Shown piece after piece: positions 1 to 64,000 of a stretch of DNA of 64,000 nt (positions within the stretch are counted from its first letter, which is position 1; each line of letters starts with the position of its first letter). Position numbers and translations under genes: made by a program. This stretch comes from Oscillospiraceae bacterium (lineage in GTDB: Bacteria; Bacillota; Clostridia; Oscillospirales; Oscillospiraceae): NCBI GenBank assembly GCA_009781695.1, contig WQVH01000001.1, positions 1 to 64,000 of the forward strand. Direction: 5' to 3'. The notes under the pieces were generated by a model. It made no database searches. It had not been told where the DNA came from and saw nothing but the letters and a program-made list of their open reading frames with translations.

Positions 1-1
1 T

Positions 2-301
2 ACAAATACCGGAGCATTTATTGGACCGGCACCTACATTTGACACAGGGTCTAGTTTGTTTTTTGACACAGAGGTTGTGAATAAAAGAAATGTCTCCAGT
101 AAGCCATTTTCCGTTGATTTCGATAAACAAATTAAGTTGGTAGAAGTTGGTGTATATCAAGATCAAATCAAGCAAGTAAAAGGCCTTTACAAAGATGTGT
201 TCTGGGAGTCTTTTGAAAAAAGTCCGGAACCACAGGGAAGAAAAGAGAAACTTGTGAATGCCGTTGGGAAACAAATTGATGCGCTTCTTACAATAGGCTG
301 A
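2..301 (+). CDS. HipA-like kinase-fold protein, C-terminal fragment (5' end outside window)
   Basis: Frame is open to the window edge and reads TNTGAFIGPAPTFDTGSSLFFD..., resembling the aPiFDnGxSLf motif of the neighbouring HipA-like protein; stop at 299-301. Confidence 0.5.
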   Translation, partial: TNTGAFIGPAPTFDTGSSLFFDTEVVNKRNVSSKPFSVDFDKQIKLVEVGVYQDQIKQVKGLYKDVFWESFEKSPEPQGRKEKLVNAVGKQIDALLTIG

Positions 302-349
302 TGGTGTTGTTACAAATAACTTTGGAAAAATCGCATTTTTGAGCAATTT

Positions 350-1561
350 TTAAGTCAGATGTTGCTTTGTTACCCTCGACAATCCAATTAAATAAGCCGC
401 GCGTTTTCTCAGGTGCTTTTCAATGGCCGCAAGATGTTCTTCCGGTAGATTAAGTTTCGGATGTCGCATGAAAGTAAAATTTAGCATCTTGCGCAGTTTC
501 TCTACCTGCCGCGCTGTCATAACCTCTTGACATATACCTTCAAAAGTCGTTCCGGCATAGACCGTAGAGCGTGTTTTAGCGTATGCGTCTAAGTTTGCGT
601 AGTCATCTTTCATAGCGTAGTTAAAAAGCGATATGCCGTTGTCAAATATCGGCGCAGGAGCGATGATTTCACCTGTTTTGTTATTGCGCAGCAGTCCGAA
701 ATTGCCGAAATGCCTATCCTCGTTGTAAATCAGCGCATCGAATACAAGCATGTCACGCACAGCACTGGTGAACTCTTCGCCCAAGCGATCATAATGTTTA
801 ACGACGGCACTGATTCCACCCGACTTCACAATTCGGCCTATCGGGATAAATGCCGTGCCAATGTCGGTAAACAGCTTGCACTTTGAAGCCAGTATGGCTT
901 TCCAATTTTCAAGGTCATAATGCACCGCATCAAGATTCATTGCCGCTGCAACTTGACTGGCATAATATTCGCAGTAGGGTTCTTTGCCTGTGTTGGCGAA
1001 GCCGCTTGTGCTGCCTTTGTAGAGGTAAATGCTATCGCTTTCGATAAACCGCCACGCTTTGGGCAGCATACCATCGGTCGTAAGTTCCGGCGATGTGGAA
1101 AAAGCTGCATCACTCTGTGTTACGCCTGTATAGGCAACCAGTGAAAGGATTTCGGAAAATCTGTTTTCGTAAAGATTAAAGTCTGCAAACTTACCTTCGA
1201 AGCCTACGGGAACAATCCAATAGCTGTCGTTTAGCGAAAGTCCTTTGCAAACGTCGATGATGCCTTTTGTATTGCCAATTGAAAGGCCGAGTGCGCGCAG
1301 TATCTCTTCCACAAAAGTGCGATTTTTAGGGATAACCCTGCGCTGAAGCCATTTGAGAAGGCCTTCGCCGGTTAGTTCCAAATCAAGCGGAAGTAAGTCT
1401 TTGTTCTCGCTAATGTTTTGAACGTTTACGTCATAGCCAAGCCCGCCGTCAATCAACGCGAATGTTAAAAGCGGCGTGTCGTAAAGTCGTATTTCGTAAC
1501 TATCGCCCTTAGGGCAATCATCTCCTTTTTCCGTTGCGTCTTTCGCTGTGATGAATTCCAT
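350..1561 (-). CDS. HipA-like kinase-domain protein
   Basis: Motifs NEDRHFGNFGLLRN and APAPIFDNGISLF (HipA-type catalytic and metal-binding loops). GGAGG-like RBS before ATG at 1561; the longer ORF start at 1576 is less likely. Confidence 0.7.
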   Translation of the reverse strand: MEFITAKDATEKGDDCPKGDSYEIRLYDTPLLTFALIDGGLGYDVNVQNISENKDLLPLDLELTGEGLLKWLQRRVIPKNRTFVEEILRALGLSIGNTKGIIDVCKGLSLNDSYWIVPVGFEGKFADFNLYENRFSEILSLVAYTGVTQSDAAFSTSPELTTDGMLPKAWRFIESDSIYLYKGSTSGFANTGKEPYCEYYASQVAAAMNLDAVHYDLENWKAILASKCKLFTDIGTAFIPIGRIVKSGGISAVVKHYDRLGEEFTSAVRDMLVFDALIYNEDRHFGNFGLLRNNKTGEIIAPAPIFDNGISLFNYAMKDDYANLDAYAKTRSTVYAGTTFEGICQEVMTARQVEKLRKMLNFTFMRHPKLNLPEEHLAAIEKHLRKRAAYLIGLSRVTKQHLT

Positions 1562-1642
1562 GACAAGTGCCTCCAATATGAATTCATTTCATTATGTCAC
1601 GTCTTTGCGAAGAATACAAGCGCCTTAAAAAATGATTTATAA

Positions 1643-3859
1643 TTACAACCCTCGGATATACTTAATCCAAAACCGCATCAGCGGACGACTGTAAACATAG
1701 ACCTTCTCAGCAAATCTGGTGACATATGTAATGACAGCCGAGCGCTCATCTTCCGAAATGCTATGCTGACTATATCGCGCCTTCATCGCAATATCCTCAA
1801 TACCATCAGCAATAACCTCAGTACGCCGAAAACGCATCAGGCGCAATAAATACCGCCATGCAAAAATCACAGAGGCATCTAAGTCACTCAGTGCGAATTG
1901 TTTCGCCCTGTGCTTGAGCATGAGTGCTCTGAAAACAAAAGGCGCTGCAACAATCACTGCGGCTAAGACCGCAATCCATATAATTCTAAAAGCCAAAGCA
2001 CCGCCGGCCAGAGGATCAGCAACTTGTTGTGTAGTTCCTTGAGCCGGTGTAAAGTCGTTGCTTGACTCGGTATCGCCCCACCAATCTGCAAAAAATGGGT
2101 CAGCATAATCATCGAAGAGATCAAACCCATCCGATGGCAGCGGGAGCTGTGGAAGCAGGGTGCCGGGCGCCGGAAGACCGGTGCCGAACCCGAACCCGGT
2201 TGCCGCCGGTGTGGCCTCAATAGGAATCCAGCCAATATTGTCGAAGAACACTTCGACCCATGCATGAGCATATCTATCGGTAATAGCGATAGGTGTATTG
2301 ACATCCTCAGGCGTAACAGTTGCGACAAATCCGCTGGTAAAACGTGCCGGAACATCCAATGCACGGAGCATCATCGTTGCCGCAGTAGCATAGTGAATAC
2401 AGAATCCCTGCTGCGAAGTCTCCAGAAAATACATCACAAAATCCTCTTCGGGCGGAATAGAAAAAGGTGCCAGCGTATAACGACCGAAATTCGTCATGAA
2501 TGAAGCGACCTGATTGGTGATTTCCAATCTGGAAGCGCCGCTGCGGTAAATTTGATTGTCTTCAGCGAAGTGGCGCAAGGCCTGTGCTGTGCTATCAGCG
2601 ATTTGAAGATAAGTGTCACGACTGCTGACCATTGCGTTAAAATCGGTCAAATTAATGGTGCTGAGTTCCCTTGGCGATAAACTGTTATGTAGTGCAAAAA
2701 TGTTTTCTCCGACGTGAAAGAAATCAAAACTATATGGTGAGGTATTATGGTTGAAAGGAAATGTGAAATAGGGTGAATAAATAACATTTCGTGTCGCATC
2801 ACCTGTGACATAGACCGTCATGTGCAAAAATTCAGGTGCGGTATCGGGAAAGCGATTGCGGTAAAAACCTGTGATCAAAGCAGGGCCGCTTTGGGCAAAG
2901 AAGTCTCTATACGCTATTTCCAGAGTCTCTGAATTGACAGTCCAAGTATTGCCGTCAAAATATTGCATGGAGTAGCCTCTCAAGTAGAAAATACCCGGAG
3001 CACTGACTACAACTTCAAGCACTTCAATATCGTGAATGACACGTGTACCGGCATCGGAGATGTCGACATGATCTGTATTAAATCCCCAGCGCTGATCATA
3101 AATAACCGGCCACCCGATCCCTGTTCTGACCCGCGCCAGTCCCAAACGTGAGGCAATGACTCTGATGTCATGGTCTAAGGTTCTGACAATATCGCTGCGT
3201 CCTTGCGCTCCGGGAGGCGCAAACGCAAGTGTGATACTCATGAATACAGCAACCAGTAAAAGCGCAGGGAATGTGGAGAGCCCTCTTGCAAGAAACCCGT
3301 CGGGAGCAAGTCCATTACTCACGAGCATGGTTAAATACACAGCCAAGAGACCCAATAAAAATAGCGTGTCAGCCTGATTAAAAATAATTACAAATGTCAA
3401 AAATACAATAGGAGCAGTAAACAAAATCGTAAGAGAAACACTGCGGCGTAAGCAAATTGAGACAGATAATAAGAATGTAAGCACGACACCTAGTGCTGCA
3501 AAAAATAATGTAACATCATAACCATAGCCTTCCATTTCAGGAAAGAGCACCGAGACAAAGAGCCAACGATTATACAAATGGGTGATATAGAATAGCACCC
3601 ATCTGGCACCTTCTAAAATGATCGGAAGTCTCCAGATCATCAAAAAAATTGCGATAGCCAGAAAGATAAGCAAGCCCCTTGCACGTAAGAAAGCAAAGCC
3701 GAAAGCGGCAACCAATGCGGCAGAAAGCCAAGCGATAAAAAGGACAGTGGTATTCACATCGAATGAAAACGCACTGATCACAGCGCCCACTGTGCATGTG
3801 ACGGCGATCAGTACGAGTATGAAGTTTCCAAAAATCGACAGTGCGTTTTTCATAAGCAT
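1643..3859 (-). CDS. Transglutaminase-like domain membrane protein (TgpA-like)
   Basis: Multiple N-terminal TM segments, then QGFCIHYATAATMMLRALDVPARFTSGF...YAHAWVEVFFDNIGWIPIEATP (Cys/His/Asp transglutaminase core); operon with DUF58 and MoxR. Confidence 0.87.
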   Translation of the reverse strand: MLMKNALSIFGNFILVLIAVTCTVGAVISAFSFDVNTTVLFIAWLSAALVAAFGFAFLRARGLLIFLAIAIFLMIWRLPIILEGARWVLFYITHLYNRWLFVSVLFPEMEGYGYDVTLFFAALGVVLTFLLSVSICLRRSVSLTILFTAPIVFLTFVIIFNQADTLFLLGLLAVYLTMLVSNGLAPDGFLARGLSTFPALLLVAVFMSITLAFAPPGAQGRSDIVRTLDHDIRVIASRLGLARVRTGIGWPVIYDQRWGFNTDHVDISDAGTRVIHDIEVLEVVVSAPGIFYLRGYSMQYFDGNTWTVNSETLEIAYRDFFAQSGPALITGFYRNRFPDTAPEFLHMTVYVTGDATRNVIYSPYFTFPFNHNTSPYSFDFFHVGENIFALHNSLSPRELSTINLTDFNAMVSSRDTYLQIADSTAQALRHFAEDNQIYRSGASRLEITNQVASFMTNFGRYTLAPFSIPPEEDFVMYFLETSQQGFCIHYATAATMMLRALDVPARFTSGFVATVTPEDVNTPIAITDRYAHAWVEVFFDNIGWIPIEATPAATGFGFGTGLPAPGTLLPQLPLPSDGFDLFDDYADPFFADWWGDTESSNDFTPAQGTTQQVADPLAGGALAFRIIWIAVLAAVIVAAPFVFRALMLKHRAKQFALSDLDASVIFAWRYLLRLMRFRRTEVIADGIEDIAMKARYSQHSISEDERSAVITYVTRFAEKVYVYSRPLMRFWIKYIRGL

Positions 3860-3867
3860 TTATTCCT

Positions 3868-4803
3868 CTAAAGATCTCCGTCAATCCTAAAGACCCATGC
3901 AAATCGCATCGGCACAGCCGCCGGTGTACGTATCTCATGAGCTGCGCCGCTCAAGACCAGATAGAGATAATCCAACAAATCGGCGTGGGAAGTAATTTCG
4001 GCAACAGGACCATCTTGGCCAAGCCGAACATAATAGGCAAGCTCCCACTTTAACAAATAATCGGAGACCCACCTCAGTCTGCTGAGAATCAAATCTCGCT
4101 CATCAGAATCATTCCATTGCCGAACGTGGAGCAGACGGCTATGGGCAGGGGGGACGAGCGGTTCGCGGATGATGAGCGCATCGAACTTAGCCGAGACTTT
4201 CCAATGCACGCTTCTTATTGGATCGCCGAGGCGATATGGGCGCAAATCATAATCTTCGGCAAAACCTCCGCCGAGCTTGGGTTTGAGTATGATCCCACGG
4301 GGCAAGGCAATGGTATGCGACGGTTTTTGAGGAGCGGGAAGCACCAACACACAAGACTTAATCGTGATATTGTGAGGCAGACAAAATAGGCCGATCAAGC
4401 TGACAACCCATAGCCTTTTGGTCTCGAAGAAGGTAACCCCTGTACGCGTGGTATCTATGGTGATCTCATATTGATCGCCTTCCTGAGCGCCAAAAACAAA
4501 TCGCCGCCACATCGAAAAATCATCCCCGGAAACTTTCAGCCAAAGTTTGACGCATCTGGCGGGGAATTTAGCGCGTTGATGGACGTTTAGTGCAACAACA
4601 CCATCGGCACCGCGTTCGAGAATTCTCGGAGATGATAGCGTTACAGATCTGGTCAACATGCCCGGCAGGCTGATCAAAAAATCAAACGGCAACAAAAGCA
4701 AGATCAGCAAGAAAAGATACCAAGCGAACCAAAAAGGATAGAGAATGTAGAATATTGCGGAACATGCGAGCGCAAATGCGTAAATGATCCGAGTAATGCC
4801 CAT
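3868..4803 (-). CDS. DUF58 domain-containing protein
   Basis: Two N-terminal TMs and the DUF58 signature DYDLRPYRLGDPIRSVHWKVSAKFDALIIREP; next to MoxR. Confidence 0.87.
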   Translation of the reverse strand: MGITRIIYAFALACSAIFYILYPFWFAWYLFLLILLLLPFDFLISLPGMLTRSVTLSSPRILERGADGVVALNVHQRAKFPARCVKLWLKVSGDDFSMWRRFVFGAQEGDQYEITIDTTRTGVTFFETKRLWVVSLIGLFCLPHNITIKSCVLVLPAPQKPSHTIALPRGIILKPKLGGGFAEDYDLRPYRLGDPIRSVHWKVSAKFDALIIREPLVPPAHSRLLHVRQWNDSDERDLILSRLRWVSDYLLKWELAYYVRLGQDGPVAEITSHADLLDYLYLVLSGAAHEIRTPAAVPMRFAWVFRIDGDL

Positions 4804-4812
4804 AGCGCAACA

Positions 4813-5760
4813 CTAAACCTGCGGAGCTTGAACGGATTTTAAAATACCGTCCAAAATCTTCGCCGTCGTTATATTCTCATTTTCGGCGCCGGGTCTGAGC
4901 ACCAATCTATGTGAAAGTGTATCTGAAAACAGTGGGGAAATATCCTTGGGTACAACATAATCTCTGCCTTGCAAATAAGCGAGCGCTTTGGATATGTTTG
5001 TCAGCGCAATTGAAGCGCGCGGACTGGCACCGAGCAATAGATCAGGATGATGTCTGGTGGCGCCTATGAGCTTTACAATGTAGTCGAATAATGCTTTGTC
5101 TACATGAACCATATCCACCTCAGCGCGCATCTGTTCAAGCTCATCGCTTGTGAGAATCGGCTCGACCAAATCGAGCAGGTTTTTGCCCTGTTTTCTTTGC
5201 AGAAGTGAAAGCTCATCGTCATGTGTGGGGTAGCCTAAGGACAGACGCACCATGAAGCGATCCATCTGAGAGTCCGGCAGCAGTTGTGTACCGGCTGCAC
5301 CCACAGGATTCTGTGTGGCAATGACCATGAAAGGCTGTGGTACGAGATAAGAAACACCATCAACAGTGACCTGTCCCTCTTCCATCGCTTCCAGAAGTGC
5401 CGATTGCGTACGGCTCGTTGCACGGTTGAGTTCGTCGGCCAAAAACAGATTGCACAAAATAGCACCCGGCGTATACTCCATCTTGCCGGTGTCTTTGTCA
5501 ATGATAGAAAACCCGGTAAGATCCGATGGTAAAACATCAGGGGTAAATTGGACACGGTTGTAATTGAGGTTGAGTGCTTTGGAAAAAGCTATGGCAAGTG
5601 TGGTCTTTCCGACTCCCGGGATGTCCTCAATGAGGATGTGTCCTCTGGCTAAAATGGCGAGCAGCACTCTCAAGATCACTGCATCTTTGCCTACGATGGC
5701 CTGCGCAACGCTGGAGAGCACTCTGCGTCCGGCGGCGTTGTCCCTGTTGATAGATTTCAT
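4813..5760 (-). CDS. MoxR family AAA+ ATPase
   Basis: Walker A GVGKTTLA, LFLADELNRATSRTQSALLEAMEEGQVTVDG, ATQNP sensor: classic MoxR. Confidence 0.95.
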   Translation of the reverse strand: MKSINRDNAAGRRVLSSVAQAIVGKDAVILRVLLAILARGHILIEDIPGVGKTTLAIAFSKALNLNYNRVQFTPDVLPSDLTGFSIIDKDTGKMEYTPGAILCNLFLADELNRATSRTQSALLEAMEEGQVTVDGVSYLVPQPFMVIATQNPVGAAGTQLLPDSQMDRFMVRLSLGYPTHDDELSLLQRKQGKNLLDLVEPILTSDELEQMRAEVDMVHVDKALFDYIVKLIGATRHHPDLLLGASPRASIALTNISKALAYLQGRDYVVPKDISPLFSDTLSHRLVLRPGAENENITTAKILDGILKSVQAPQV

Positions 5761-5880
5761 GATTCACCGTCCCAATTTTAATACTATATAAGAGAGCGCT
5801 TGCGGCTGAAGGATCACAAGAATAGATCATTCACTACGCTCAGGATGACACCGGGTGTGGACACGTTCTGCGACTGAAGA

Positions 5881-6831
5881 TTATACCGCATGTTCCTCAA
5901 AGAACACAATGCGATTGCGGCCGGATTCTTTAGCCTGATATAAAGCGATATCCGCTTTGTGCAAGATCTCTGAAAGGTTTGTTCCATGCGCGGGGAAAGT
6001 AGACACGCCAATGCTCAATGTGCATTTAAGCTCAATGTCCGGCAGGGTATATTCGCGTAGGGCAGTGGACAAAATGCGTGTATAATGCACTTGCAGCGCC
6101 TCATAAGTCTCAAACATATCCGGGGCATTAAAGAAGAGTAATACAAATTCATCGCCGCCCAGCCTATAGAGATGGCCGAAAAAACACTTGTCATTTTCCA
6201 GACGTTTTGCCAGTGCGGATAAGACGGCATCTCCGGTAGGATGGCCATAAGTATCATTGACCGCTTTAAAATGATCAATATCAAATAGTGCAATGATGCC
6301 GCCGAGTTCGTTTCTTGCAATTTTGTCTTCGCGCATGCTGAAGTCATTCTTGAGCCTCTGCCGATTGGGAATTCCGGTAAGCTGATCCATATAGGCCAGT
6401 GCATACAACATATCCTTGGTTTCCAGTTCCAAAGTGATATCGCGCAGCATAAAAATGGTTGCCGGTTTACCATCAATCCAGTTGATCTTATGATATCTGC
6501 CGGAATATGTATGACCCGTGGTATTTTGGAGTTGGAAAGCGTCAAGATTTTGCGTTTTATCAGTGTTGCCATAAGGGCAATTTGCGCACAAATCAGGAAA
6601 AACTTGAGCAAAAGTAGCCTTGCAATGCGTAGAAAAGCCTTGCGCATTGTGCTGATATGTATTTGCTCTGGTGTTGGCAAATAACGCCAGACAATCAGCG
6701 TCGCTGCGGATGACGAAGATTTCAGAGTCTTGGGCATCAAGAATTCCGCTCAGATCATCGAGTAAGTTGGTTCGATTATTTTTGTGCGCAAGACATTTGA
6801 TAAAGTTGTCTAATGTATTTTTGAATCCCAT
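5881..6831 (-). CDS. PAS-like sensor diguanylate cyclase (GGDEF)
   Basis: RLGGDEFVLLF active-site motif, DIDHFKAVNDTYGHPTGDAVL; N-terminal PAS-like region with Cys motif C-x11-C-x2-CP. Confidence 0.93.
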   Translation of the reverse strand: MGFKNTLDNFIKCLAHKNNRTNLLDDLSGILDAQDSEIFVIRSDADCLALFANTRANTYQHNAQGFSTHCKATFAQVFPDLCANCPYGNTDKTQNLDAFQLQNTTGHTYSGRYHKINWIDGKPATIFMLRDITLELETKDMLYALAYMDQLTGIPNRQRLKNDFSMREDKIARNELGGIIALFDIDHFKAVNDTYGHPTGDAVLSALAKRLENDKCFFGHLYRLGGDEFVLLFFNAPDMFETYEALQVHYTRILSTALREYTLPDIELKCTLSIGVSTFPAHGTNLSEILHKADIALYQAKESGRNRIVFFEEHAV

Positions 6832-7130
6832 TAAAACACTACCCTTCAGGAATTATGTCATAGGCGCAAACTTTTGCATTGCAATTAAGTGTAAACTTGG
6901 TGCGCCGAAATGATATATGCATTTAAATCCTGTATAATGATTGTGTGACAATTATTATATCACTGAATTGAATCATACTGGTATACTTTTTAACACGCTC
7001 AAACACGTTCAAACACGTATTATACAGTAACATTTCAAATTGCGCTACCCCATTAAAGCGGTAAAAACTATCGAACGTGTGCGCATGTGCATTATTTCCG
7101 AACCGCTGTACACTTTTAGGTGGCTCAGCC

Positions 7131-8381
7131 TTAGATCAGTGCACCGGATCTCTTTTGACGGCGGCGCAAAATCAAGACAAACAGGCAAGCAATAAATGCA
7201 AAAGCCCCAAATAACAAAAACCCGGTGGAAAATGCCATAGAGACACCGACCTCTCCATGAGATGCGGTGAACAGCACACGTGCCTGATTGATGATCCCGC
7301 CTATCAAGAAATTTGTAGGCACAATCAATGCGCCGATCATGGTGAGTATGGTGGTCATGGCAAGCTCGATGGTATCTGCAAAGAGCTTGGCGATCACCGC
7401 CATAACCGTTGGGAAAATCGGAGCAATACCGATTCCGGAAAGTATGATTAAAACCGGCCCATCGTTTCCGAAGATAACCCCAAGTATGATCATTGTGCCC
7501 GCAAAAGCCGTGACAATGACCAGTGAATTAATAAAGCCCAACCTGTCAATAAAAGGCCCAAGCACCAGACGTGCGATGGTAAAAGTGATGAAATACAAAG
7601 TCAGAAAAAGGGCGGCTCTTTCGCTTGTAAATGAATGTGCATTTTCAAGATAGGTGACAAACCAAGAAGCCAGCCCGCTTTCGGCAGCCAAGCCGAAAAA
7701 CAAAACCATAGCCACAAGCCAAATCGTAGGCTTTTTGAGCATGGCTTTGTATCCGGATTTTTTGTTGCTATTTCCCGAATCCTTTAACCGGCCAAGCAAA
7801 ACCGGAATTGCAGGGATCAGTGCAAAGGCCAGAACGATGAGATAAACATACCGCCAGCTCGGCACCTGATCGGCAAACCGTGCAGTCATGATGCTCGTGG
7901 AAATAATTGGGGAGAAAATTGCACCTGCCCCGAAAGAAAAGTGTGCGAGATTCATCATCGTGCCGGTGTTTTTTGTAAAAATTTTGGCAGCAAGTACGCT
8001 CGTGGCGATATCACTTAAACCAAATCCGACATTGAGCAGGAAAAAACCTGCAAGCACCATGGTGAAATCAGGTGCAAAAAATATAGTAACACCGGACAAA
8101 GCAATTAAGATCAGGCCCAATACATGACTGTATCGGATACCTATTTTCCCTGCGAGTTTGGGCGTAATGGTACAAGCGAAAAGATATCCCGTTGAGCTGA
8201 CGGCCAAAAGCAAACCCAAATGCAGTTCCGTCAAAGAAAATTCCGCCTGAATGCGCGGCATGGCAGTGCCGCGGATGGTCTCGCCAATGCCGAAGATTGC
8301 AAAAGACGCGAAAATGGCTATGGTAAATAAAATATAATTTCGTTTTTGCTCTGAATTGCTTCCGAGATGACTGTCTTCCAT
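7131..8381 (-). CDS. MFS transporter
   Basis: 12-TM hydrophobic pattern typical of MFS (FGIGETIRGTAMPRIQAEFSLTELHLGLLLAVSSTGYL). ATG at 8381 preceded by AAGGAAAAC; ORF extends to 8402. Confidence 0.88.
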   Translation of the reverse strand: MEDSHLGSNSEQKRNYILFTIAIFASFAIFGIGETIRGTAMPRIQAEFSLTELHLGLLLAVSSTGYLFACTITPKLAGKIGIRYSHVLGLILIALSGVTIFFAPDFTMVLAGFFLLNVGFGLSDIATSVLAAKIFTKNTGTMMNLAHFSFGAGAIFSPIISTSIMTARFADQVPSWRYVYLIVLAFALIPAIPVLLGRLKDSGNSNKKSGYKAMLKKPTIWLVAMVLFFGLAAESGLASWFVTYLENAHSFTSERAALFLTLYFITFTIARLVLGPFIDRLGFINSLVIVTAFAGTMIILGVIFGNDGPVLIILSGIGIAPIFPTVMAVIAKLFADTIELAMTTILTMIGALIVPTNFLIGGIINQARVLFTASHGEVGVSMAFSTGFLLFGAFAFIACLFVLILRRRQKRSGALI

Positions 8382-8519
8382 GTTTTCCTTGCCTTTCTGC
8401 ACAGATCGTGCAACAACGCCGCTATTTTAACATAAGCTCTGCGTGTGCGCAATTGCTATTGCATTTAGACATCTTACACCATATAATATGAACAAAAAAG
8501 CCTATTGGGGTGATTGAAC

Positions 8520-10892
8520 GTGGAAAACAGAGGCATGAATGAGCGTATACGCAACTTGCGCGAAGAAAGTGAAACCACCGAGCCGAGACTTTGTATGGAG
8601 CGGGCAATGCTTGTGACGCAGACATATCGGGCGCATGAAGGGCGTGTGTCGATTCCGGAGCTCAGAGCGCTTGCATTTAAAAATATCATGGAAAACAAAA
8701 CACTATGGATCGGTGCGGGTGAGCTTATTGTAGGGGAAAAAGGCGCAAGACCTCAATCTGCGCCCAGCTTTCCTGAAATTTGCTGTCACACAATCGAAGA
8801 CATGGAAGTCATGAATGAACGTGACCTCATTTATTTTAGAGTAAAACTTGAGGATTTTGAGGCGCAGGAAAAGACGATCATACCCTTTTGGAAAGATCGT
8901 GCGCTCAGAGACAGGTTGCTTGCGGCGATGACACCGGAGTGGAAACAATGTTATGCAGCCGGAATATTTACAGAATTTATGGAACAGCGCGGCCCCGGTC
9001 ATACGGTAGGCTCCCGCATTATTTTTCAAAAGGGCTTTTTAGCGCATCAAAGAGACATAGAAGAAGCCATAGGCAAGCTGGATTATGTAGGTGATCCCGA
9101 AGCTGTGCAAAAACATGAACAGCTCAGAGCGATGAGTATCTGCTGTGATGCCATAATGATCTTAGGTCAGCGCTATGCGGCGCTGGCAAATGCACTTGCC
9201 CAAGAAGAAACCGATGCACAGCGCAAAGCGGAACTGATGCAAATAGCAAAAAACTGTGAAGTGGTGCCTGCAAACAGACCTCAGACCTATTGGCAAGCGA
9301 TCCAAATGTACTGGTTTGTGCATCTTGGCGTAACGAATGAACTCAATCCTTGGGATGCGTTTAGTCCGGGCAGGCTCGATCAGCATTTATTTCCATTTTA
9401 TCAAGCGGACTGTGCAGCAGGGGCACTTGACAAGGACAAAGCGCTGGAACTTCTGGAGTGCCTGTGGGTAAAGTTTAACAATCAGCCCGCACCGCCAAAA
9501 GTCGGTGTCACATTGAAAGAGAGCGGAACCTATACAGACTTTGCCAATATAAACACAGGCGGCATAGCGGAAGATGGCAGTTCCGGAGTCAATGATGTTA
9601 GCTTCCTCATTTTGGACTGCATGGACGAAATGCGATTGCTTCAACCCAGCTCTAATGTGCAAATAAGCCGCAAGACGCCTCAGGCATTTTTGAAAAGAGC
9701 CTGTGAAATATCCCGCAAAGGATGGGGGCAACCCGCATTTTACAATACAGAAGCCATTGTGCAAGAGCTGCTCAATGCCGGAAAAAGTCTGACAGATGCC
9801 AGACAAGGCGGTGCCAGCGGCTGTGTAGAGACCGGTGCATTCGGCAATGAAGCATATATCTTGACAGGTTATTTTAACTTGCCCAAAGTCCTTGAGATAA
9901 CGCTCAATAATGGATTAGACCCAAGGACGAGGCAGCAGCTCGGCCTGCAAACAGGCTATGCGGAGGACTTTAGGTCATATGATGAACTGTTCGAAGCATT
10001 TAAGAAGCAGATAGCATACTTTGTAGACATAAAAATAGCCGGATCTAATGTCATCGAGCAGTTTTATGCACGCTATCTCCCTGTGCCGTTTTTATCAATT
10101 GTCACCAATGACTGTATTGAAAAAGGCAAAGACTACAACGCAGGAGGTGCAAGATACAACACCAGCTACTTGCAAGGCGTGGGGATCGGCACAGTGACTG
10201 ACTCGTTGGCTGCTGTGAAGTACGGAGTATTTGATCATGCGCTCTTTACGATGGGGGCGCTAAAAGAAGCTCTAGCCGCGAACTTCTCAGGGTTCGAAGC
10301 GCTGCTCGGTATGGTTAAGGACAGAGTGCCTAAATATGGCAACAATGATGACTATGCGGATGCGATCATGCAAGATGTATTTGTAGCATATCGTGATACA
10401 GTGACCGGCAAGCCCAATACCAGAGGCGGCGAATTTAGAGTGAACATGCTGCCTACGACATGTCATATTTACTTCGGCGAAGTCACCGGAGCAACTCCCA
10501 ATGGCAGAGTCGCCAATAAGCCGGTATCGGAAGGTATATCCCCGACTCAGGGTGCTGACATGAATGGGCCGACGGCTGCACTGAAGTCTGCGGCGAAGAT
10601 GGATCATCTGAGCACCGGAGGGACGCTGCTCAATCAAAAATTTGCAACCGATGTACTGATAGGTGAGATAGGACTGGAAAATATGGCGAGTCTCGTTGAA
10701 ACATATTTTGACATGGATGGTCACCACATACAATTCAATATAATGGATCGAAAGACGCTGATCGCTGCGCAACAAAATCCTGAAGCGTATCGGGACTTGA
10801 TTGTGCGTGTGGCGGGATACAGTGACTATTTCGGCAATCTCAGCCGGGCGCTGCAAGATGAGATCATTGAAAGAACCGAGCATAGTTTGTAG
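8520..10892 (+). CDS. hypD: Glycyl radical enzyme, trans-4-hydroxy-L-proline dehydratase-like (HypD)
   Basis: C-terminal glycyl loop RVAGYSDYFGNLSRAL and GGASGCVETGAFGNEAYILTGYF active site. Residues recalled as HypD active-site positions (F152, H160, D278, S334, D339, C434, E436, Y450, T645, G765) are all found at a constant +3 offset in the 8514 ORF numbering. GTG at 8520 has the best-spaced RBS (GGGGTG); TTG 8514 and ATG 8535 are alternatives. Confidence 0.85.
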   Translation: MENRGMNERIRNLREESETTEPRLCMERAMLVTQTYRAHEGRVSIPELRALAFKNIMENKTLWIGAGELIVGEKGARPQSAPSFPEICCHTIEDMEVMNERDLIYFRVKLEDFEAQEKTIIPFWKDRALRDRLLAAMTPEWKQCYAAGIFTEFMEQRGPGHTVGSRIIFQKGFLAHQRDIEEAIGKLDYVGDPEAVQKHEQLRAMSICCDAIMILGQRYAALANALAQEETDAQRKAELMQIAKNCEVVPANRPQTYWQAIQMYWFVHLGVTNELNPWDAFSPGRLDQHLFPFYQADCAAGALDKDKALELLECLWVKFNNQPAPPKVGVTLKESGTYTDFANINTGGIAEDGSSGVNDVSFLILDCMDEMRLLQPSSNVQISRKTPQAFLKRACEISRKGWGQPAFYNTEAIVQELLNAGKSLTDARQGGASGCVETGAFGNEAYILTGYFNLPKVLEITLNNGLDPRTRQQLGLQTGYAEDFRSYDELFEAFKKQIAYFVDIKIAGSNVIEQFYARYLPVPFLSIVTNDCIEKGKDYNAGGARYNTSYLQGVGIGTVTDSLAAVKYGVFDHALFTMGALKEALAANFSGFEALLGMVKDRVPKYGNNDDYADAIMQDVFVAYRDTVTGKPNTRGGEFRVNMLPTTCHIYFGEVTGATPNGRVANKPVSEGISPTQGADMNGPTAALKSAAKMDHLSTGGTLLNQKFATDVLIGEIGLENMASLVETYFDMDGHHIQFNIMDRKTLIAAQQNPEAYRDLIVRVAGYSDYFGNLSRALQDEIIERTEHSL

Positions 10893-11056
10893 CAACATTC
10901 AGAAAGACAAAACGATGTGCGTTCGCTTAATGAAACGGCATTGTATCTAATCTAAGGGTTGCAGATGTAAGTTTCACCGGAAAGTGAAATAAAAAGGAAA
11001 ATATTAAGCATTTTTTGGAGAAATATCATAATTAATTAATATTTGCAAAATATGTC

Positions 11057-11085
11057 TTGACCTCGCAAGGTGAAATGTGTAGAAT
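11057..11085 (+). promoter_or_regulatory. Sigma70/SigA-type promoter for the ABC importer operon
   Basis: TTGACC (11057-11062), 17-bp spacer, TAGAAT (11080-11085), about 70 bp upstream of the lipoprotein start. Confidence 0.7.
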
Positions 11086-11153
11086 GTATCATGCGTAAAA
11101 GCAAAAAACTTTAACGCATTAAGAGAATAAAGAAATGGAGTGAAAAAAGTAAA

Positions 11154-12485
11154 ATGAAGAAAAAGATTTTATGTTGTATCCTCGCGCTGTGCATGATCCT
11201 GCCGTTCGCAGCAGCTTGTGTAACAGAAGCACCGGTGGTACAACCGCCTGCCGGCGACCAACCACCTGTTGCACCAACAACCCCGGAGACCCCACCGGCT
11301 GGTGAACCTGCAACTCCGGAAGATCCGTCTGATCCTGAAACTCCGGAAGAACCGGCAGCTCCGCCAACAGACGAGCCTTTCCCCGGCAGAATAGCGATCA
11401 TCACCAACGAAATCAGCCAGAACGAAGAAGAGTTCCGTAGTGCTGAAGCACTTGTGAACAGATATGGCGAAAACAAGGTTATCCACAGAGTATGGCCTCA
11501 ACAGTTCGCACAAGAAGGCGAAATGATGATTTCTATCCTTCAAGAGCTCGCAGCCGACCCTGAACTGCGTGCAGTCATCATTAACCAAGCAGTTATCAAC
11601 ACCAACGCAGCGGTAGACGCATTGCTTGCAGTGCGCGATGATGTATTCATTGCCTATGCGTCAGCAGCAGAAGATCCCGCAGAAGTGGCGATGAGAGCTA
11701 ATCTGCTCCTCGATCAGAACAACCCAATGCGTGGCGAAACTATTGTTAATCAAGCCGTAGCTATGGGTGCAGAAACCATCGCACACATCTCTTTCCCGAG
11801 ACATATGGGTGTACCGCTTCTGGCTATGCGTCGTGACAATATGCGCGATGCGGCAGAGAGAGCAGGCATCAACTTTGTAGAGCTCGTAGCTCCGGATCCC
11901 ATGGGTGACGGTGGTGTTCCTGCAACACAACTGCACATCAACCAAGATACCCCAAGACAAGTTGAAATGCTTGGACAAAACACAGCATTCTTCGCAACAA
12001 ACTGTGCGATGATGGTTCCGCTGATCAGCCAAGTTATGGCTACAGGTGCTATGTTTATTGAGCCTTGCTGCCCATCACCATATCACGGATACCCAACAGC
12101 TATGGGACTTGAAGCATTCATTCCTACAGGCGAATTCAATGATAACGATGAAGAAATCATGCGTATGGTAGACCTTCCCGAACTTATTGAGTTGACCAGA
12201 GCGGCTGTTGCTGAAGCAGACATGACCGGTAGAATTGCCGGTTGGGCGCTTCCGAACTCTATGGCCATGACTAAAATGGGCTTCTACTATGCGGTAGAGT
12301 GGATTAACGGCACTGTTCCTCAAGAACATGGTGTGATTGATGTTGATGTACTCAGACGTATTGTTGCAGACTATGCATCAGAACTGGGAATCCCCGGTGT
12401 TGATATTGCTCTAGCACCTCTGGTCATAGATGGACGTACATTTAATCACTTCCTCCTCGGAATCGTAGACTCTATCGTATACTAA
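11154..12485 (+). CDS. DUF3798 / BMP-like substrate-binding lipoprotein
   Basis: Signal peptide with lipobox-like PFAAAC, Pro/Glu-rich linker, then a periplasmic-binding fold (IAIITNEISQNEEEFRSAE...); followed by ABC ATPase and two permeases. Confidence 0.85.
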   Translation: MKKKILCCILALCMILPFAAACVTEAPVVQPPAGDQPPVAPTTPETPPAGEPATPEDPSDPETPEEPAAPPTDEPFPGRIAIITNEISQNEEEFRSAEALVNRYGENKVIHRVWPQQFAQEGEMMISILQELAADPELRAVIINQAVINTNAAVDALLAVRDDVFIAYASAAEDPAEVAMRANLLLDQNNPMRGETIVNQAVAMGAETIAHISFPRHMGVPLLAMRRDNMRDAAERAGINFVELVAPDPMGDGGVPATQLHINQDTPRQVEMLGQNTAFFATNCAMMVPLISQVMATGAMFIEPCCPSPYHGYPTAMGLEAFIPTGEFNDNDEEIMRMVDLPELIELTRAAVAEADMTGRIAGWALPNSMAMTKMGFYYAVEWINGTVPQEHGVIDVDVLRRIVADYASELGIPGVDIALAPLVIDGRTFNHFLLGIVDSIVY

Positions 12486-12556
12486 AATCAGTTTAAAGTC
12501 AGAGTCAACGTGTGACATGTGCACATAATAACTCAAAAATAAATTGACGGTCAATT

Positions 12557-12588
12557 GCCGCAAAACGGACAACACGCCGTTTTGCGGC
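12557..12588 (+). terminator. Intercistronic hairpin (attenuator/processing or mRNA-stability stem-loop)
   Basis: Perfect 12-bp inverted repeat GCCGCAAAACGG / CCGTTTTGCGGC with 8-nt loop between binding-protein and ATPase genes; no strong T-run. Confidence 0.6.
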
Positions 12589-12663
12589 GATTTGCTGCGG
12601 TCAGTTAAGCGCAGGGCTTAAAAAGCTTAGAACCTAATTATAAAGTTAAGGAGAGATGCTAAG

Positions 12664-14286
12664 ATGGCGCAGAATCTTCTCGAATTTAGAGGAGTCTCCA
12701 AGAATTATGCAGACAACCAAGTGCTCCATGATATAAATATCGAGATCAAAGCAGGCGAAATCCACGCCCTCATTGGTGAAAATGGAGCAGGAAAATCTAC
12801 ACTGATGAACATCCTGTTCGGAATGCCTGTAATCCACTCAACGGGTGGATTTGAAGGCGAAGTATGCATATGTGGTGAACCGGTCAAAATCATGTCGCCG
12901 CACGATGCCATGGAAATGGGTATCGGTATGGTGCATCAGGAGTTCATGCTCATACCTGCTTTTACAATAGCTGAGAATATTAAAATCAATCGGGAAATCC
13001 CAAAGGAAAATGCGCTAAACAGCACCATGAGCCGTATTTTTGGGGAGCGAATGAAAACCCTGGATTTTAAGACGATGAACCAAGATGCCAGACGTGCACT
13101 TGATCGACTTGAAATGAGTCTTGATGAATTTGCCCTTGTGGCTGGATTGCCTATCGGGTATATGCAATTTGTCGAAATTGCTCGTGAAATTGATAAGACG
13201 AATACGAGGATATTGGTTTTAGATGAGCCGACCGCAGTGCTTGCGGAATCAGAAGCAGAAAGCTTACTGTCTGCCATGCGCAAGCTTGCCGCAGAGGGCA
13301 TCGCCATTGTCTTTATCAGCCATCGCCTTGATGAAATCATCAATGTTTGCGATCGAGTTACGGTATTGCGCGATGGGGAACTGGTCGTGACTAAAGATGT
13401 CAAAGACACGAATGTCATAGAAATAGCAGAGCTTATGATTGGCAGAAAGGTCAGCATCGGCAAGGAAGATAATGAGGCGCGTGAAATCAGCGATGATGTG
13501 ATATTTGAAATCAAAGACTTGCACGTAGCCATGCCATCTGAGAGAGTCAGGGGTGTTGACCTTAAAGTCAGAAGGGGTGAAATTCTGGGTATCGGCGGGT
13601 TGGCAGGGCAAGGGAAGTTAGGCATAGCCAATGGTGTTATGGGTATGTACCCTGCCAGAGGCGAAGTGCTTTTTGAAGGTAAGCCTCTGCCGCTCAACAG
13701 AACCAAGCAGGTGCTCAAATCCGGTGTAGGTTTTGTCAGTGAAGACCGAAAAGGCATAGGGCTCTTGCTTGATGAGCCGATAGATGACAATATTGCATTT
13801 ACAGAAATGAGCATACATGGCAATTTCCTTAACTTTTTAGGCTTATGTGATAGCAAGGCTATTCGTGAAAATGCCCTCAAGATGATCAAAGATTTAGATA
13901 TTCGCTGCACAAATGAAAAGCAGCATACCGGTAGGCTCAGCGGCGGCAATCAACAGAAGGTCTGCGTTGCACGAGCACTGACACAGAAGCCGAAGCTACT
14001 GTTTGTTTCTGAGCCGACCAGAGGTGTGGATATCGGGGCAAAGAAGCTGATCCTTGACCTGTTGCGCAGCTTGGCACAGGATCAAGGCATGACCATAATT
14101 ATGACATCGTCCGAACTGGCTGAGCTGTGCAGCATTTGCGACTCTGTCACCATAATTTGTGAGGGCAAAGTTATCGGAACGCTGCCGCCGGATGCTTCAC
14201 CTGTTGAGTTCGGCTTGATGATGTCCGGTATTTGCACATCCGCATTAGATTCTGAAAATGTTAAAGAGGGGGAGGTGGCTCAATAA
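12664..14286 (+). CDS. ABC transporter ATP-binding protein (sugar/nucleoside type, two ABC domains)
   Basis: GENGAGKSTLMN Walker A, LVLDEPTAVL Walker B, second-domain LSGGNQQKV signature and VSEPTRGVDIGAK. Confidence 0.95.
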   Translation: MAQNLLEFRGVSKNYADNQVLHDINIEIKAGEIHALIGENGAGKSTLMNILFGMPVIHSTGGFEGEVCICGEPVKIMSPHDAMEMGIGMVHQEFMLIPAFTIAENIKINREIPKENALNSTMSRIFGERMKTLDFKTMNQDARRALDRLEMSLDEFALVAGLPIGYMQFVEIAREIDKTNTRILVLDEPTAVLAESEAESLLSAMRKLAAEGIAIVFISHRLDEIINVCDRVTVLRDGELVVTKDVKDTNVIEIAELMIGRKVSIGKEDNEAREISDDVIFEIKDLHVAMPSERVRGVDLKVRRGEILGIGGLAGQGKLGIANGVMGMYPARGEVLFEGKPLPLNRTKQVLKSGVGFVSEDRKGIGLLLDEPIDDNIAFTEMSIHGNFLNFLGLCDSKAIRENALKMIKDLDIRCTNEKQHTGRLSGGNQQKVCVARALTQKPKLLFVSEPTRGVDIGAKKLILDLLRSLAQDQGMTIIMTSSELAELCSICDSVTIICEGKVIGTLPPDASPVEFGLMMSGICTSALDSENVKEGEVAQ

Positions 14287-15350
14287 TGGAAGAAACTGCA
14301 AAAAGCGGTACAGACATTAAAGGTTTGATCAAAAGTTTACCTCCGGCACCCTTTATCATTGGTGGATTTTGGGTTTTAGTTTTGATTGTGGCTGCAATAC
14401 TGAATATGCCATGGGTCTGGCTGATTTCAGACTCACTTCAGCGTGCTGCGATATGGGGCATGTTGGTACTTGCGATGGTTCCGTCCATACAATCCGGCAC
14501 AGGGCCTAACTTCGCATTGCCCGTGGGACTTTGTGGTGGTATGCTAGCCATGGTTACGGCGATTCAGTTGGGATTTACCGGTATGGGATTGTTGGTTATG
14601 GCGGCAGGTATGGCAGCGATTCTGGGGATTATCATGGGTTATCTGTATGGTGTTCTCATGAATGCTGTTAAAGGCTCGGAGATGGCTATTGCCACATATA
14701 CCGGGTTCTCTATTACTGCGGTATTTTTTATCATATGGTTGGCGGTTCCATTTGATAACCCGTTTCTTGGCTGGTTTATTGGAGAGGGCTTGCGCAACAC
14801 CATTGCACTGGGCCCGATGGCGGCCAATCAGGTTTTGGATAATTTTCTGATGTTTGAAGTGATTGGACTGACAATACGTACGGGAACAATACTTGTGTTT
14901 GCTGTGTTTTGTACCCTCGTGTGGCTGTTTTTCCGCTCGAAGACAGGTATTGCTATTTCAGCAGTTGGAGCTAATCCGATGTTTGCCAGAGCCGCAGGTC
15001 TCAATGTGGATCGAAGCAGAATTATTGCGAACATTATTTCTACATCCTTGGCGGCTGTGGGTGTTGTGGTATATGCTCAGAGCTTTGGATTTCTTCAGTT
15101 ATATGACTTTCCGATGTGGATGGCGTTTCCGGCGGTCGCCGCAGTGCTTGTGGGCGGTGCGACGGCACAGAGGGCTAAGGTCATCCATGTTGTCATCGGT
15201 GTGATTTTGTTCCAAGGACTGCTTACGACAGTGCCTCCTGTATTTACAGAAATACTTGCCGGTGCAGACATGACGGATGCTGCGAGAATGGTTATACAAA
15301 ATGCGATCATTCTTTATGCATTAACTAAAATAAGGGGAGGCGGAAAGTAG
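14286..15350 (+). CDS. ABC transporter permease (BMP/nucleoside-type)
   Basis: Polytopic; overlaps the ATPase stop; AVGANPMFARAAGLNVDRSRIIANIIST motif characteristic of branched-chain/ribose-type permeases. Confidence 0.9.
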   Translation: MEETAKSGTDIKGLIKSLPPAPFIIGGFWVLVLIVAAILNMPWVWLISDSLQRAAIWGMLVLAMVPSIQSGTGPNFALPVGLCGGMLAMVTAIQLGFTGMGLLVMAAGMAAILGIIMGYLYGVLMNAVKGSEMAIATYTGFSITAVFFIIWLAVPFDNPFLGWFIGEGLRNTIALGPMAANQVLDNFLMFEVIGLTIRTGTILVFAVFCTLVWLFFRSKTGIAISAVGANPMFARAAGLNVDRSRIIANIISTSLAAVGVVVYAQSFGFLQLYDFPMWMAFPAVAAVLVGGATAQRAKVIHVVIGVILFQGLLTTVPPVFTEILAGADMTDAARMVIQNAIILYALTKIRGGGK

Positions 15351-15352
15351 TT

Positions 15353-16882
15353 ATGATAGATAGCAGAAATGATTTTGCGTCAAGAACTCGTGCTTTCCTC
15401 ACCAATAATATTGTTACAATAATTTTTGTAATATTTGTCGTGGCGGGATATTTGTCATCACCCGGGATCTCCGTTAGTGGATTGTTAAGCGAAGTAATAT
15501 CGCGCTTTTTCCGCAATGGTCTCTTGGTGCTTGCGCTGATTATTCCGGTTATGGCAGGTCTCGGTTTGAACTTCGGGATCGTAGTTGGTGCATTGGCGGC
15601 AGTGCTCGCAATCATTCCGGTGCGATATTTTGGTATCGGCGGCATGGGTGGACTTTTGCTCTGCTTTGCAATAGCTCTGCCGATAGCATTGTTGTTTGGT
15701 TGGCTTACGGGTAAGCTTTACAACAAGACACGCGGTCAGGAAATGATTGCCGGAATAATCGTCGGATTTTTCGCCGAAGGTTTGTTCCTGATATTTGTAC
15801 TGTTCATCATCGGGGGTGTGATACCTGTAGCTGCAGGTCACCCGATGATTATCCCACGCAGTGTGGATGGCGTGGCTGTACCTGGTGTAGGTATCCGTGC
15901 GGCATTTGATATGGGCGCACATGCGACACATCCGGTGGCCATGAGGGATCCATATCATGTGCCCGGGCTGTCCAGCGCCATGGACTTTCTATGGCGGATT
16001 GACTTTACGGTAGCGCTCTTTGTCGTTGCATTGGGAGTCATTGCATTCCTTGTGATACGCCGGGTTATGGCGAAAAAGAATAAGGCCATTAAAAAATCAA
16101 CCAAGTTGGTATTTGGTCTCAAATGCGGATTTTGGGGACTGATTGCGCTGTTGGCGCTGCATGGTATGCTGATGCCTGACGGTATGATATTCTGGTTCCC
16201 GGGTGCTGGTTTTGGTTTTCAGGCTCCGGCATCGCCTATCGCCGGGACGGGTATGATTCCTGTGGTGACAGGGCTTGTGATACTTGTGTTTTCTTTGCTC
16301 ACGACATACTTTACCAAAACGAAACTGGGGCAAGATTGCCGCAGTGTGGGACAGAGTCAGCATATAGCCAATGCATCAGGAATCAATGTGGATCGCACCA
16401 GAATCATTGCGACCATGATTTCGACTGTGTTGGGTGCATGGGGTATGATTATATTCCTGCAAAACATGGGTACTGTCAGTACCTATACGGCGCATCGTCA
16501 GATTGGCATGTTCTCAGTTGCAGCGCTGCTCGTAGGTGGAGCGACTGCTGCGAAAGCGGGTGTGAAGAACGCTGTGCTGGGGCTTTTGTTGTTCCATGCT
16601 ATGTTCGTTGTTTCGCCTGGAGTAGGACGCCTCATCTTTGGCAACGAGCTCGTTGCTGAGGCGACACGTAACTTCATGACTTACGGTGTTATTGGTCTTT
16701 CGCTCGGACTCCATGTTTGGAAGACACGCAAAGCCGCTGAAAGAGAGCTTTCGTTGGATGCATTTGACCCTCCGCCGCCTACAAATGGTAATGGAGGAGC
16801 ATCAAACGGAGAGGGTGGGGACTCATCCATTAAAGAGATGCTGAACGCACCATCTAATGCGACAGCCGATACAGTAGAATAG
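15353..16882 (+). CDS. ABC transporter permease (BMP/nucleoside-type)
   Basis: Polytopic; SVGQSQHIANASGINVDRTRIIATMISTVLGA motif; same operon. Confidence 0.9.
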   Translation: MIDSRNDFASRTRAFLTNNIVTIIFVIFVVAGYLSSPGISVSGLLSEVISRFFRNGLLVLALIIPVMAGLGLNFGIVVGALAAVLAIIPVRYFGIGGMGGLLLCFAIALPIALLFGWLTGKLYNKTRGQEMIAGIIVGFFAEGLFLIFVLFIIGGVIPVAAGHPMIIPRSVDGVAVPGVGIRAAFDMGAHATHPVAMRDPYHVPGLSSAMDFLWRIDFTVALFVVALGVIAFLVIRRVMAKKNKAIKKSTKLVFGLKCGFWGLIALLALHGMLMPDGMIFWFPGAGFGFQAPASPIAGTGMIPVVTGLVILVFSLLTTYFTKTKLGQDCRSVGQSQHIANASGINVDRTRIIATMISTVLGAWGMIIFLQNMGTVSTYTAHRQIGMFSVAALLVGGATAAKAGVKNAVLGLLLFHAMFVVSPGVGRLIFGNELVAEATRNFMTYGVIGLSLGLHVWKTRKAAERELSLDAFDPPPPTNGNGGASNGEGGDSSIKEMLNAPSNATADTVE

Positions 16883-16898
16883 TTGCATAAATTGAACA

Positions 16899-16944
16899 GG
16901 ACGATTCACTGCTATTATTTATAGTAAATGAATCGTCCTTTTGC
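16899..16944 (+). terminator. Rho-independent terminator of ABC importer operon
   Basis: GGACGATTCA (16899-16908) / TGAATCGTCC (16929-16938) followed by TTTTGCTTTT. Confidence 0.85.
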
Positions 16945-17035
16945 TTTTATACTGGAAAATAAAGTACACATGTGCTACACTTGACTCAAACTATAGTGAA
17001 GTTACAGGAAATGATAATATAGGAGGAGCGTTGAT

Positions 17036-17422
17036 TTGAAAAAATTACAGACAAATCCCGAAAAATGCACAGGATGCGGGATTTGCGAAAATGTGTGTGC
17101 CAAAACATGGCATAAGGATGAATCTAAAGAAAAAAGTGCGATCCGTATAAAGGCCAAAGAAACCGGCGGGTATGATATAGCAGTTTGTGATCAATGCGGT
17201 GACTGTAGGGCGATGTGTTCGATGATGTCACTGATGACCGATAAAAAGACAGGTGTGGTACGTCTGGATAAGAAAACTTGCGTAGGTTGCCTGATTTGTG
17301 TAGCAGAGTGTCTGCGCGGCTATATGTTTTATCACGATGAATTGTCTGTGCCGTTTAAATGCATTGCTTGCGGCATTTGTGTAAAGAGCTGTCCGTCGGG
17401 CGCGATATCGATTATAGAGTAA
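17036..17422 (+). CDS. 4Fe-4S ferredoxin-type electron-transfer protein
   Basis: Cys clusters CTGCGICENVC, CDQCGDCRAMC, CVGCLICVAEC, CIACGICVKSCPSGAI; TTG start with AGGAGGAG RBS; directly upstream of AOR. Confidence 0.9.
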   Translation: MKKLQTNPEKCTGCGICENVCAKTWHKDESKEKSAIRIKAKETGGYDIAVCDQCGDCRAMCSMMSLMTDKKTGVVRLDKKTCVGCLICVAECLRGYMFYHDELSVPFKCIACGICVKSCPSGAISIIE

Positions 17423-17435
17423 GGAGACAACTTCT

Positions 17436-20120
17436 ATGGAATTTGTAGAAAAAGTACCAAATGACTATCGGCACCATATCGCCGAACGCAGTGAAATCAT
17501 AGAACTTAGAGCCAAACACAAAACCCTCGCAACATACAAATACAACCCAACCATAATTGACAAAGGCTATAACCACCGCAGCCTCTACATCAGTGTTGGC
17601 GGAACTTTCGATACGTATGATCAAGCTATGCTGGTCACAAGACATGAAGGTGAAAGTGGTGTCATAATTGGAGAAAAAGCCGTTACAGAATTTATGAAAG
17701 AAAAATTTGTCGGCGGTAAGGGCTTTGATCTTTATCATCTTTGGAATTCCGTAAACGCCAATACAAAGTGGAATGCACCCGAAAACAATGTCGTAATATC
17801 CCCCGGGCCGCTTTGCGGCATCACCCAATATCCCGGGGCGGGCAAGTCCATTGTCTGCGCCATATCACCGCTGACGGGGCTTCCCTTTGATAGCAATGTC
17901 GGTGGATTCTTCGGGCCGTTTTTTAAATTTGCAGGCTTTGACACTTTGGAACTTCAGGGCATAGCTGATGAGGAAGTGATCATTTTTATAGATGGAAACA
18001 ACCACATGGTCACTGTTGAAACTGCTCCGGATATTGCGCTTGACAGCCATATTCTTTGTGAGCAGCTGCATGAGATGTTCTCGGATAGCGCAGAGGACAA
18101 ACAGAACATTTCGGTGGTTGCGAGCGGAAGGGCGGCAGAGCATTCATATGTAGGGTGCCTGAACTTCTCATTTTGGGATAAGCGGCGCAATTGTGTTCGC
18201 ATCAAACAAGCCGGACGCGGAGGTATGGGCACAGTATTTCGCCATAAGAATATAAAAGCTGTGGTTGTACGTTTTAGAGGACTTCATGGTGGTCTTAACA
18301 ATCCGGTAAACAAAGGCATGATTAATGCAGCCGGAATTCGTCTGCATAATGAAATGGCACTATATGACACAAAGCAAAACAATATGCGCAAGATCGGTAC
18401 AGCCAACATCATAGAGGTTATGGATCGGTACGATCTGTTGCCCACGCATAATTATCGCTACGGTGCACACCCTGAAACACCCAAAATCGCATCCAAAGTC
18501 TTTATCGAAAAGTATGTAACGCAAAATGTTCCGGACGGATGTTGGTATGGCTGCTCCATGAGCTGTGCTAAAGCCGCTGATAATTTTGAGTTGCGTACCG
18601 GTGCATATAAGGGCAGCAAGGTTTGTGTTGATGGCCCTGAATATGAAAATGCAGGCGGTCTCGGCTCTAATGTAGGTTGCTTTGACCCGCATTGGATACT
18701 CGAAGCAAACTTTTACTGTGACACCTATGGTATTGACACGATATCTCACGGTACGATGACTGCATTTGCGCAAGAGTGTTATCAGCGTGGTTTGATTAAT
18801 CTTGACGACACAGAAGGCCTTGATATGCGTTGGGGTAATGGATTTACGCTCAATGAGCTCATGCATCAGATGGTTGCAGGGGATGGTTTTGGTGTCATAG
18901 TCGGAAAGGGTGTCAGGCAGCAAAAGCGCATTTTTGCAGAGCGCTTCGGTAAGCCCTCTGCTGAATTTGAGCGTATGCTTTCAGGTCGTGCATGGCAAAG
19001 TCTCGAAGAGCCGACCATAGGTAAAGCCATTCCGACAGCGCATTTTAACAAGCATTTGATTGATTGTGAATTTTTGAAGTCCGAAGGTTATGATGACGAA
19101 AAAGTGCTCGGAGATATAAAAGGTACAATGCTTGAAAATGGTGGTGCAAATAATGATTCAGCCTTTATCGCACAGCCTAAACGCTGGGAGAAGATCGAAG
19201 CAATCCCCATGATTAGCCGTGATGAGATACCAGATTGGCCGACAGGCAAGCCGTATTACAGTACCGATCCTGATTGTGCGTATACCAATGGACGCCCATG
19301 GATAAAGATGACCCCGGAGCAAGTTGCCGAAATGGAAGACTTTGGTATGGAAAATAAGGGGCTGGAATATTCTGAATACTTAATGAAAGAGTCTCTTGCA
19401 CAGCAAGGCGGATATGCACTGTGTAACAAAGGGCCGCAGCATGACGAAGCTTGGCTGATCTTCATGGACATGGTCAATAATCAAATTCCGACCTTTGAAG
19501 ACAAGGCTGAAGCCCTGCATTATTTCCCAATGTTCCGGACATGGTTTGGGCTACTTGGTTTGTGTAAGCTCCCCTGGAATGATGTTACGCCTATAAATAA
19601 TAAATATGAAAAAGAACCTGCAAAGATACCTGAACATGTGCAAAATTACTTCGATATATACGAAGGGGTTACAGGCATAAAGCATGATGAGGCTTCAATG
19701 GTACTCCAGAGTGAACGTGTCTACACGTTTCAGCGTATATTTATTCTGCGCATGGGCAGTGGACAGCGTAAGCACGATATACCGCCGGGGCGTTCACTGG
19801 GGCCGATAACGGTGAGTGAATATTTGTCTCGTGAGGAGCGGTATGACAAGCAATTAAAAGATATTATCGGTGTGAATCCCGAGGGGAAGACCCCGGAAGA
19901 GAAAATGAAAATTACCATGGATTATCGTTGGGATCAGTTTAGGCAACTGGTGGATGCGGTGTATAAGCGTCGTGGTTGGACACCCAATGGTATTCCGAAG
20001 CTTGAAAAGCTTATAGAGATTGAAATGGACATTCCGTGTTTGGTTGATGTCATTCGTCCGCACTTAAAGGCCGAAGGTTATTGGCCTAGCGGTGTTGATT
20101 ACGAAAAGTACGATGCATAG
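17436..20120 (+). CDS. Aldehyde ferredoxin oxidoreductase (AOR) family tungsten/molybdopterin enzyme
   Basis: AOR N-domain-like NVVISPGPLCGITQYPGAGKSIVCAISPLTGLPFDSNVGGFFGP, Cys cluster CWYGCSMSC, later GLLGLCKLPWND; adjacent ferredoxin and MoaD-like genes. Confidence 0.85.
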   Translation: MEFVEKVPNDYRHHIAERSEIIELRAKHKTLATYKYNPTIIDKGYNHRSLYISVGGTFDTYDQAMLVTRHEGESGVIIGEKAVTEFMKEKFVGGKGFDLYHLWNSVNANTKWNAPENNVVISPGPLCGITQYPGAGKSIVCAISPLTGLPFDSNVGGFFGPFFKFAGFDTLELQGIADEEVIIFIDGNNHMVTVETAPDIALDSHILCEQLHEMFSDSAEDKQNISVVASGRAAEHSYVGCLNFSFWDKRRNCVRIKQAGRGGMGTVFRHKNIKAVVVRFRGLHGGLNNPVNKGMINAAGIRLHNEMALYDTKQNNMRKIGTANIIEVMDRYDLLPTHNYRYGAHPETPKIASKVFIEKYVTQNVPDGCWYGCSMSCAKAADNFELRTGAYKGSKVCVDGPEYENAGGLGSNVGCFDPHWILEANFYCDTYGIDTISHGTMTAFAQECYQRGLINLDDTEGLDMRWGNGFTLNELMHQMVAGDGFGVIVGKGVRQQKRIFAERFGKPSAEFERMLSGRAWQSLEEPTIGKAIPTAHFNKHLIDCEFLKSEGYDDEKVLGDIKGTMLENGGANNDSAFIAQPKRWEKIEAIPMISRDEIPDWPTGKPYYSTDPDCAYTNGRPWIKMTPEQVAEMEDFGMENKGLEYSEYLMKESLAQQGGYALCNKGPQHDEAWLIFMDMVNNQIPTFEDKAEALHYFPMFRTWFGLLGLCKLPWNDVTPINNKYEKEPAKIPEHVQNYFDIYEGVTGIKHDEASMVLQSERVYTFQRIFILRMGSGQRKHDIPPGRSLGPITVSEYLSREERYDKQLKDIIGVNPEGKTPEEKMKITMDYRWDQFRQLVDAVYKRRGWTPNGIPKLEKLIEIEMDIPCLVDVIRPHLKAEGYWPSGVDYEKYDA

Positions 20121-20322
20121 TGCGCAAATACAGCTAAACAATCGGCCGTATCCGTATAGCGAGGGTGCGACCATAAAAAGCATTATGGCTGAAAATAATT
20201 ATGAATTCAGCCATATCATTGCTAAGATAAATGGTACGGTTATTGAAGAGGCGCATTGGGCGACAGCGAAGATATCCGCCGGAGATAGTGTGGAGATAAT
20301 CCACATCTTTGGCGGAGGGTAG
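20113..20322 (+). CDS. MoaD/ThiS-like sulfur carrier protein
   Basis: Small beta-grasp-like protein ending in ...AGDSVEIIHIFGGG (Gly-Gly C-terminus); ATG at 20113 overlaps the AOR stop. Confidence 0.75.
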   Translation: MHSAQIQLNNRPYPYSEGATIKSIMAENNYEFSHIIAKINGTVIEEAHWATAKISAGDSVEIIHIFGGG

Positions 20323-20348
20323 TAAGCTGTACTTATAACAATTGAAAG

Positions 20349-20391
20349 AAGCGCTGCGCCTTAATTTAGTAGGGTGTGGCGCTTACTCTTT
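20349..20391 (+). terminator. Terminator between convergent MoaD-like and MoeB-like genes
   Basis: AAGCGCTGCGCC (20349-20360) / GGTGTGGCGCTT (20373-20384), 12-bp stem allowing G.U pairs, then ACTCTTTTTT. Confidence 0.7.
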
Positions 20392-21126
20392 TTTACGACA
20401 AATGCATCCAAGAGCCGGCTCAATATTCACCTTTTCGAGACTGAGCCCTAAGCCATCATATATGGTCAAACCACTATTGGCAACAGGCAAACCCATCAGA
20501 TATTTCAGAACTTCCAGTGCCTGCATCGCCCCCAAAACACCAGGAGTAGAACCCACAACGCCGAAAGGCTTTTTTGGCTCTGCTTCTTTTTTCTTGTTGG
20601 GGAACAAACAACGCAAGCACGGCCCTGTACCCGGCGTGATGGTCATGAGCTGACCGTAAAATTCGCCGATTCCGGCATGTACGAGCGGTATCTGAGCGGC
20701 AACACAAGCATCATTTAAAACAAGACGCGTATTGAAATTATCAAGACAGTCAACCACAATGTCATAATGTGGCACAATTTCCGATGCAAGAGATTCATCT
20801 AAGAAACAATCATAAACTGTTGTTTTGAGCCGAGGATTCAGGTTAAGCAGGCGTTTTTCGGCCATAAAGGCCTTGGATTTATCCATATCGTCCATGCCAA
20901 ACAGCAATTGACGATTCATATTAGACAAAGCAACCGTATCGCAATCGCAAAAACCCAGATGCCCGATACCCATAGCGGTCAGGTAGCTAAGTACGGGTGC
21001 ACCCAAACCACCGCAACCAATGACTAAAACAGACGCATCAGCTAGTTTTTGCTGTCCTTTTGTACCGATTTCTTTCATCATGATTTGTCGGGAATATATT
21101 TCTTTTAGTGTATCATCAAGAATCAA
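20383..21126 (-). CDS. ThiF/MoeB/HesA family adenylyltransferase
   Basis: VLVIGCGGLGAPVLSYLTAMGIGHLGFCDCDTVALSNMNRQLLF and Zn-type Cys pairs CLRC/CIC. TTG start at 21126 with GGGGGTG RBS is preferred over the 21237 ORF start, which would overlap DctM. Confidence 0.9.
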   Translation of the reverse strand: MILDDTLKEIYSRQIMMKEIGTKGQQKLADASVLVIGCGGLGAPVLSYLTAMGIGHLGFCDCDTVALSNMNRQLLFGMDDMDKSKAFMAEKRLLNLNPRLKTTVYDCFLDESLASEIVPHYDIVVDCLDNFNTRLVLNDACVAAQIPLVHAGIGEFYGQLMTITPGTGPCLRCLFPNKKKEAEPKKPFGVVGSTPGVLGAMQALEVLKYLMGLPVANSGLTIYDGLGLSLEKVNIEPALGCICRKKE

Positions 21127-21140
21127 AAAAACACCCCCTA

Positions 21141-22328
21141 CTACCAACCGAACATCATCTGAGGAAGTAAAGTCACAACGAACGGCATCGCAATAATAAC
21201 GATACAAGCCGCGGTCAATACAATCGCATAAGGCCACCGTGCCATTAATGCCTGAGGCGCAATACCCTTGTCTTCGTTTTCGAAACTATAAATCAAACAA
21301 TCTTTTTTTACAGGACGCACCAAGTGCGCAATGGATAAGGTCAATATGAACAAAACCCCTAGCCATACACCGCTGATTATCGGACTCATTAAAATCGGGG
21401 AAAAAATCGGTGTGATAATGCTCAGCGCAGCAATCTTATCCATAGTGAGACCAATGGCGAAGATGATAATCAAAGCAATAATGAGCAATAAAGTAGTGCT
21501 CAGATCAGCGGCTGAAGTAAAGCGGCTAAGCTCTGCGATAACCAAACTTCTGGTCATGAAAAGTCCAAACAAGCCACCGCCAATAATCAAAGTAAAAGTT
21601 TTGGCGATTTGAACCGCAGCATGTTTGAGCGTCTCTATGAGTCCTGAAAAGCTGAGCTGACGTGATGCCGCGGCATAAACCATAGCGAGAAAAGCGCCAA
21701 TGGCCGCCGCCTCTGTAGGTCTAAACCATGCAAAGAAGAGTCCGCCAAACACGACAAAAAACAATATCAGTACAGCAAAAACAGACTTTAAAGTGCCACG
21801 AGGGGGAGCAGGCTGCGCCTCTCGCGTATCGGCGACAAGAGACGGTTTCAGTAAAGCCAGAATTAAAGCGGCAAGAATAAAAGCAATCGTAATCAAAATG
21901 CCCGGAATTAAACCGGAGAGCAGCGATTGTCCGATATATGCCCCCGATAAATAACCGAAAATCACCAATGCCACGCAAAATGGTGCAACCAAGTCAACGA
22001 CCGAGGAGATAATATGTGCTACAGCCATTCCTGCGCGATACTTTCCAAAAAGATACGAAAGCATATGATACAGCGCCAAGCGCAAACGTGCCTTGGATAT
22101 GAAAGCGCCCATAAGTATAAATAATAAAGCAGCGCTCAAAGCATAGGTCAGTGAAATGCGCATCACATTTTCACCCAATGTAGTTAGCGCAGGAACGGCT
22201 CCACCCGGTGTGAGCAGTATACTGCCGAGCGCTGCCGCAAAAAGCAACGAAATCCCGATTGGAATACGTATAACGATCAAAACGATGAGCACGATGATGC
22301 CAAAAATGCCTATTTCAACTGGGGTCAA
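21141..22328 (-). CDS. TRAP transporter large permease (DctM)
   Basis: Polytopic protein with FFAWFRPTEAAAIGAFLAMVYA (conserved DctM PTEAAAxGA motif). Confidence 0.9.
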   Translation of the reverse strand: MTPVEIGIFGIIVLIVLIVIRIPIGISLLFAAALGSILLTPGGAVPALTTLGENVMRISLTYALSAALLFILMGAFISKARLRLALYHMLSYLFGKYRAGMAVAHIISSVVDLVAPFCVALVIFGYLSGAYIGQSLLSGLIPGILITIAFILAALILALLKPSLVADTREAQPAPPRGTLKSVFAVLILFFVVFGGLFFAWFRPTEAAAIGAFLAMVYAAASRQLSFSGLIETLKHAAVQIAKTFTLIIGGGLFGLFMTRSLVIAELSRFTSAADLSTTLLLIIALIIIFAIGLTMDKIAALSIITPIFSPILMSPIISGVWLGVLFILTLSIAHLVRPVKKDCLIYSFENEDKGIAPQALMARWPYAIVLTAACIVIIAMPFVVTLLPQMMFGW

Positions 22329-22809
22329 ATTGCAGCACCTCCTTATCTTTGATGATGAACATTAAATCGCCGATAACGGACAAACAAAATAGGAACATGC
22401 CCAAAGCGCCAATTATAGAGATGATCCCCAAATGTATATTGAGTATCAACGTGCTGTCGGCACGGCTGAATTGTGCGATTGCAAACTGAAATATAAACCA
22501 GAATGTTACGCCGCTAATCACCAAAAACAACAAGGAACTGATCAATGAAAATATTATTTTTCCATGATGCTTCAGTGTCTTAGAAAACAATTGTGCGGCA
22601 ACGTGCTCTTTATTGTATTGCGTAAAAGCAATCGCCATAAATACAATCACTGAGGAAAAAATCTGTGTCAGCTCAAAAACACCGGGAATGAATGTAAAAA
22701 AGATATTTCTGAGCAAAACATCCGCGATGACAAGCAAAAGTAAACAAAATAAGACGAGTGCGGAGATATAAATGGCGCATTTATTTAACGTGCTTATGGC
22801 GGTTCTCAT
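22315..22809 (-). CDS. TRAP transporter small permease (DctQ)
   Basis: Four-TM protein upstream of and overlapping DctM; IADVLLRNIFFTFIPGVFELTQIF pattern. Confidence 0.85.
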   Translation of the reverse strand: MRTAISTLNKCAIYISALVLFCLLLLVIADVLLRNIFFTFIPGVFELTQIFSSVIVFMAIAFTQYNKEHVAAQLFSKTLKHHGKIIFSLISSLLFLVISGVTFWFIFQFAIAQFSRADSTLILNIHLGIISIIGALGMFLFCLSVIGDLMFIIKDKEVLQFDPS

Positions 22810-22869
22810 TTTCGGCTCCTTATTATTTAGAAATCAAAGCATACCAAGTATACTTTAAAAATGCACTTT

Positions 22870-24285
22870 TTACAACTCTACAGGTCTTAAATATTTTTTG
22901 GCAATGCGCAGCGCCTGATCAGGATAATCTTGTGAAAGCAGCCCCATAGCGTACAAAATATACTCATGATCGACATAAGCACAAGGTTGGTTGGGCTTCA
23001 AGCTCCAAGGCTTAGCCGCGTCAAACAGTGCCGATTTCAGTACCGCTTCCAGATGATTTCCGTATTTAAAGATACCTCCGGTACCTATAATATTTTTTAC
23101 GCCCAAGAGGTTTTTGCCATATTGCAGTGTCACATGCCCTGAGGTCGTGAATTCATTTTGCGTATATCCGGCATGACGCTCCACGGCGATGCCAACCGAT
23201 GTTCCGGCAAGTGCGATGTCCATGGCGGATTCGGCGCTGCTCTGTGGAACATAACCGACATTTTTGCTGAGCATCAGTGTATAAAGATCAAAATCAAGCA
23301 GCGTTGGTAAAAGTGGGTGATCAATGGCCAGGGCGTACTCGCAAAGTGTTTCGCCGCCGACAAAATCAAAAATAGTTCGGGCATTGTATCTGATGCCCAT
23401 GTCACCTTCGACGGTTCTGCTGAGTCTCGGTTCAGGCAACCCTTTGACTAAAGTCGTACTGGTTATCGGAGCATTATTGGCGACTGAATGAATATTGGTT
23501 GTAGCGCCTCCCACTTCTACGACGAGCAAGTCACCTATACCTTGCTCGTGGCGTGTGCCGTCGGCCAAAAGCGCTGCGGCCTCCATAGATGCGCTGGGTG
23601 TAGGTATAATAGGTCTTTCGAAAAAAGCCTCTGCCTGACTCAGACCTTTAGCTTGTATGATATGGGAGATGAATATTTCGCGAATAAGCGCTTGCGCTGC
23701 CCCTACCTCCACACGATTGACCGTGGGAAGCACATTGGCTGCCGTATAAACTTGTTTGCCGCCTGTCTCTAGGAGTGCTGTAACTTTTTGCGCAGCAGAG
23801 CGATTACCGCATACCAATATAGGGCAGGTAATTTTAGAGTTGGCGAGTATCTCAGCATTGTGCAAAATCACTTGCTTGTTGCCGCCATCAGTTCCACCGC
23901 ATAAAAGTACGATATCACATTGGTTTTTCTCGATTTCCAAAGCAATATCGCTATCCAGTTCATATCCATAAGCGCACAATACTTTTGCTCCGGCGCCCAA
24001 TGCGGCCATTTGCGCAGCCTTGAGCGTCAGGTCAGGGACCAAGCCGATGGCCGCCATCTTTAGTCCGCCTGCCGCACTGCTGCAAGCGTATTTACCTGCA
24101 ATGTCTTCAGCTCGGATACCTGATTGCGTATATAATTCTTGGAGTGCAAGCCTGAGTCCAATATTAATATCAATCTCAACGGTTGTCGGCGATTGTGCCC
24201 TTCCGACCAGTAGCTCACGTTCCAAGTCAACTGCGGTGACTTTAGTATAAGTGCTGCCAAAGTCTACCATAAGATAAATGCTCAT
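22870..24285 (-). CDS. GlmL/MutL-family protein (glutamate-mutase accessory ATPase-like)
   Basis: N-terminal MVDFGSTYTKVTAVDLE (ASKHA phosphate-binding loop) and LLVVEVGGATTNIHSV; GlmL-type sequence throughout. Confidence 0.85.
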   Translation of the reverse strand: MSIYLMVDFGSTYTKVTAVDLERELLVGRAQSPTTVEIDINIGLRLALQELYTQSGIRAEDIAGKYACSSAAGGLKMAAIGLVPDLTLKAAQMAALGAGAKVLCAYGYELDSDIALEIEKNQCDIVLLCGGTDGGNKQVILHNAEILANSKITCPILVCGNRSAAQKVTALLETGGKQVYTAANVLPTVNRVEVGAAQALIREIFISHIIQAKGLSQAEAFFERPIIPTPSASMEAAALLADGTRHEQGIGDLLVVEVGGATTNIHSVANNAPITSTTLVKGLPEPRLSRTVEGDMGIRYNARTIFDFVGGETLCEYALAIDHPLLPTLLDFDLYTLMLSKNVGYVPQSSAESAMDIALAGTSVGIAVERHAGYTQNEFTTSGHVTLQYGKNLLGVKNIIGTGGIFKYGNHLEAVLKSALFDAAKPWSLKPNQPCAYVDHEYILYAMGLLSQDYPDQALRIAKKYLRPVEL

Positions 24286-24335
24286 GATTTGTCCTCCTCA
24301 GGGTATATAGGACGCCACAGGCCGCCGGGAATCAA

Positions 24336-25085
24336 TCAGTTATCCCTTGTCGGTGGAATGATGATAGAGATGGGTGTAGCATACATATCGAAGAAAAACA
24401 TAGCTGCCGCAATCTCGGCGCGAAACGCATGGGCGGCAGGTCTGGCGTAAATATCCATGGTGCTGTATCGGAACATAATTTGCGCATCATACATAAAATA
24501 CATTGCTTCAAGCGCCCAAGCGCTTATTTCATCTTCATCTGCAAATTGCAATAAACTTCCGCCATCTTCTTCTAAATCAATAGTCAGTTCGGCAAAACTC
24601 ATGTAACGGAAGAGAATCGTATACATCTGTTCACGGTTGACAGGGTTATTGCCGCCAAAAGTTGTTGGATTAAGCCCAAGGACAATGCCATTTTCGTGCG
24701 CCCAAGCGATTGCCGTGCTGTACCATCTGCCATCTGCGACATCTTCAAAAGGAGAAAGACCTGCATCCGGCTGACCTGCATATCTCCAGAGTATCGTAAC
24801 TAACATGGCGCGTGTCATATCATCATGAGGTGCAAATTGTGTAGTACTCAGACCATTCATGATACCATTTTCAAAAGCCCAAGCAACCGGTCTGTAAAAC
24901 CAATCATCATCATGGACATCCAGAAATTCAAGCGGTGCTGAAGGCTCAAATTCCGAAGGTTTTACCAAAGATAGGCGTGTTGCCGCTTCGGCACTATGTG
25001 CATGAGCGGTAAAAGTTATATTTGTACAAACAATCATGGTAAGTAATATGAGTACTGCGAAAAATCCGGTCATGGCTTTTTTCAT
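24336..25085 (-). CDS. S-layer homology (SLH) domain exported protein
   Basis: Signal peptide; SLH repeats FLDVHDDDWFYRPVAWAFENGIMNGLSTTQFAPHDDMTRAMLVTILWRYAG and FEDVADGRWYSTAIAWAHENGIVLGLNPTTFGGNNPVNREQMYTILFRY. Confidence 0.88.
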   Translation of the reverse strand: MKKAMTGFFAVLILLTMIVCTNITFTAHAHSAEAATRLSLVKPSEFEPSAPLEFLDVHDDDWFYRPVAWAFENGIMNGLSTTQFAPHDDMTRAMLVTILWRYAGQPDAGLSPFEDVADGRWYSTAIAWAHENGIVLGLNPTTFGGNNPVNREQMYTILFRYMSFAELTIDLEEDGGSLLQFADEDEISAWALEAMYFMYDAQIMFRYSTMDIYARPAAHAFRAEIAAAMFFFDMYATPISIIIPPTRDN

Positions 25086-25129
25086 AATCTAAAGACCCTT
25101 TCATCAGTTATAAAAACGCTTAATTTCAC

Positions 25130-26134
25130 TTATTTGGCGTGCGAAGATAGTTTTGCAATGCCCCCTGCAATAGCGCCGAATAATACACCGGCAACAGGCC
25201 AGACGACCCAACTGATTCTCCAAGCCTCTCCGACGAAACTCCACAAGAGGTATATCGCAACCACTACAGGCCAATATACGCTGGCAATTGTGCCTGTGAT
25301 TTTTTCATACTTGACAAACTTGGCTTTTTTCGCATAATCGCCCTTGCCCAGTAAGACATCATAGGCAGACTTTGTTGTACCGGTACGTATAAAAAGAAAT
25401 ACAGCAAATCCAATCATAAGCAAGAAAATAACGAGTGGAACCATGCGGTATCCCAGCGTACCAAGGACGATGAATACACCCAGCGATACCAGTATCAATG
25501 CAATGCCAAGACTCAGATGTGCGGCAAACAGATTGTTATAACTGATTGCCTGTCTCTCAAGCTCGGCCTTGGTTTCGGCATCCAGTAAAAGATTCTGGTC
25601 ATCATAATGCTCATAACGATCAAGCCGCATACCATTGACTATGAAAATCGGCACGGCAGCAGCTATGGTCAGTAATAAAACGACAACCCCAACCGCCCCT
25701 GCAGTACCATTTTCACCGGCCTCGGAATCACCAAAAAGGTTTCCGATTAAAAGCATGGCACAAATGCCTGCCATAATCAGCCAAACTCCGATCCCGATCC
25801 ATGAACTGCCCCGGCGTGCTTGCTCCAGATAGGCCTGTGCCTCCGCTCCGGACAACTTAAGCGCATCTTCGACTGATGTGTCGGATTCAAGGGCAAAAAT
25901 AGTCAGGTCACTACTTGATTCAGGATTCAGACCGATATCCTTGCAGATATCGTCTATGTTGCCGAAGTTGGAAATCACATATCCTATGGCCTCATGTTCG
26001 CTTTTTCCGTCTGCAATCTGTATTTTGTACCGAAATTCCATCTCAGCAAGTTTTTTGTACTTGAGTGATTGCAATCTACTGCTTTGCGGAAAATCAGCAA
26101 AGGCGTTTTCTATATAGGCTTTGATTACTTCCAT
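25130..26134 (-). CDS. Membrane protein with permease-prefix (HAAS/DUF1700-like) N-terminal domain
   Basis: N-term KKLAEMEFRYKIQIADGKSEHEAIGYVISNFGNIDDICKDIG typical of the prefix domain, then about 5 TM segments. Confidence 0.6.
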   Translation of the reverse strand: MEVIKAYIENAFADFPQSSRLQSLKYKKLAEMEFRYKIQIADGKSEHEAIGYVISNFGNIDDICKDIGLNPESSSDLTIFALESDTSVEDALKLSGAEAQAYLEQARRGSSWIGIGVWLIMAGICAMLLIGNLFGDSEAGENGTAGAVGVVVLLLTIAAAVPIFIVNGMRLDRYEHYDDQNLLLDAETKAELERQAISYNNLFAAHLSLGIALILVSLGVFIVLGTLGYRMVPLVIFLLMIGFAVFLFIRTGTTKSAYDVLLGKGDYAKKAKFVKYEKITGTIASVYWPVVVAIYLLWSFVGEAWRISWVVWPVAGVLFGAIAGGIAKLSSHAK

Positions 26135-26173
26135 TATCTCACCGCCAATCTAAAGGTAGTGCGTACAATCTAT

Positions 26174-26821
26174 TTATGGGGTAGGGATTTGTTCAGCGGG
26201 AGATATCTTAGCGTCACCGTAAAACCGTGACTCCATTTCAAAAATGGCATAGTATGCACCATAGCAAAAGCTCTCGTTGGGATACTCGCGTTTAAGCTCA
26301 TTAAATTTCTTTACAAGCCATGGTATACGTTTCTCCGGAGCCTTAAAACCCAATGCGACCAAGACCATAGATTTGGCGTAAGCGCCGCGCATATCATCAA
26401 AATTCTTGATAAGCTCATCGGCAATATCTTTGCTGCACAGTGCGAGCACCCGAGCTGAAAGCTCGATAAACAAGTCATTTAAACTCGTCTTGAGCATTCT
26501 GATGATCTCCGGTACGACTTCATCTTCAAATTCCAGCGCCTTACGCACCAGCAATTGCTGATTCATCATATCTGTGCCTCGGCGCATGAATTTGATGACC
26601 TGTCCGGCAGTAGTTGCAGCGTCGATATCATGCATTTCGGCAGAAATTGCCACATCCCTGTTGGGGAGCTTGTCTCGAAGTGACCGCTCCAGAAGGTCTT
26701 GCATTGGAATATTTTCAAGCATCAGCTTGATTTGAAAATGCTCAATTGCAGCCGGTGGCGGCGCCGCTTCACGATCAAGCCCATTTTCGTTAAAAAACCA
26801 TCGAATCAAGTCATAATGCAT
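26174..26821 (-). CDS. Conserved-looking hypothetical protein, helical (HEAT-like?)
   Basis: Uninterrupted 215-aa ORF with coding-like composition; helical repeats apparent; no recognised family. Confidence 0.5.
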   Translation of the reverse strand: MHYDLIRWFFNENGLDREAAPPPAAIEHFQIKLMLENIPMQDLLERSLRDKLPNRDVAISAEMHDIDAATTAGQVIKFMRRGTDMMNQQLLVRKALEFEDEVVPEIIRMLKTSLNDLFIELSARVLALCSKDIADELIKNFDDMRGAYAKSMVLVALGFKAPEKRIPWLVKKFNELKREYPNESFCYGAYYAIFEMESRFYGDAKISPAEQIPTP

Positions 26822-27038
26822 CTCAATTCACACTCCTATTTGGCAGTTGCTTCGCATCAATAAGCATACTGTATGCGTAAGCAATAATCCTTATTTACTC
26901 ATTGCTGCTCATTATAAGCGATAAAATACCCTCAGGCAAGTTATTTGGAATACGGCACAGCCCCTACTAGTACTTCATTCTTGAAATAAGTTTGCAAAGA
27001 TGCCGCAAGATTTGTAAGCTTATTTTGACAATGGAGTA

Positions 27039-28868
27039 CTAGACCTTATTTCTCATTCTCATGCGCATATCATGCTTGAGTTCACGCTTGCGCAGGCGCA
27101 AGCTCAGCGGCGTAATTTCCAGAAGCTCGTCGTCAGCAAGAAACTCCAGAGCCTGCTCCATACTCATCACCACCGGCGTGATGAGCTTGAGTGCGTCATC
27201 GCTGCCGGAAGCCCTGAAGTTAGTCAGCTGTTTGCGCTTACAGACATTGATCACAATGTCTTCGTTTTTGGCATTTTGTCCGACGATTTGCCCTGCATAT
27301 ACCTGAGTGCCTGCACCGATAAACAAAATGCCGCGTTCTTGTGCGCTGTGTAAGCCATAAGTTACCGCTTCGCCCGATTCAAAAGCGACCATAGAGCCAT
27401 TGGTACGTCTGGTCACATCACCTTTGTACGGCGCATAGCCCTCTAACACCGAGGACATAATGCCCTCGCCGCGTGTATCAGTCAGAAATTCGCTTCGGTA
27501 ACCAAACAGCCCTCTTGAGGGTACAACGAATTCCAATCTCATCCGATTGCCTACAGGAGACATATGTCTCAGCTCTCCCTTGCGCTGTCCCATCTTGGCC
27601 ATTACAGGCCCTACAGACTCTTCCGGAACATCACAAATCAGACATTCCAGCGGCTCATGTCTGACAGCGTCGATTTCTTTATAGAGCACTCTGGGCGTGG
27701 ATACTTGGAACTCATAACCCTCGCGGCGCATGGTCTCCATCAGAATGGACAAATGCATTTCACCCCGACCGGATACATTCCAACTCTCGGTCGAATCCGT
27801 ATCCTCGACACGAAGCGATACATCTCTGAGCAGCTCACTGTAAAGACGGTCTCTAATATTGCGGCTGGTGACAAACTTGCCCTCTCGTCCGGCAAAAGGA
27901 GAGTCATTGACAGAAAAAGTCATCTCGACCGTTGGATCTGAAATGCTGGCGAATGGCAGCGCCTCTACACATTCAGGAGCACAAACCGTGTCACCTATAT
28001 TGATGTTCTCAGTGCCTGAAAAGCAAACGATTTCCCCCGCATTGGCGCTTTCCACAGGGACGCGGCGCAAGTCTTCGATTTCGTATAGATTGACAATCTT
28101 GGACTTATATGCCTGCTTTTCATCAGCCTGATTACAAATGATCACCTCTTGCCCAACACGGACGACACCGCGTTCAATGCGTCCGATGCCGATACGTCCG
28201 ACATATTCATTATAGTCGATAGAACTCACCAGAAGCTGAGTCGGACCATCCACTGTGACATTGGGAGCCGGGATATAACTGAGGATCATATCAAATAATG
28301 GGATCAGATCACGACCTGCATCTTCGGGTGCAAGCGAAGCAGTACCGGCACGTCCGGAGCAAAACACAGTCGGAGAGTCGAGTTGTTCGTCGGTCGCATC
28401 TAAATCCATGAGTAGTTCAAGCACTTCGTCAACGACCTCATATATCCGTGCCTCAGGTTTGTCGATCTTGTTGACGACGACAATGACTTTATGTCCTAAT
28501 TCCAGAGCGCGGCTGAGTACGAATCGCGTTTGCGGCATGGGGCCTTCAACCGCATCGACCAGTAAAAGTACACCCGAGACCATCTTGAGTATGCGCTCGA
28601 CCTCGCCGGAAAAATCGGCGTGCCCCGGAGTATCGACAATATTTATTTTTGTGTCTTTATATCGAATGGCAGTGTTTTTTGCCAAAATGGTGATGCCGCG
28701 TTCACGTTCGAGATCGCCTGAATCCATGATTCTTTCGGCAACGTTTTGATTTTCTCGAAATGCCCCTGCTTGAGCCAGCATTTCATCAACCAGTGTAGTT
28801 TTCCCATGATCAACATGAGCAATGATCGCAATATTGCGCAAATCCAAAATAGTGTGCTCCTTTAGCAA
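27039..28868 (-). CDS. typA: Translational GTPase TypA/BipA
   Basis: IAIIAHVDHGKTTLVDEML, GITILAKNTAIRY, IVDTPGHADFSGEVERIL, VVNKIDKP; BipA-specific C-terminal region. Confidence 0.96.
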   Translation of the reverse strand: MLKEHTILDLRNIAIIAHVDHGKTTLVDEMLAQAGAFRENQNVAERIMDSGDLERERGITILAKNTAIRYKDTKINIVDTPGHADFSGEVERILKMVSGVLLLVDAVEGPMPQTRFVLSRALELGHKVIVVVNKIDKPEARIYEVVDEVLELLMDLDATDEQLDSPTVFCSGRAGTASLAPEDAGRDLIPLFDMILSYIPAPNVTVDGPTQLLVSSIDYNEYVGRIGIGRIERGVVRVGQEVIICNQADEKQAYKSKIVNLYEIEDLRRVPVESANAGEIVCFSGTENINIGDTVCAPECVEALPFASISDPTVEMTFSVNDSPFAGREGKFVTSRNIRDRLYSELLRDVSLRVEDTDSTESWNVSGRGEMHLSILMETMRREGYEFQVSTPRVLYKEIDAVRHEPLECLICDVPEESVGPVMAKMGQRKGELRHMSPVGNRMRLEFVVPSRGLFGYRSEFLTDTRGEGIMSSVLEGYAPYKGDVTRRTNGSMVAFESGEAVTYGLHSAQERGILFIGAGTQVYAGQIVGQNAKNEDIVINVCKRKQLTNFRASGSDDALKLITPVVMSMEQALEFLADDELLEITPLSLRLRKRELKHDMRMRMRNKV

Positions 28869-28983
28869 ATGAAATAATATCAGTATATCCTATTTAGTGT
28901 GGTAAGCGCAAGCATCTTGTTGTTAAATAAAAGGCATCGTGCTAAAATAAGCAAAAATGAAAGTGAATAAGGGTCTTATTTAA

Positions 28984-29775
28984 ATGCAGTATGTTGTGTA
29001 CTTTCTGATCGCCATATCCGCAACGACAGTCGGTGCCATTGCCGGACTGAGCGGAGGAATCATCATCAGACCTGTTATGGACGTATTGGGAGATTTCAAT
29101 GCACAGACAATCAGTATACTTTCCTCAATCACTGTGCTCTCTATGTCTGTAGTTTCTGCCGGTAAGCAGATCATGCAAAAGGCAAAAATCAATTACCGCA
29201 TTGTGATGCCGCTTGCGCTGGGCGCTGCAATCGGCGGGATCTGCGGACAGCGGATTCTTGCAGCGGCGGTTAGTGGGATTGAAGTCGGCGGGGTTGTCAC
29301 GGTGATCCAAAATTCAGTGCTTTTGGTGCTGACGGTCTTGGTATTTATTTATATGAAAAACAGAACAAAAATAAAGAGCCGAGCACTATCCGGAATTCCT
29401 TTGTCTGCACTGGTGGGGCTGGGAATGGGGATGATTTCGGCATTTTTGGGTATTGGCGGCGGGCCTTTTAATGTGGCTTTGATGATTTTGTTGTTTTCGT
29501 TCGATATTAAGACGGCTGCGATATGCTCGATTGTCATTATTTTCTTTGCGCAATTTGCCAATGTGAGTCTCTTTACACTGACCACCGGATTTGGCGGAAT
29601 TGACTTGTCCGTGCTCCCGGCGATGGTGGTGGGTGCGATTGCCGGAGGATTTTTCGGAGCGGTGCTCAATAAAAAGCTCAGTGAAAGGGCAGTTGAGCGT
29701 TGCTACTTTGCACTGCTCATGGTCGTCATGGCAATCACATGCGCAAACATCGTCACGCACTTAAATTTAGTGTAG
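28984..29775 (+). CDS. TauE/SafE (TSUP) family membrane permease
   Basis: Polytopic; GLSGGIIIRPVMD and FLGIGGGPFNVALMI repeated half-motifs. Confidence 0.88.
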   Translation: MQYVVYFLIAISATTVGAIAGLSGGIIIRPVMDVLGDFNAQTISILSSITVLSMSVVSAGKQIMQKAKINYRIVMPLALGAAIGGICGQRILAAAVSGIEVGGVVTVIQNSVLLVLTVLVFIYMKNRTKIKSRALSGIPLSALVGLGMGMISAFLGIGGGPFNVALMILLFSFDIKTAAICSIVIIFFAQFANVSLFTLTTGFGGIDLSVLPAMVVGAIAGGFFGAVLNKKLSERAVERCYFALLMVVMAITCANIVTHLNLV

Positions 29776-29793
29776 CCGGAAAAACACGCTAAA

Positions 29794-30318
29794 CTAGCTT
29801 AATATTTGAGGGTTGGGAAAAAATTCGAAATATAATCTGCCAATGATATCATCTCTTGAAACAAAACTATTGTTCCAGTGCCGAGAATCATTTGACCTGT
29901 TGCGATTATCACCCATGACGAAGAAACTATCGCCCGGTACGACAAAAGGCCCATAACTTCCTCTCATATCTTCTGCCAGAAAAGGCTCATAAAGCGGAAC
30001 AGAAGCATCATTGATAAAGACCTCGCCATTGACGATCGTCACAGTTTCATAGGGCAAGCCGATGATACGCTTTACAAAAGGCACGGACACCGTGCCGTCC
30101 GGCGGCTCAAAAAGGATGATATCAAATCTGCCGGGATCCCGGAAAGTGTATGCGACCCTCAAGCCCATAACTCTGCTATTGGTCATGATGGTGCCTTCCA
30201 TTGACGAAGAAATGATTACCGCCGAGGCGATCAGCGTGTGATTAACAATAAGACCGATAATAATGGCGATGGCAAAAGTCTTAAGCCAATTGAATATACT
30301 ACTTCCCAATTTTTTCAT
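29794..30318 (-). CDS. lepB: Type I signal peptidase
   Basis: N-term TM, SSSMEGT (catalytic Ser), VPFVKRIIGLP (catalytic Lys), FFVMGDNRNRSNDSR. Confidence 0.92.
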   Translation of the reverse strand: MKKLGSSIFNWLKTFAIAIIIGLIVNHTLIASAVIISSSMEGTIMTNSRVMGLRVAYTFRDPGRFDIILFEPPDGTVSVPFVKRIIGLPYETVTIVNGEVFINDASVPLYEPFLAEDMRGSYGPFVVPGDSFFVMGDNRNRSNDSRHWNNSFVSRDDIIGRLYFEFFPNPQILS

Positions 30319-30423
30319 TTGACGATTTCCTCTCTGTGAGGCGCAGCATTCTTGATGCGCCGGGTGCAGTAGATATTATACACATATATGTATCAAAAGT
30401 GTACCCTTTTCGGATTATAAAAA

Positions 30424-30452
30424 TTGACTTTGACACGGCAATATGTTATATT
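30424..30452 (+). promoter_or_regulatory. Putative SigA promoter of katG
   Basis: TTGACT (30424-30429), 17-bp spacer, TATATT (30447-30452), upstream of GGAGGG RBS and ATG 30514. Confidence 0.6.
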
Positions 30453-30465
30453 TTCCTTATGTTAA

Positions 30466-32703
<2,238 letters not shown>

Positions 32704-32754
32704 TGAGATGATATAAAATCATCGAAACTTAAAGCATTATTATAATTAAGCGGA

Positions 32755-32799
32755 GCGGGTGCAGCGCAGGTTGAATATGCGTTGCACCTGCTATTTTTT
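32755..32799 (+). terminator. Rho-independent terminator downstream of katG
   Basis: GCGGGTGCAGCGC (32755-32767) / GCGTTGCACCTGC (32779-32791) followed by TATTTTTTT. Confidence 0.9.
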
Positions 32800-32998
32800 T
32801 ACCAGCTCACTCGTGAGGGCGTTGTCGGAGAAGCTGACCGAGGGAGTTATCTGTGCGTTAACGGCAAACCTTGTAGGGCGCGGCATCCTTGATGCGCCGC
32901 CAATTTGGTATCACACCACTCAAAAATGGACAAAATATAAATTGTGTAGAAAATTTATCAAAAAATATTGCAGAAAATGTCAAAGTTAAATATACTTT

Positions 32999-33469
32999 AT
33001 GCAAACCCAGCGAATAATTACTCGGTGGAGGAATGAGCCGGTGATCGAAAGCAAATTAAAGGTAACGACTACATTAAAGCAACTAATGATATTTATCCTC
33101 GTCTTTGCAATGATCTTACCCCTGACCACAGCATTCGCATATGAACAAGAAATAGTAGAACTACTTGAATATGTTGCACTACATGAACATGAAGAACTAC
33201 CCGAAATCGAGCCATACTACTTTAATCCTGCGATGATATCTCAAGTCGATGAACTACTCGCACGTTCACTCGATATGCAGATACCGGAAGCTCCGGCGTT
33301 GGATTTGTCGCAGCTTAATATAGTCACCAACGAACTGACGGAATTATCCCCCGATGCGCTGCGCGCACTGCAACAAGAGCAGGGTGTATATAGGGGACGT
33401 GACGCTCATCTTTCAAGTATAGGGTTTTGTGGGTATAGAGTCTGTGAAATTCAATCGACCCTCGGATAG
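32999..33469 (+). pseudogene. Exported protein remnant (N-terminal fragment, probably truncated)
   Basis: Signal-peptide-like hydrophobic segment (LKQLMIFILVFAMILPLTTAFA) and Glu-rich start, then abrupt end in low-similarity sequence; lies next to a truncated gene and repeats. Confidence 0.4.
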
Positions 33470-33523
33470 ATTTTATGGTATAATGCTGTTACTGAATTAA
33501 CCTAAATTGTCGGAGGGGATAGC

Positions 33524-34195
33524 ATGGCCAACGAGATCATTATCTATCGCTCAGAGGATGGGTTGACTAAAATTGAAACAAAACTGGAAAATGAGACGCT
33601 CTGGCTGACACAGGCGCAGCTTGCCGAACTTTACAGCACGACCAAGCAGAATGTTAGCCTGCATATCAGCAATATATTGAGTGATGGCGAGTTGGATACT
33701 TCAACTGTCAAGAAAATCTTGACAGTTCGAAAAGAGGGCAATCGTGAGGTTTCTCGTGAAATTGAACACTACAACCTCGACATGATCATTTCTCTCGGCT
33801 ACCGTATAAATTCCAAAACTGCTACGGCATTTCGGCAGTGGGCGACTGTACGTCTGCGAGAATATATCATAAAGGGCTTCACGATGGACGATGACCGCTT
33901 GAAGAAGCTCGGTGGCGGCGACTACTGGAAAGAGCTGCTTAATCGCATCCGCGATATTCGTTCATCAGAGAAGGTAATGTATCGCCAAGTTCTCGACCTT
34001 TTTGCGACCAGTTTGGACTACGATGCCAGTTCGGAAGAGAGTGTAAAGTTCTTTAAGATTGTGCAAAACAAACTTCACTATGCCGCTCATGGGCACACTG
34101 CTGCCGAGGTGGTTTATTATCGTGTTGACTCCGACAAGCCCTACCTCGGACTGACAACTTTTGCAGGCAACAAACTAATCAAAGTCGAGATATGA
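33524..34195 (+). CDS. RhuM-family protein, C-terminally truncated
   Basis: TKIETKLENETLWLTQAQLAELYSTTKQNVSLHISNIL...EREIEHYNLDMIISLGYRINSKTATAFRQWATVRLREYIIKGF-type RhuM core. The usual C-terminal continuation after AAEVVYYRVDSDKPYLGLTTF is missing. Confidence 0.8.
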   Translation: MANEIIIYRSEDGLTKIETKLENETLWLTQAQLAELYSTTKQNVSLHISNILSDGELDTSTVKKILTVRKEGNREVSREIEHYNLDMIISLGYRINSKTATAFRQWATVRLREYIIKGFTMDDDRLKKLGGGDYWKELLNRIRDIRSSEKVMYRQVLDLFATSLDYDASSEESVKFFKIVQNKLHYAAHGHTAAEVVYYRVDSDKPYLGLTTFAGNKLIKVEI

Positions 34196-34362
34196 TGCAA
34201 GTATATGTGCAATGAAAAATTCTCCCGATAACCTTTTACTAATGCATCTCGTTGCGCACGTAGTTGTAATTAGACTCAAATCTTGGAGGGGTTTTATCGT
34301 TTCTATAAGAATTATCACCAAATTCTCCATATGTGAAAGCGAATAGTGTACTCGATGCCGAA

Positions 34363-34408
34363 AGGGAGTGTATCAAAACGAAAAGTTTTGGTGCACTCCC
34401 TCTTTTGC
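34363..34408 (+). terminator. Long stem-loop, terminator-like
   Basis: AGGGAGTGTATCAAAAC (34363-34379) / GTTTTGGTGCACTCCCT (34385-34401), 17-bp stem with two wobble positions, loop GAAAA, followed by CTTTTG. Confidence 0.6.
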
Positions 34409-34814
34409 GAGAAATTCTGTCAGATGTCCCCAAAAACTCATTTGCGTAACAAAAAGGGTGAATCCCGAAGGTGATACGCGTGTCATAAAATCTAACCAGA
34501 GGCTTAAGCTGCAATTTATTTGAAACAATGTCTGGCAACCCCACTCCACCCTACAACGTATCCAAAAACATTGTAGGGTAGTCGCCGTTTAAAAAACATT
34601 ACCCCTAACCCCAAATTCAAAAAACACCCCATCGAAAAACTGCCGCCGAGTATAGTCAACGACACATACTATCTTATTGCGATGGTAGACTTTGCGCTGC
34701 TATTGTAGTATAATTCGCAACAGGGTTCTTTTTTTACTTATTGTAAACACGAGCTAAAATGAGTGGATTTTTCGACAACGAGTGTAACGAAAAAATATAT
34801 GGAGGAGTATATTT

Positions 34815-36056
34815 ATGGGATTTATAAGAGCATTTACAGGGGCATTGGGCGGAACCTTTGCAGACCAGTGGAAAGATTTTTTGCAGCCCAGAGCCGGGCT
34901 TACAGCTACAGCGGCAATCTTTGAGGCCGTTGCCCAGGGAACAAATGCAGGCCGCGGCGCCAATACAAAAGGGTCACAAAATATCATAACCAACGGAAGT
35001 AAAATAATCGTGCCGGAGGGTACTGCGCTAATCACCATAGAAAGCGGCGCGATAACAGGGCTCGTCGCAGAACCGGGCGGATTTATTTACACTTCGGATG
35101 ACCCTAATTCCAGATCATTTTTTTCAGGCGACGGCATTTTGGCGTCTACCATAAGCACTTCATGGGAGCGATTCAAATTCGGCGGACAGCCGGGGGCACA
35201 GCAACTTGCGTTTTATATCAATCTGAGAGAAATTCCCAACAACCGCTTTGGCACACAATCAGAAATCTATTGGGATGATGCGTTTTTAGGCACACAGGTG
35301 GGCGCAATCACCAGAGGTACATATACTTTAAAAATAGTTGACCCCATCATGTTTGTCAAAAATTTTGTACCTGCAAAATATTTGCAGCCTAATGCACCTC
35401 TGTTTGACTTTGCTGACATGGACAATGATGCCGGCACACAGCTCTTCAATGAAGTTGTCAGCAGTTTGTCTGCGGCATTTTCCGGCTATACCAATGATCC
35501 CTCTATGGGCAATCGCATGTCCAGAATCCAACAAGACCAAGTTGGTTTTGCACAATCTTTATCACAAGCTGTGGAAGAGGCGTATCAATGGAAAACCGCC
35601 AGAGGCCTTGAAATACAACGCGTTGCCATAAAGGCAGTTGAATATGACGCAGATACCAGAGCGCTGCTCAGCGATGTAAAAAGAGCGGATGCTCTGTCCG
35701 GAAATCGCGGCAACTCATTTATGCAACAGGCCGTGGCTCGCGGAATGCAAGCAGCGGGCGAAAACCCGAACGGCGGCGGTATGGGTATGGCCTTTATGGG
35801 CATGGGTGCCAATGCGGCGGGCTCAATGATGAGTGGAATGCAACAACAGCCCATGATGCACCAACAACCCATGCACCAGCAACAGCCCATGCATCAGCAG
35901 CCGATGCAACAACAGCCGATGCAGCCACAACAACCACCGCAAGATGATCCTATAGAAAAGCTCAAACAACTCAAAGGATTGGTTGATGCCGGAATATTAT
36001 CGCAAGAAGAGTTCGACAGCGCTAAGGCAAGAATCTTAGGGGGGCTCGGTATATGA
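34815..36056 (+). CDS. SPFH domain protein with C-terminal SHOCT-like motif
   Basis: IIVPEGTALITIESGAITGLVAEPGGFIYTSDDPNSRSFFSGDG...; C-term DPIEKLKQLKGLVDAGILSQEEFDSAKARIL; Gln/Met/Pro-rich linker. Confidence 0.85.
   Translation: MGFIRAFTGALGGTFADQWKDFLQPRAGLTATAAIFEAVAQGTNAGRGANTKGSQNIITNGSKIIVPEGTALITIESGAITGLVAEPGGFIYTSDDPNSRSFFSGDGILASTISTSWERFKFGGQPGAQQLAFYINLREIPNNRFGTQSEIYWDDAFLGTQVGAITRGTYTLKIVDPIMFVKNFVPAKYLQPNAPLFDFADMDNDAGTQLFNEVVSSLSAAFSGYTNDPSMGNRMSRIQQDQVGFAQSLSQAVEEAYQWKTARGLEIQRVAIKAVEYDADTRALLSDVKRADALSGNRGNSFMQQAVARGMQAAGENPNGGGMGMAFMGMGANAAGSMMSGMQQQPMMHQQPMHQQQPMHQQPMQQQPMQPQQPPQDDPIEKLKQLKGLVDAGILSQEEFDSAKARILGGLGI
35838..35940 (+). repeat. Gln/Met/Pro low-complexity repeat in SPFH gene
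   Basis: Repeated CAACAGCCCATG-like units encoding MQQQPMMHQQPMHQQQPMHQQPMQQQPM. Confidence 0.85.
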
Positions 36057-37459
36057 TGACGAGCAGTGACACTCCCGAAATCAAGGTTGTACAAACCAAT
36101 GCCGGAGCCACGGACGGGCAGAACAAGTGCCCTAAATGCGGAGCGACCGATATTGCGCTCAATATTGGCTCCTCCGTACTCAGGTGCAATTTTTGCCGTT
36201 TCGAGTTTGAAGCTGAGCGGGCGGTTGGGCTGGACACTGATTTAAGTAAATTAGAGGGTACGGTTGTCGGGTCGGGTGCAATGAATATCGCCGCCGATGC
36301 CGAAGATATCGTGACGCTCAAATGCAGCAGTTGCGGCGCCGAGGTGGTCATTGATACCAATGAAGCCGTGGGGGCTCGCTGCCACTGGTGTCGCAATACC
36401 CTTTCACTGGCAAAGCAAATCCCCAACGGCAGTATCCCCGACATGGTATTGCCCTTTAGTGTCAAAAAGGCCGATGCCCAAGCTGAAATCAACAATTTTG
36501 TTAAAAAGCGCCAGTTTTTTGCGCTTCCTGCTTTCAAAGAGGAGTTTTGCACAGAAAACATCATGGGTGTATATCTACCTTACATGGTTGTCGGTAAAAA
36601 TACACGCGCCAGTTTTTCCGGGCAAGGCGAGCGGCTGATTAGACAATATACCATAGGTTCAGAAAAAAGTCGAAGAACCGTTTACGACGCAGACTTATAT
36701 AATGTTGAGCGGCAATTTGATTTGGTCATTGATGGGCTTACGATCATATCCAGTTCCGACAAACTTGATCGCTCATCTGACAGGACCAACAACATCATCA
36801 ATGCCATAAAACCGTTTGACCACGAGAATTGCGTGAAATGGGATGCGAATTATCTTAAAGGGCTTTCATCTGAAAAACGCGATACGAACATTGAGGATTT
36901 AAGGCGTGATGTCGATGTTAAGGCCAAAGATATTGCCAGACACTGCGCCAACGAAACCATAGGTGAGTATGACCGCGGAGTTAAATGGTCGCACGAAAAA
37001 TTGGATGTCAAAGGGCAGCAATGGAAGGCCTCTTATTTGCCGATATGGCTCTACAGTTATCAGCAAAAAAGGAATAGCGGAAACGGTCTTCTGCATTACG
37101 TTGCCGTTAATGCGCGAAACAAAAAGACTATGGGCAGTGTGCCGATAAACAAACTCAAGCTGTTCTTGTTCTCGCTCATTGTGCAAATCGTCGGCACTAT
37201 CGCCGGATTTTTCATGACATTTAATCTTTTCGCTGCTTTTGATGAGGGCATTGTTGCCCTGGCACTTCTTTCATCGGGTTTCCTTTACTATTATTTCATC
37301 TACAAGAAATATCGCAATAAAAAAGCCCGGTTCAGGCATGAAAAAGACACCAAGACTACTGTGAGCGGGGTTGTGAAAAATGACAAGTTGGTCAAGCGGC
37401 TGACTCGTCTTAGTAATGCGAAAATGAGCGGTGCAAATAATTTAGATGTCAATTATTAG
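36053..37459 (+). CDS. Zinc-ribbon (TFIIB-like) membrane protein, partner of SPFH protein
   Basis: CPKCGATDIALNIGSSVLRCNFC and CSSCGAEVVIDTNEAVGARCHWC zinc ribbons; two C-terminal TM segments; overlaps the SPFH gene stop. Confidence 0.72.
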   Translation: MMTSSDTPEIKVVQTNAGATDGQNKCPKCGATDIALNIGSSVLRCNFCRFEFEAERAVGLDTDLSKLEGTVVGSGAMNIAADAEDIVTLKCSSCGAEVVIDTNEAVGARCHWCRNTLSLAKQIPNGSIPDMVLPFSVKKADAQAEINNFVKKRQFFALPAFKEEFCTENIMGVYLPYMVVGKNTRASFSGQGERLIRQYTIGSEKSRRTVYDADLYNVERQFDLVIDGLTIISSSDKLDRSSDRTNNIINAIKPFDHENCVKWDANYLKGLSSEKRDTNIEDLRRDVDVKAKDIARHCANETIGEYDRGVKWSHEKLDVKGQQWKASYLPIWLYSYQQKRNSGNGLLHYVAVNARNKKTMGSVPINKLKLFLFSLIVQIVGTIAGFFMTFNLFAAFDEGIVALALLSSGFLYYYFIYKKYRNKKARFRHEKDTKTTVSGVVKNDKLVKRLTRLSNAKMSGANNLDVNY

Positions 37460-37523
37460 CACTGAGCAAAAGCGTTAGACAAAGGTATCACCAATGTTTT
37501 CCAGAATGATACATGTGCTATAG

Positions 37524-37591
37524 GTAATTCACGAGTGATCCGTAGCACCTAAAAGCAAACCTTTAAGTGTTACGGATCACTCGTGAATTAC
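37524..37591. repeat. 25-bp near-perfect inverted repeat between convergent genes
   Basis: GTAATTCACGAGTGATCCGTAGCAC (37524-37548) / GTGTTACGGATCACTCGTGAATTAC (37567-37591), one G.U-compatible mismatch, 18-nt spacer. Confidence 0.9.
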
Positions 37592-37608
37592 AGAAGGAGA
37601 TGAGAGGA

Positions 37609-38835
37609 TTATGTATTTAATCCATTGACAAACCATTCATATCTTCTGATCGCATTAAAGAGTTCGGCATCGGCAGAATTTACCCTGATCTGTTGCAGCC
37701 GGACTTCGCTTTGCGCATTTTCAAGATCAATTCGTGCAATCATTCCGCGGCTGAATCTCCTCTGGGTTTCTTCAAGCGTTTGGTTGAGTACCTCTAATTG
37801 TTCTTCGGCGAGTTCTAATGTGACCAATCTGTCCCCTATAGCCCTGATCAAACTCTCTTGCCTTTGTGAGAGCGCTCTGACTTCGCTATCATATGTGTTG
37901 GTGGCAATCGCTTCTTGCCGCCTTGCATTTTCTCCGCTGAGCGCCGCATTTTCATCCCTGTCGATTCTGGCCAGATTGATTGCAGCATTACTTCCTCTGG
38001 CAGACCTCAAATCTCTCTCTCTGTCGCGTGAATCAAGAAAATCTCTGTCGGCTGCAGGCACCGCACCGAGCGAGATCGGTGCATTGGCATTTCTGCCGAG
38101 CATGATGTTGATCTGTCCTCTGAGATTTTCAAGCTCATTTTCCATGCTCACGATACCGGCTTCAAGTTGTGTGCGGGTATTTCTGAGGTTTTGTAAAGTG
38201 CGCGCTGTAACATGACCGACCGCATGGCGGCGCTCCATAATTCCAATATTGAGGTTGAGTGCAGTAAGATTTTCTCTGGTCTGCTCCAATTGGCGGGAAA
38301 GCGTATGATACCCCAGATACATGCTCTCGACACCCCAAATGATCTGTCTGTTCGCATTATTGATCTGCTGGATGCCGCGGCTCACCGTGTTGCGCACAGG
38401 ATCGGAGTGCATTTGTTCGATCTGCATAGACATCTGCATGATATCGCGTTCAATGGAAGCGACATCGTTCATCAGTGACATGATGATACCATCTCGTACA
38501 GGGTCGGGCCCATCAGAGGGGGTAGCCATGATTTGTGTAAGCACTGCACTTGTGTTTCTTTGCATGGCCAGAAGCGCGTTTTGTCCGGCAATCACCGTAT
38601 CGACCATCATGGGTGTTCCGATAAAGTCGGTCAGCCCCTGTTGCGTGATGGCATTGTTTCTGATTATAGGATTATTGCGTCTGACCTGTTGTTCGATATC
38701 CGCATGATTTAATCTGAGCATGGGTTGTGTGCGTGGTGGTGTGTCTTCAATGATGGCCGCAGCGCTTCCTGCAAAGGCAGTTGCGCCTGCGATAATCAAG
38801 CAGAGTGTTAATACAGTAGATATAATGCGTTTCAT
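37609..38835 (-). CDS. TolC-family-like exported coiled-coil protein
   Basis: Signal peptide; long helical repeats; C-term QTLEETQRRFSRGMIARIDLENAQSEVRLQQIRVNSADAELFNAIRRYEWFVNG typical of TolC family; encoded with RND and adaptor. Confidence 0.75.
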   Translation of the reverse strand: MKRIISTVLTLCLIIAGATAFAGSAAAIIEDTPPRTQPMLRLNHADIEQQVRRNNPIIRNNAITQQGLTDFIGTPMMVDTVIAGQNALLAMQRNTSAVLTQIMATPSDGPDPVRDGIIMSLMNDVASIERDIMQMSMQIEQMHSDPVRNTVSRGIQQINNANRQIIWGVESMYLGYHTLSRQLEQTRENLTALNLNIGIMERRHAVGHVTARTLQNLRNTRTQLEAGIVSMENELENLRGQINIMLGRNANAPISLGAVPAADRDFLDSRDRERDLRSARGSNAAINLARIDRDENAALSGENARRQEAIATNTYDSEVRALSQRQESLIRAIGDRLVTLELAEEQLEVLNQTLEETQRRFSRGMIARIDLENAQSEVRLQQIRVNSADAELFNAIRRYEWFVNGLNT

Positions 38836-38852
38836 TATTTTTCCTCCAGTTT

Positions 38853-41800
38853 CTAATCTACGGCAGTGGTAGTGGGTAGCCCACTGACACCGGAGCCTTT
38901 TGTTTTAAGTTTCTTGCGGATGTTATGTAAGGTCAGGTATAAAACAGGGATCAAAATCAAAGTGATCATTGTGGAAAATGTAAGACCAAACACGATGACG
39001 GCGCCGAGCGGACGTTGCATTTCCGCACCTTCTGCGGTGGCGAACATCATGGGCATGAGTCCGATGACGGTAGTGAGTGTAGTCATTAAAATGGGTCGCA
39101 GTCTCACTGGGCCTGCAAATAAAATGGCATCATAGGTTCGAAGTCCTTCTTTGCGCTTGGTGTTGATAAAGTCAACGAGCATAATACCATTATTGATGAC
39201 AATACCCATCAAGAGAATCAGTCCAATAAACGAAACGACGCTGATATTATCGCCCATCAGGAAGATCCCAAAGAGTCCGGCAGTCCACGCAATGGGGATA
39301 GAAAACAGTATTGTTGCCGGATAAGCGATGGACTCAAATTGTGATGCCATCACCATATATAATAACACAAATCCGAGTAATAATGCAATCGCAAGTCCTG
39401 CAAAAGACTCCATCATCATTGCAAACATGCCGCCAAACTCATATGTTATGCCCGGGGGAAGCTCATGCTCGTGAAGCAAATTAGCAATATGGACGGAGAT
39501 GGTCATCAGATCCGTATCGACAAACTCTGCATTTATGGTAATGTATCGTCTTTGATTGAGTTTAGTGATTGAAGTAGGACCTTCTTCTTCAACAATATCA
39601 GCGATTTCCGATAGCGGAATTGAAATTCCGCGAGGTGTCATGAGCATCAGATTATAAAGGTCGGTGATGTAACTGATCCGCTCCGGATCGTAACGCATGA
39701 CCACATCCACCTCGCCGCCATCGACACGCAGTCTGGTGACAGTCATGCCACTGATCGCCATATTTACAGTGCTGGCTACTCCGGCAGCTTGCAGACCATG
39801 GTGATTGGCTCTTTGCCTGTCTATATTGACACGCGCGGTGGGAGAGCCTTCTTGATGTGAGCTTGAGGCATTGCGTATTTCCGGGAGCGTGGAGATCAGC
39901 TCGACGACTTGACTTCCGGCTTCGGCAAGCAGCTCGACATCGTCTCCGAACAAAGAGAAGCTGATAGAGTTTCCGCCTCCGCCGCCCATCATGTCACCCA
40001 TGGCATTTACGGTATATTCCACTCCGGGAAGCAGACCGATTCGGTCACGCATATCCTCCATGACATCTTCGATAGAGGCACGCTCTTGAAGCGGTACAAG
40101 TGTGATATCTATAGATGATGAATTGGTACCGGAAGAACCAAAAATCATACCAAACATCCCGCCGCCGCCGACTCTTATAGACACTTCTTGAATTTCTTCC
40201 ATGTCCTCAATACGGCTCATCACATCTTCGGTTGCTTGGGAGATCTCTTCCAGTAAACCGCCTCGCGGAGTACTTATCGAAATCCGAACCTGTCCTTGAT
40301 CCATTTCGGCCATAAATTCCATACCCATAAAACCAATGACTGAGCCGCTACCCAACAGAAATACTAAGAATATGAGCGCCACAATTTTTCTGTGGTCGAG
40401 CGACCATTTGAGCACTCGGCCATACCAGCCTCTAAATTGGTTATACCGACCATCCCAGCCTAGCCAAGCGCGCCTGAGCGGGCTTACGCGCTGATCCGGA
40501 TCACGTCTTTTGAGAAACTTTGAGCAAGCCATGGGAACAAAGGTCAGTGAAACGACAAGCGATGAGAGCAAGGCAAACGATATAATGAGTCCCAATTGAC
40601 CGAACATTTCACCTGCGATACCACCGACAAAGAGCACCGGCACAAAGACGGCCACAGTGGTTAAGGTCGCTACAGTGATGGCCATGCTGACTTCCCTTGC
40701 GCCTCGTTTTGCAGCCTCTTTAGGTTCCATGCCTTGATCGACATACCTAGATATGCTCTCAAGCACAACGATGGCATTATCAATGATGATGCCGACGCTG
40801 ATTACCAGTGCATTGAGTGTGACCATGTTTAAAGTCATGTTGGTAAAAAACATCAAAGCCATACTTGCGATGATCGCTACCGGGATTGAAACACCAATGA
40901 TCAGCGGCGAGCGCAAGTTGCCCAAGAACAACAGCAGTACCACAAATGCGAGCAATGTTGCTTGCATTACCGTGACCCATACGTTGCTGATAGACTGCCT
41001 TATAAACTCTGCACTATCTTCGATGATTGTAAAATTGAGTTCGGGAAACTCCGCACGAAGACGATCGATCTCGGCAATGATCAAATCGGAGACCTCGACC
41101 GTGTTGGCCACGGATTGCTTTGCAACGGATAAAGTGACGCCTTGAAGTCCGTTGATGATGGAGTAAGATGTCACCTCTCTAAAACCATCGGTGACATGAG
41201 CCACATCTGAAAGTCTGATGAGCGCTCCGCGCGGTGTGGTCAGCGGCATGTTGGCGATTTCTTCTACAGACTGAAACTCACCGGTGGTGCGCACCTGTAG
41301 TTCCACTTCACCCTGCATGAGCATTCCGCCCGGACGATTTATATTTTCTGATGCCAGCAGCCCGGCGATTTGCTGAGCGACAATGCCATAACTGATGAGC
41401 TTGTCGGGTTGTAATTCAACATGGATGACGCGATCCAATCCGCCGCTGACGGTGACGGAGCCAACACCATTAAGTTGCTCAAGGCGGGAGACCACATTGT
41501 CATCCACTAAGCTCTTGAGCGTCACCATGTCAAACTCACCGGTTACGCCTATGGTAAAACCTGTCATCATGTTAGGATCTATTTGCATGACACGTGGGTC
41601 TACGCCGTCCGGGAGCAGACGTCTGAACATGTCTATATTTTCACGCATACGCAGTGCGGCAAAGTCCATATCTGTGCCTTCGGTAAACTCCAGCACAATG
41701 ACCGAAGCGCCGCTGGATGATGTGGTGGTGATATTTTGCAGATTACTGACGGTGCTCAGTGCGGCTTCTAGGGGTCTTGTTACGAGATTTTCGACCTCTT

Positions 41801-41969
41801 CCGGGCCTGCGCCGTCATATTGTGCGATGACTACTGCGATACCTAGATTGATTTCCGGCATCAGTTCTTGTCTGAGATTGGTCAGCGCAATCACGCCCAG
41901 TAATATGACAATCAAGGTAAGCATGACCGTAGTTACCGGGCGTCTTATAGAGATTTCAGGTAAGCTCAA
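38853..41969 (-). CDS. RND family efflux transporter (AcrB/HAE1-like inner membrane pump)
   Basis: 1038 aa; ISIRRPVTTVMLTLIVILLGVIAL, YDGAGPEEVENLVTRPLEAALSTV, two 6-TM halves. Confidence 0.96.
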   Translation of the reverse strand: MSLPEISIRRPVTTVMLTLIVILLGVIALTNLRQELMPEINLGIAVVIAQYDGAGPEEVENLVTRPLEAALSTVSNLQNITTTSSSGASVIVLEFTEGTDMDFAALRMRENIDMFRRLLPDGVDPRVMQIDPNMMTGFTIGVTGEFDMVTLKSLVDDNVVSRLEQLNGVGSVTVSGGLDRVIHVELQPDKLISYGIVAQQIAGLLASENINRPGGMLMQGEVELQVRTTGEFQSVEEIANMPLTTPRGALIRLSDVAHVTDGFREVTSYSIINGLQGVTLSVAKQSVANTVEVSDLIIAEIDRLRAEFPELNFTIIEDSAEFIRQSISNVWVTVMQATLLAFVVLLLFLGNLRSPLIIGVSIPVAIIASMALMFFTNMTLNMVTLNALVISVGIIIDNAIVVLESISRYVDQGMEPKEAAKRGAREVSMAITVATLTTVAVFVPVLFVGGIAGEMFGQLGLIISFALLSSLVVSLTFVPMACSKFLKRRDPDQRVSPLRRAWLGWDGRYNQFRGWYGRVLKWSLDHRKIVALIFLVFLLGSGSVIGFMGMEFMAEMDQGQVRISISTPRGGLLEEISQATEDVMSRIEDMEEIQEVSIRVGGGGMFGMIFGSSGTNSSSIDITLVPLQERASIEDVMEDMRDRIGLLPGVEYTVNAMGDMMGGGGGNSISFSLFGDDVELLAEAGSQVVELISTLPEIRNASSSHQEGSPTARVNIDRQRANHHGLQAAGVASTVNMAISGMTVTRLRVDGGEVDVVMRYDPERISYITDLYNLMLMTPRGISIPLSEIADIVEEEGPTSITKLNQRRYITINAEFVDTDLMTISVHIANLLHEHELPPGITYEFGGMFAMMMESFAGLAIALLLGFVLLYMVMASQFESIAYPATILFSIPIAWTAGLFGIFLMGDNISVVSFIGLILLMGIVINNGIMLVDFINTKRKEGLRTYDAILFAGPVRLRPILMTTLTTVIGLMPMMFATAEGAEMQRPLGAVIVFGLTFSTMITLILIPVLYLTLHNIRKKLKTKGSGVSGLPTTTAVD

Positions 41970-41970
41970 A

Positions 41971-43464
41971 TTAGTTCACCCCTTCTTCTACAATGTGGAT
42001 TGGAGAGCCATCTCTTACAAAAGTTTGTCCCCTGACGATGAGATTGTCACCGAGCGCTAAACCTTCGAGTATTTCGATTTCAGAGCCGCTGTCTATGCCT
42101 GTTGTGACCGCACGCTGGACTGCGTGTTCGCCATTTGCCAGAAAAACAATCGGCTGACCTTCGTAAAGCAGTACCGCACTGCGTGGAACAACTATCGTGT
42201 CAGAAGATTCATCTCGGGTGAAGAAGGCTTCGGCAAACATGCCGGGTCTGAGCAATCCGTCTGAGTTATCAAGCTCTATTTCGACGTTGAACGTCTGTGT
42301 CATAGGGTCGGCTGTTGGGCTTACAGTGAGCACATGGCCGGTAAATGGTATATTACTTGCGGCAGAAATATTGACGCTGATCTCTTGACCATTTTCGATT
42401 CTATTGACGATGGACTCGGTCACATTGACATGAATGAGCACCGTATCAATGCTGACAATGGTAAACGGAGCGAGGTTCGGCAGCATCATGGCGTGCGGCT
42501 CAACACCTCTTGAACTGATAACACCGGATATGGGCGCAGTGATGGAGGCATCGTTGAGCCTTTCTTCCGCAGCTTCAAGATTTACAGCAAGCGCATCTCT
42601 TTGCGCTTGCGCTTGTGCAAGTCCATCTTGTGCTCTGCGCAGATTCTCTGACCGGACATGTTGTGAAACCAAATTATAGCTCGCAGTGGCTTGTGTGACA
42701 CCGCTTTGGGCTTGTGCCACGCCGCCTCTGGCCTGTTCTAAAGAGATTTCTGCCATTTCAAGAGCAGAGCGTGCTTGTTCGAGCATGATTCTTGTATTAG
42801 AGACACCTGATTCGGCTTGGTCAAACTGTGTTTGCGGAATGTCTCCATATTCAAGGAGTAGTGCCATATTTTGCAAATTAGTGGATGCATCTTGGTATGC
42901 AAGCTCAGCTTGTGAAACAGCCAATTGCCGCTGTTCTACCCCCAGTTGCGCCTGTTCTACCCCCAGTTGTGCTTGCTCTACCCCGGCTTGTGCATGTATC
43001 ATGGCGGTTTCTGCTTGGAGGATTTGTCCTTGCACAGCGCTTCCGCCTGCAAGTGAGACACCGGTTTGTGCTGCATTGACAGCGGCATTGGCGGTGTCGA
43101 GTTGCGCAGAGAGTGCACGGATGTTGGTCTGTAAATCAGCTTCGTCCAATGTAAACAAAACATCTCCGGCATAAACAAAGTCGCCGACATTAAACATAAC
43201 TTCACTGACCATGCCGGAAAGCCGTGCCATCACGGGAATTTGTGTCGAAGCTCTGACGATTCCGGTAAAGGATAGCTCTGTGCGGATATCACCGGTTTGT
43301 ACAGGCATGGTGTTGACGGCGACGAGTCGCTCCGTGGGGATTTCCATACCTGCATCATTGTCAACGCTGAGGTCGCAAGCGACAAGCGAGAGCACTAAAA
43401 TAGCGCCCAACAATATAATCGGTATGCGGAACTTGATATGCATGGGTGATGTGCTTTTTTTCAT
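41971..43464 (-). CDS. RND efflux adaptor (HlyD/MFP family)
   Basis: Lipoprotein-like N-terminus, long coiled-coil hairpin, ITAPISGVISSRGVEPHAMM, VFLANGEHAVQRAVTTGIDSGSEIEILEGLALGDNLIVRGQTFVRDGSPI. Confidence 0.93.
   Translation of the reverse strand: MKKSTSPMHIKFRIPIILLGAILVLSLVACDLSVDNDAGMEIPTERLVAVNTMPVQTGDIRTELSFTGIVRASTQIPVMARLSGMVSEVMFNVGDFVYAGDVLFTLDEADLQTNIRALSAQLDTANAAVNAAQTGVSLAGGSAVQGQILQAETAMIHAQAGVEQAQLGVEQAQLGVEQRQLAVSQAELAYQDASTNLQNMALLLEYGDIPQTQFDQAESGVSNTRIMLEQARSALEMAEISLEQARGGVAQAQSGVTQATASYNLVSQHVRSENLRRAQDGLAQAQAQRDALAVNLEAAEERLNDASITAPISGVISSRGVEPHAMMLPNLAPFTIVSIDTVLIHVNVTESIVNRIENGQEISVNISAASNIPFTGHVLTVSPTADPMTQTFNVEIELDNSDGLLRPGMFAEAFFTRDESSDTIVVPRSAVLLYEGQPIVFLANGEHAVQRAVTTGIDSGSEIEILEGLALGDNLIVRGQTFVRDGSPIHIVEEGVN
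42929..42993 (-). repeat. 21-bp tandem repeats in hlyD-like gene
   Basis: TTCTACCCCCAGTTGCGCCTG / TTCTACCCCCAGTTGTGCTTG / CTCTACCCCGGCTTGTGC, encoding heptads GVEQAQL. Confidence 0.85.
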
Positions 43465-43499
43465 GTTGTTTATATCCTCTTTAGTTAGAATTCATTGTA

Positions 43500-44639
43500 T
43501 TATTGATCGTTTAGTTTAGGATCGTCTTCTTTTTTGTGATCCATATATTCTAATAGAATTTGTTTGATGATGACGGCGATGGGAACTGCGAGGAACATGC
43601 CGACAATTCCCAAATATGCGCCGCCGACAACCACGGCGATAATAACCAAAATCGGACTTATCTTTAGAGATGACTTCATGATCCGAGGTTCAATAAAATT
43701 GCCGTCTAATTGCTGGAAAATAAACAGTGGAATCAGCACCTGTACCGCATGACCGACACCGGATGTGACGACAGTGATGAGCGCTATGGTGATGACTGCA
43801 ATGAGTGAGCCGAGGTAGGGGATGAAGTTAAATACAGCAGCCATGATGCCTAAGAGCAGAGCAAATGGTACGTCAAAAATAAGCAGCAAAGTCGAAACGA
43901 CAACCAAATTTACGATGCTATCTAAGCCCTTGCTGGCGATAAAGGTAAACAAAACCTTGTTTATTTGGTGCACGTATCGTGTGATTCTGGTTCTTCTCTT
44001 TTCGGATTTAAATACGGCAACGCTCAGCTTCTGCAAAAAGTCCAGTATCCTGTCTCTGTCCATGAGAATATATAGTGAAATAACAAGGCCGAGTACAATA
44101 TTGAGTAGTTCGCTGGCAAAGCTGATGATGCCGAGCGCCAATTGCTCTAATGTTGCTGCACTGATCAACTGATTTGCCATGGCTGTTACATTGTCGGTGA
44201 TCGTTCCAATAATATCCAGCGATGCCCAAAAAGAGTCTGCCGGCAAGTTTTGTACCAGACCGGTCAAGAAGGTAACATACCCCGGGATGCTGTCTATCAG
44301 ATCAATAATGCTTGGGAAAAGCACCGGCAGAACCACACTGATGACAACAATAATGAGCGCAACAAGGAATATGAATGTCAAAAAAGTTGCACATATGCGC
44401 GCCCTTTTTGATATGAATTTGAGCTTAAACCTGCTGAAAAGTCTTTCGAAAAATGCGTGCGGTATATATAAAAAATATGTAAACAAAATACCATATAACA
44501 GCGGAGACAGGACGTTTAAAAATCTGCTGACTTCAGCAGTGACACTTGCAAAGTTGCCGAGCATGTTGTAAATAAACAACAATATCAGCGCAAGTATGAA
44601 CACAGGAAACCATTTGGAGTGGCCTAGATTTGTTTTCAT
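43500..44639 (-). CDS. AI-2E family transporter (UPF0118)
   Basis: Polytopic; FNFIPYLGSLIAVI...FQQLDGNFIEPRIMKSSLKISPILVIIAVVVGG. Confidence 0.92.
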   Translation of the reverse strand: MKTNLGHSKWFPVFILALILLFIYNMLGNFASVTAEVSRFLNVLSPLLYGILFTYFLYIPHAFFERLFSRFKLKFISKRARICATFLTFIFLVALIIVVISVVLPVLFPSIIDLIDSIPGYVTFLTGLVQNLPADSFWASLDIIGTITDNVTAMANQLISAATLEQLALGIISFASELLNIVLGLVISLYILMDRDRILDFLQKLSVAVFKSEKRRTRITRYVHQINKVLFTFIASKGLDSIVNLVVVSTLLLIFDVPFALLLGIMAAVFNFIPYLGSLIAVITIALITVVTSGVGHAVQVLIPLFIFQQLDGNFIEPRIMKSSLKISPILVIIAVVVGGAYLGIVGMFLAVPIAVIIKQILLEYMDHKKEDDPKLNDQ

Positions 44640-44937
44640 GGTGGCCTTCTTTCATTTGTTATGCGTGGGTAGTATTTTAAGATTTAAAATAACTACGGAT
44701 GTGATGATATGCTACGAAACAGTATCAATTATATACTGTGATGATTTTTAGTGCAAGCCATATTCAGTATTCTTAATAACATATTATTTTTTCTTTAATG
44801 ACATTTTAATGAACAATATACATTGACAGGCGAGGTATATTGTGCAATAATATATCGTGCTAGCAGACATACATTCACTTGCGAGAACAACTTCACTCAT
44901 TGAAGTTGCGCATAGTACAAAAGGCAGGAGGTGCAAA

Positions 44938-45291
44938 ATGACTATTGCGTCTGACCTTATAAGAGGCCACACAGATACGATCATACTGGCAAGGCTGATG
45001 GGCGAGGACAATTATGGTTACGAAATCAACAAGTCCATCCAGCAAAAGACCGACGGTAAGTATGAACTCAAAGAAGCCACGCTCTATACAGCGTTTCGAC
45101 GGCTGGAAGGCGCGGGGTGCATTTCATCATATTGGGGTGATGAGCAGACAGGGGCGCGGCGAAGGTATTATAAAATCACCGACAAAGGCCGTGACACATA
45201 CGCTACGCTTATTGAAGAGTGGGCAAGTGCAAAGTCTATGATTGACAAGCTGATTGAGGCGCAAGACATCTCATTGGAAAGGAAAGGTTAG
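44938..45291 (+). CDS. PadR family transcriptional regulator
   Basis: LIRGHTDTIILARLMGEDNYGYEINKSIQQKTDGKYELKEATLYTAFRRLEGAGCISSYWGDEQTGARRRYYKITDKGR; AGGAGG RBS before ATG 44938. Confidence 0.93.
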   Translation: MTIASDLIRGHTDTIILARLMGEDNYGYEINKSIQQKTDGKYELKEATLYTAFRRLEGAGCISSYWGDEQTGARRRYYKITDKGRDTYATLIEEWASAKSMIDKLIEAQDISLERKG

Positions 45292-45295
45292 TGTT

Positions 45296-45964
45296 ATGCA
45301 ATATAGAATTCGCGAGCATGTTGAGGAGCTCTTTGAAGACACCCCGCCGACCAAGAAGGCTGTTGAGCTCCAAGAAGAGATGATACAAAATCTCAATGAT
45401 AAGTATAATGATTTGGTTTCGGGAGGTAAGACCCCGGAAGCAGCATACAACATTACAGTTGCCGGTATCGGTGACATCGGTGGACTGCTATCTCAAGTAC
45501 AGTCCGAAAGTATAGAAATGGAGGAATATATGGTGGAAAATGAAATGGGACGTCAAAAATCAGCGCTGTTTACAGCGGTATCGGTGATGCTGTACATCTT
45601 GTCGCCGCTTGCGCTTATCGTAATGGCTATATTTGGTAGTGGCAATGTGGCAAGGGTTGGGATTCCGGTCATGTTCGTCATGGTCGCTTTAGCGACAGGA
45701 TTGCTCATTTATAACTCAATGACCAAGCCAAAATATTACAAAAAAGACGATACAATGGTTGAAGAATTTCGTGAATGGCAAGCAGACACTCAAGGGAAAA
45801 GAGGCCTCAGAAAGGCGATTTCATCGGCACTTTGGACTGTTATCGTCTGCGCATACTTTGTCATCAGCTTTTTGACATTTGCATGGCATGTTACATGGAT
45901 CATCTTTCTTGTAGGCGCAGCGATTGAAGCGTTTATAAACATAGCATATACAATCAAGAAGTAG
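45296..45964 (+). CDS. Permease-prefix (HAAS) domain membrane protein
   Basis: ELFEDTPPTKKAVELQEEMIQNLNDKYNDLVSGGKTPEAAYNITVAGIGDI then TM segments; PadR cassette partner. ATG at 45296. Confidence 0.65.
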   Translation: MQYRIREHVEELFEDTPPTKKAVELQEEMIQNLNDKYNDLVSGGKTPEAAYNITVAGIGDIGGLLSQVQSESIEMEEYMVENEMGRQKSALFTAVSVMLYILSPLALIVMAIFGSGNVARVGIPVMFVMVALATGLLIYNSMTKPKYYKKDDTMVEEFREWQADTQGKRGLRKAISSALWTVIVCAYFVISFLTFAWHVTWIIFLVGAAIEAFINIAYTIKK

Positions 45965-45975
45965 AGGTGACTGTA

Positions 45976-47136
45976 ATGAAAGCGATCAAAGTTATAACCA
46001 TTGTTTGTTGGGTTGTTGTTGCAGCCACGCTGTTAGGCCTTGCGGGTTGGTTTTTAAGCGGAACGATGTTCGGGCTTCGGCCGGCATGGATGGATAGAAA
46101 TATACCCTTTAGCGTAGGCATCGTTGGTGTGGAAACACTGAGCGGCCCATTTAATGTGGTTGGTCAGCATAGCGCAGACCCGGCAGGAATCAATACGCTC
46201 AATGTCAATTGGATTTCGGGAGCGGTCACCATCACGCCCCATGATGGACAGATGATTGAAATCACGGAAAGCGCCCAGCGTGACTTACATGATGATGAGC
46301 GGATGTATATTGATGTATCGGGCGGAACGCTCGAAATCAGATTTTTGGACAGACGTATTGCCAACCGAATGGGGCGCATGCCCCAAAAGAGACTGGAAGT
46401 GCTTGTTCCAAGAGCGCTGAGTGAAAGTCTCAATTTGCTCGAAGTGGGTTCGGTTTCCGGTCGGGTAAGTATAGATCAGATGATTGTAGATCATGTGGAT
46501 GTAGGCACCACGTCGGGTGCGATAGAGATCACCAATATAATCGCACGAGAGGTCGACCTCAACTCTACATCAGGCAGAATTGAGATTGAAAATGTAACTG
46601 CGGATAATATAGGCCTTGATAGTACGTCCGGCGCAATGCGTGTCCATGCCTCCGGTGCAGAAAGAATGGAACTAGACACGCTATCAGGGGCCATCTCGGT
46701 CACGGATGCTTCGGCGGTGTCATTGATTCTGGATACGACTTCGGGTGGGGTATCGGCTGTCGGTACATTTGATAGTGTAAGTGCAAATAGCCTGTCTGGG
46801 GCAATAAGTATTGATAATGCAGCGATTTCGTCTGTTATTGATGCAAGGTCAACATCGGGTGCATTGAGACTTTCCGGTACTTTTCATCGCATAGATGCAG
46901 GTACATTGTCCGGTGCGGTCACAATTCGGAGCATCATAGTCCCTGCGTCGATCAATGCAAATTCAACATCCGGGCGTATCTCAATCACGGTGCCTGATGA
47001 AGGCTCAATCACGGTGAGTCATTCTTCAACCTCCGGTAGATTTAATAGCGAAATTCCTGTGATGATACAAAATCGGGATGGTCAGTTCACACTTTCGACC
47101 CTCAGCGGAAATATCAATATATATGAGTTGAGATAA
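45976..47136 (+). CDS. DUF4097 beta-strand repeat protein
   Basis: N-terminal TM then repeating DxxxTSGxI / LSGAI units; PadR operon context. GTG 45967 is an alternative start. Confidence 0.82.
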   Translation: MKAIKVITIVCWVVVAATLLGLAGWFLSGTMFGLRPAWMDRNIPFSVGIVGVETLSGPFNVVGQHSADPAGINTLNVNWISGAVTITPHDGQMIEITESAQRDLHDDERMYIDVSGGTLEIRFLDRRIANRMGRMPQKRLEVLVPRALSESLNLLEVGSVSGRVSIDQMIVDHVDVGTTSGAIEITNIIAREVDLNSTSGRIEIENVTADNIGLDSTSGAMRVHASGAERMELDTLSGAISVTDASAVSLILDTTSGGVSAVGTFDSVSANSLSGAISIDNAAISSVIDARSTSGALRLSGTFHRIDAGTLSGAVTIRSIIVPASINANSTSGRISITVPDEGSITVSHSSTSGRFNSEIPVMIQNRDGQFTLSTLSGNINIYELR

Positions 47137-47230
47137 AAAAAACTTAAAAAGTCAAAGACTAAACCATCTTGCGAAAACAAATCCTCTATTGTACAATCGA
47201 GATAAATCTCAAAAGTTGAATGGAGGACGT

Positions 47231-49816
47231 ATGATGAACGGTTTTACCGAAATCAAATCCAATAACCCACGCTTGATCGCACAATATCTTCCACGTCCTC
47301 GACTGGAAAAAATATTCAATCAAGCAACGCACTGCAAACTGGTCTATGTGATTGCAGGTGCAGGATATGGAAAAACTCAAGCTGTGCGCCAATATATTGA
47401 CACACAGCAAGACGCTGTGACACGTTGGATACAGCTCACTGAAAGTGACAACATCGGCTTTCGTTATTGGGAAAATCTTTCACACACAGTCTCCATGGAT
47501 AATCCGGAGATGGCTGTCAAATTGCGTGAACTCGGATTTCCGGAAACGCCATCTCGATTTAAGCAGTTTGCGGAAATTCTCAGAAGTGCAGAGCATCGCT
47601 CAAACAAAACATTTCTGGTGCTTGATGATTTTCATTTAATACACGCCAGAGAAACATTGGACTTTGCGGAGCGTTGCGCCCACTTGCAAATACCCGGAGC
47701 ATGTGTGATCATTCTCTCCAGAAAAGAACCTGACTTTAATGTCGTGTCCTTGCTTTCAAAAGGCAGTGTCAGCATGGTCACGCAAGAGGATCTCTGCTTC
47801 ACCGCAGAAGAAGCAGATGCGCTTTTCAGACTGAACCAAATACCGCTCTGCGCACAGTCACTTGCACAGGTTATGGAGTCCACGAAAGGGTGGACACTGG
47901 CCATCAACATGCTTTCTGTCATGCTCAAAAAAGTGCCCACCAATTTTAAATATGCACTCAATACCGTAAGGCAAAACATTTCTAAATTGCTCGAAACCGA
48001 AGCGTGGTTTGATTTTCCGGAACATGTTCAAAAGGCAATGGTTCGGTTGTCGCTGTTGTCGGACTTACCGGTGATCCCTACGCAAAACTTTTTCGAAAAT
48101 ACAGAGTTTTTGAAGACCACCCCCGGACTTACGTCATTTATATGGTTTAACAGTTTTACAAATGACTTTAAAATCCATCCGCTCTATCTTGAGTTTTTGC
48201 AAAGTAAACGTCACATTTTGTCTGATAGCGAAAAACATGAGACTTATCTAAGCGCAGCCCAATGGTGCTTTGAAAATGACTTTTATATGAATGCCATGTA
48301 TTACCATGCAAAGTCAAATAAGTTTGAGCGCATGATAGAAACATTTCTCTCTTATCCATTTAAGCTGCCTCGCGATGTCAGTGAATATTTTTTGAAGATT
48401 CTAATAGATCTGGAACTCGGAAAAGACGAGCAAAGTAATGCTTATGTGCTCGTTTTAAAGAACTGCTTCATACCGCTTATGTTGGTCGGAGCGGAGCGAT
48501 ACGAAGAGGCACGCCAGCTATCTTTAGAGGTCATTAAAGAGTGGGAGCATGTCGATACCCCGCTGTCTATTTTACTGCTTTGCACCACTTACAGCAATCT
48601 AGCCTATATCGACATGTACAATTGCACTATCTCGCATGAGTACAACAGTCTGGAATATTTGAAAAAATCGGTAACATACTTTAAGCGCTCGGCAATTCCA
48701 CCGGCGGAGACCACCAAATCTTTTATCAATGCCGATGTACGTTCTTTTGCTTGTTTAATTGGCGCAGGCGCAAGTCTTATAGAATTTGACCAATTCTTTG
48801 AAGCCACAAAACAAACTGAGGCACTGATTGAAGAGACCCCTTATGGCATATACTCCGGTTATTCAGATCTGGTGGCCTGTGAATATGCCTTTTTCAAGAA
48901 TCAACACGCACTTGCACGAAACTACGCCCACAGTGCCATTTTAAGCGCACGTGAAAATCAGCAGTACAGTATTGAGGCGCTGGCAGGAAAGTATCTGCTC
49001 CGTATTGCGATGGCTGAGGGGAATTCCTCTCTGGTAAAGGTCATCTTAAAGCAGTTGCGCGCACATTTGAATAATCCGAATTTTTGGAATCGTCAGCTGT
49101 ATTATGATCTATATATTGGCGGATTTTATGCCCAAATCGGGCTGCCGGAAATGATCCCCCGGTGGCTGATCATTGAAGAAAAAGAGACGCCCTCTGATAT
49201 CCATGTCACCTCAAGAGAACTGATTGCAAGTGTTTTGTACTATATTGCTTCGAAAAAGTATCAGCATGCACTAACCCTTTTATGCACCTATTATCCAAGG
49301 CCGGTTCATGAGCGCTTCTTATTCGGCGAACTCCGGCTTTTGCTGCTGACTGCTGTAGCACGAATTAAAACCGGCGACACCGCAGGTGCTCTTGCAGATT
49401 TTGAAAAAGCCTATGCGTTATCTTTTGATGGCGTGTTTGAAATGTTTTTCATAGAACAAGGCAAATTGCTGCATCCACTGGTTGAGGCGGCGCTGCACCA
49501 TGAACATTGTGCGATCCCTGAGGAGTGGCTTAAGCTTATTGATCGCAAGGCCTCTGTTTATGCCAAGAAGCTTGCTGTGGTTTCCGGCGTGATCAAGAGT
49601 GAACTGAATGTCGGCGAGTCCATTTCGTTATCTCATAGAGAGCAAGAGGTCTTAAGCGATTTGTATCACGGACTTTCTCGGGATGAGATCGCTGCGCACA
49701 GGTATCTGTCTATTAATACCGTGAAGAAAATATTACAATCAATATATATCAAGTTAGATGCCCAAAATAATATTGATGCTGTTCGAATTGCACTGGAAAA
49801 AAAGCTCATTGAGTAA
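47231..49816 (+). CDS. LuxR-family MalT-like (STAND) transcriptional regulator
   Basis: N-term ATPase GAGYGKTQAVRQYI, central TPR-like region, C-term LuxR HTH LSHREQEVLSDLYHGLSRDEIAAHRYLSINTVKKILQSIYIKLDAQNNIDAVRIA. ATG at 47231 with GGAGG RBS. Confidence 0.93.
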   Translation: MMNGFTEIKSNNPRLIAQYLPRPRLEKIFNQATHCKLVYVIAGAGYGKTQAVRQYIDTQQDAVTRWIQLTESDNIGFRYWENLSHTVSMDNPEMAVKLRELGFPETPSRFKQFAEILRSAEHRSNKTFLVLDDFHLIHARETLDFAERCAHLQIPGACVIILSRKEPDFNVVSLLSKGSVSMVTQEDLCFTAEEADALFRLNQIPLCAQSLAQVMESTKGWTLAINMLSVMLKKVPTNFKYALNTVRQNISKLLETEAWFDFPEHVQKAMVRLSLLSDLPVIPTQNFFENTEFLKTTPGLTSFIWFNSFTNDFKIHPLYLEFLQSKRHILSDSEKHETYLSAAQWCFENDFYMNAMYYHAKSNKFERMIETFLSYPFKLPRDVSEYFLKILIDLELGKDEQSNAYVLVLKNCFIPLMLVGAERYEEARQLSLEVIKEWEHVDTPLSILLLCTTYSNLAYIDMYNCTISHEYNSLEYLKKSVTYFKRSAIPPAETTKSFINADVRSFACLIGAGASLIEFDQFFEATKQTEALIEETPYGIYSGYSDLVACEYAFFKNQHALARNYAHSAILSARENQQYSIEALAGKYLLRIAMAEGNSSLVKVILKQLRAHLNNPNFWNRQLYYDLYIGGFYAQIGLPEMIPRWLIIEEKETPSDIHVTSRELIASVLYYIASKKYQHALTLLCTYYPRPVHERFLFGELRLLLLTAVARIKTGDTAGALADFEKAYALSFDGVFEMFFIEQGKLLHPLVEAALHHEHCAIPEEWLKLIDRKASVYAKKLAVVSGVIKSELNVGESISLSHREQEVLSDLYHGLSRDEIAAHRYLSINTVKKILQSIYIKLDAQNNIDAVRIALEKKLIE

Positions 49817-49845
49817 CGTTTCTCCGGCATATAATCCATGTGCCT

Positions 49846-49893
49846 AACCTTCTTTCTCAATCTCGTCAACCGGATTAAGAAAGAAGGTTTTTT
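49846..49893 (+). terminator. Rho-independent terminator of luxR-like gene
   Basis: AACCTTCTTTCT (49846-49857) / AGAAAGAAGGTT (49878-49889) followed by TTTT. Confidence 0.9.
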
Positions 49894-50032
49894 CTCTATT
49901 TCTCATTTTTTTACCCTTTTGGGTGTAGCTCTAATTTTCCGCTCAAATATAATAAAAGCATAACTACTTCTTGACAAATTCAACACATTGTATCTGTCGA
50001 CTCAAAACAAATGGAAAGTGAGAAGCGTTTAA

Positions 50033-50227
50033 ATGAAAGTCAATGCGAAAACAAAACAAATTGCAGTAAGGTTCGATAGCCATTCTTATGAAAAAATAAC
50101 TCATTATGCGCAACAAGAGCACAGAGGGCTAGGAGAGTTTGTCAGACACTCAACATTATTTTATATTGAGCATTTTGACACCAAAAATGACGATATAAAT
50201 CAGCCGGGAGGTAGGCGCTTATTATGA
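50033..50227 (+). CDS. Small ribbon-helix-helix-like protein
   Basis: 64 aa: KQIAVRFDSHSYEKITHYAQQEHRGLGEFVRHSTLFYIEHF, resembling RHH regulators; ATGA overlap with the adhesin gene start. Confidence 0.5.
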   Translation: MKVNAKTKQIAVRFDSHSYEKITHYAQQEHRGLGEFVRHSTLFYIEHFDTKNDDINQPGGRRLL

Positions 50228-53200
50228 ATCGCTTAATATCTATTTTGCTCAGCATATGCATCTTGGCTACTGTTCTTTTGTCGTCATTGGTGCTTGCAGA
50301 TGCTGAACATACCGAATCTCCGGACAGTGCGGATGTCTTTATGATCATCGATGATGATTATTTTGAGCCGGATGATACAGAGGACTTTTCTGCTCCGGAA
50401 CATACAGATCAGCCGGAATCTGCAGATGAAGATGCGCACGAAATCATTATTGAAAATCCTGATGATTTTGAGTACCCCAATGATTTGGGAAGTATAGACT
50501 CCTCGGAAGATTTGCCCGAGTCGGAATATACAGATGAAGACACATATGAAATCGTCGCTGACGATCCGGATCATTTTGATGACATGGACAGCGCAGAGGA
50601 AGATGAGTCAGATGCTCTTGATGAGATGGATGATGACTCGGAAGATTTGCCTGATTTGGAACATACCGACGAGGAGGATCACGAAATCATCACCGAAAAT
50701 CCCGATGATTTTGAACAATCCGACAATCTTGGTGATATAGACGATCTCGATGAAGACGATGCGCTTGACGAAGAAGACGAGGAAGAGGAAGAAGACGACG
50801 AAGACGACGAGGATTCTGAAATTGTTGACTTTTTGTACCTACATATCATGTTGGATATTGAGCGCAACGTCACCGTTATCGCCACAGAGGCAGTCACTTA
50901 TGAAGTAGTCACTAACGATGAGACCGAAGATATCAGCATTATTTTTGATTTAGCTGATACTGAATCGGAAGTTTGTGAAGAACACATCACTTTTGACTTG
51001 CCTGAGCGCTGGGTTTACATCATAGAAATAAACGAACACAGCCTCACCGTCACGCTATTTTATAGACCCATTACATCTTTGCAACGTGCATCATTTTCTC
51101 CGCACTTTACTCCGGAAGAAATAAGTACGCTGTGGTATGCAACGCCTGACTATGTTATTGAACTGGAAGCCACCCCGGCCACCACTGTATACACGCGATT
51201 GCGCGCTGCAATTCAGGATGCGCCGGTAAACGAAGTCACTCATATAGTCATACCTTTTCACATCAACACCGGCACAATCTCATCAACCACCAATCTAATC
51301 AGAGTACCCACCGGTGCAACTGTCGTGCTCATTGGTGATTTAGAAAACGCAGGTGAGCAAGTCGTGATCAGCGACACGACCGGAACGGGTACACTTCTGC
51401 GAACCATCAGGCTGCAAGGAGACGGCAGCGAAATATGCGCCTTGGTTTTAAGAAATGTCGTACTGCAAAACGCTCCGACAAACACGGCGCAATCCACACC
51501 CGAATCCCCACCCGACCCTATTGCACTGACTGCTCAAACCGGCAATACCAGAGGCGGCGGTTTGCTTATTGAGTCAACCGGTGGCGGCGGACATCTGATC
51601 TTGTGCCGAGGCAGTGTACTGCGCAACAACACCGCAGAACACAATGGCGGCGCGGTAGAAGTACAAGGAAACAGCCGCCTGACCATGATGCCGGGTGCGC
51701 TGATCCACGAAAATCGTGCAGACAGCGCAGGTGGTGCGATACATCTTGGCGGCTCAAGAGCGCTATTTAATATGTTCGGAGGCGAGATTCGTAATTGTCT
51801 GGCCAGAGGCACGAGTTCACTCGCCGCTTCAGCTGCTTTTCGCGCTTCCGGAGGAGCTGTAAGTATTACCGGAGCCAATGCGGTTTTCAATATGCATTAT
51901 GGCTATATCCGCGAGAATACTGCCGATAACATGGGCGGCGGTGTACATGTCAGCAACACTTCCGCTGCATTTAACATGTACGATGGGCTTATTGAAAAAA
52001 ACTGGGCCAGAGGTGAAAACACTTCTGCGACGAACTCTGCAACCACACGATCCAATGGCGGTGGTGTATCTATCACCAGCGGTACATTCAATATGTACGG
52101 CGGTGCAATTGCCGAAAATCTCGCAAGTTTAGGTTCCGGTGCTACTGCGCCTACTGCCACAAATGCCTTGGTTACATCCAACGGCGGCGGTGTGTTTTTA
52201 ACCGGCAGCAATGCATCATTCCATATGTATGGTGGTGTCATTAGAAACAATGAATCCGTACGTTCGAGATCGTCTGATGCAACAGGAACGACAAACAGAA
52301 ATCTTTCGCGCGCAGGCAATGGCGGTGGTGTGTATCTATCCGGGGGATCCAAATTTAACATGCATGGCGGCTATATCCAAAATAACACTGCCACAGCAGT
52401 AGCCAACAGCACTATAGCCGCAGGTGATGCACTCCACGTATCCAATGGCGGCGGTGTATATCTCACCGGAGCAAACACAACATTTCATCTGCACTATGGG
52501 GTTATTCGCCATAACGAAGCGATAAGAACCGTTAACTCCGTACCGCCCACGACCGGTGAAGATATATTTGTTTTTGCCGGTAATGGCGGTGGTGTGGCCG
52601 TGTATGATGAGGGCATCTTCGTCATGGACGATGGCGACATTTACAATAACCTCGCAACAGCGACAGGAAACAATCCTGCAGTCAGCAACAACAATATTGT
52701 CTTTTTAGCCAATGGCGGAGGCGTCTTTCTCTCAGGAACCGGTCGTATCGCCAGCGGCGGCGGCATCATTGGCCCCAATGCTGCCAGAGTTTTTCTAAAC
52801 GGCGGCAGCATCAGAGACAATCGAGCCGTAGGCTCACCGGCCAGCGTTGTCGCAGTATCCGGTAATGGCGGCGGAGTCTATGCGGCCAATCGTACCCAAT
52901 TTCACATGACGGGCGGGGTCATTAGTGGAAATGTCGCTACAGACGCCAATGTCAACGCCCCAAACTCTGCAAATGCTTTCAGAAGAGGCAACGGTTCCGG
53001 AATACATGTACGCGGCCGCACTACAGAACTCAGCTTCACCATGACCGGCGGAGAAGTACGCAATCATACCATGGTGACAGGCAATGGCGTCGGTATATTT
53101 CTTTCTAATGGATTGGTAGAGATCGGCGGAACTGCACTCATCGAAGACAACCATAGCCCCGGACACGGAGGCGGAATATATGTTGAGGGCACAACGACCT

Positions 53201-54432
53201 TGCGCATTAACGGCGGAAGTATAAATAATAATACCGCAAGGCTAGACGGCGGCGGCATGTATGTGGCGAATACAACTGTCATTTTAAACATGCAAAGCGG
53301 ATCTATCACCAATAACATCGCCAATGATGGCGGCGGTTTGTTTGTCCCACACGCTGATCAAAGCGCCAACTTAAACAATGTCACGATCAATACGGCAGCT
53401 GTATTTTCCGAAAATACTGCACGCAATGGTGTCAGGATCAATACACCTTTGGCACAGAGTGTCCGTTCAAGAATAAATCCGAACACTGTAAGTATCGCTT
53501 GGTTCGAAGCTGTAGATGCAACTTCCGGAAACTTCACGCAGAGCGCTGCACACGCTTTCAACAACTATGACATCAACGCAACGGGAACGCCGTTATGGCG
53601 CGTGACTTACGGTGTTGGTTCAGGCGAGGGTCATGTTGCGGCCACAGTCGGCAACAATATGCTTCCGCTCCCTAGCGGCGCTTTCGTCCCAAGCAACACA
53701 ACCGTTACATTTGATGCTGATACAGAGACGGATGATGCATTTGACCTGTGGAACATAGGTGTACGAGACCGTGAAGTCGATGCAGAGAATAACGAGATAG
53801 CATTTAACTTCCAAAACAACACAACAGGCACCCCATTATCATGGTCTATATCCTCAAACACTCATGTCCTAGGCAACTTTCTTCAATCACTGAAACTGAC
53901 TACACTTTCTGTCTCAAAAGATGTAGTAGGCGCTCTGGGCAACAGGGACATGGACTTTGGTTTCACTGCACTCTTTAGAGATTCAGATGGCATCGCATTA
54001 CCCGCAGGCACACAGTTTGATTATATCATCACCGAATCCGGAACATCTGTATCGTCTGGCACGCTCACTTTAACCATCGGTGGAAGCGCCGCATTTAGAT
54101 TAAGACATAATCAGACTATTTTGATCAACAATGCACCTTTGGATGGTTACATACAAATCATCGAAGAACCGGACGCTAATTACACAGTGTTCTTTACAGA
54201 CAGTGCATATGCGGGAGAGCCAACCAAAAGTAATGACACCACTTCGGTGCATATGACTGCAGAGCGCACATTTCGCTTCATCAATGTAAGGGTCGAAATT
54301 GTACCCACCGGTGTAAGTGCAGGCTATATCGGTACACCAATTTTGCTCTTCGCACTGATATCTCTGGGTGGTTTGATTACGCTTGTCCCCCGCATGGTTT
54401 CTCGTCACCGAAAGAAACGGATCCAGTTTTAA
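50224..54432 (+). CDS. Giant sortase-anchored beta-helix surface adhesin (acidic stalk, Pmp-like repeats, isopeptide domain, VPTG sorting signal)
   Basis: Signal peptide; Asp/Glu-rich repeats; more than ten GGGVxL..FxMxGGxIxxN rungs; C-terminal domain VSKDVVG...QIIEEPDANY...FRFINVR (K/E/N isopeptide pattern); VPTG at 54301-54312 then TM and RHRKKR. Confidence 0.88.
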   Translation: MNRLISILLSICILATVLLSSLVLADAEHTESPDSADVFMIIDDDYFEPDDTEDFSAPEHTDQPESADEDAHEIIIENPDDFEYPNDLGSIDSSEDLPESEYTDEDTYEIVADDPDHFDDMDSAEEDESDALDEMDDDSEDLPDLEHTDEEDHEIITENPDDFEQSDNLGDIDDLDEDDALDEEDEEEEEDDEDDEDSEIVDFLYLHIMLDIERNVTVIATEAVTYEVVTNDETEDISIIFDLADTESEVCEEHITFDLPERWVYIIEINEHSLTVTLFYRPITSLQRASFSPHFTPEEISTLWYATPDYVIELEATPATTVYTRLRAAIQDAPVNEVTHIVIPFHINTGTISSTTNLIRVPTGATVVLIGDLENAGEQVVISDTTGTGTLLRTIRLQGDGSEICALVLRNVVLQNAPTNTAQSTPESPPDPIALTAQTGNTRGGGLLIESTGGGGHLILCRGSVLRNNTAEHNGGAVEVQGNSRLTMMPGALIHENRADSAGGAIHLGGSRALFNMFGGEIRNCLARGTSSLAASAAFRASGGAVSITGANAVFNMHYGYIRENTADNMGGGVHVSNTSAAFNMYDGLIEKNWARGENTSATNSATTRSNGGGVSITSGTFNMYGGAIAENLASLGSGATAPTATNALVTSNGGGVFLTGSNASFHMYGGVIRNNESVRSRSSDATGTTNRNLSRAGNGGGVYLSGGSKFNMHGGYIQNNTATAVANSTIAAGDALHVSNGGGVYLTGANTTFHLHYGVIRHNEAIRTVNSVPPTTGEDIFVFAGNGGGVAVYDEGIFVMDDGDIYNNLATATGNNPAVSNNNIVFLANGGGVFLSGTGRIASGGGIIGPNAARVFLNGGSIRDNRAVGSPASVVAVSGNGGGVYAANRTQFHMTGGVISGNVATDANVNAPNSANAFRRGNGSGIHVRGRTTELSFTMTGGEVRNHTMVTGNGVGIFLSNGLVEIGGTALIEDNHSPGHGGGIYVEGTTTLRINGGSINNNTARLDGGGMYVANTTVILNMQSGSITNNIANDGGGLFVPHADQSANLNNVTINTAAVFSENTARNGVRINTPLAQSVRSRINPNTVSIAWFEAVDATSGNFTQSAAHAFNNYDINATGTPLWRVTYGVGSGEGHVAATVGNNMLPLPSGAFVPSNTTVTFDADTETDDAFDLWNIGVRDREVDAENNEIAFNFQNNTTGTPLSWSISSNTHVLGNFLQSLKLTTLSVSKDVVGALGNRDMDFGFTALFRDSDGIALPAGTQFDYIITESGTSVSSGTLTLTIGGSAAFRLRHNQTILINNAPLDGYIQIIEEPDANYTVFFTDSAYAGEPTKSNDTTSVHMTAERTFRFINVRVEIVPTGVSAGYIGTPILLFALISLGGLITLVPRMVSRHRKKRIQF
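50446..50742 (+). repeat. Degenerate acidic repeat in adhesin N-terminal stalk
   Basis: ENPDDFEYPNDLGSID and ENPDDFEQSDNLGDID copies about 250 bp apart, with DEDxxEIxxxxPDxF variants between; both DNA and protein similarity visible. Confidence 0.7.
51540..53340 (+). repeat. Beta-helix rung repeats in adhesin
   Basis: Repeated GGCGG(T/C)GT coding for GGGV followed by (F/L)xMxGGxIxxN units about every 40-60 aa. Confidence 0.85.
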
Positions 54433-54531
54433 AAGGTATGCCTCAGCGTGTATTCGCTGCACTGAAAAACAATTTTCCCACGCAAACCAACCAAACTGAT
54501 CATAGTCAAGGCATCGGAGGAATATCCCGAA

Positions 54532-55134
54532 ATGGACGAGAAGACTGTATTAGAGCATAATCACATCGAGCATGTACCCTTGCAAGAAGTTTCCGCACTA
54601 CCTCTGAGGGCACCTTCAAGAAAACCTGCACCGCCCCGCGCCCCATCTATCTGGAGTGAACTGGGTGCCCTAGCTGTCAAAATTCTGGTAATTACCGTTA
54701 TCCTTACGTTAATCTTCACATTTTTCTACGGATTTCATAGGACAACAGATCCGGATATGACGCCCATGGTCAAAACAGGTGACCTAGTGCTTTTTTACCG
54801 GCTGGGTAGAGACTATGTCATCGGAGACCTTCTGCTGCTCGACTTCCAGGGAGAGCGCCAAATACGCAGGGTGGTCGCCAGAGCCGGAGACACTGTAGAT
54901 ATTACAGAAAGCGGTCTGGTTGTCAATGGGTCGCTGCAACAAGAACTCGACATATTTCAGCAAACATGGAGATATGAAAACAGTTTTGATTTTCCACTCA
55001 CGGTTGGTCAGGGACAAGTATTCGTCTTGGGCGATGCGAGGGAAGGCGCAACAGACAGCCGTGTGTACGGTTCTGTAAATACAGAAGACACATTAGGCAC
55101 AGTAATCACAATTATTAGACGCAGAAATTTATAA
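54532..55134 (+). CDS. SipA-like signal-peptidase-fold protein (catalytic residues substituted)
   Basis: S26 fold signatures DPDMTPMVKTGDLVLFYR, IRRVVARAGDTV, GQVFVLGDAREGATDSRVYG; the usual Ser is Asp and the usual Lys is Arg; located between adhesin and pilin genes. Confidence 0.85.
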   Translation: MDEKTVLEHNHIEHVPLQEVSALPLRAPSRKPAPPRAPSIWSELGALAVKILVITVILTLIFTFFYGFHRTTDPDMTPMVKTGDLVLFYRLGRDYVIGDLLLLDFQGERQIRRVVARAGDTVDITESGLVVNGSLQQELDIFQQTWRYENSFDFPLTVGQGQVFVLGDAREGATDSRVYGSVNTEDTLGTVITIIRRRNL

Positions 55135-55255
55135 ATTCTAAATGGTATTTGCGCAGAAACTGTTTGACGTTGAAGCCATACCCCGAATCCGTCTTCAATG
55201 TTGACCTGCGTTGATATATTAATTCATCAGTCAATCCCTAAGGAGGAAAAACAAC

Positions 55256-56644
55256 ATGTTCAAAAAGTCAAAATCCCTATTAGTCATTACACTCGCACTT
55301 CTGATATGTTTAGGAAGTGTACTCCCGGCACTGGCAAGCGAACTCAATCAAAGCGGCGCCTTAGTCGGAACCGAGAGCAATCCCGTTGAGGCAACCATCA
55401 CCAAACAACTCAGAATGCCTGTAGAAACAACCACTCCAAATGTAGTTTTCAATTTCTTAGCTACCAAAATCAGTGTAGACGGCGAGACAAGCGCTGAAGA
55501 TCTGGCGCGTATGCCGGAACTTGCTAACCTGATCGCCAGCTTTAGCACAAGCGACACAACACCTACTTTCACTGTCAACAATGTCATGTCGTTCATGAAG
55601 GAGACCGGCAACATTTTTGATGATGTCACCTTCCCACACGCCGGTATTTTTGTATACCAAATCACAGAAGTGCATCCTGAAGATGCCGAAGAAGATGATG
55701 AAGATAACGAAGAGGCTACCGGTGGAATACCGCACGAAACCATGAGATATTCAACCGCTGTATATACACTCACCGTTTATGTCTCAAACACCGCCGACGG
55801 CAAGGGCACATATGTCAGTGGTCTGGGCACGGTCGTCTCCTCAACTGACCTTGATACACAAGCCGAAGGCAGCAAAGTTGACCCCACTCCGGGCGGCAAT
55901 GGCGAAGAATACTTTTTCAGCCAAATGATCTTTACCAATGACTTTGTAAGAACCAATGGTGCCGATGACCCTAGAAATCCGGATCCTGTTAACGAGTCTA
56001 CCCTGTCTATAAGCAAAGAAGTTGAGGGTGAACTGGCCAGCAGAGAACAATATTTCCAGTTTGACATCACACTCAATATTCCCTTTATCGTAACGAATGT
56101 GCCCACCTATTACAGAGCATATGTTGTTCAAGGTGGCGCCGTCATAGATCCCTCCAACAATGTATACCGTGCCGCCGATTCCGGTAATGATGAGGATGAG
56201 GACGAGGACGAGACTGCGGGTGCAGATATCTCCGCTCTGATCGGCACAGATGCCGGTGGCACTTACATCAAAATTGCCTCTAATGCAACGACTACTTTTT
56301 TCCTGAAAGACGGACAACGTCTGGTATTTGTTGACACACCGGTCGGCACAAGTTATGACGTGACAGAATCAGCAGCAACCCACTATGTTCCCAGATTTTC
56401 GATCACAACAGACGGCACCAAAGCCGCAGAAGTTCCGGGAAGTTTGAACACAGCACTTGCTACCACAGAGCAATTTGTAGGTGAGCGCGCAAACAGCGCT
56501 GATTTCACAAACTTCCGTGACTTTATCGCACCCACCGGACTGAGCTTAAATGATCTACCTTTTATCGGATTGATTGCGCTGGCACTCGGCACTTTGATCA
56601 TTTTCATTCTGGCCAAAACCCGTAGAAGACATTACGACCGCTAA
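55256..56644 (+). CDS. FctA/Spy0128-like major pilin candidate, APTG sorting signal
   Basis: Signal peptide; N domain ATITKQL...FVYQITEV...MIFTNDF and C domain LSISKEVEG...YDVTESAATHY...ADFTNFRD (two K/E/N isopeptide sets); APTG at 56528-56539, TM, KTRRRHYDR. Confidence 0.88.
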   Translation: MFKKSKSLLVITLALLICLGSVLPALASELNQSGALVGTESNPVEATITKQLRMPVETTTPNVVFNFLATKISVDGETSAEDLARMPELANLIASFSTSDTTPTFTVNNVMSFMKETGNIFDDVTFPHAGIFVYQITEVHPEDAEEDDEDNEEATGGIPHETMRYSTAVYTLTVYVSNTADGKGTYVSGLGTVVSSTDLDTQAEGSKVDPTPGGNGEEYFFSQMIFTNDFVRTNGADDPRNPDPVNESTLSISKEVEGELASREQYFQFDITLNIPFIVTNVPTYYRAYVVQGGAVIDPSNNVYRAADSGNDEDEDEDETAGADISALIGTDAGGTYIKIASNATTTFFLKDGQRLVFVDTPVGTSYDVTESAATHYVPRFSITTDGTKAAEVPGSLNTALATTEQFVGERANSADFTNFRDFIAPTGLSLNDLPFIGLIALALGTLIIFILAKTRRRHYDR

Positions 56645-56761
56645 GCACTTTATTCCGGGAACTGTCCGGTGTAGCGATACGCAAGCTGACAGTTTCCGGA
56701 TACACCGCACCGGTACAGATGATCGTTTGTTCAGACTCACGTTCAAGTAGGAGAATCCCAT

Positions 56762-57691
56762 ATGGAAATCGCAGCTAAAATTGGTAGGAAAAGCATACGG
56801 CTTGTACACTGGTTTATCGATTTATTCATACTGATCATTATCTTTTTGCTCATTGCCTTTAGCTGTTATGCCATATGGGATTCGGGACAGGTACACAACA
56901 TAGCCAGTCATAGACAGTACGAAATGTACAAGCCTACGGTCGCAGGTGACACGACATCTTTTGAGGACTTGCAGACTATTAATCCGGATGTGTTTGCATG
57001 GCTGACAGTTTATGGAACCAACATAGACTATCCGGTAGTTCAAGGACAAGATAACAAGATATATGTCAACACCAACGCAAGAGGCAGACACGCACTTTCC
57101 GGCGCAATATTTCTGGACTTTCGCAGCGCCCCGGACTTTTCGGATTTTAACAGTATCTTATATGGACATCACATGGAAAATCGCGTCATGTTCGGGGAGA
57201 TCGCACTATTTTCCGACAGAGGTTATTTTGAAGCACGTCGATATGGGATGTTATATTTCGATGGCAAGGAGCATGGCTTAGAGTTTTTTGCTTTTGTGCA
57301 CACCGATGCTTATGACACCACAGTATTCAAAACCGCAATTACAGAACCGGATGAGCAGCAAGCATATCTTGATTTATTGTTGCAAACAGCTGTACACACA
57401 CGCAACTATGTCCCGGTAACAGTCAGTGATAGGATCGTTTTGCTCTCTACATGCTCACCAAACTCCACCAATGGGCGGGATATACTTATCGGTAGAATTA
57501 TTGCCGAGGTTCATGATGATCCTTTCTTCGTGGATACACCCGTCAGCACCCCGATAATTCCGGTAATCGATGAAATTTCCGGACTGTGGACACAGCTTGA
57601 CATGTGGGCTCGGATCAGCATCGCAGCGGTGATATCCCTGCTGATCTTGCTTCTGATTATCTCAATAATCAAAAGACGAAAAAGACGTTAA
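56762..57691 (+). CDS. Class B sortase
   Basis: AWLTVYGTNIDYPVVQGQDNKIYVN...FNSILYGHHMENRVMF...IVLLSTCSPNSTNGRDILIGRI (His/Cys/Arg). Confidence 0.95.
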   Translation: MEIAAKIGRKSIRLVHWFIDLFILIIIFLLIAFSCYAIWDSGQVHNIASHRQYEMYKPTVAGDTTSFEDLQTINPDVFAWLTVYGTNIDYPVVQGQDNKIYVNTNARGRHALSGAIFLDFRSAPDFSDFNSILYGHHMENRVMFGEIALFSDRGYFEARRYGMLYFDGKEHGLEFFAFVHTDAYDTTVFKTAITEPDEQQAYLDLLLQTAVHTRNYVPVTVSDRIVLLSTCSPNSTNGRDILIGRIIAEVHDDPFFVDTPVSTPIIPVIDEISGLWTQLDMWARISIAAVISLLILLLIISIIKRRKRR

Positions 57692-57726
57692 CAATGTAGT
57701 TAAGAGCGATAAGGCAAACGAAAGGA

Positions 57727-58632
57727 ATGTTCATTATCATGTGTAGGATCACAAGTCAAAAAAAATCCGGAGATATAAAAAGGAGGGGCGGCGGTATTTT
57801 CGCAGCCGGTCTGGCGCTGATTTGCCTCATCGGCACACTGCTCACCCCAATGGCATATGCTTCAACAAATAGCAGCCAAGTAATCACAGTAGTACAACAT
57901 TTTACCAGCGCCGGAGCATCGTCTGCGCCGGATGAGATGTTCACTTACAGTTTAAGCCCAAAAACACCCAATGCGCTCAAGGCTATTGGAAGCGATACAT
58001 ATACTTTTATGATAACCGGAGCTAACGAGATGCACTTAGATGTCTTAAACTTCACTACGGCGGGACGCTATGTCTATGAGCTGAGATGTGTGACGGAAGA
58101 CAGGTCAAACTATACAATCGATCGGCGTGTGTATACCATTGAGATATACGTCAGTGACAGTAGCCTAACAGCCACAATGGTCGTTTATACAGATGACCGT
58201 ATCAAGGCATCGGATATATCATTTGAGCATACATACACAGCCCCTCCAATCATCCCGGAAAGTGAAAACATCACACATCCTCCGGTCGTTTGGTTGCCTC
58301 CCAACTCCGGGGTTGGTGTTCCGGGCGGTAGTGTCACAACCATAAATGAAGGTGCAAATACTCCGGGTACAGAGTTCAGTGTGCCGGGTACAGAGTTTAG
58401 TGAACCAGATATTGTGATAGATATTCCGAGCCGCATCCCTGATGCACCCGCTCCTTCAATCAGCAGACCCCACACACCAACCAATGCGCCAAAGACAGGT
58501 GATTTCAGCAATCCTGAGCTTTGGACACGACTGATTGTGATTAGCGGCACATTGCTTGTTTTGGTCATTTGGGTTGGCTGGAAGTCAAGCAGATCAAGCA
58601 AGAACACAGAGGAGATGGTTACAGATGAGTAA
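57727..58632 (+). CDS. FctA-like second (ancillary/basal) pilus subunit with degenerate isopeptide residues, APKTG sorting signal
   Basis: Spy0128-like pattern ...LNFTTAGRYVYELRCV..YTIDRRVYTIEIYVSDSSLTATMVVYTDD...ISFEHTYTAP; Pro-rich region; APKTGD at 58486-58503, TM, charged tail. Confidence 0.8.
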   Translation: MFIIMCRITSQKKSGDIKRRGGGIFAAGLALICLIGTLLTPMAYASTNSSQVITVVQHFTSAGASSAPDEMFTYSLSPKTPNALKAIGSDTYTFMITGANEMHLDVLNFTTAGRYVYELRCVTEDRSNYTIDRRVYTIEIYVSDSSLTATMVVYTDDRIKASDISFEHTYTAPPIIPESENITHPPVVWLPPNSGVGVPGGSVTTINEGANTPGTEFSVPGTEFSEPDIVIDIPSRIPDAPAPSISRPHTPTNAPKTGDFSNPELWTRLIVISGTLLVLVIWVGWKSSRSSKNTEEMVTDE

Positions 58633-59419
58633 ACCGGCTAAAGCATTGTTTCTCTGCGTTATTTTTTCTTTGCTTTCCGTTATCGGCTACAGTAGCTTTC
58701 AATTATCAGCCATAAATCGTGATGTTGCCCAAGAATCGCAAGTGCGCGAATGGTCTATGCAATACCGTCCGGTGCAGAGCCTCCCGACTTCTACTTCTGC
58801 TGAGCGCCCCAATGCAGTCAGTACCTCCCAAGCAGTCAGCATATCCCAAGAGGTGAATCAGAGTATCGTCGATTTGCAAGCGGCAGTGTCCGATGTGGTT
58901 GGGTGGCTCACTGTTCCAAATACCATGATTGATTACCCATTTTTGCAGGGTGCGGATAACTATCAGTATCTGCATTTAGATTTAAACCACGGTCGGTCAG
59001 CGGCGGGCAGTGTTTTCATGGATGTACGTAATCATATAGATTTTTCTGACTTTCATTCGATCCTTTATGGTCACAATATGAGAAGTGGCAGCATGTTTGG
59101 TTCTTTGCAGCGTTTTAACGATCAGGCTTTTTTCGATCTGAACAAAACCGGGCATATTTTCCTTGCCCATAGGACTTATGAGATTGAATTTATGGCCTTT
59201 GCTGTCGTAGCGCCCGATGATGCAATGATGTACAACCCTATGATTGTAGATGAGACAGACAAGCTTGCATTTTTAGACTATGTGGCAAGCACTGCGCGAT
59301 ATTATAGGGATATCGGAATCACAGTACATGATCGCATGGTGACATTGTCCACTTGTAATTACGAGTTTGACGATGCGCGTATGGTGCTGATTGGCAGACT
59401 GCGCAATCCGCAACAATAA
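58625..59419 (+). CDS. Class B sortase (second)
   Basis: GWLTVPNTMIDYPFLQGADNYQYLHLDLN...FHSILYGHNMRSGSMFGSL...MVTLSTCNYEFDDARMVLIGRL; ATG at 58625 overlaps the preceding stop. Confidence 0.95.
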   Translation: MSKPAKALFLCVIFSLLSVIGYSSFQLSAINRDVAQESQVREWSMQYRPVQSLPTSTSAERPNAVSTSQAVSISQEVNQSIVDLQAAVSDVVGWLTVPNTMIDYPFLQGADNYQYLHLDLNHGRSAAGSVFMDVRNHIDFSDFHSILYGHNMRSGSMFGSLQRFNDQAFFDLNKTGHIFLAHRTYEIEFMAFAVVAPDDAMMYNPMIVDETDKLAFLDYVASTARYYRDIGITVHDRMVTLSTCNYEFDDARMVLIGRLRNPQQ

Positions 59420-59463
59420 TCATTGACTATTTCCTCACGATGTACTATACTTACGATGGAATT

Positions 59464-59553
59464 CGTGAGGGAGTAGTTTGCACGGTTTACCGTGTGGCAA
59501 GTCAACACGCTGACCGATTAATGGTCTGGCTTGTCTTAATTACGAGACTCATG
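59464..59553 (+). ncRNA. yybP-ykoY (Mn2+) riboswitch
   Basis: P1 CGTGAG (59464-59469) / CTCATG (59548-59553); conserved GGAGTAG and TACGAGAC flanks; GTCAACACGC internal arm; immediately upstream of mntP. Confidence 0.87.
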
Positions 59554-59595
59554 TATGGCGCTTAGCTGTGCATGATTTTGTCTTTAAATAGATAG

Positions 59596-59633
59596 AAACC
59601 CATGAGCAGCTCATCGGCTGATTATGGGTTTTC
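59596..59633 (+). promoter_or_regulatory. Expression-platform hairpin of the Mn riboswitch
   Basis: AAACCCAT (59596-59603) / ATGGGTTT (59624-59631) followed by a short T-run, just before the AGGAG RBS of mntP. Confidence 0.6.
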
Positions 59634-59652
59634 GTATTACAGGAGTGTATGT

Positions 59653-60267
59653 ATGAATTGGATCGAACTGTTTTTAATTGCTGTCGGGCTTTCAATGGAT
59701 GCGCTTGCTGTGGCGATATGCCTGGGGCTGTCACTGGCGAAAATAAGTATCAAAAAAGCCCTGATTGTCGGGCTTTATTTCGGGATTTTTCAGGCAGGGA
59801 TGCCTGTCATTGGGTATATCGTGGCCAGCCAATTTGCCGAGCATGTCATCCAATATACTCATTGGGTTGTCTTCGGTCTTCTAGCGTTTCTCGGTGTCAA
59901 GATGATATGGGGTAGTTTAAAAAAAGAAACATGCGCAGATCGGGTGTGTTCCGCTATGCCTTGTGCCGATAGAACATGTCCCGGGATTAGATCAGATGCC
60001 ACGTTGAAGCCCTCCAAGATGATTCCTCTGGCACTGGCCACCAGCGTAGATGCAATGGCGGTGGGTGTGTCTTTTGCTTTTTTGTATGTGCACATTGTTC
60101 CGGCAGTTTCACTTATCGGGGTTATTACGCTGGTTATTTCGATGTTGGGTGTAAAGATCGGAAGTGTCTTTGGGGCAAAGTTTAAGTCAAAGGCTGAGTT
60201 GGCTGGCGGAATTATCTTAGTAGCCATGGGGCTGAAGGTGCTGCTTGAGTATTTGCTGGGGCTGTAA
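59653..60267 (+). CDS. mntP: Manganese efflux pump MntP
   Basis: IELFLIAVGLSMDALAVAICLGLSL...LALATSVDAMAVGVSFAFL...GVKIGSVFGAKFKSKAELAGGIILVAMGLKVL. Confidence 0.95.
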   Translation: MNWIELFLIAVGLSMDALAVAICLGLSLAKISIKKALIVGLYFGIFQAGMPVIGYIVASQFAEHVIQYTHWVVFGLLAFLGVKMIWGSLKKETCADRVCSAMPCADRTCPGIRSDATLKPSKMIPLALATSVDAMAVGVSFAFLYVHIVPAVSLIGVITLVISMLGVKIGSVFGAKFKSKAELAGGIILVAMGLKVLLEYLLGL

Positions 60268-60353
60268 AATAACTGCCGCCTGCGACACAAAAATCGTAAG
60301 CGACAGCTATATGTGTTCAGATACCCCGTGAAGTGTAACATATTTCCCGAAAA

Positions 60354-61376
60354 TTACGCCACAGTCTTCTCGGCTTGCTTCTTCTGCAAAAATTCAAGAC
60401 TCAGTGCGAAAACAAGCAATCCGCCGGACGCCACGTGATGCCATCCGGGGCCTATGCCCATTACGGTCATACCGTTTGAAAAAGTATTGAGTACGAGCAG
60501 GCCTACGAAAGCGCCGAGCATTCCACCTGAACCGCCGCCAAGAATTATGCCGCCCAGAACAGCCGCTGTGATTCCTTGGAAACGCTGTGCAACAAGCCCC
60601 TGCATGTTCGCCGATTGCAGACGCGCCACAAGTGTTATGCCCGCAGCAGATGAGAACAGCCCGCAAATGATAAAAAGTATGTAGGACATCTTCTTAGGAT
60701 TGATGCCACAGAGCATAGAGGCCTGCGGATTTCCTCCAACCAGATAAATCTGACGGCCAAACTTGGTCATATGAAGCAATATCCCTATGATCGTCATGAG
60801 TAAAAAAGCCAATAACGCGGAAACGGGAACACCCGGGAAGTTGCGAAATCCCAATAACATGTGACTGCCAAACCAGTGCATCGTTGTGTCACGGATAGGG
60901 ATAATCCTGTTTTGGGCGATCATGATGACAAAACCTGTACCGATGAGACTGGTTGCAAGGGTGGCAATAAACGGAGCCATATTGAGTTCATTTACAAGTG
61001 CGGCATTTACAAGCCCGAATAGCACCCCTACGCACAATGCAAGCAAAATTGCTGGGAACAACGGAACGCCTTCACGCAATACAAACGCCAAAAACATGCC
61101 GCATAATGTACCGTTTGCGCCTGTAGATAAATCAAGCTTTCCTGAAATCATAAGCAGCGCAACACCTTGTGTTAAAAATGCGCTGACCGCCATCATATTA
61201 AGAATATTCATCAGATTTCTGGGGTCTAAGCTGCGACCTTCTGAAAGAACTGCAAAAATAACAAGTATAACAAAAAACAGAAGCAACATCATCAATGTGC
61301 GCTTTCGCATCAACAAAGACAGCAACGAAAACTTTTGCTTTTGCACTGTATCGGGACTCAATGTTTGATTTGACAT
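60354..61376 (-). CDS. ABC transporter permease (ribose/xylose type)
   Basis: GGNPQASMLCGINPKKMSYILFIICGLFSSAAGI and AAVLGGIILGGGSGGMLGAFVGLL; AGGAGG RBS before ATG 61376. Confidence 0.92.
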   Translation of the reverse strand: MSNQTLSPDTVQKQKFSLLSLLMRKRTLMMLLLFFVILVIFAVLSEGRSLDPRNLMNILNMMAVSAFLTQGVALLMISGKLDLSTGANGTLCGMFLAFVLREGVPLFPAILLALCVGVLFGLVNAALVNELNMAPFIATLATSLIGTGFVIMIAQNRIIPIRDTTMHWFGSHMLLGFRNFPGVPVSALLAFLLMTIIGILLHMTKFGRQIYLVGGNPQASMLCGINPKKMSYILFIICGLFSSAAGITLVARLQSANMQGLVAQRFQGITAAVLGGIILGGGSGGMLGAFVGLLVLNTFSNGMTVMGIGPGWHHVASGGLLVFALSLEFLQKKQAEKTVA

Positions 61377-61438
61377 GATTACTGACCTCCTTTTAAGATT
61401 CATCTGTATAGCGTTTTTGTGCACTTATTTCAAAAATA

Positions 61439-62932
61439 CTATACTAACATCGCAAGCGAAAGAACATTTTCTTCCGTCGCCTCTTCACGCATCACGGTGC
61501 CTGTGATTTGTCCGTTCTGCATGACAATGATTCTGTCGGCAACATTGATCACTTCTGTCAGCTCGGATGAGATGAATATTACGGCAAGACCACTTTTTGC
61601 CAAATCGCATACAAGTTGATAAATTTCTGCCTTTGTTCCAACATCAATGCCCTTGGTCGGCTCATCTAAAATGAGCAATTTCGTTGAATTTCTGGAGTTC
61701 GTCCAACGACCGAGAATGACTTTTTGTTGGTTTCCGCCCGATAACTCACGTGTGATTTTGTTTATGCTTGGTGTGCGGATAGTATATTGCCTAACCGCTT
61801 CTTCTGTAAGTTCGCGTTCTAATTTCTTATTTAGGAACAATCCGGATTTGATTCTTGACAAAATCGGCATCGTGACATTCTCACGGATAGTTCTAAATAA
61901 CAACAATCCTTGATCTTTGCGGTCTTCGGGACATAGAGCGATACCTGCTTTGATTGCATCTTTAGGTTCTTTGAACGTTACTTTCTTGCCGTCAAAATGG
62001 ATCTCGCCGGAGCTGATCATGTCTGCACCGAATACTGCACGTGCAACCTCTGTACGTCCTGCACCAATCAGTCCTGCAAATCCAAGAACCTCTCCTTTAC
62101 GTATCGTGAATGATACATCTTTTAGCTTGTTTGTATTTAAGTCTTTGACTTCTAAAATCACATCGCCGATTTGGTCGTTGCGCTTAAGATTTGCATATGT
62201 ATCACCCAAGTCACGACCGATCATGGCCTTAATGAGCTCATTTTCATTGGTCTGACTTGTGGTCAATTGAGATACCAGCAGCCCATCTTTGAGCACAACG
62301 ATTTCATCGGTGACCTGAAATATTTCAGCCAAGCGATGAGATACATAGATAATGATTTTGCCTTCTGCTTTGAGTTGATCAATGAGGCCAAACAAGACAT
62401 TGATTTCTGATTCTGTAAGCGGGGCGGTGGGCTCATCAAAGGCAATGATTCTGGAGTTGCGGCGGTACGCTTTCATAATTTCGACCATCTGCTGATGCGC
62501 AACGGACAATCGTCCAACCAAATCATCAGGGTCGATAGGCATTGCAAACTTATCAATAATTGCATTACTCTCGCTGCGCAACTTCTTCTTGTCAATTGTG
62601 CCCAGTTTCGTCTTTGGCTGTGCTCCCGGAAATATATTCTCCATTACAGTAAGCGAAGGTACAAGCTGCCGCTCTTGGGAAATTACACTGATGCCCATTT
62701 TGATGGCATCATTAGGCGCGCTATAAATTTGTTCTTCACCATTTATAGTAATCTTTCCGGAATTAGGACTCACATCGCCGCTCAATATCCTCAGTAATGT
62801 GCTCTTGCCGGCGCCGTTTTCACCGAGCAGAGCCAGAACATTTCCACTTTTTGCTGAAAAAGATACATCCTGTAATGCCCTGACTCCGGGATAGCTTTTG
62901 CATATATTTTTAAATTCTAATATATCGCCCAT
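61439..62932 (-). CDS. Sugar ABC transporter ATP-binding protein (two ABC domains)
   Basis: GENGAGKSTLLRILSG, LSGGNQQKVILGRW, LILDEPTKGIDVGTK. Start at 62932 (ATG) or 62944 (GTG). Confidence 0.95.
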   Translation of the reverse strand: MGDILEFKNICKSYPGVRALQDVSFSAKSGNVLALLGENGAGKSTLLRILSGDVSPNSGKITINGEEQIYSAPNDAIKMGISVISQERQLVPSLTVMENIFPGAQPKTKLGTIDKKKLRSESNAIIDKFAMPIDPDDLVGRLSVAHQQMVEIMKAYRRNSRIIAFDEPTAPLTESEINVLFGLIDQLKAEGKIIIYVSHRLAEIFQVTDEIVVLKDGLLVSQLTTSQTNENELIKAMIGRDLGDTYANLKRNDQIGDVILEVKDLNTNKLKDVSFTIRKGEVLGFAGLIGAGRTEVARAVFGADMISSGEIHFDGKKVTFKEPKDAIKAGIALCPEDRKDQGLLLFRTIRENVTMPILSRIKSGLFLNKKLERELTEEAVRQYTIRTPSINKITRELSGGNQQKVILGRWTNSRNSTKLLILDEPTKGIDVGTKAEIYQLVCDLAKSGLAVIFISSELTEVINVADRIIVMQNGQITGTVMREEATEENVLSLAMLV

Positions 62933-62936
62933 CACA

Positions 62937-63935
62937 TTACACACCTTTCTGAAGTTTTAGCTTTTTCTTTGTAGTGATTAAGCCAAGAGACTTCTTGCGT
63001 GAGCGCTCGTTTAAAAAGTCCATTGTCAAAGCAATGAGCAAAAGAGCGCCCGATGCCATGGTGATCCATTGTGTCGCAAGTCCTATAGAGGTAAGCCCAA
63101 AATTAAATATATTGAGCATTGCAATCCCGATCAGACAACCAATCATGCTGCCCGAACCGCCGCCAAATGCAACACCGCCCAGTATGGCTGCCGTTACCGC
63201 ATTCATCTGCCAATCGGCAGCCGCAGCAGGGGCGGCCGAAGCCATGCGAGAGGTGAACATGACACCGGCAAGTGAGGATAATGTACCGGCGATAATATAA
63301 AGTATTGCACGAACTTTCTTTGGGTTGATTCCAGCCAGACGGGCTGCATACTCATTGCCGCCAACCATGTAGATGCTTCTTCCAAAACGTGTCTTTGTCA
63401 AAATCAATCCAAATCCAACGATAAGCAGTGTCATGATGACAAAGGGAATAGGGAAAATCCACAACATTCTGGCACCCCATCTAAAGCCCTCTACGGTGAC
63501 GGCAATATCTTGTGCATTGGTGATAATGAGATTGACCCCTTGAAGCATCTGAGAAAGCGCAATCGTCATAATAAATGACATGACATTTACTTTTGTGATA
63601 AAAAATGCGTTGATGGCGCCCAAGCAGGCTCCGAGAACCAATGTAATCAGTATTGCCAGCGGCCACGGTATACCCATGGCAATCATCGTCGCACAAATAA
63701 CTCCGCTGAAAAGTGCAACGAAGGTCATGGAAAGGTCGATGCCGCCACCGATAAACAAAAGAGCCATTCCGACAGTCATTACTCCGGTCACACTCATGGT
63801 CTGCATGATGCCTTGCAGATTGCCCATTCTCCTAAAATTATCGTTATTGATGGTAAATGCGACAAAAATGACTATCGTTATCAACAAGAGGACAGCTTCT
63901 TTGGATCTGATGAGCCGCATTATCTTCTGTTGCAT
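62937..63935 (-). CDS. ABC transporter permease (ribose/xylose type)
   Basis: GGNEYAARLAGINPKKVRAILYIIAGTLSSLAGV and AAILGGVAFGGGSGSMIGCLIGI. Confidence 0.92.
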   Translation of the reverse strand: MQQKIMRLIRSKEAVLLLITIVIFVAFTINNDNFRRMGNLQGIMQTMSVTGVMTVGMALLFIGGGIDLSMTFVALFSGVICATMIAMGIPWPLAILITLVLGACLGAINAFFITKVNVMSFIMTIALSQMLQGVNLIITNAQDIAVTVEGFRWGARMLWIFPIPFVIMTLLIVGFGLILTKTRFGRSIYMVGGNEYAARLAGINPKKVRAILYIIAGTLSSLAGVMFTSRMASAAPAAAADWQMNAVTAAILGGVAFGGGSGSMIGCLIGIAMLNIFNFGLTSIGLATQWITMASGALLLIALTMDFLNERSRKKSLGLITTKKKLKLQKGV

Positions 63936-64000
63936 TGTTTGTAATTCCCCCTATTTAGAAAGTAATAGAGTTTGGTACATCGAACAGGTGAGGCTCGATG

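What the first reader, a model, noticed from the sequence alone, without database searches (positions are those of the whole stretch)
57895..58230. Second FctA-like subunit appears to have lost all three isopeptide-forming residues (K/E/N to Q/C/H)
Aligning by eye to FctA-type domains and the neighbouring pilin (ITKQL...YQITEV...IFTNDF), the equivalent positions read VVQHF (Gln, 57895-57897), VYELRCV (Cys, 58087-58089) and SFEHTY (His, 58228-58230). The fold pattern is otherwise retained. This suggests a subunit that cannot form the usual Lys-Asn cross-link, or uses other chemistry, for example a Cys-dependent one.
Basis: partly seen in the sequence, partly recalled or inferred. Interest (0 to 1): 0.7.

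Follow-up and report, generated by a model that had tools for sequence, protein, structure and literature searches.

The report
FctB-type basal pilin lacking isopeptide bond
The protein really does lack the three residues that cross-link most pilus subunits of this fold, but it is the wall-anchoring (basal) subunit of a streptococcal-type pilus operon, a class of subunit whose best-studied member (FctB) is already known to lack that cross-link.

Summary
In P0001 (window 57727-58632, +), Q57, C121 and H168 occupy the Lys, Glu and Asn positions of an FctA-type domain, and no other Lys lies in beta-1. The suggested special or Cys-dependent chemistry is not supported. P0001 is an FctB-type basal pilin: its best sequence and fold matches in the whole PDB are FctB (3KLQ, 5TTD, 8K6T); it has a Pro-bearing tail and a PKTGD sorting signal; and its operon is ordered adhesin - SipA-like - shaft pilin - class B sortase - basal pilin, the order of streptococcal cpa-sipA-fctA-srtC-fctB. 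FctB is published as having no isopeptide bond; its positions read N13/Q67/P117. Relatives in Oscillospiraceae and related families have Q/C/H, Q/S/H, Q/V/H, Q/N/H, Q/H/Q, Q/P/H or Q/Q/N: the 'Glu' site is variable, Cys occurs in only two species, and only the beta-1 Gln and a loop Lys (K160) are constant. These domains group together apart from typical K/E/N domains, so the loss is old. K160, close to the acceptor Lys position of Spy0128 and FctB, is probably where the shaft is attached. New member of a known kind.

The parts
57727..58632 (+). P0001, FctB-type basal pilin: signal peptide, one FctA/CnaB-type domain (about residues 47-172), Pro-bearing tail, APKTGD sorting motif, TM, basic tail. 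The start is probably ATG 57739 (M5), where the orthologues begin.
57895..57897 (+). Gln57 at the position of the isopeptide Lys (Spy0128 K36, FctB N13)
58087..58089 (+). Cys121 at the position of the catalytic Glu (Spy0128 E117, FctB Q67)
58228..58230 (+). His168 at the position of the isopeptide Asn (Spy0128 N168, FctB P117)
58204..58206 (+). Lys160, invariant in 10 relatives, in the loop before the last strand; inferred acceptor of the shaft subunit
   Evidence: inference
58486..58503 (+). APKTGD sorting motif (residues 254-259)
   Evidence: sequence
50224..54432 (+). P0003, tip adhesin candidate: POMP-like repeats, C-terminal DUF7601 domain, VPTG-type motif
54532..55134 (+). SipA/LepA-like signal-peptidase homologue; catalytic Ser and Lys positions read Asp and Arg
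55256..56644 (+). P0002, shaft pilin (PitB/FctA-like), K/E/N residues present, APTG motif
56762..57691 (+). class B sortase 1 (LSTC, GHHM, Arg in LIGRI)
58625..59419 (+). class B sortase 2 (LSTC, GHNM, Arg in LIGRL); ATG 58625 overlaps the stop of P0001
47189..49816 (+). MalT/LuxR-type regulator, conserved upstream of the operon in L061, L062 and L114

Best explanation
P0001 is the basal (wall-anchor) pilin of an FCT/PI-2-type pilus operon. The first class B sortase joins the C-terminal Thr of the shaft pilin (APTG motif) to a Lys of P0001, most likely K160. P0001's own PKTGD signal is then used to fix the pilus to the wall. Its Ig-like domain folds without the internal Lys-Asn bond, as FctB does; the inner residues are simply Q/C/H in place of K/E/N. 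Shown: absence of the triad, predicted fold, operon order, conservation of Gln57 and K160. Inferred: K160 as acceptor, which sortase anchors, and absence of any other covalent bond.
For: PDB sequence search: best hits FctB3 8k6t (8.6e-6) and FctB 3klq (3.9e-4) (profile search). Foldseek: the four best of 350,542 chains are FctB (E 1.6e-8 to 3.8e-8), ahead of Spy0128. [quoted passage not shown] SipA-like gene hits SipA 4n31 at 5.2e-19; shaft hits PitB 4s3l at 4.9e-16. FctB has no isopeptide bond, N13/Q67/P117 (PMC7900414; PMC5311914). Gln57 and K160 are invariant in 10 relatives. Q-type domains group together on the domain tree, next to FctB and V/I-Q-N domains.
Against: K160 is one residue further from the core Phe than the Spy0128/FctB acceptor Lys (F-6 against F-5; the latter spacing is read from the alignments plus memory of the numbering). 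The window's tail is less proline-rich than FctB's, though L061 and L062 have clear polyproline tails. The placement of FctB in the tree is weakly supported (95/68) and rests on a partial sequence. No experiment.
Confidence: 0.9

Rival explanations
1. Q57, C121 and H168 form another internal bond, a Cys-Gln thioester or a His-assisted Ser/Cys-Gln ester, in place of the isopeptide.
For: Gln is invariant; in the two orthologues the middle site is Cys or Ser and the third His; all three map to the inner core positions. Thioester (Cys-Gln) and ester (Thr-Gln) bonds exist in other surface proteins (established knowledge).
Against: The middle site is Val, Asn, His, Pro or Gln in relatives with the same operon, and Gln with a Val or Pro partner cannot make such a bond. 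FctB, the nearest solved structure, has none.
Confidence: 0.02
2. The gene is a decaying copy of the shaft pilin that recently lost its cross-link.
For: It lies next to an intact K/E/N pilin.
Against: Open frame, intact signal peptide and sorting signal; orthologues at 41-46% identity in the same operon position with the same Gln; Q-type domains group together apart from typical K/E/N domains.
Confidence: 0.02
3. P0001 is an accessory or second adhesive subunit rather than the basal one.
For: Recombinant FctB and SpaB can bind host material (PMC7900414, PMC8244301); several relatives carry extra domains.
Against: Operon position, single domain, tail, and a PKTGD signal distinct from the PTG motifs of adhesin and shaft fit the basal role.
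Confidence: 0.06

Closest known systems
FctB, basal pilin of Streptococcus pyogenes (PDB 3KLQ, 8K6T)
   Same: Single CnaB-type domain related to the N-domain of Spy0128, no isopeptide triad, Pro-containing tail, LPXTG-like anchor signal, same place in the operon after a class B sortase gene.
   Different: Triad positions Q/C/H instead of N/Q/P; about 20% identity; followed by a second class B sortase; all five sortase hits in this genome are class-B-like, whereas FctB is anchored by SrtA.
Spy0128 (FctA) and PitB shaft pilins
   Same: Same fold and PF12892 family; P0002 next door is of this type.
   Different: They have the K/E/N triad in the N-domain, a second domain, and polymerise.
Pneumococcal pilus islet 2
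   Same: Shaft pilin PitB-like, SipA, two class B sortases (islet layout from memory: pitA-sipA-pitB-srtG1-srtG2).
   Different: From memory PI-2 has no FctB gene between the sortases; not tested here.

Membership tests
FctA / Spy0128-like domain (PF12892) | Profile score above the gathering cut-off | tested here: met
   30.1 against 22.1 bits
FctA / Spy0128-like domain (PF12892) | Lys-Glu-Asn triad for an internal isopeptide bond | tested here: not met
   Q57/C121/H168; no Lys in beta-1
FctB-type basal pilin | Single Ig-like domain with FctB as closest solved structure | tested here: met
FctB-type basal pilin | No intramolecular isopeptide triad | tested here: met
   FctB reference PMC5311914
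FctB-type basal pilin | Proline-rich tail and LPXTG-like anchor signal | tested here: met
   APKTGD + TM; tail Pro-containing in the window, strongly Pro-rich in L061 and L062
FctB-type basal pilin | Operon order cpa-sipA-fctA-srtC(class B)-fctB | tested here: met
   PMC4049620
FctB-type basal pilin | Acceptor Lys in the omega loop, linked to the shaft | tested here: inconclusive
   K160 invariant and in the corresponding loop but offset by one residue; the linkage itself is not testable here
Thioester or ester-bond domain | Conserved bond-forming pair (Cys-Gln or Thr-Gln) | tested here: not met
   Cys site variable: C, S, V, N, H, P, Q

The most novel reading that the evidence does not exclude
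In the window protein and its Q/C/H and Q/S/H orthologues, the inner Gln, Cys/Ser and His react to form a thioester or ester cross-link that replaces the lost isopeptide, a recently evolved switch of bond chemistry inside an FctB-type domain.
Probability: 0.02. Interest if true: 0.7.

Novelty: new member of a known kind. Interest (0 to 1): 0.22.

Why it matters
It settles why a pilin-like subunit beside a normal cross-linkable shaft pilin lacks the triad: this is a property of the basal subunit class, not an exotic chemistry. It also shows that the streptococcal FCT-type system (SipA-like pseudo-peptidase, class B sortase, FctB-like base) occurs with the same gene order in Oscillospiraceae and related families, including MAGs that appear to be from termite guts, and gives sequence-diverse basal pilins in which one inner Gln and one loop Lys stay constant.

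Tried and rejected
Search for relatives on plasmids and in viral contigs: none. Cys-dependent chemistry: rejected because the site varies among operon-matched relatives. Recent decay: rejected by orthologue conservation and the tree. Alternative in-register triad: the domain's only lysines are K79, K85 (loop after the second strand) and K160 (loop before the last strand), none in beta-1. MAFFT on few sequences shifted C121 by one column against the two-domain relatives; the broader alignment, the locally ungapped match to FctB and the alternating Y-x-Y-x-L-x-C strand pattern put C121 at the Glu site. Papers on sortase pili in termite-gut bacteria: none relevant in the held library. A first seed alignment included loci read on the wrong strand and was discarded; only oriented seeds were used from then on.

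Full report
What was checked. P0001 (57727-58632, +) carries Q57, C121 and H168 at the three stated codons. It scores above the curated cut-offs of PF12892 and TIGR03786. A profile built from all fetched domains places the three residues in the Lys, Glu and Asn columns.

Relatives. Two orthologues with 41-46% identity occur in another genus of the same family; they are Oscillospiraceae MAGs by title (the sample names suggest termite guts, an inference from memory). Their positions read Q/C/H and Q/S/H. Further relatives read Q/Q/N (L063, L064, L065, L074), Q/V/H (L077, L078), Q/N/H (L075), Q/H/Q (L076) and Q/P/H (L011). In ten aligned domains, among the residues of interest only Gln57 and Lys160 are invariant. 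The Cys is therefore not a conserved reactive residue.

Identity. In the whole PDB the best sequence matches of P0001 are FctB3 (8k6t) and FctB (3klq) (profile search, where a two-copy T18.1 shaft pilin construct scores higher by summing two stretches). The AlphaFold model of the domain (pLDDT 84.5, pTM 0.75) has FctB as its four best structural matches, followed by Spy0128. In the alignment C121 faces the Gln that is FctB Q67 and H168 faces the Pro that is P117.

Operon. Upstream lie an adhesin candidate with a DUF7601 end (P0003), a SipA-like protein (best PDB hit SipA; the catalytic Ser and Lys positions read Asp and Arg in the alignment with the signal peptidase I entry 4nv4 of the same call), a PitB-like shaft pilin and a class B sortase. 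Downstream is a second class B sortase. [quoted passage not shown] Sorting motifs also divide as in streptococci: VPTG and APTG on adhesin and shaft, PKTGD on the basal protein (PMC7900414).

Known state of FctB. FctB has no intramolecular isopeptide bond (PMC7900414). Its positions are Asn13, Gln67 and Pro117, and a bond formed only after engineering (PMC5311914). Other basal pilin structures mostly lack the bond too (PMC8244301).

History. In a tree of 92 domains the 13 Q-type domains are separated from the sampled K/E/N domains by one well-supported branch (95/87), with FctB and a V/I-Q-N group next to them; there are few columns, so details are unsure. The N-domain of P0002 and its two orthologues (scored K/E/- because the last strand was not aligned) also falls on the Q-type side, so the order of loss and retention within that larger group is not settled.

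Mechanism. By analogy with FctB, whose key Lys is placed like that of Spy0128, on an omega loop (PMC4049620), K160 is the likely attachment point of the shaft; it lies in the loop before the last strand in the model, one residue off in spacing. Five sortase genes were found in the genome by PF04203, all at places that also match the class B model, two of them below its cut-off, so wall anchoring is probably by a class B enzyme, perhaps sortase 2. This is inference.

Verdict. A real feature, correctly read, already explained: a new FctB-type basal pilin.

Noticed in passing
54532-55134: SipA-like signal peptidase homologue with Asp and Arg at the catalytic Ser and Lys positions, as in inactive streptococcal SipA.
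   Followed up: partly
50224-54432: Tip adhesin candidate with a long acidic N-terminal stretch and POMP-like repeats; ends in DUF7601 and a VPTG motif.
   Followed up: no
whole genome G000 (window contig C1, also C4, C8, C29): All five PF04203 sortase hits coincide with class B sortase hits; no separate class A sortase was seen.
   Followed up: partly
L064:3036-12739: Related operon with a second adhesin and a second PitB-like shaft gene after the basal gene.
   Followed up: no
L063, L064, L065, L075, L076: Basal proteins with a Q-type first domain followed by a second FctA-like domain (K/E/N where scored), so one protein mixes uncross-linked and cross-linkable domains.
   Followed up: partly
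L008, L012, L020, L082, L083: A second group of small PxTGD proteins with V or I at the Lys site and Gln at the Glu site; in the tree next to FctB.
   Followed up: no
47189-49816: MalT/LuxR-type regulator conserved upstream of the pilus operon in L061, L062 and L114.
   Followed up: no
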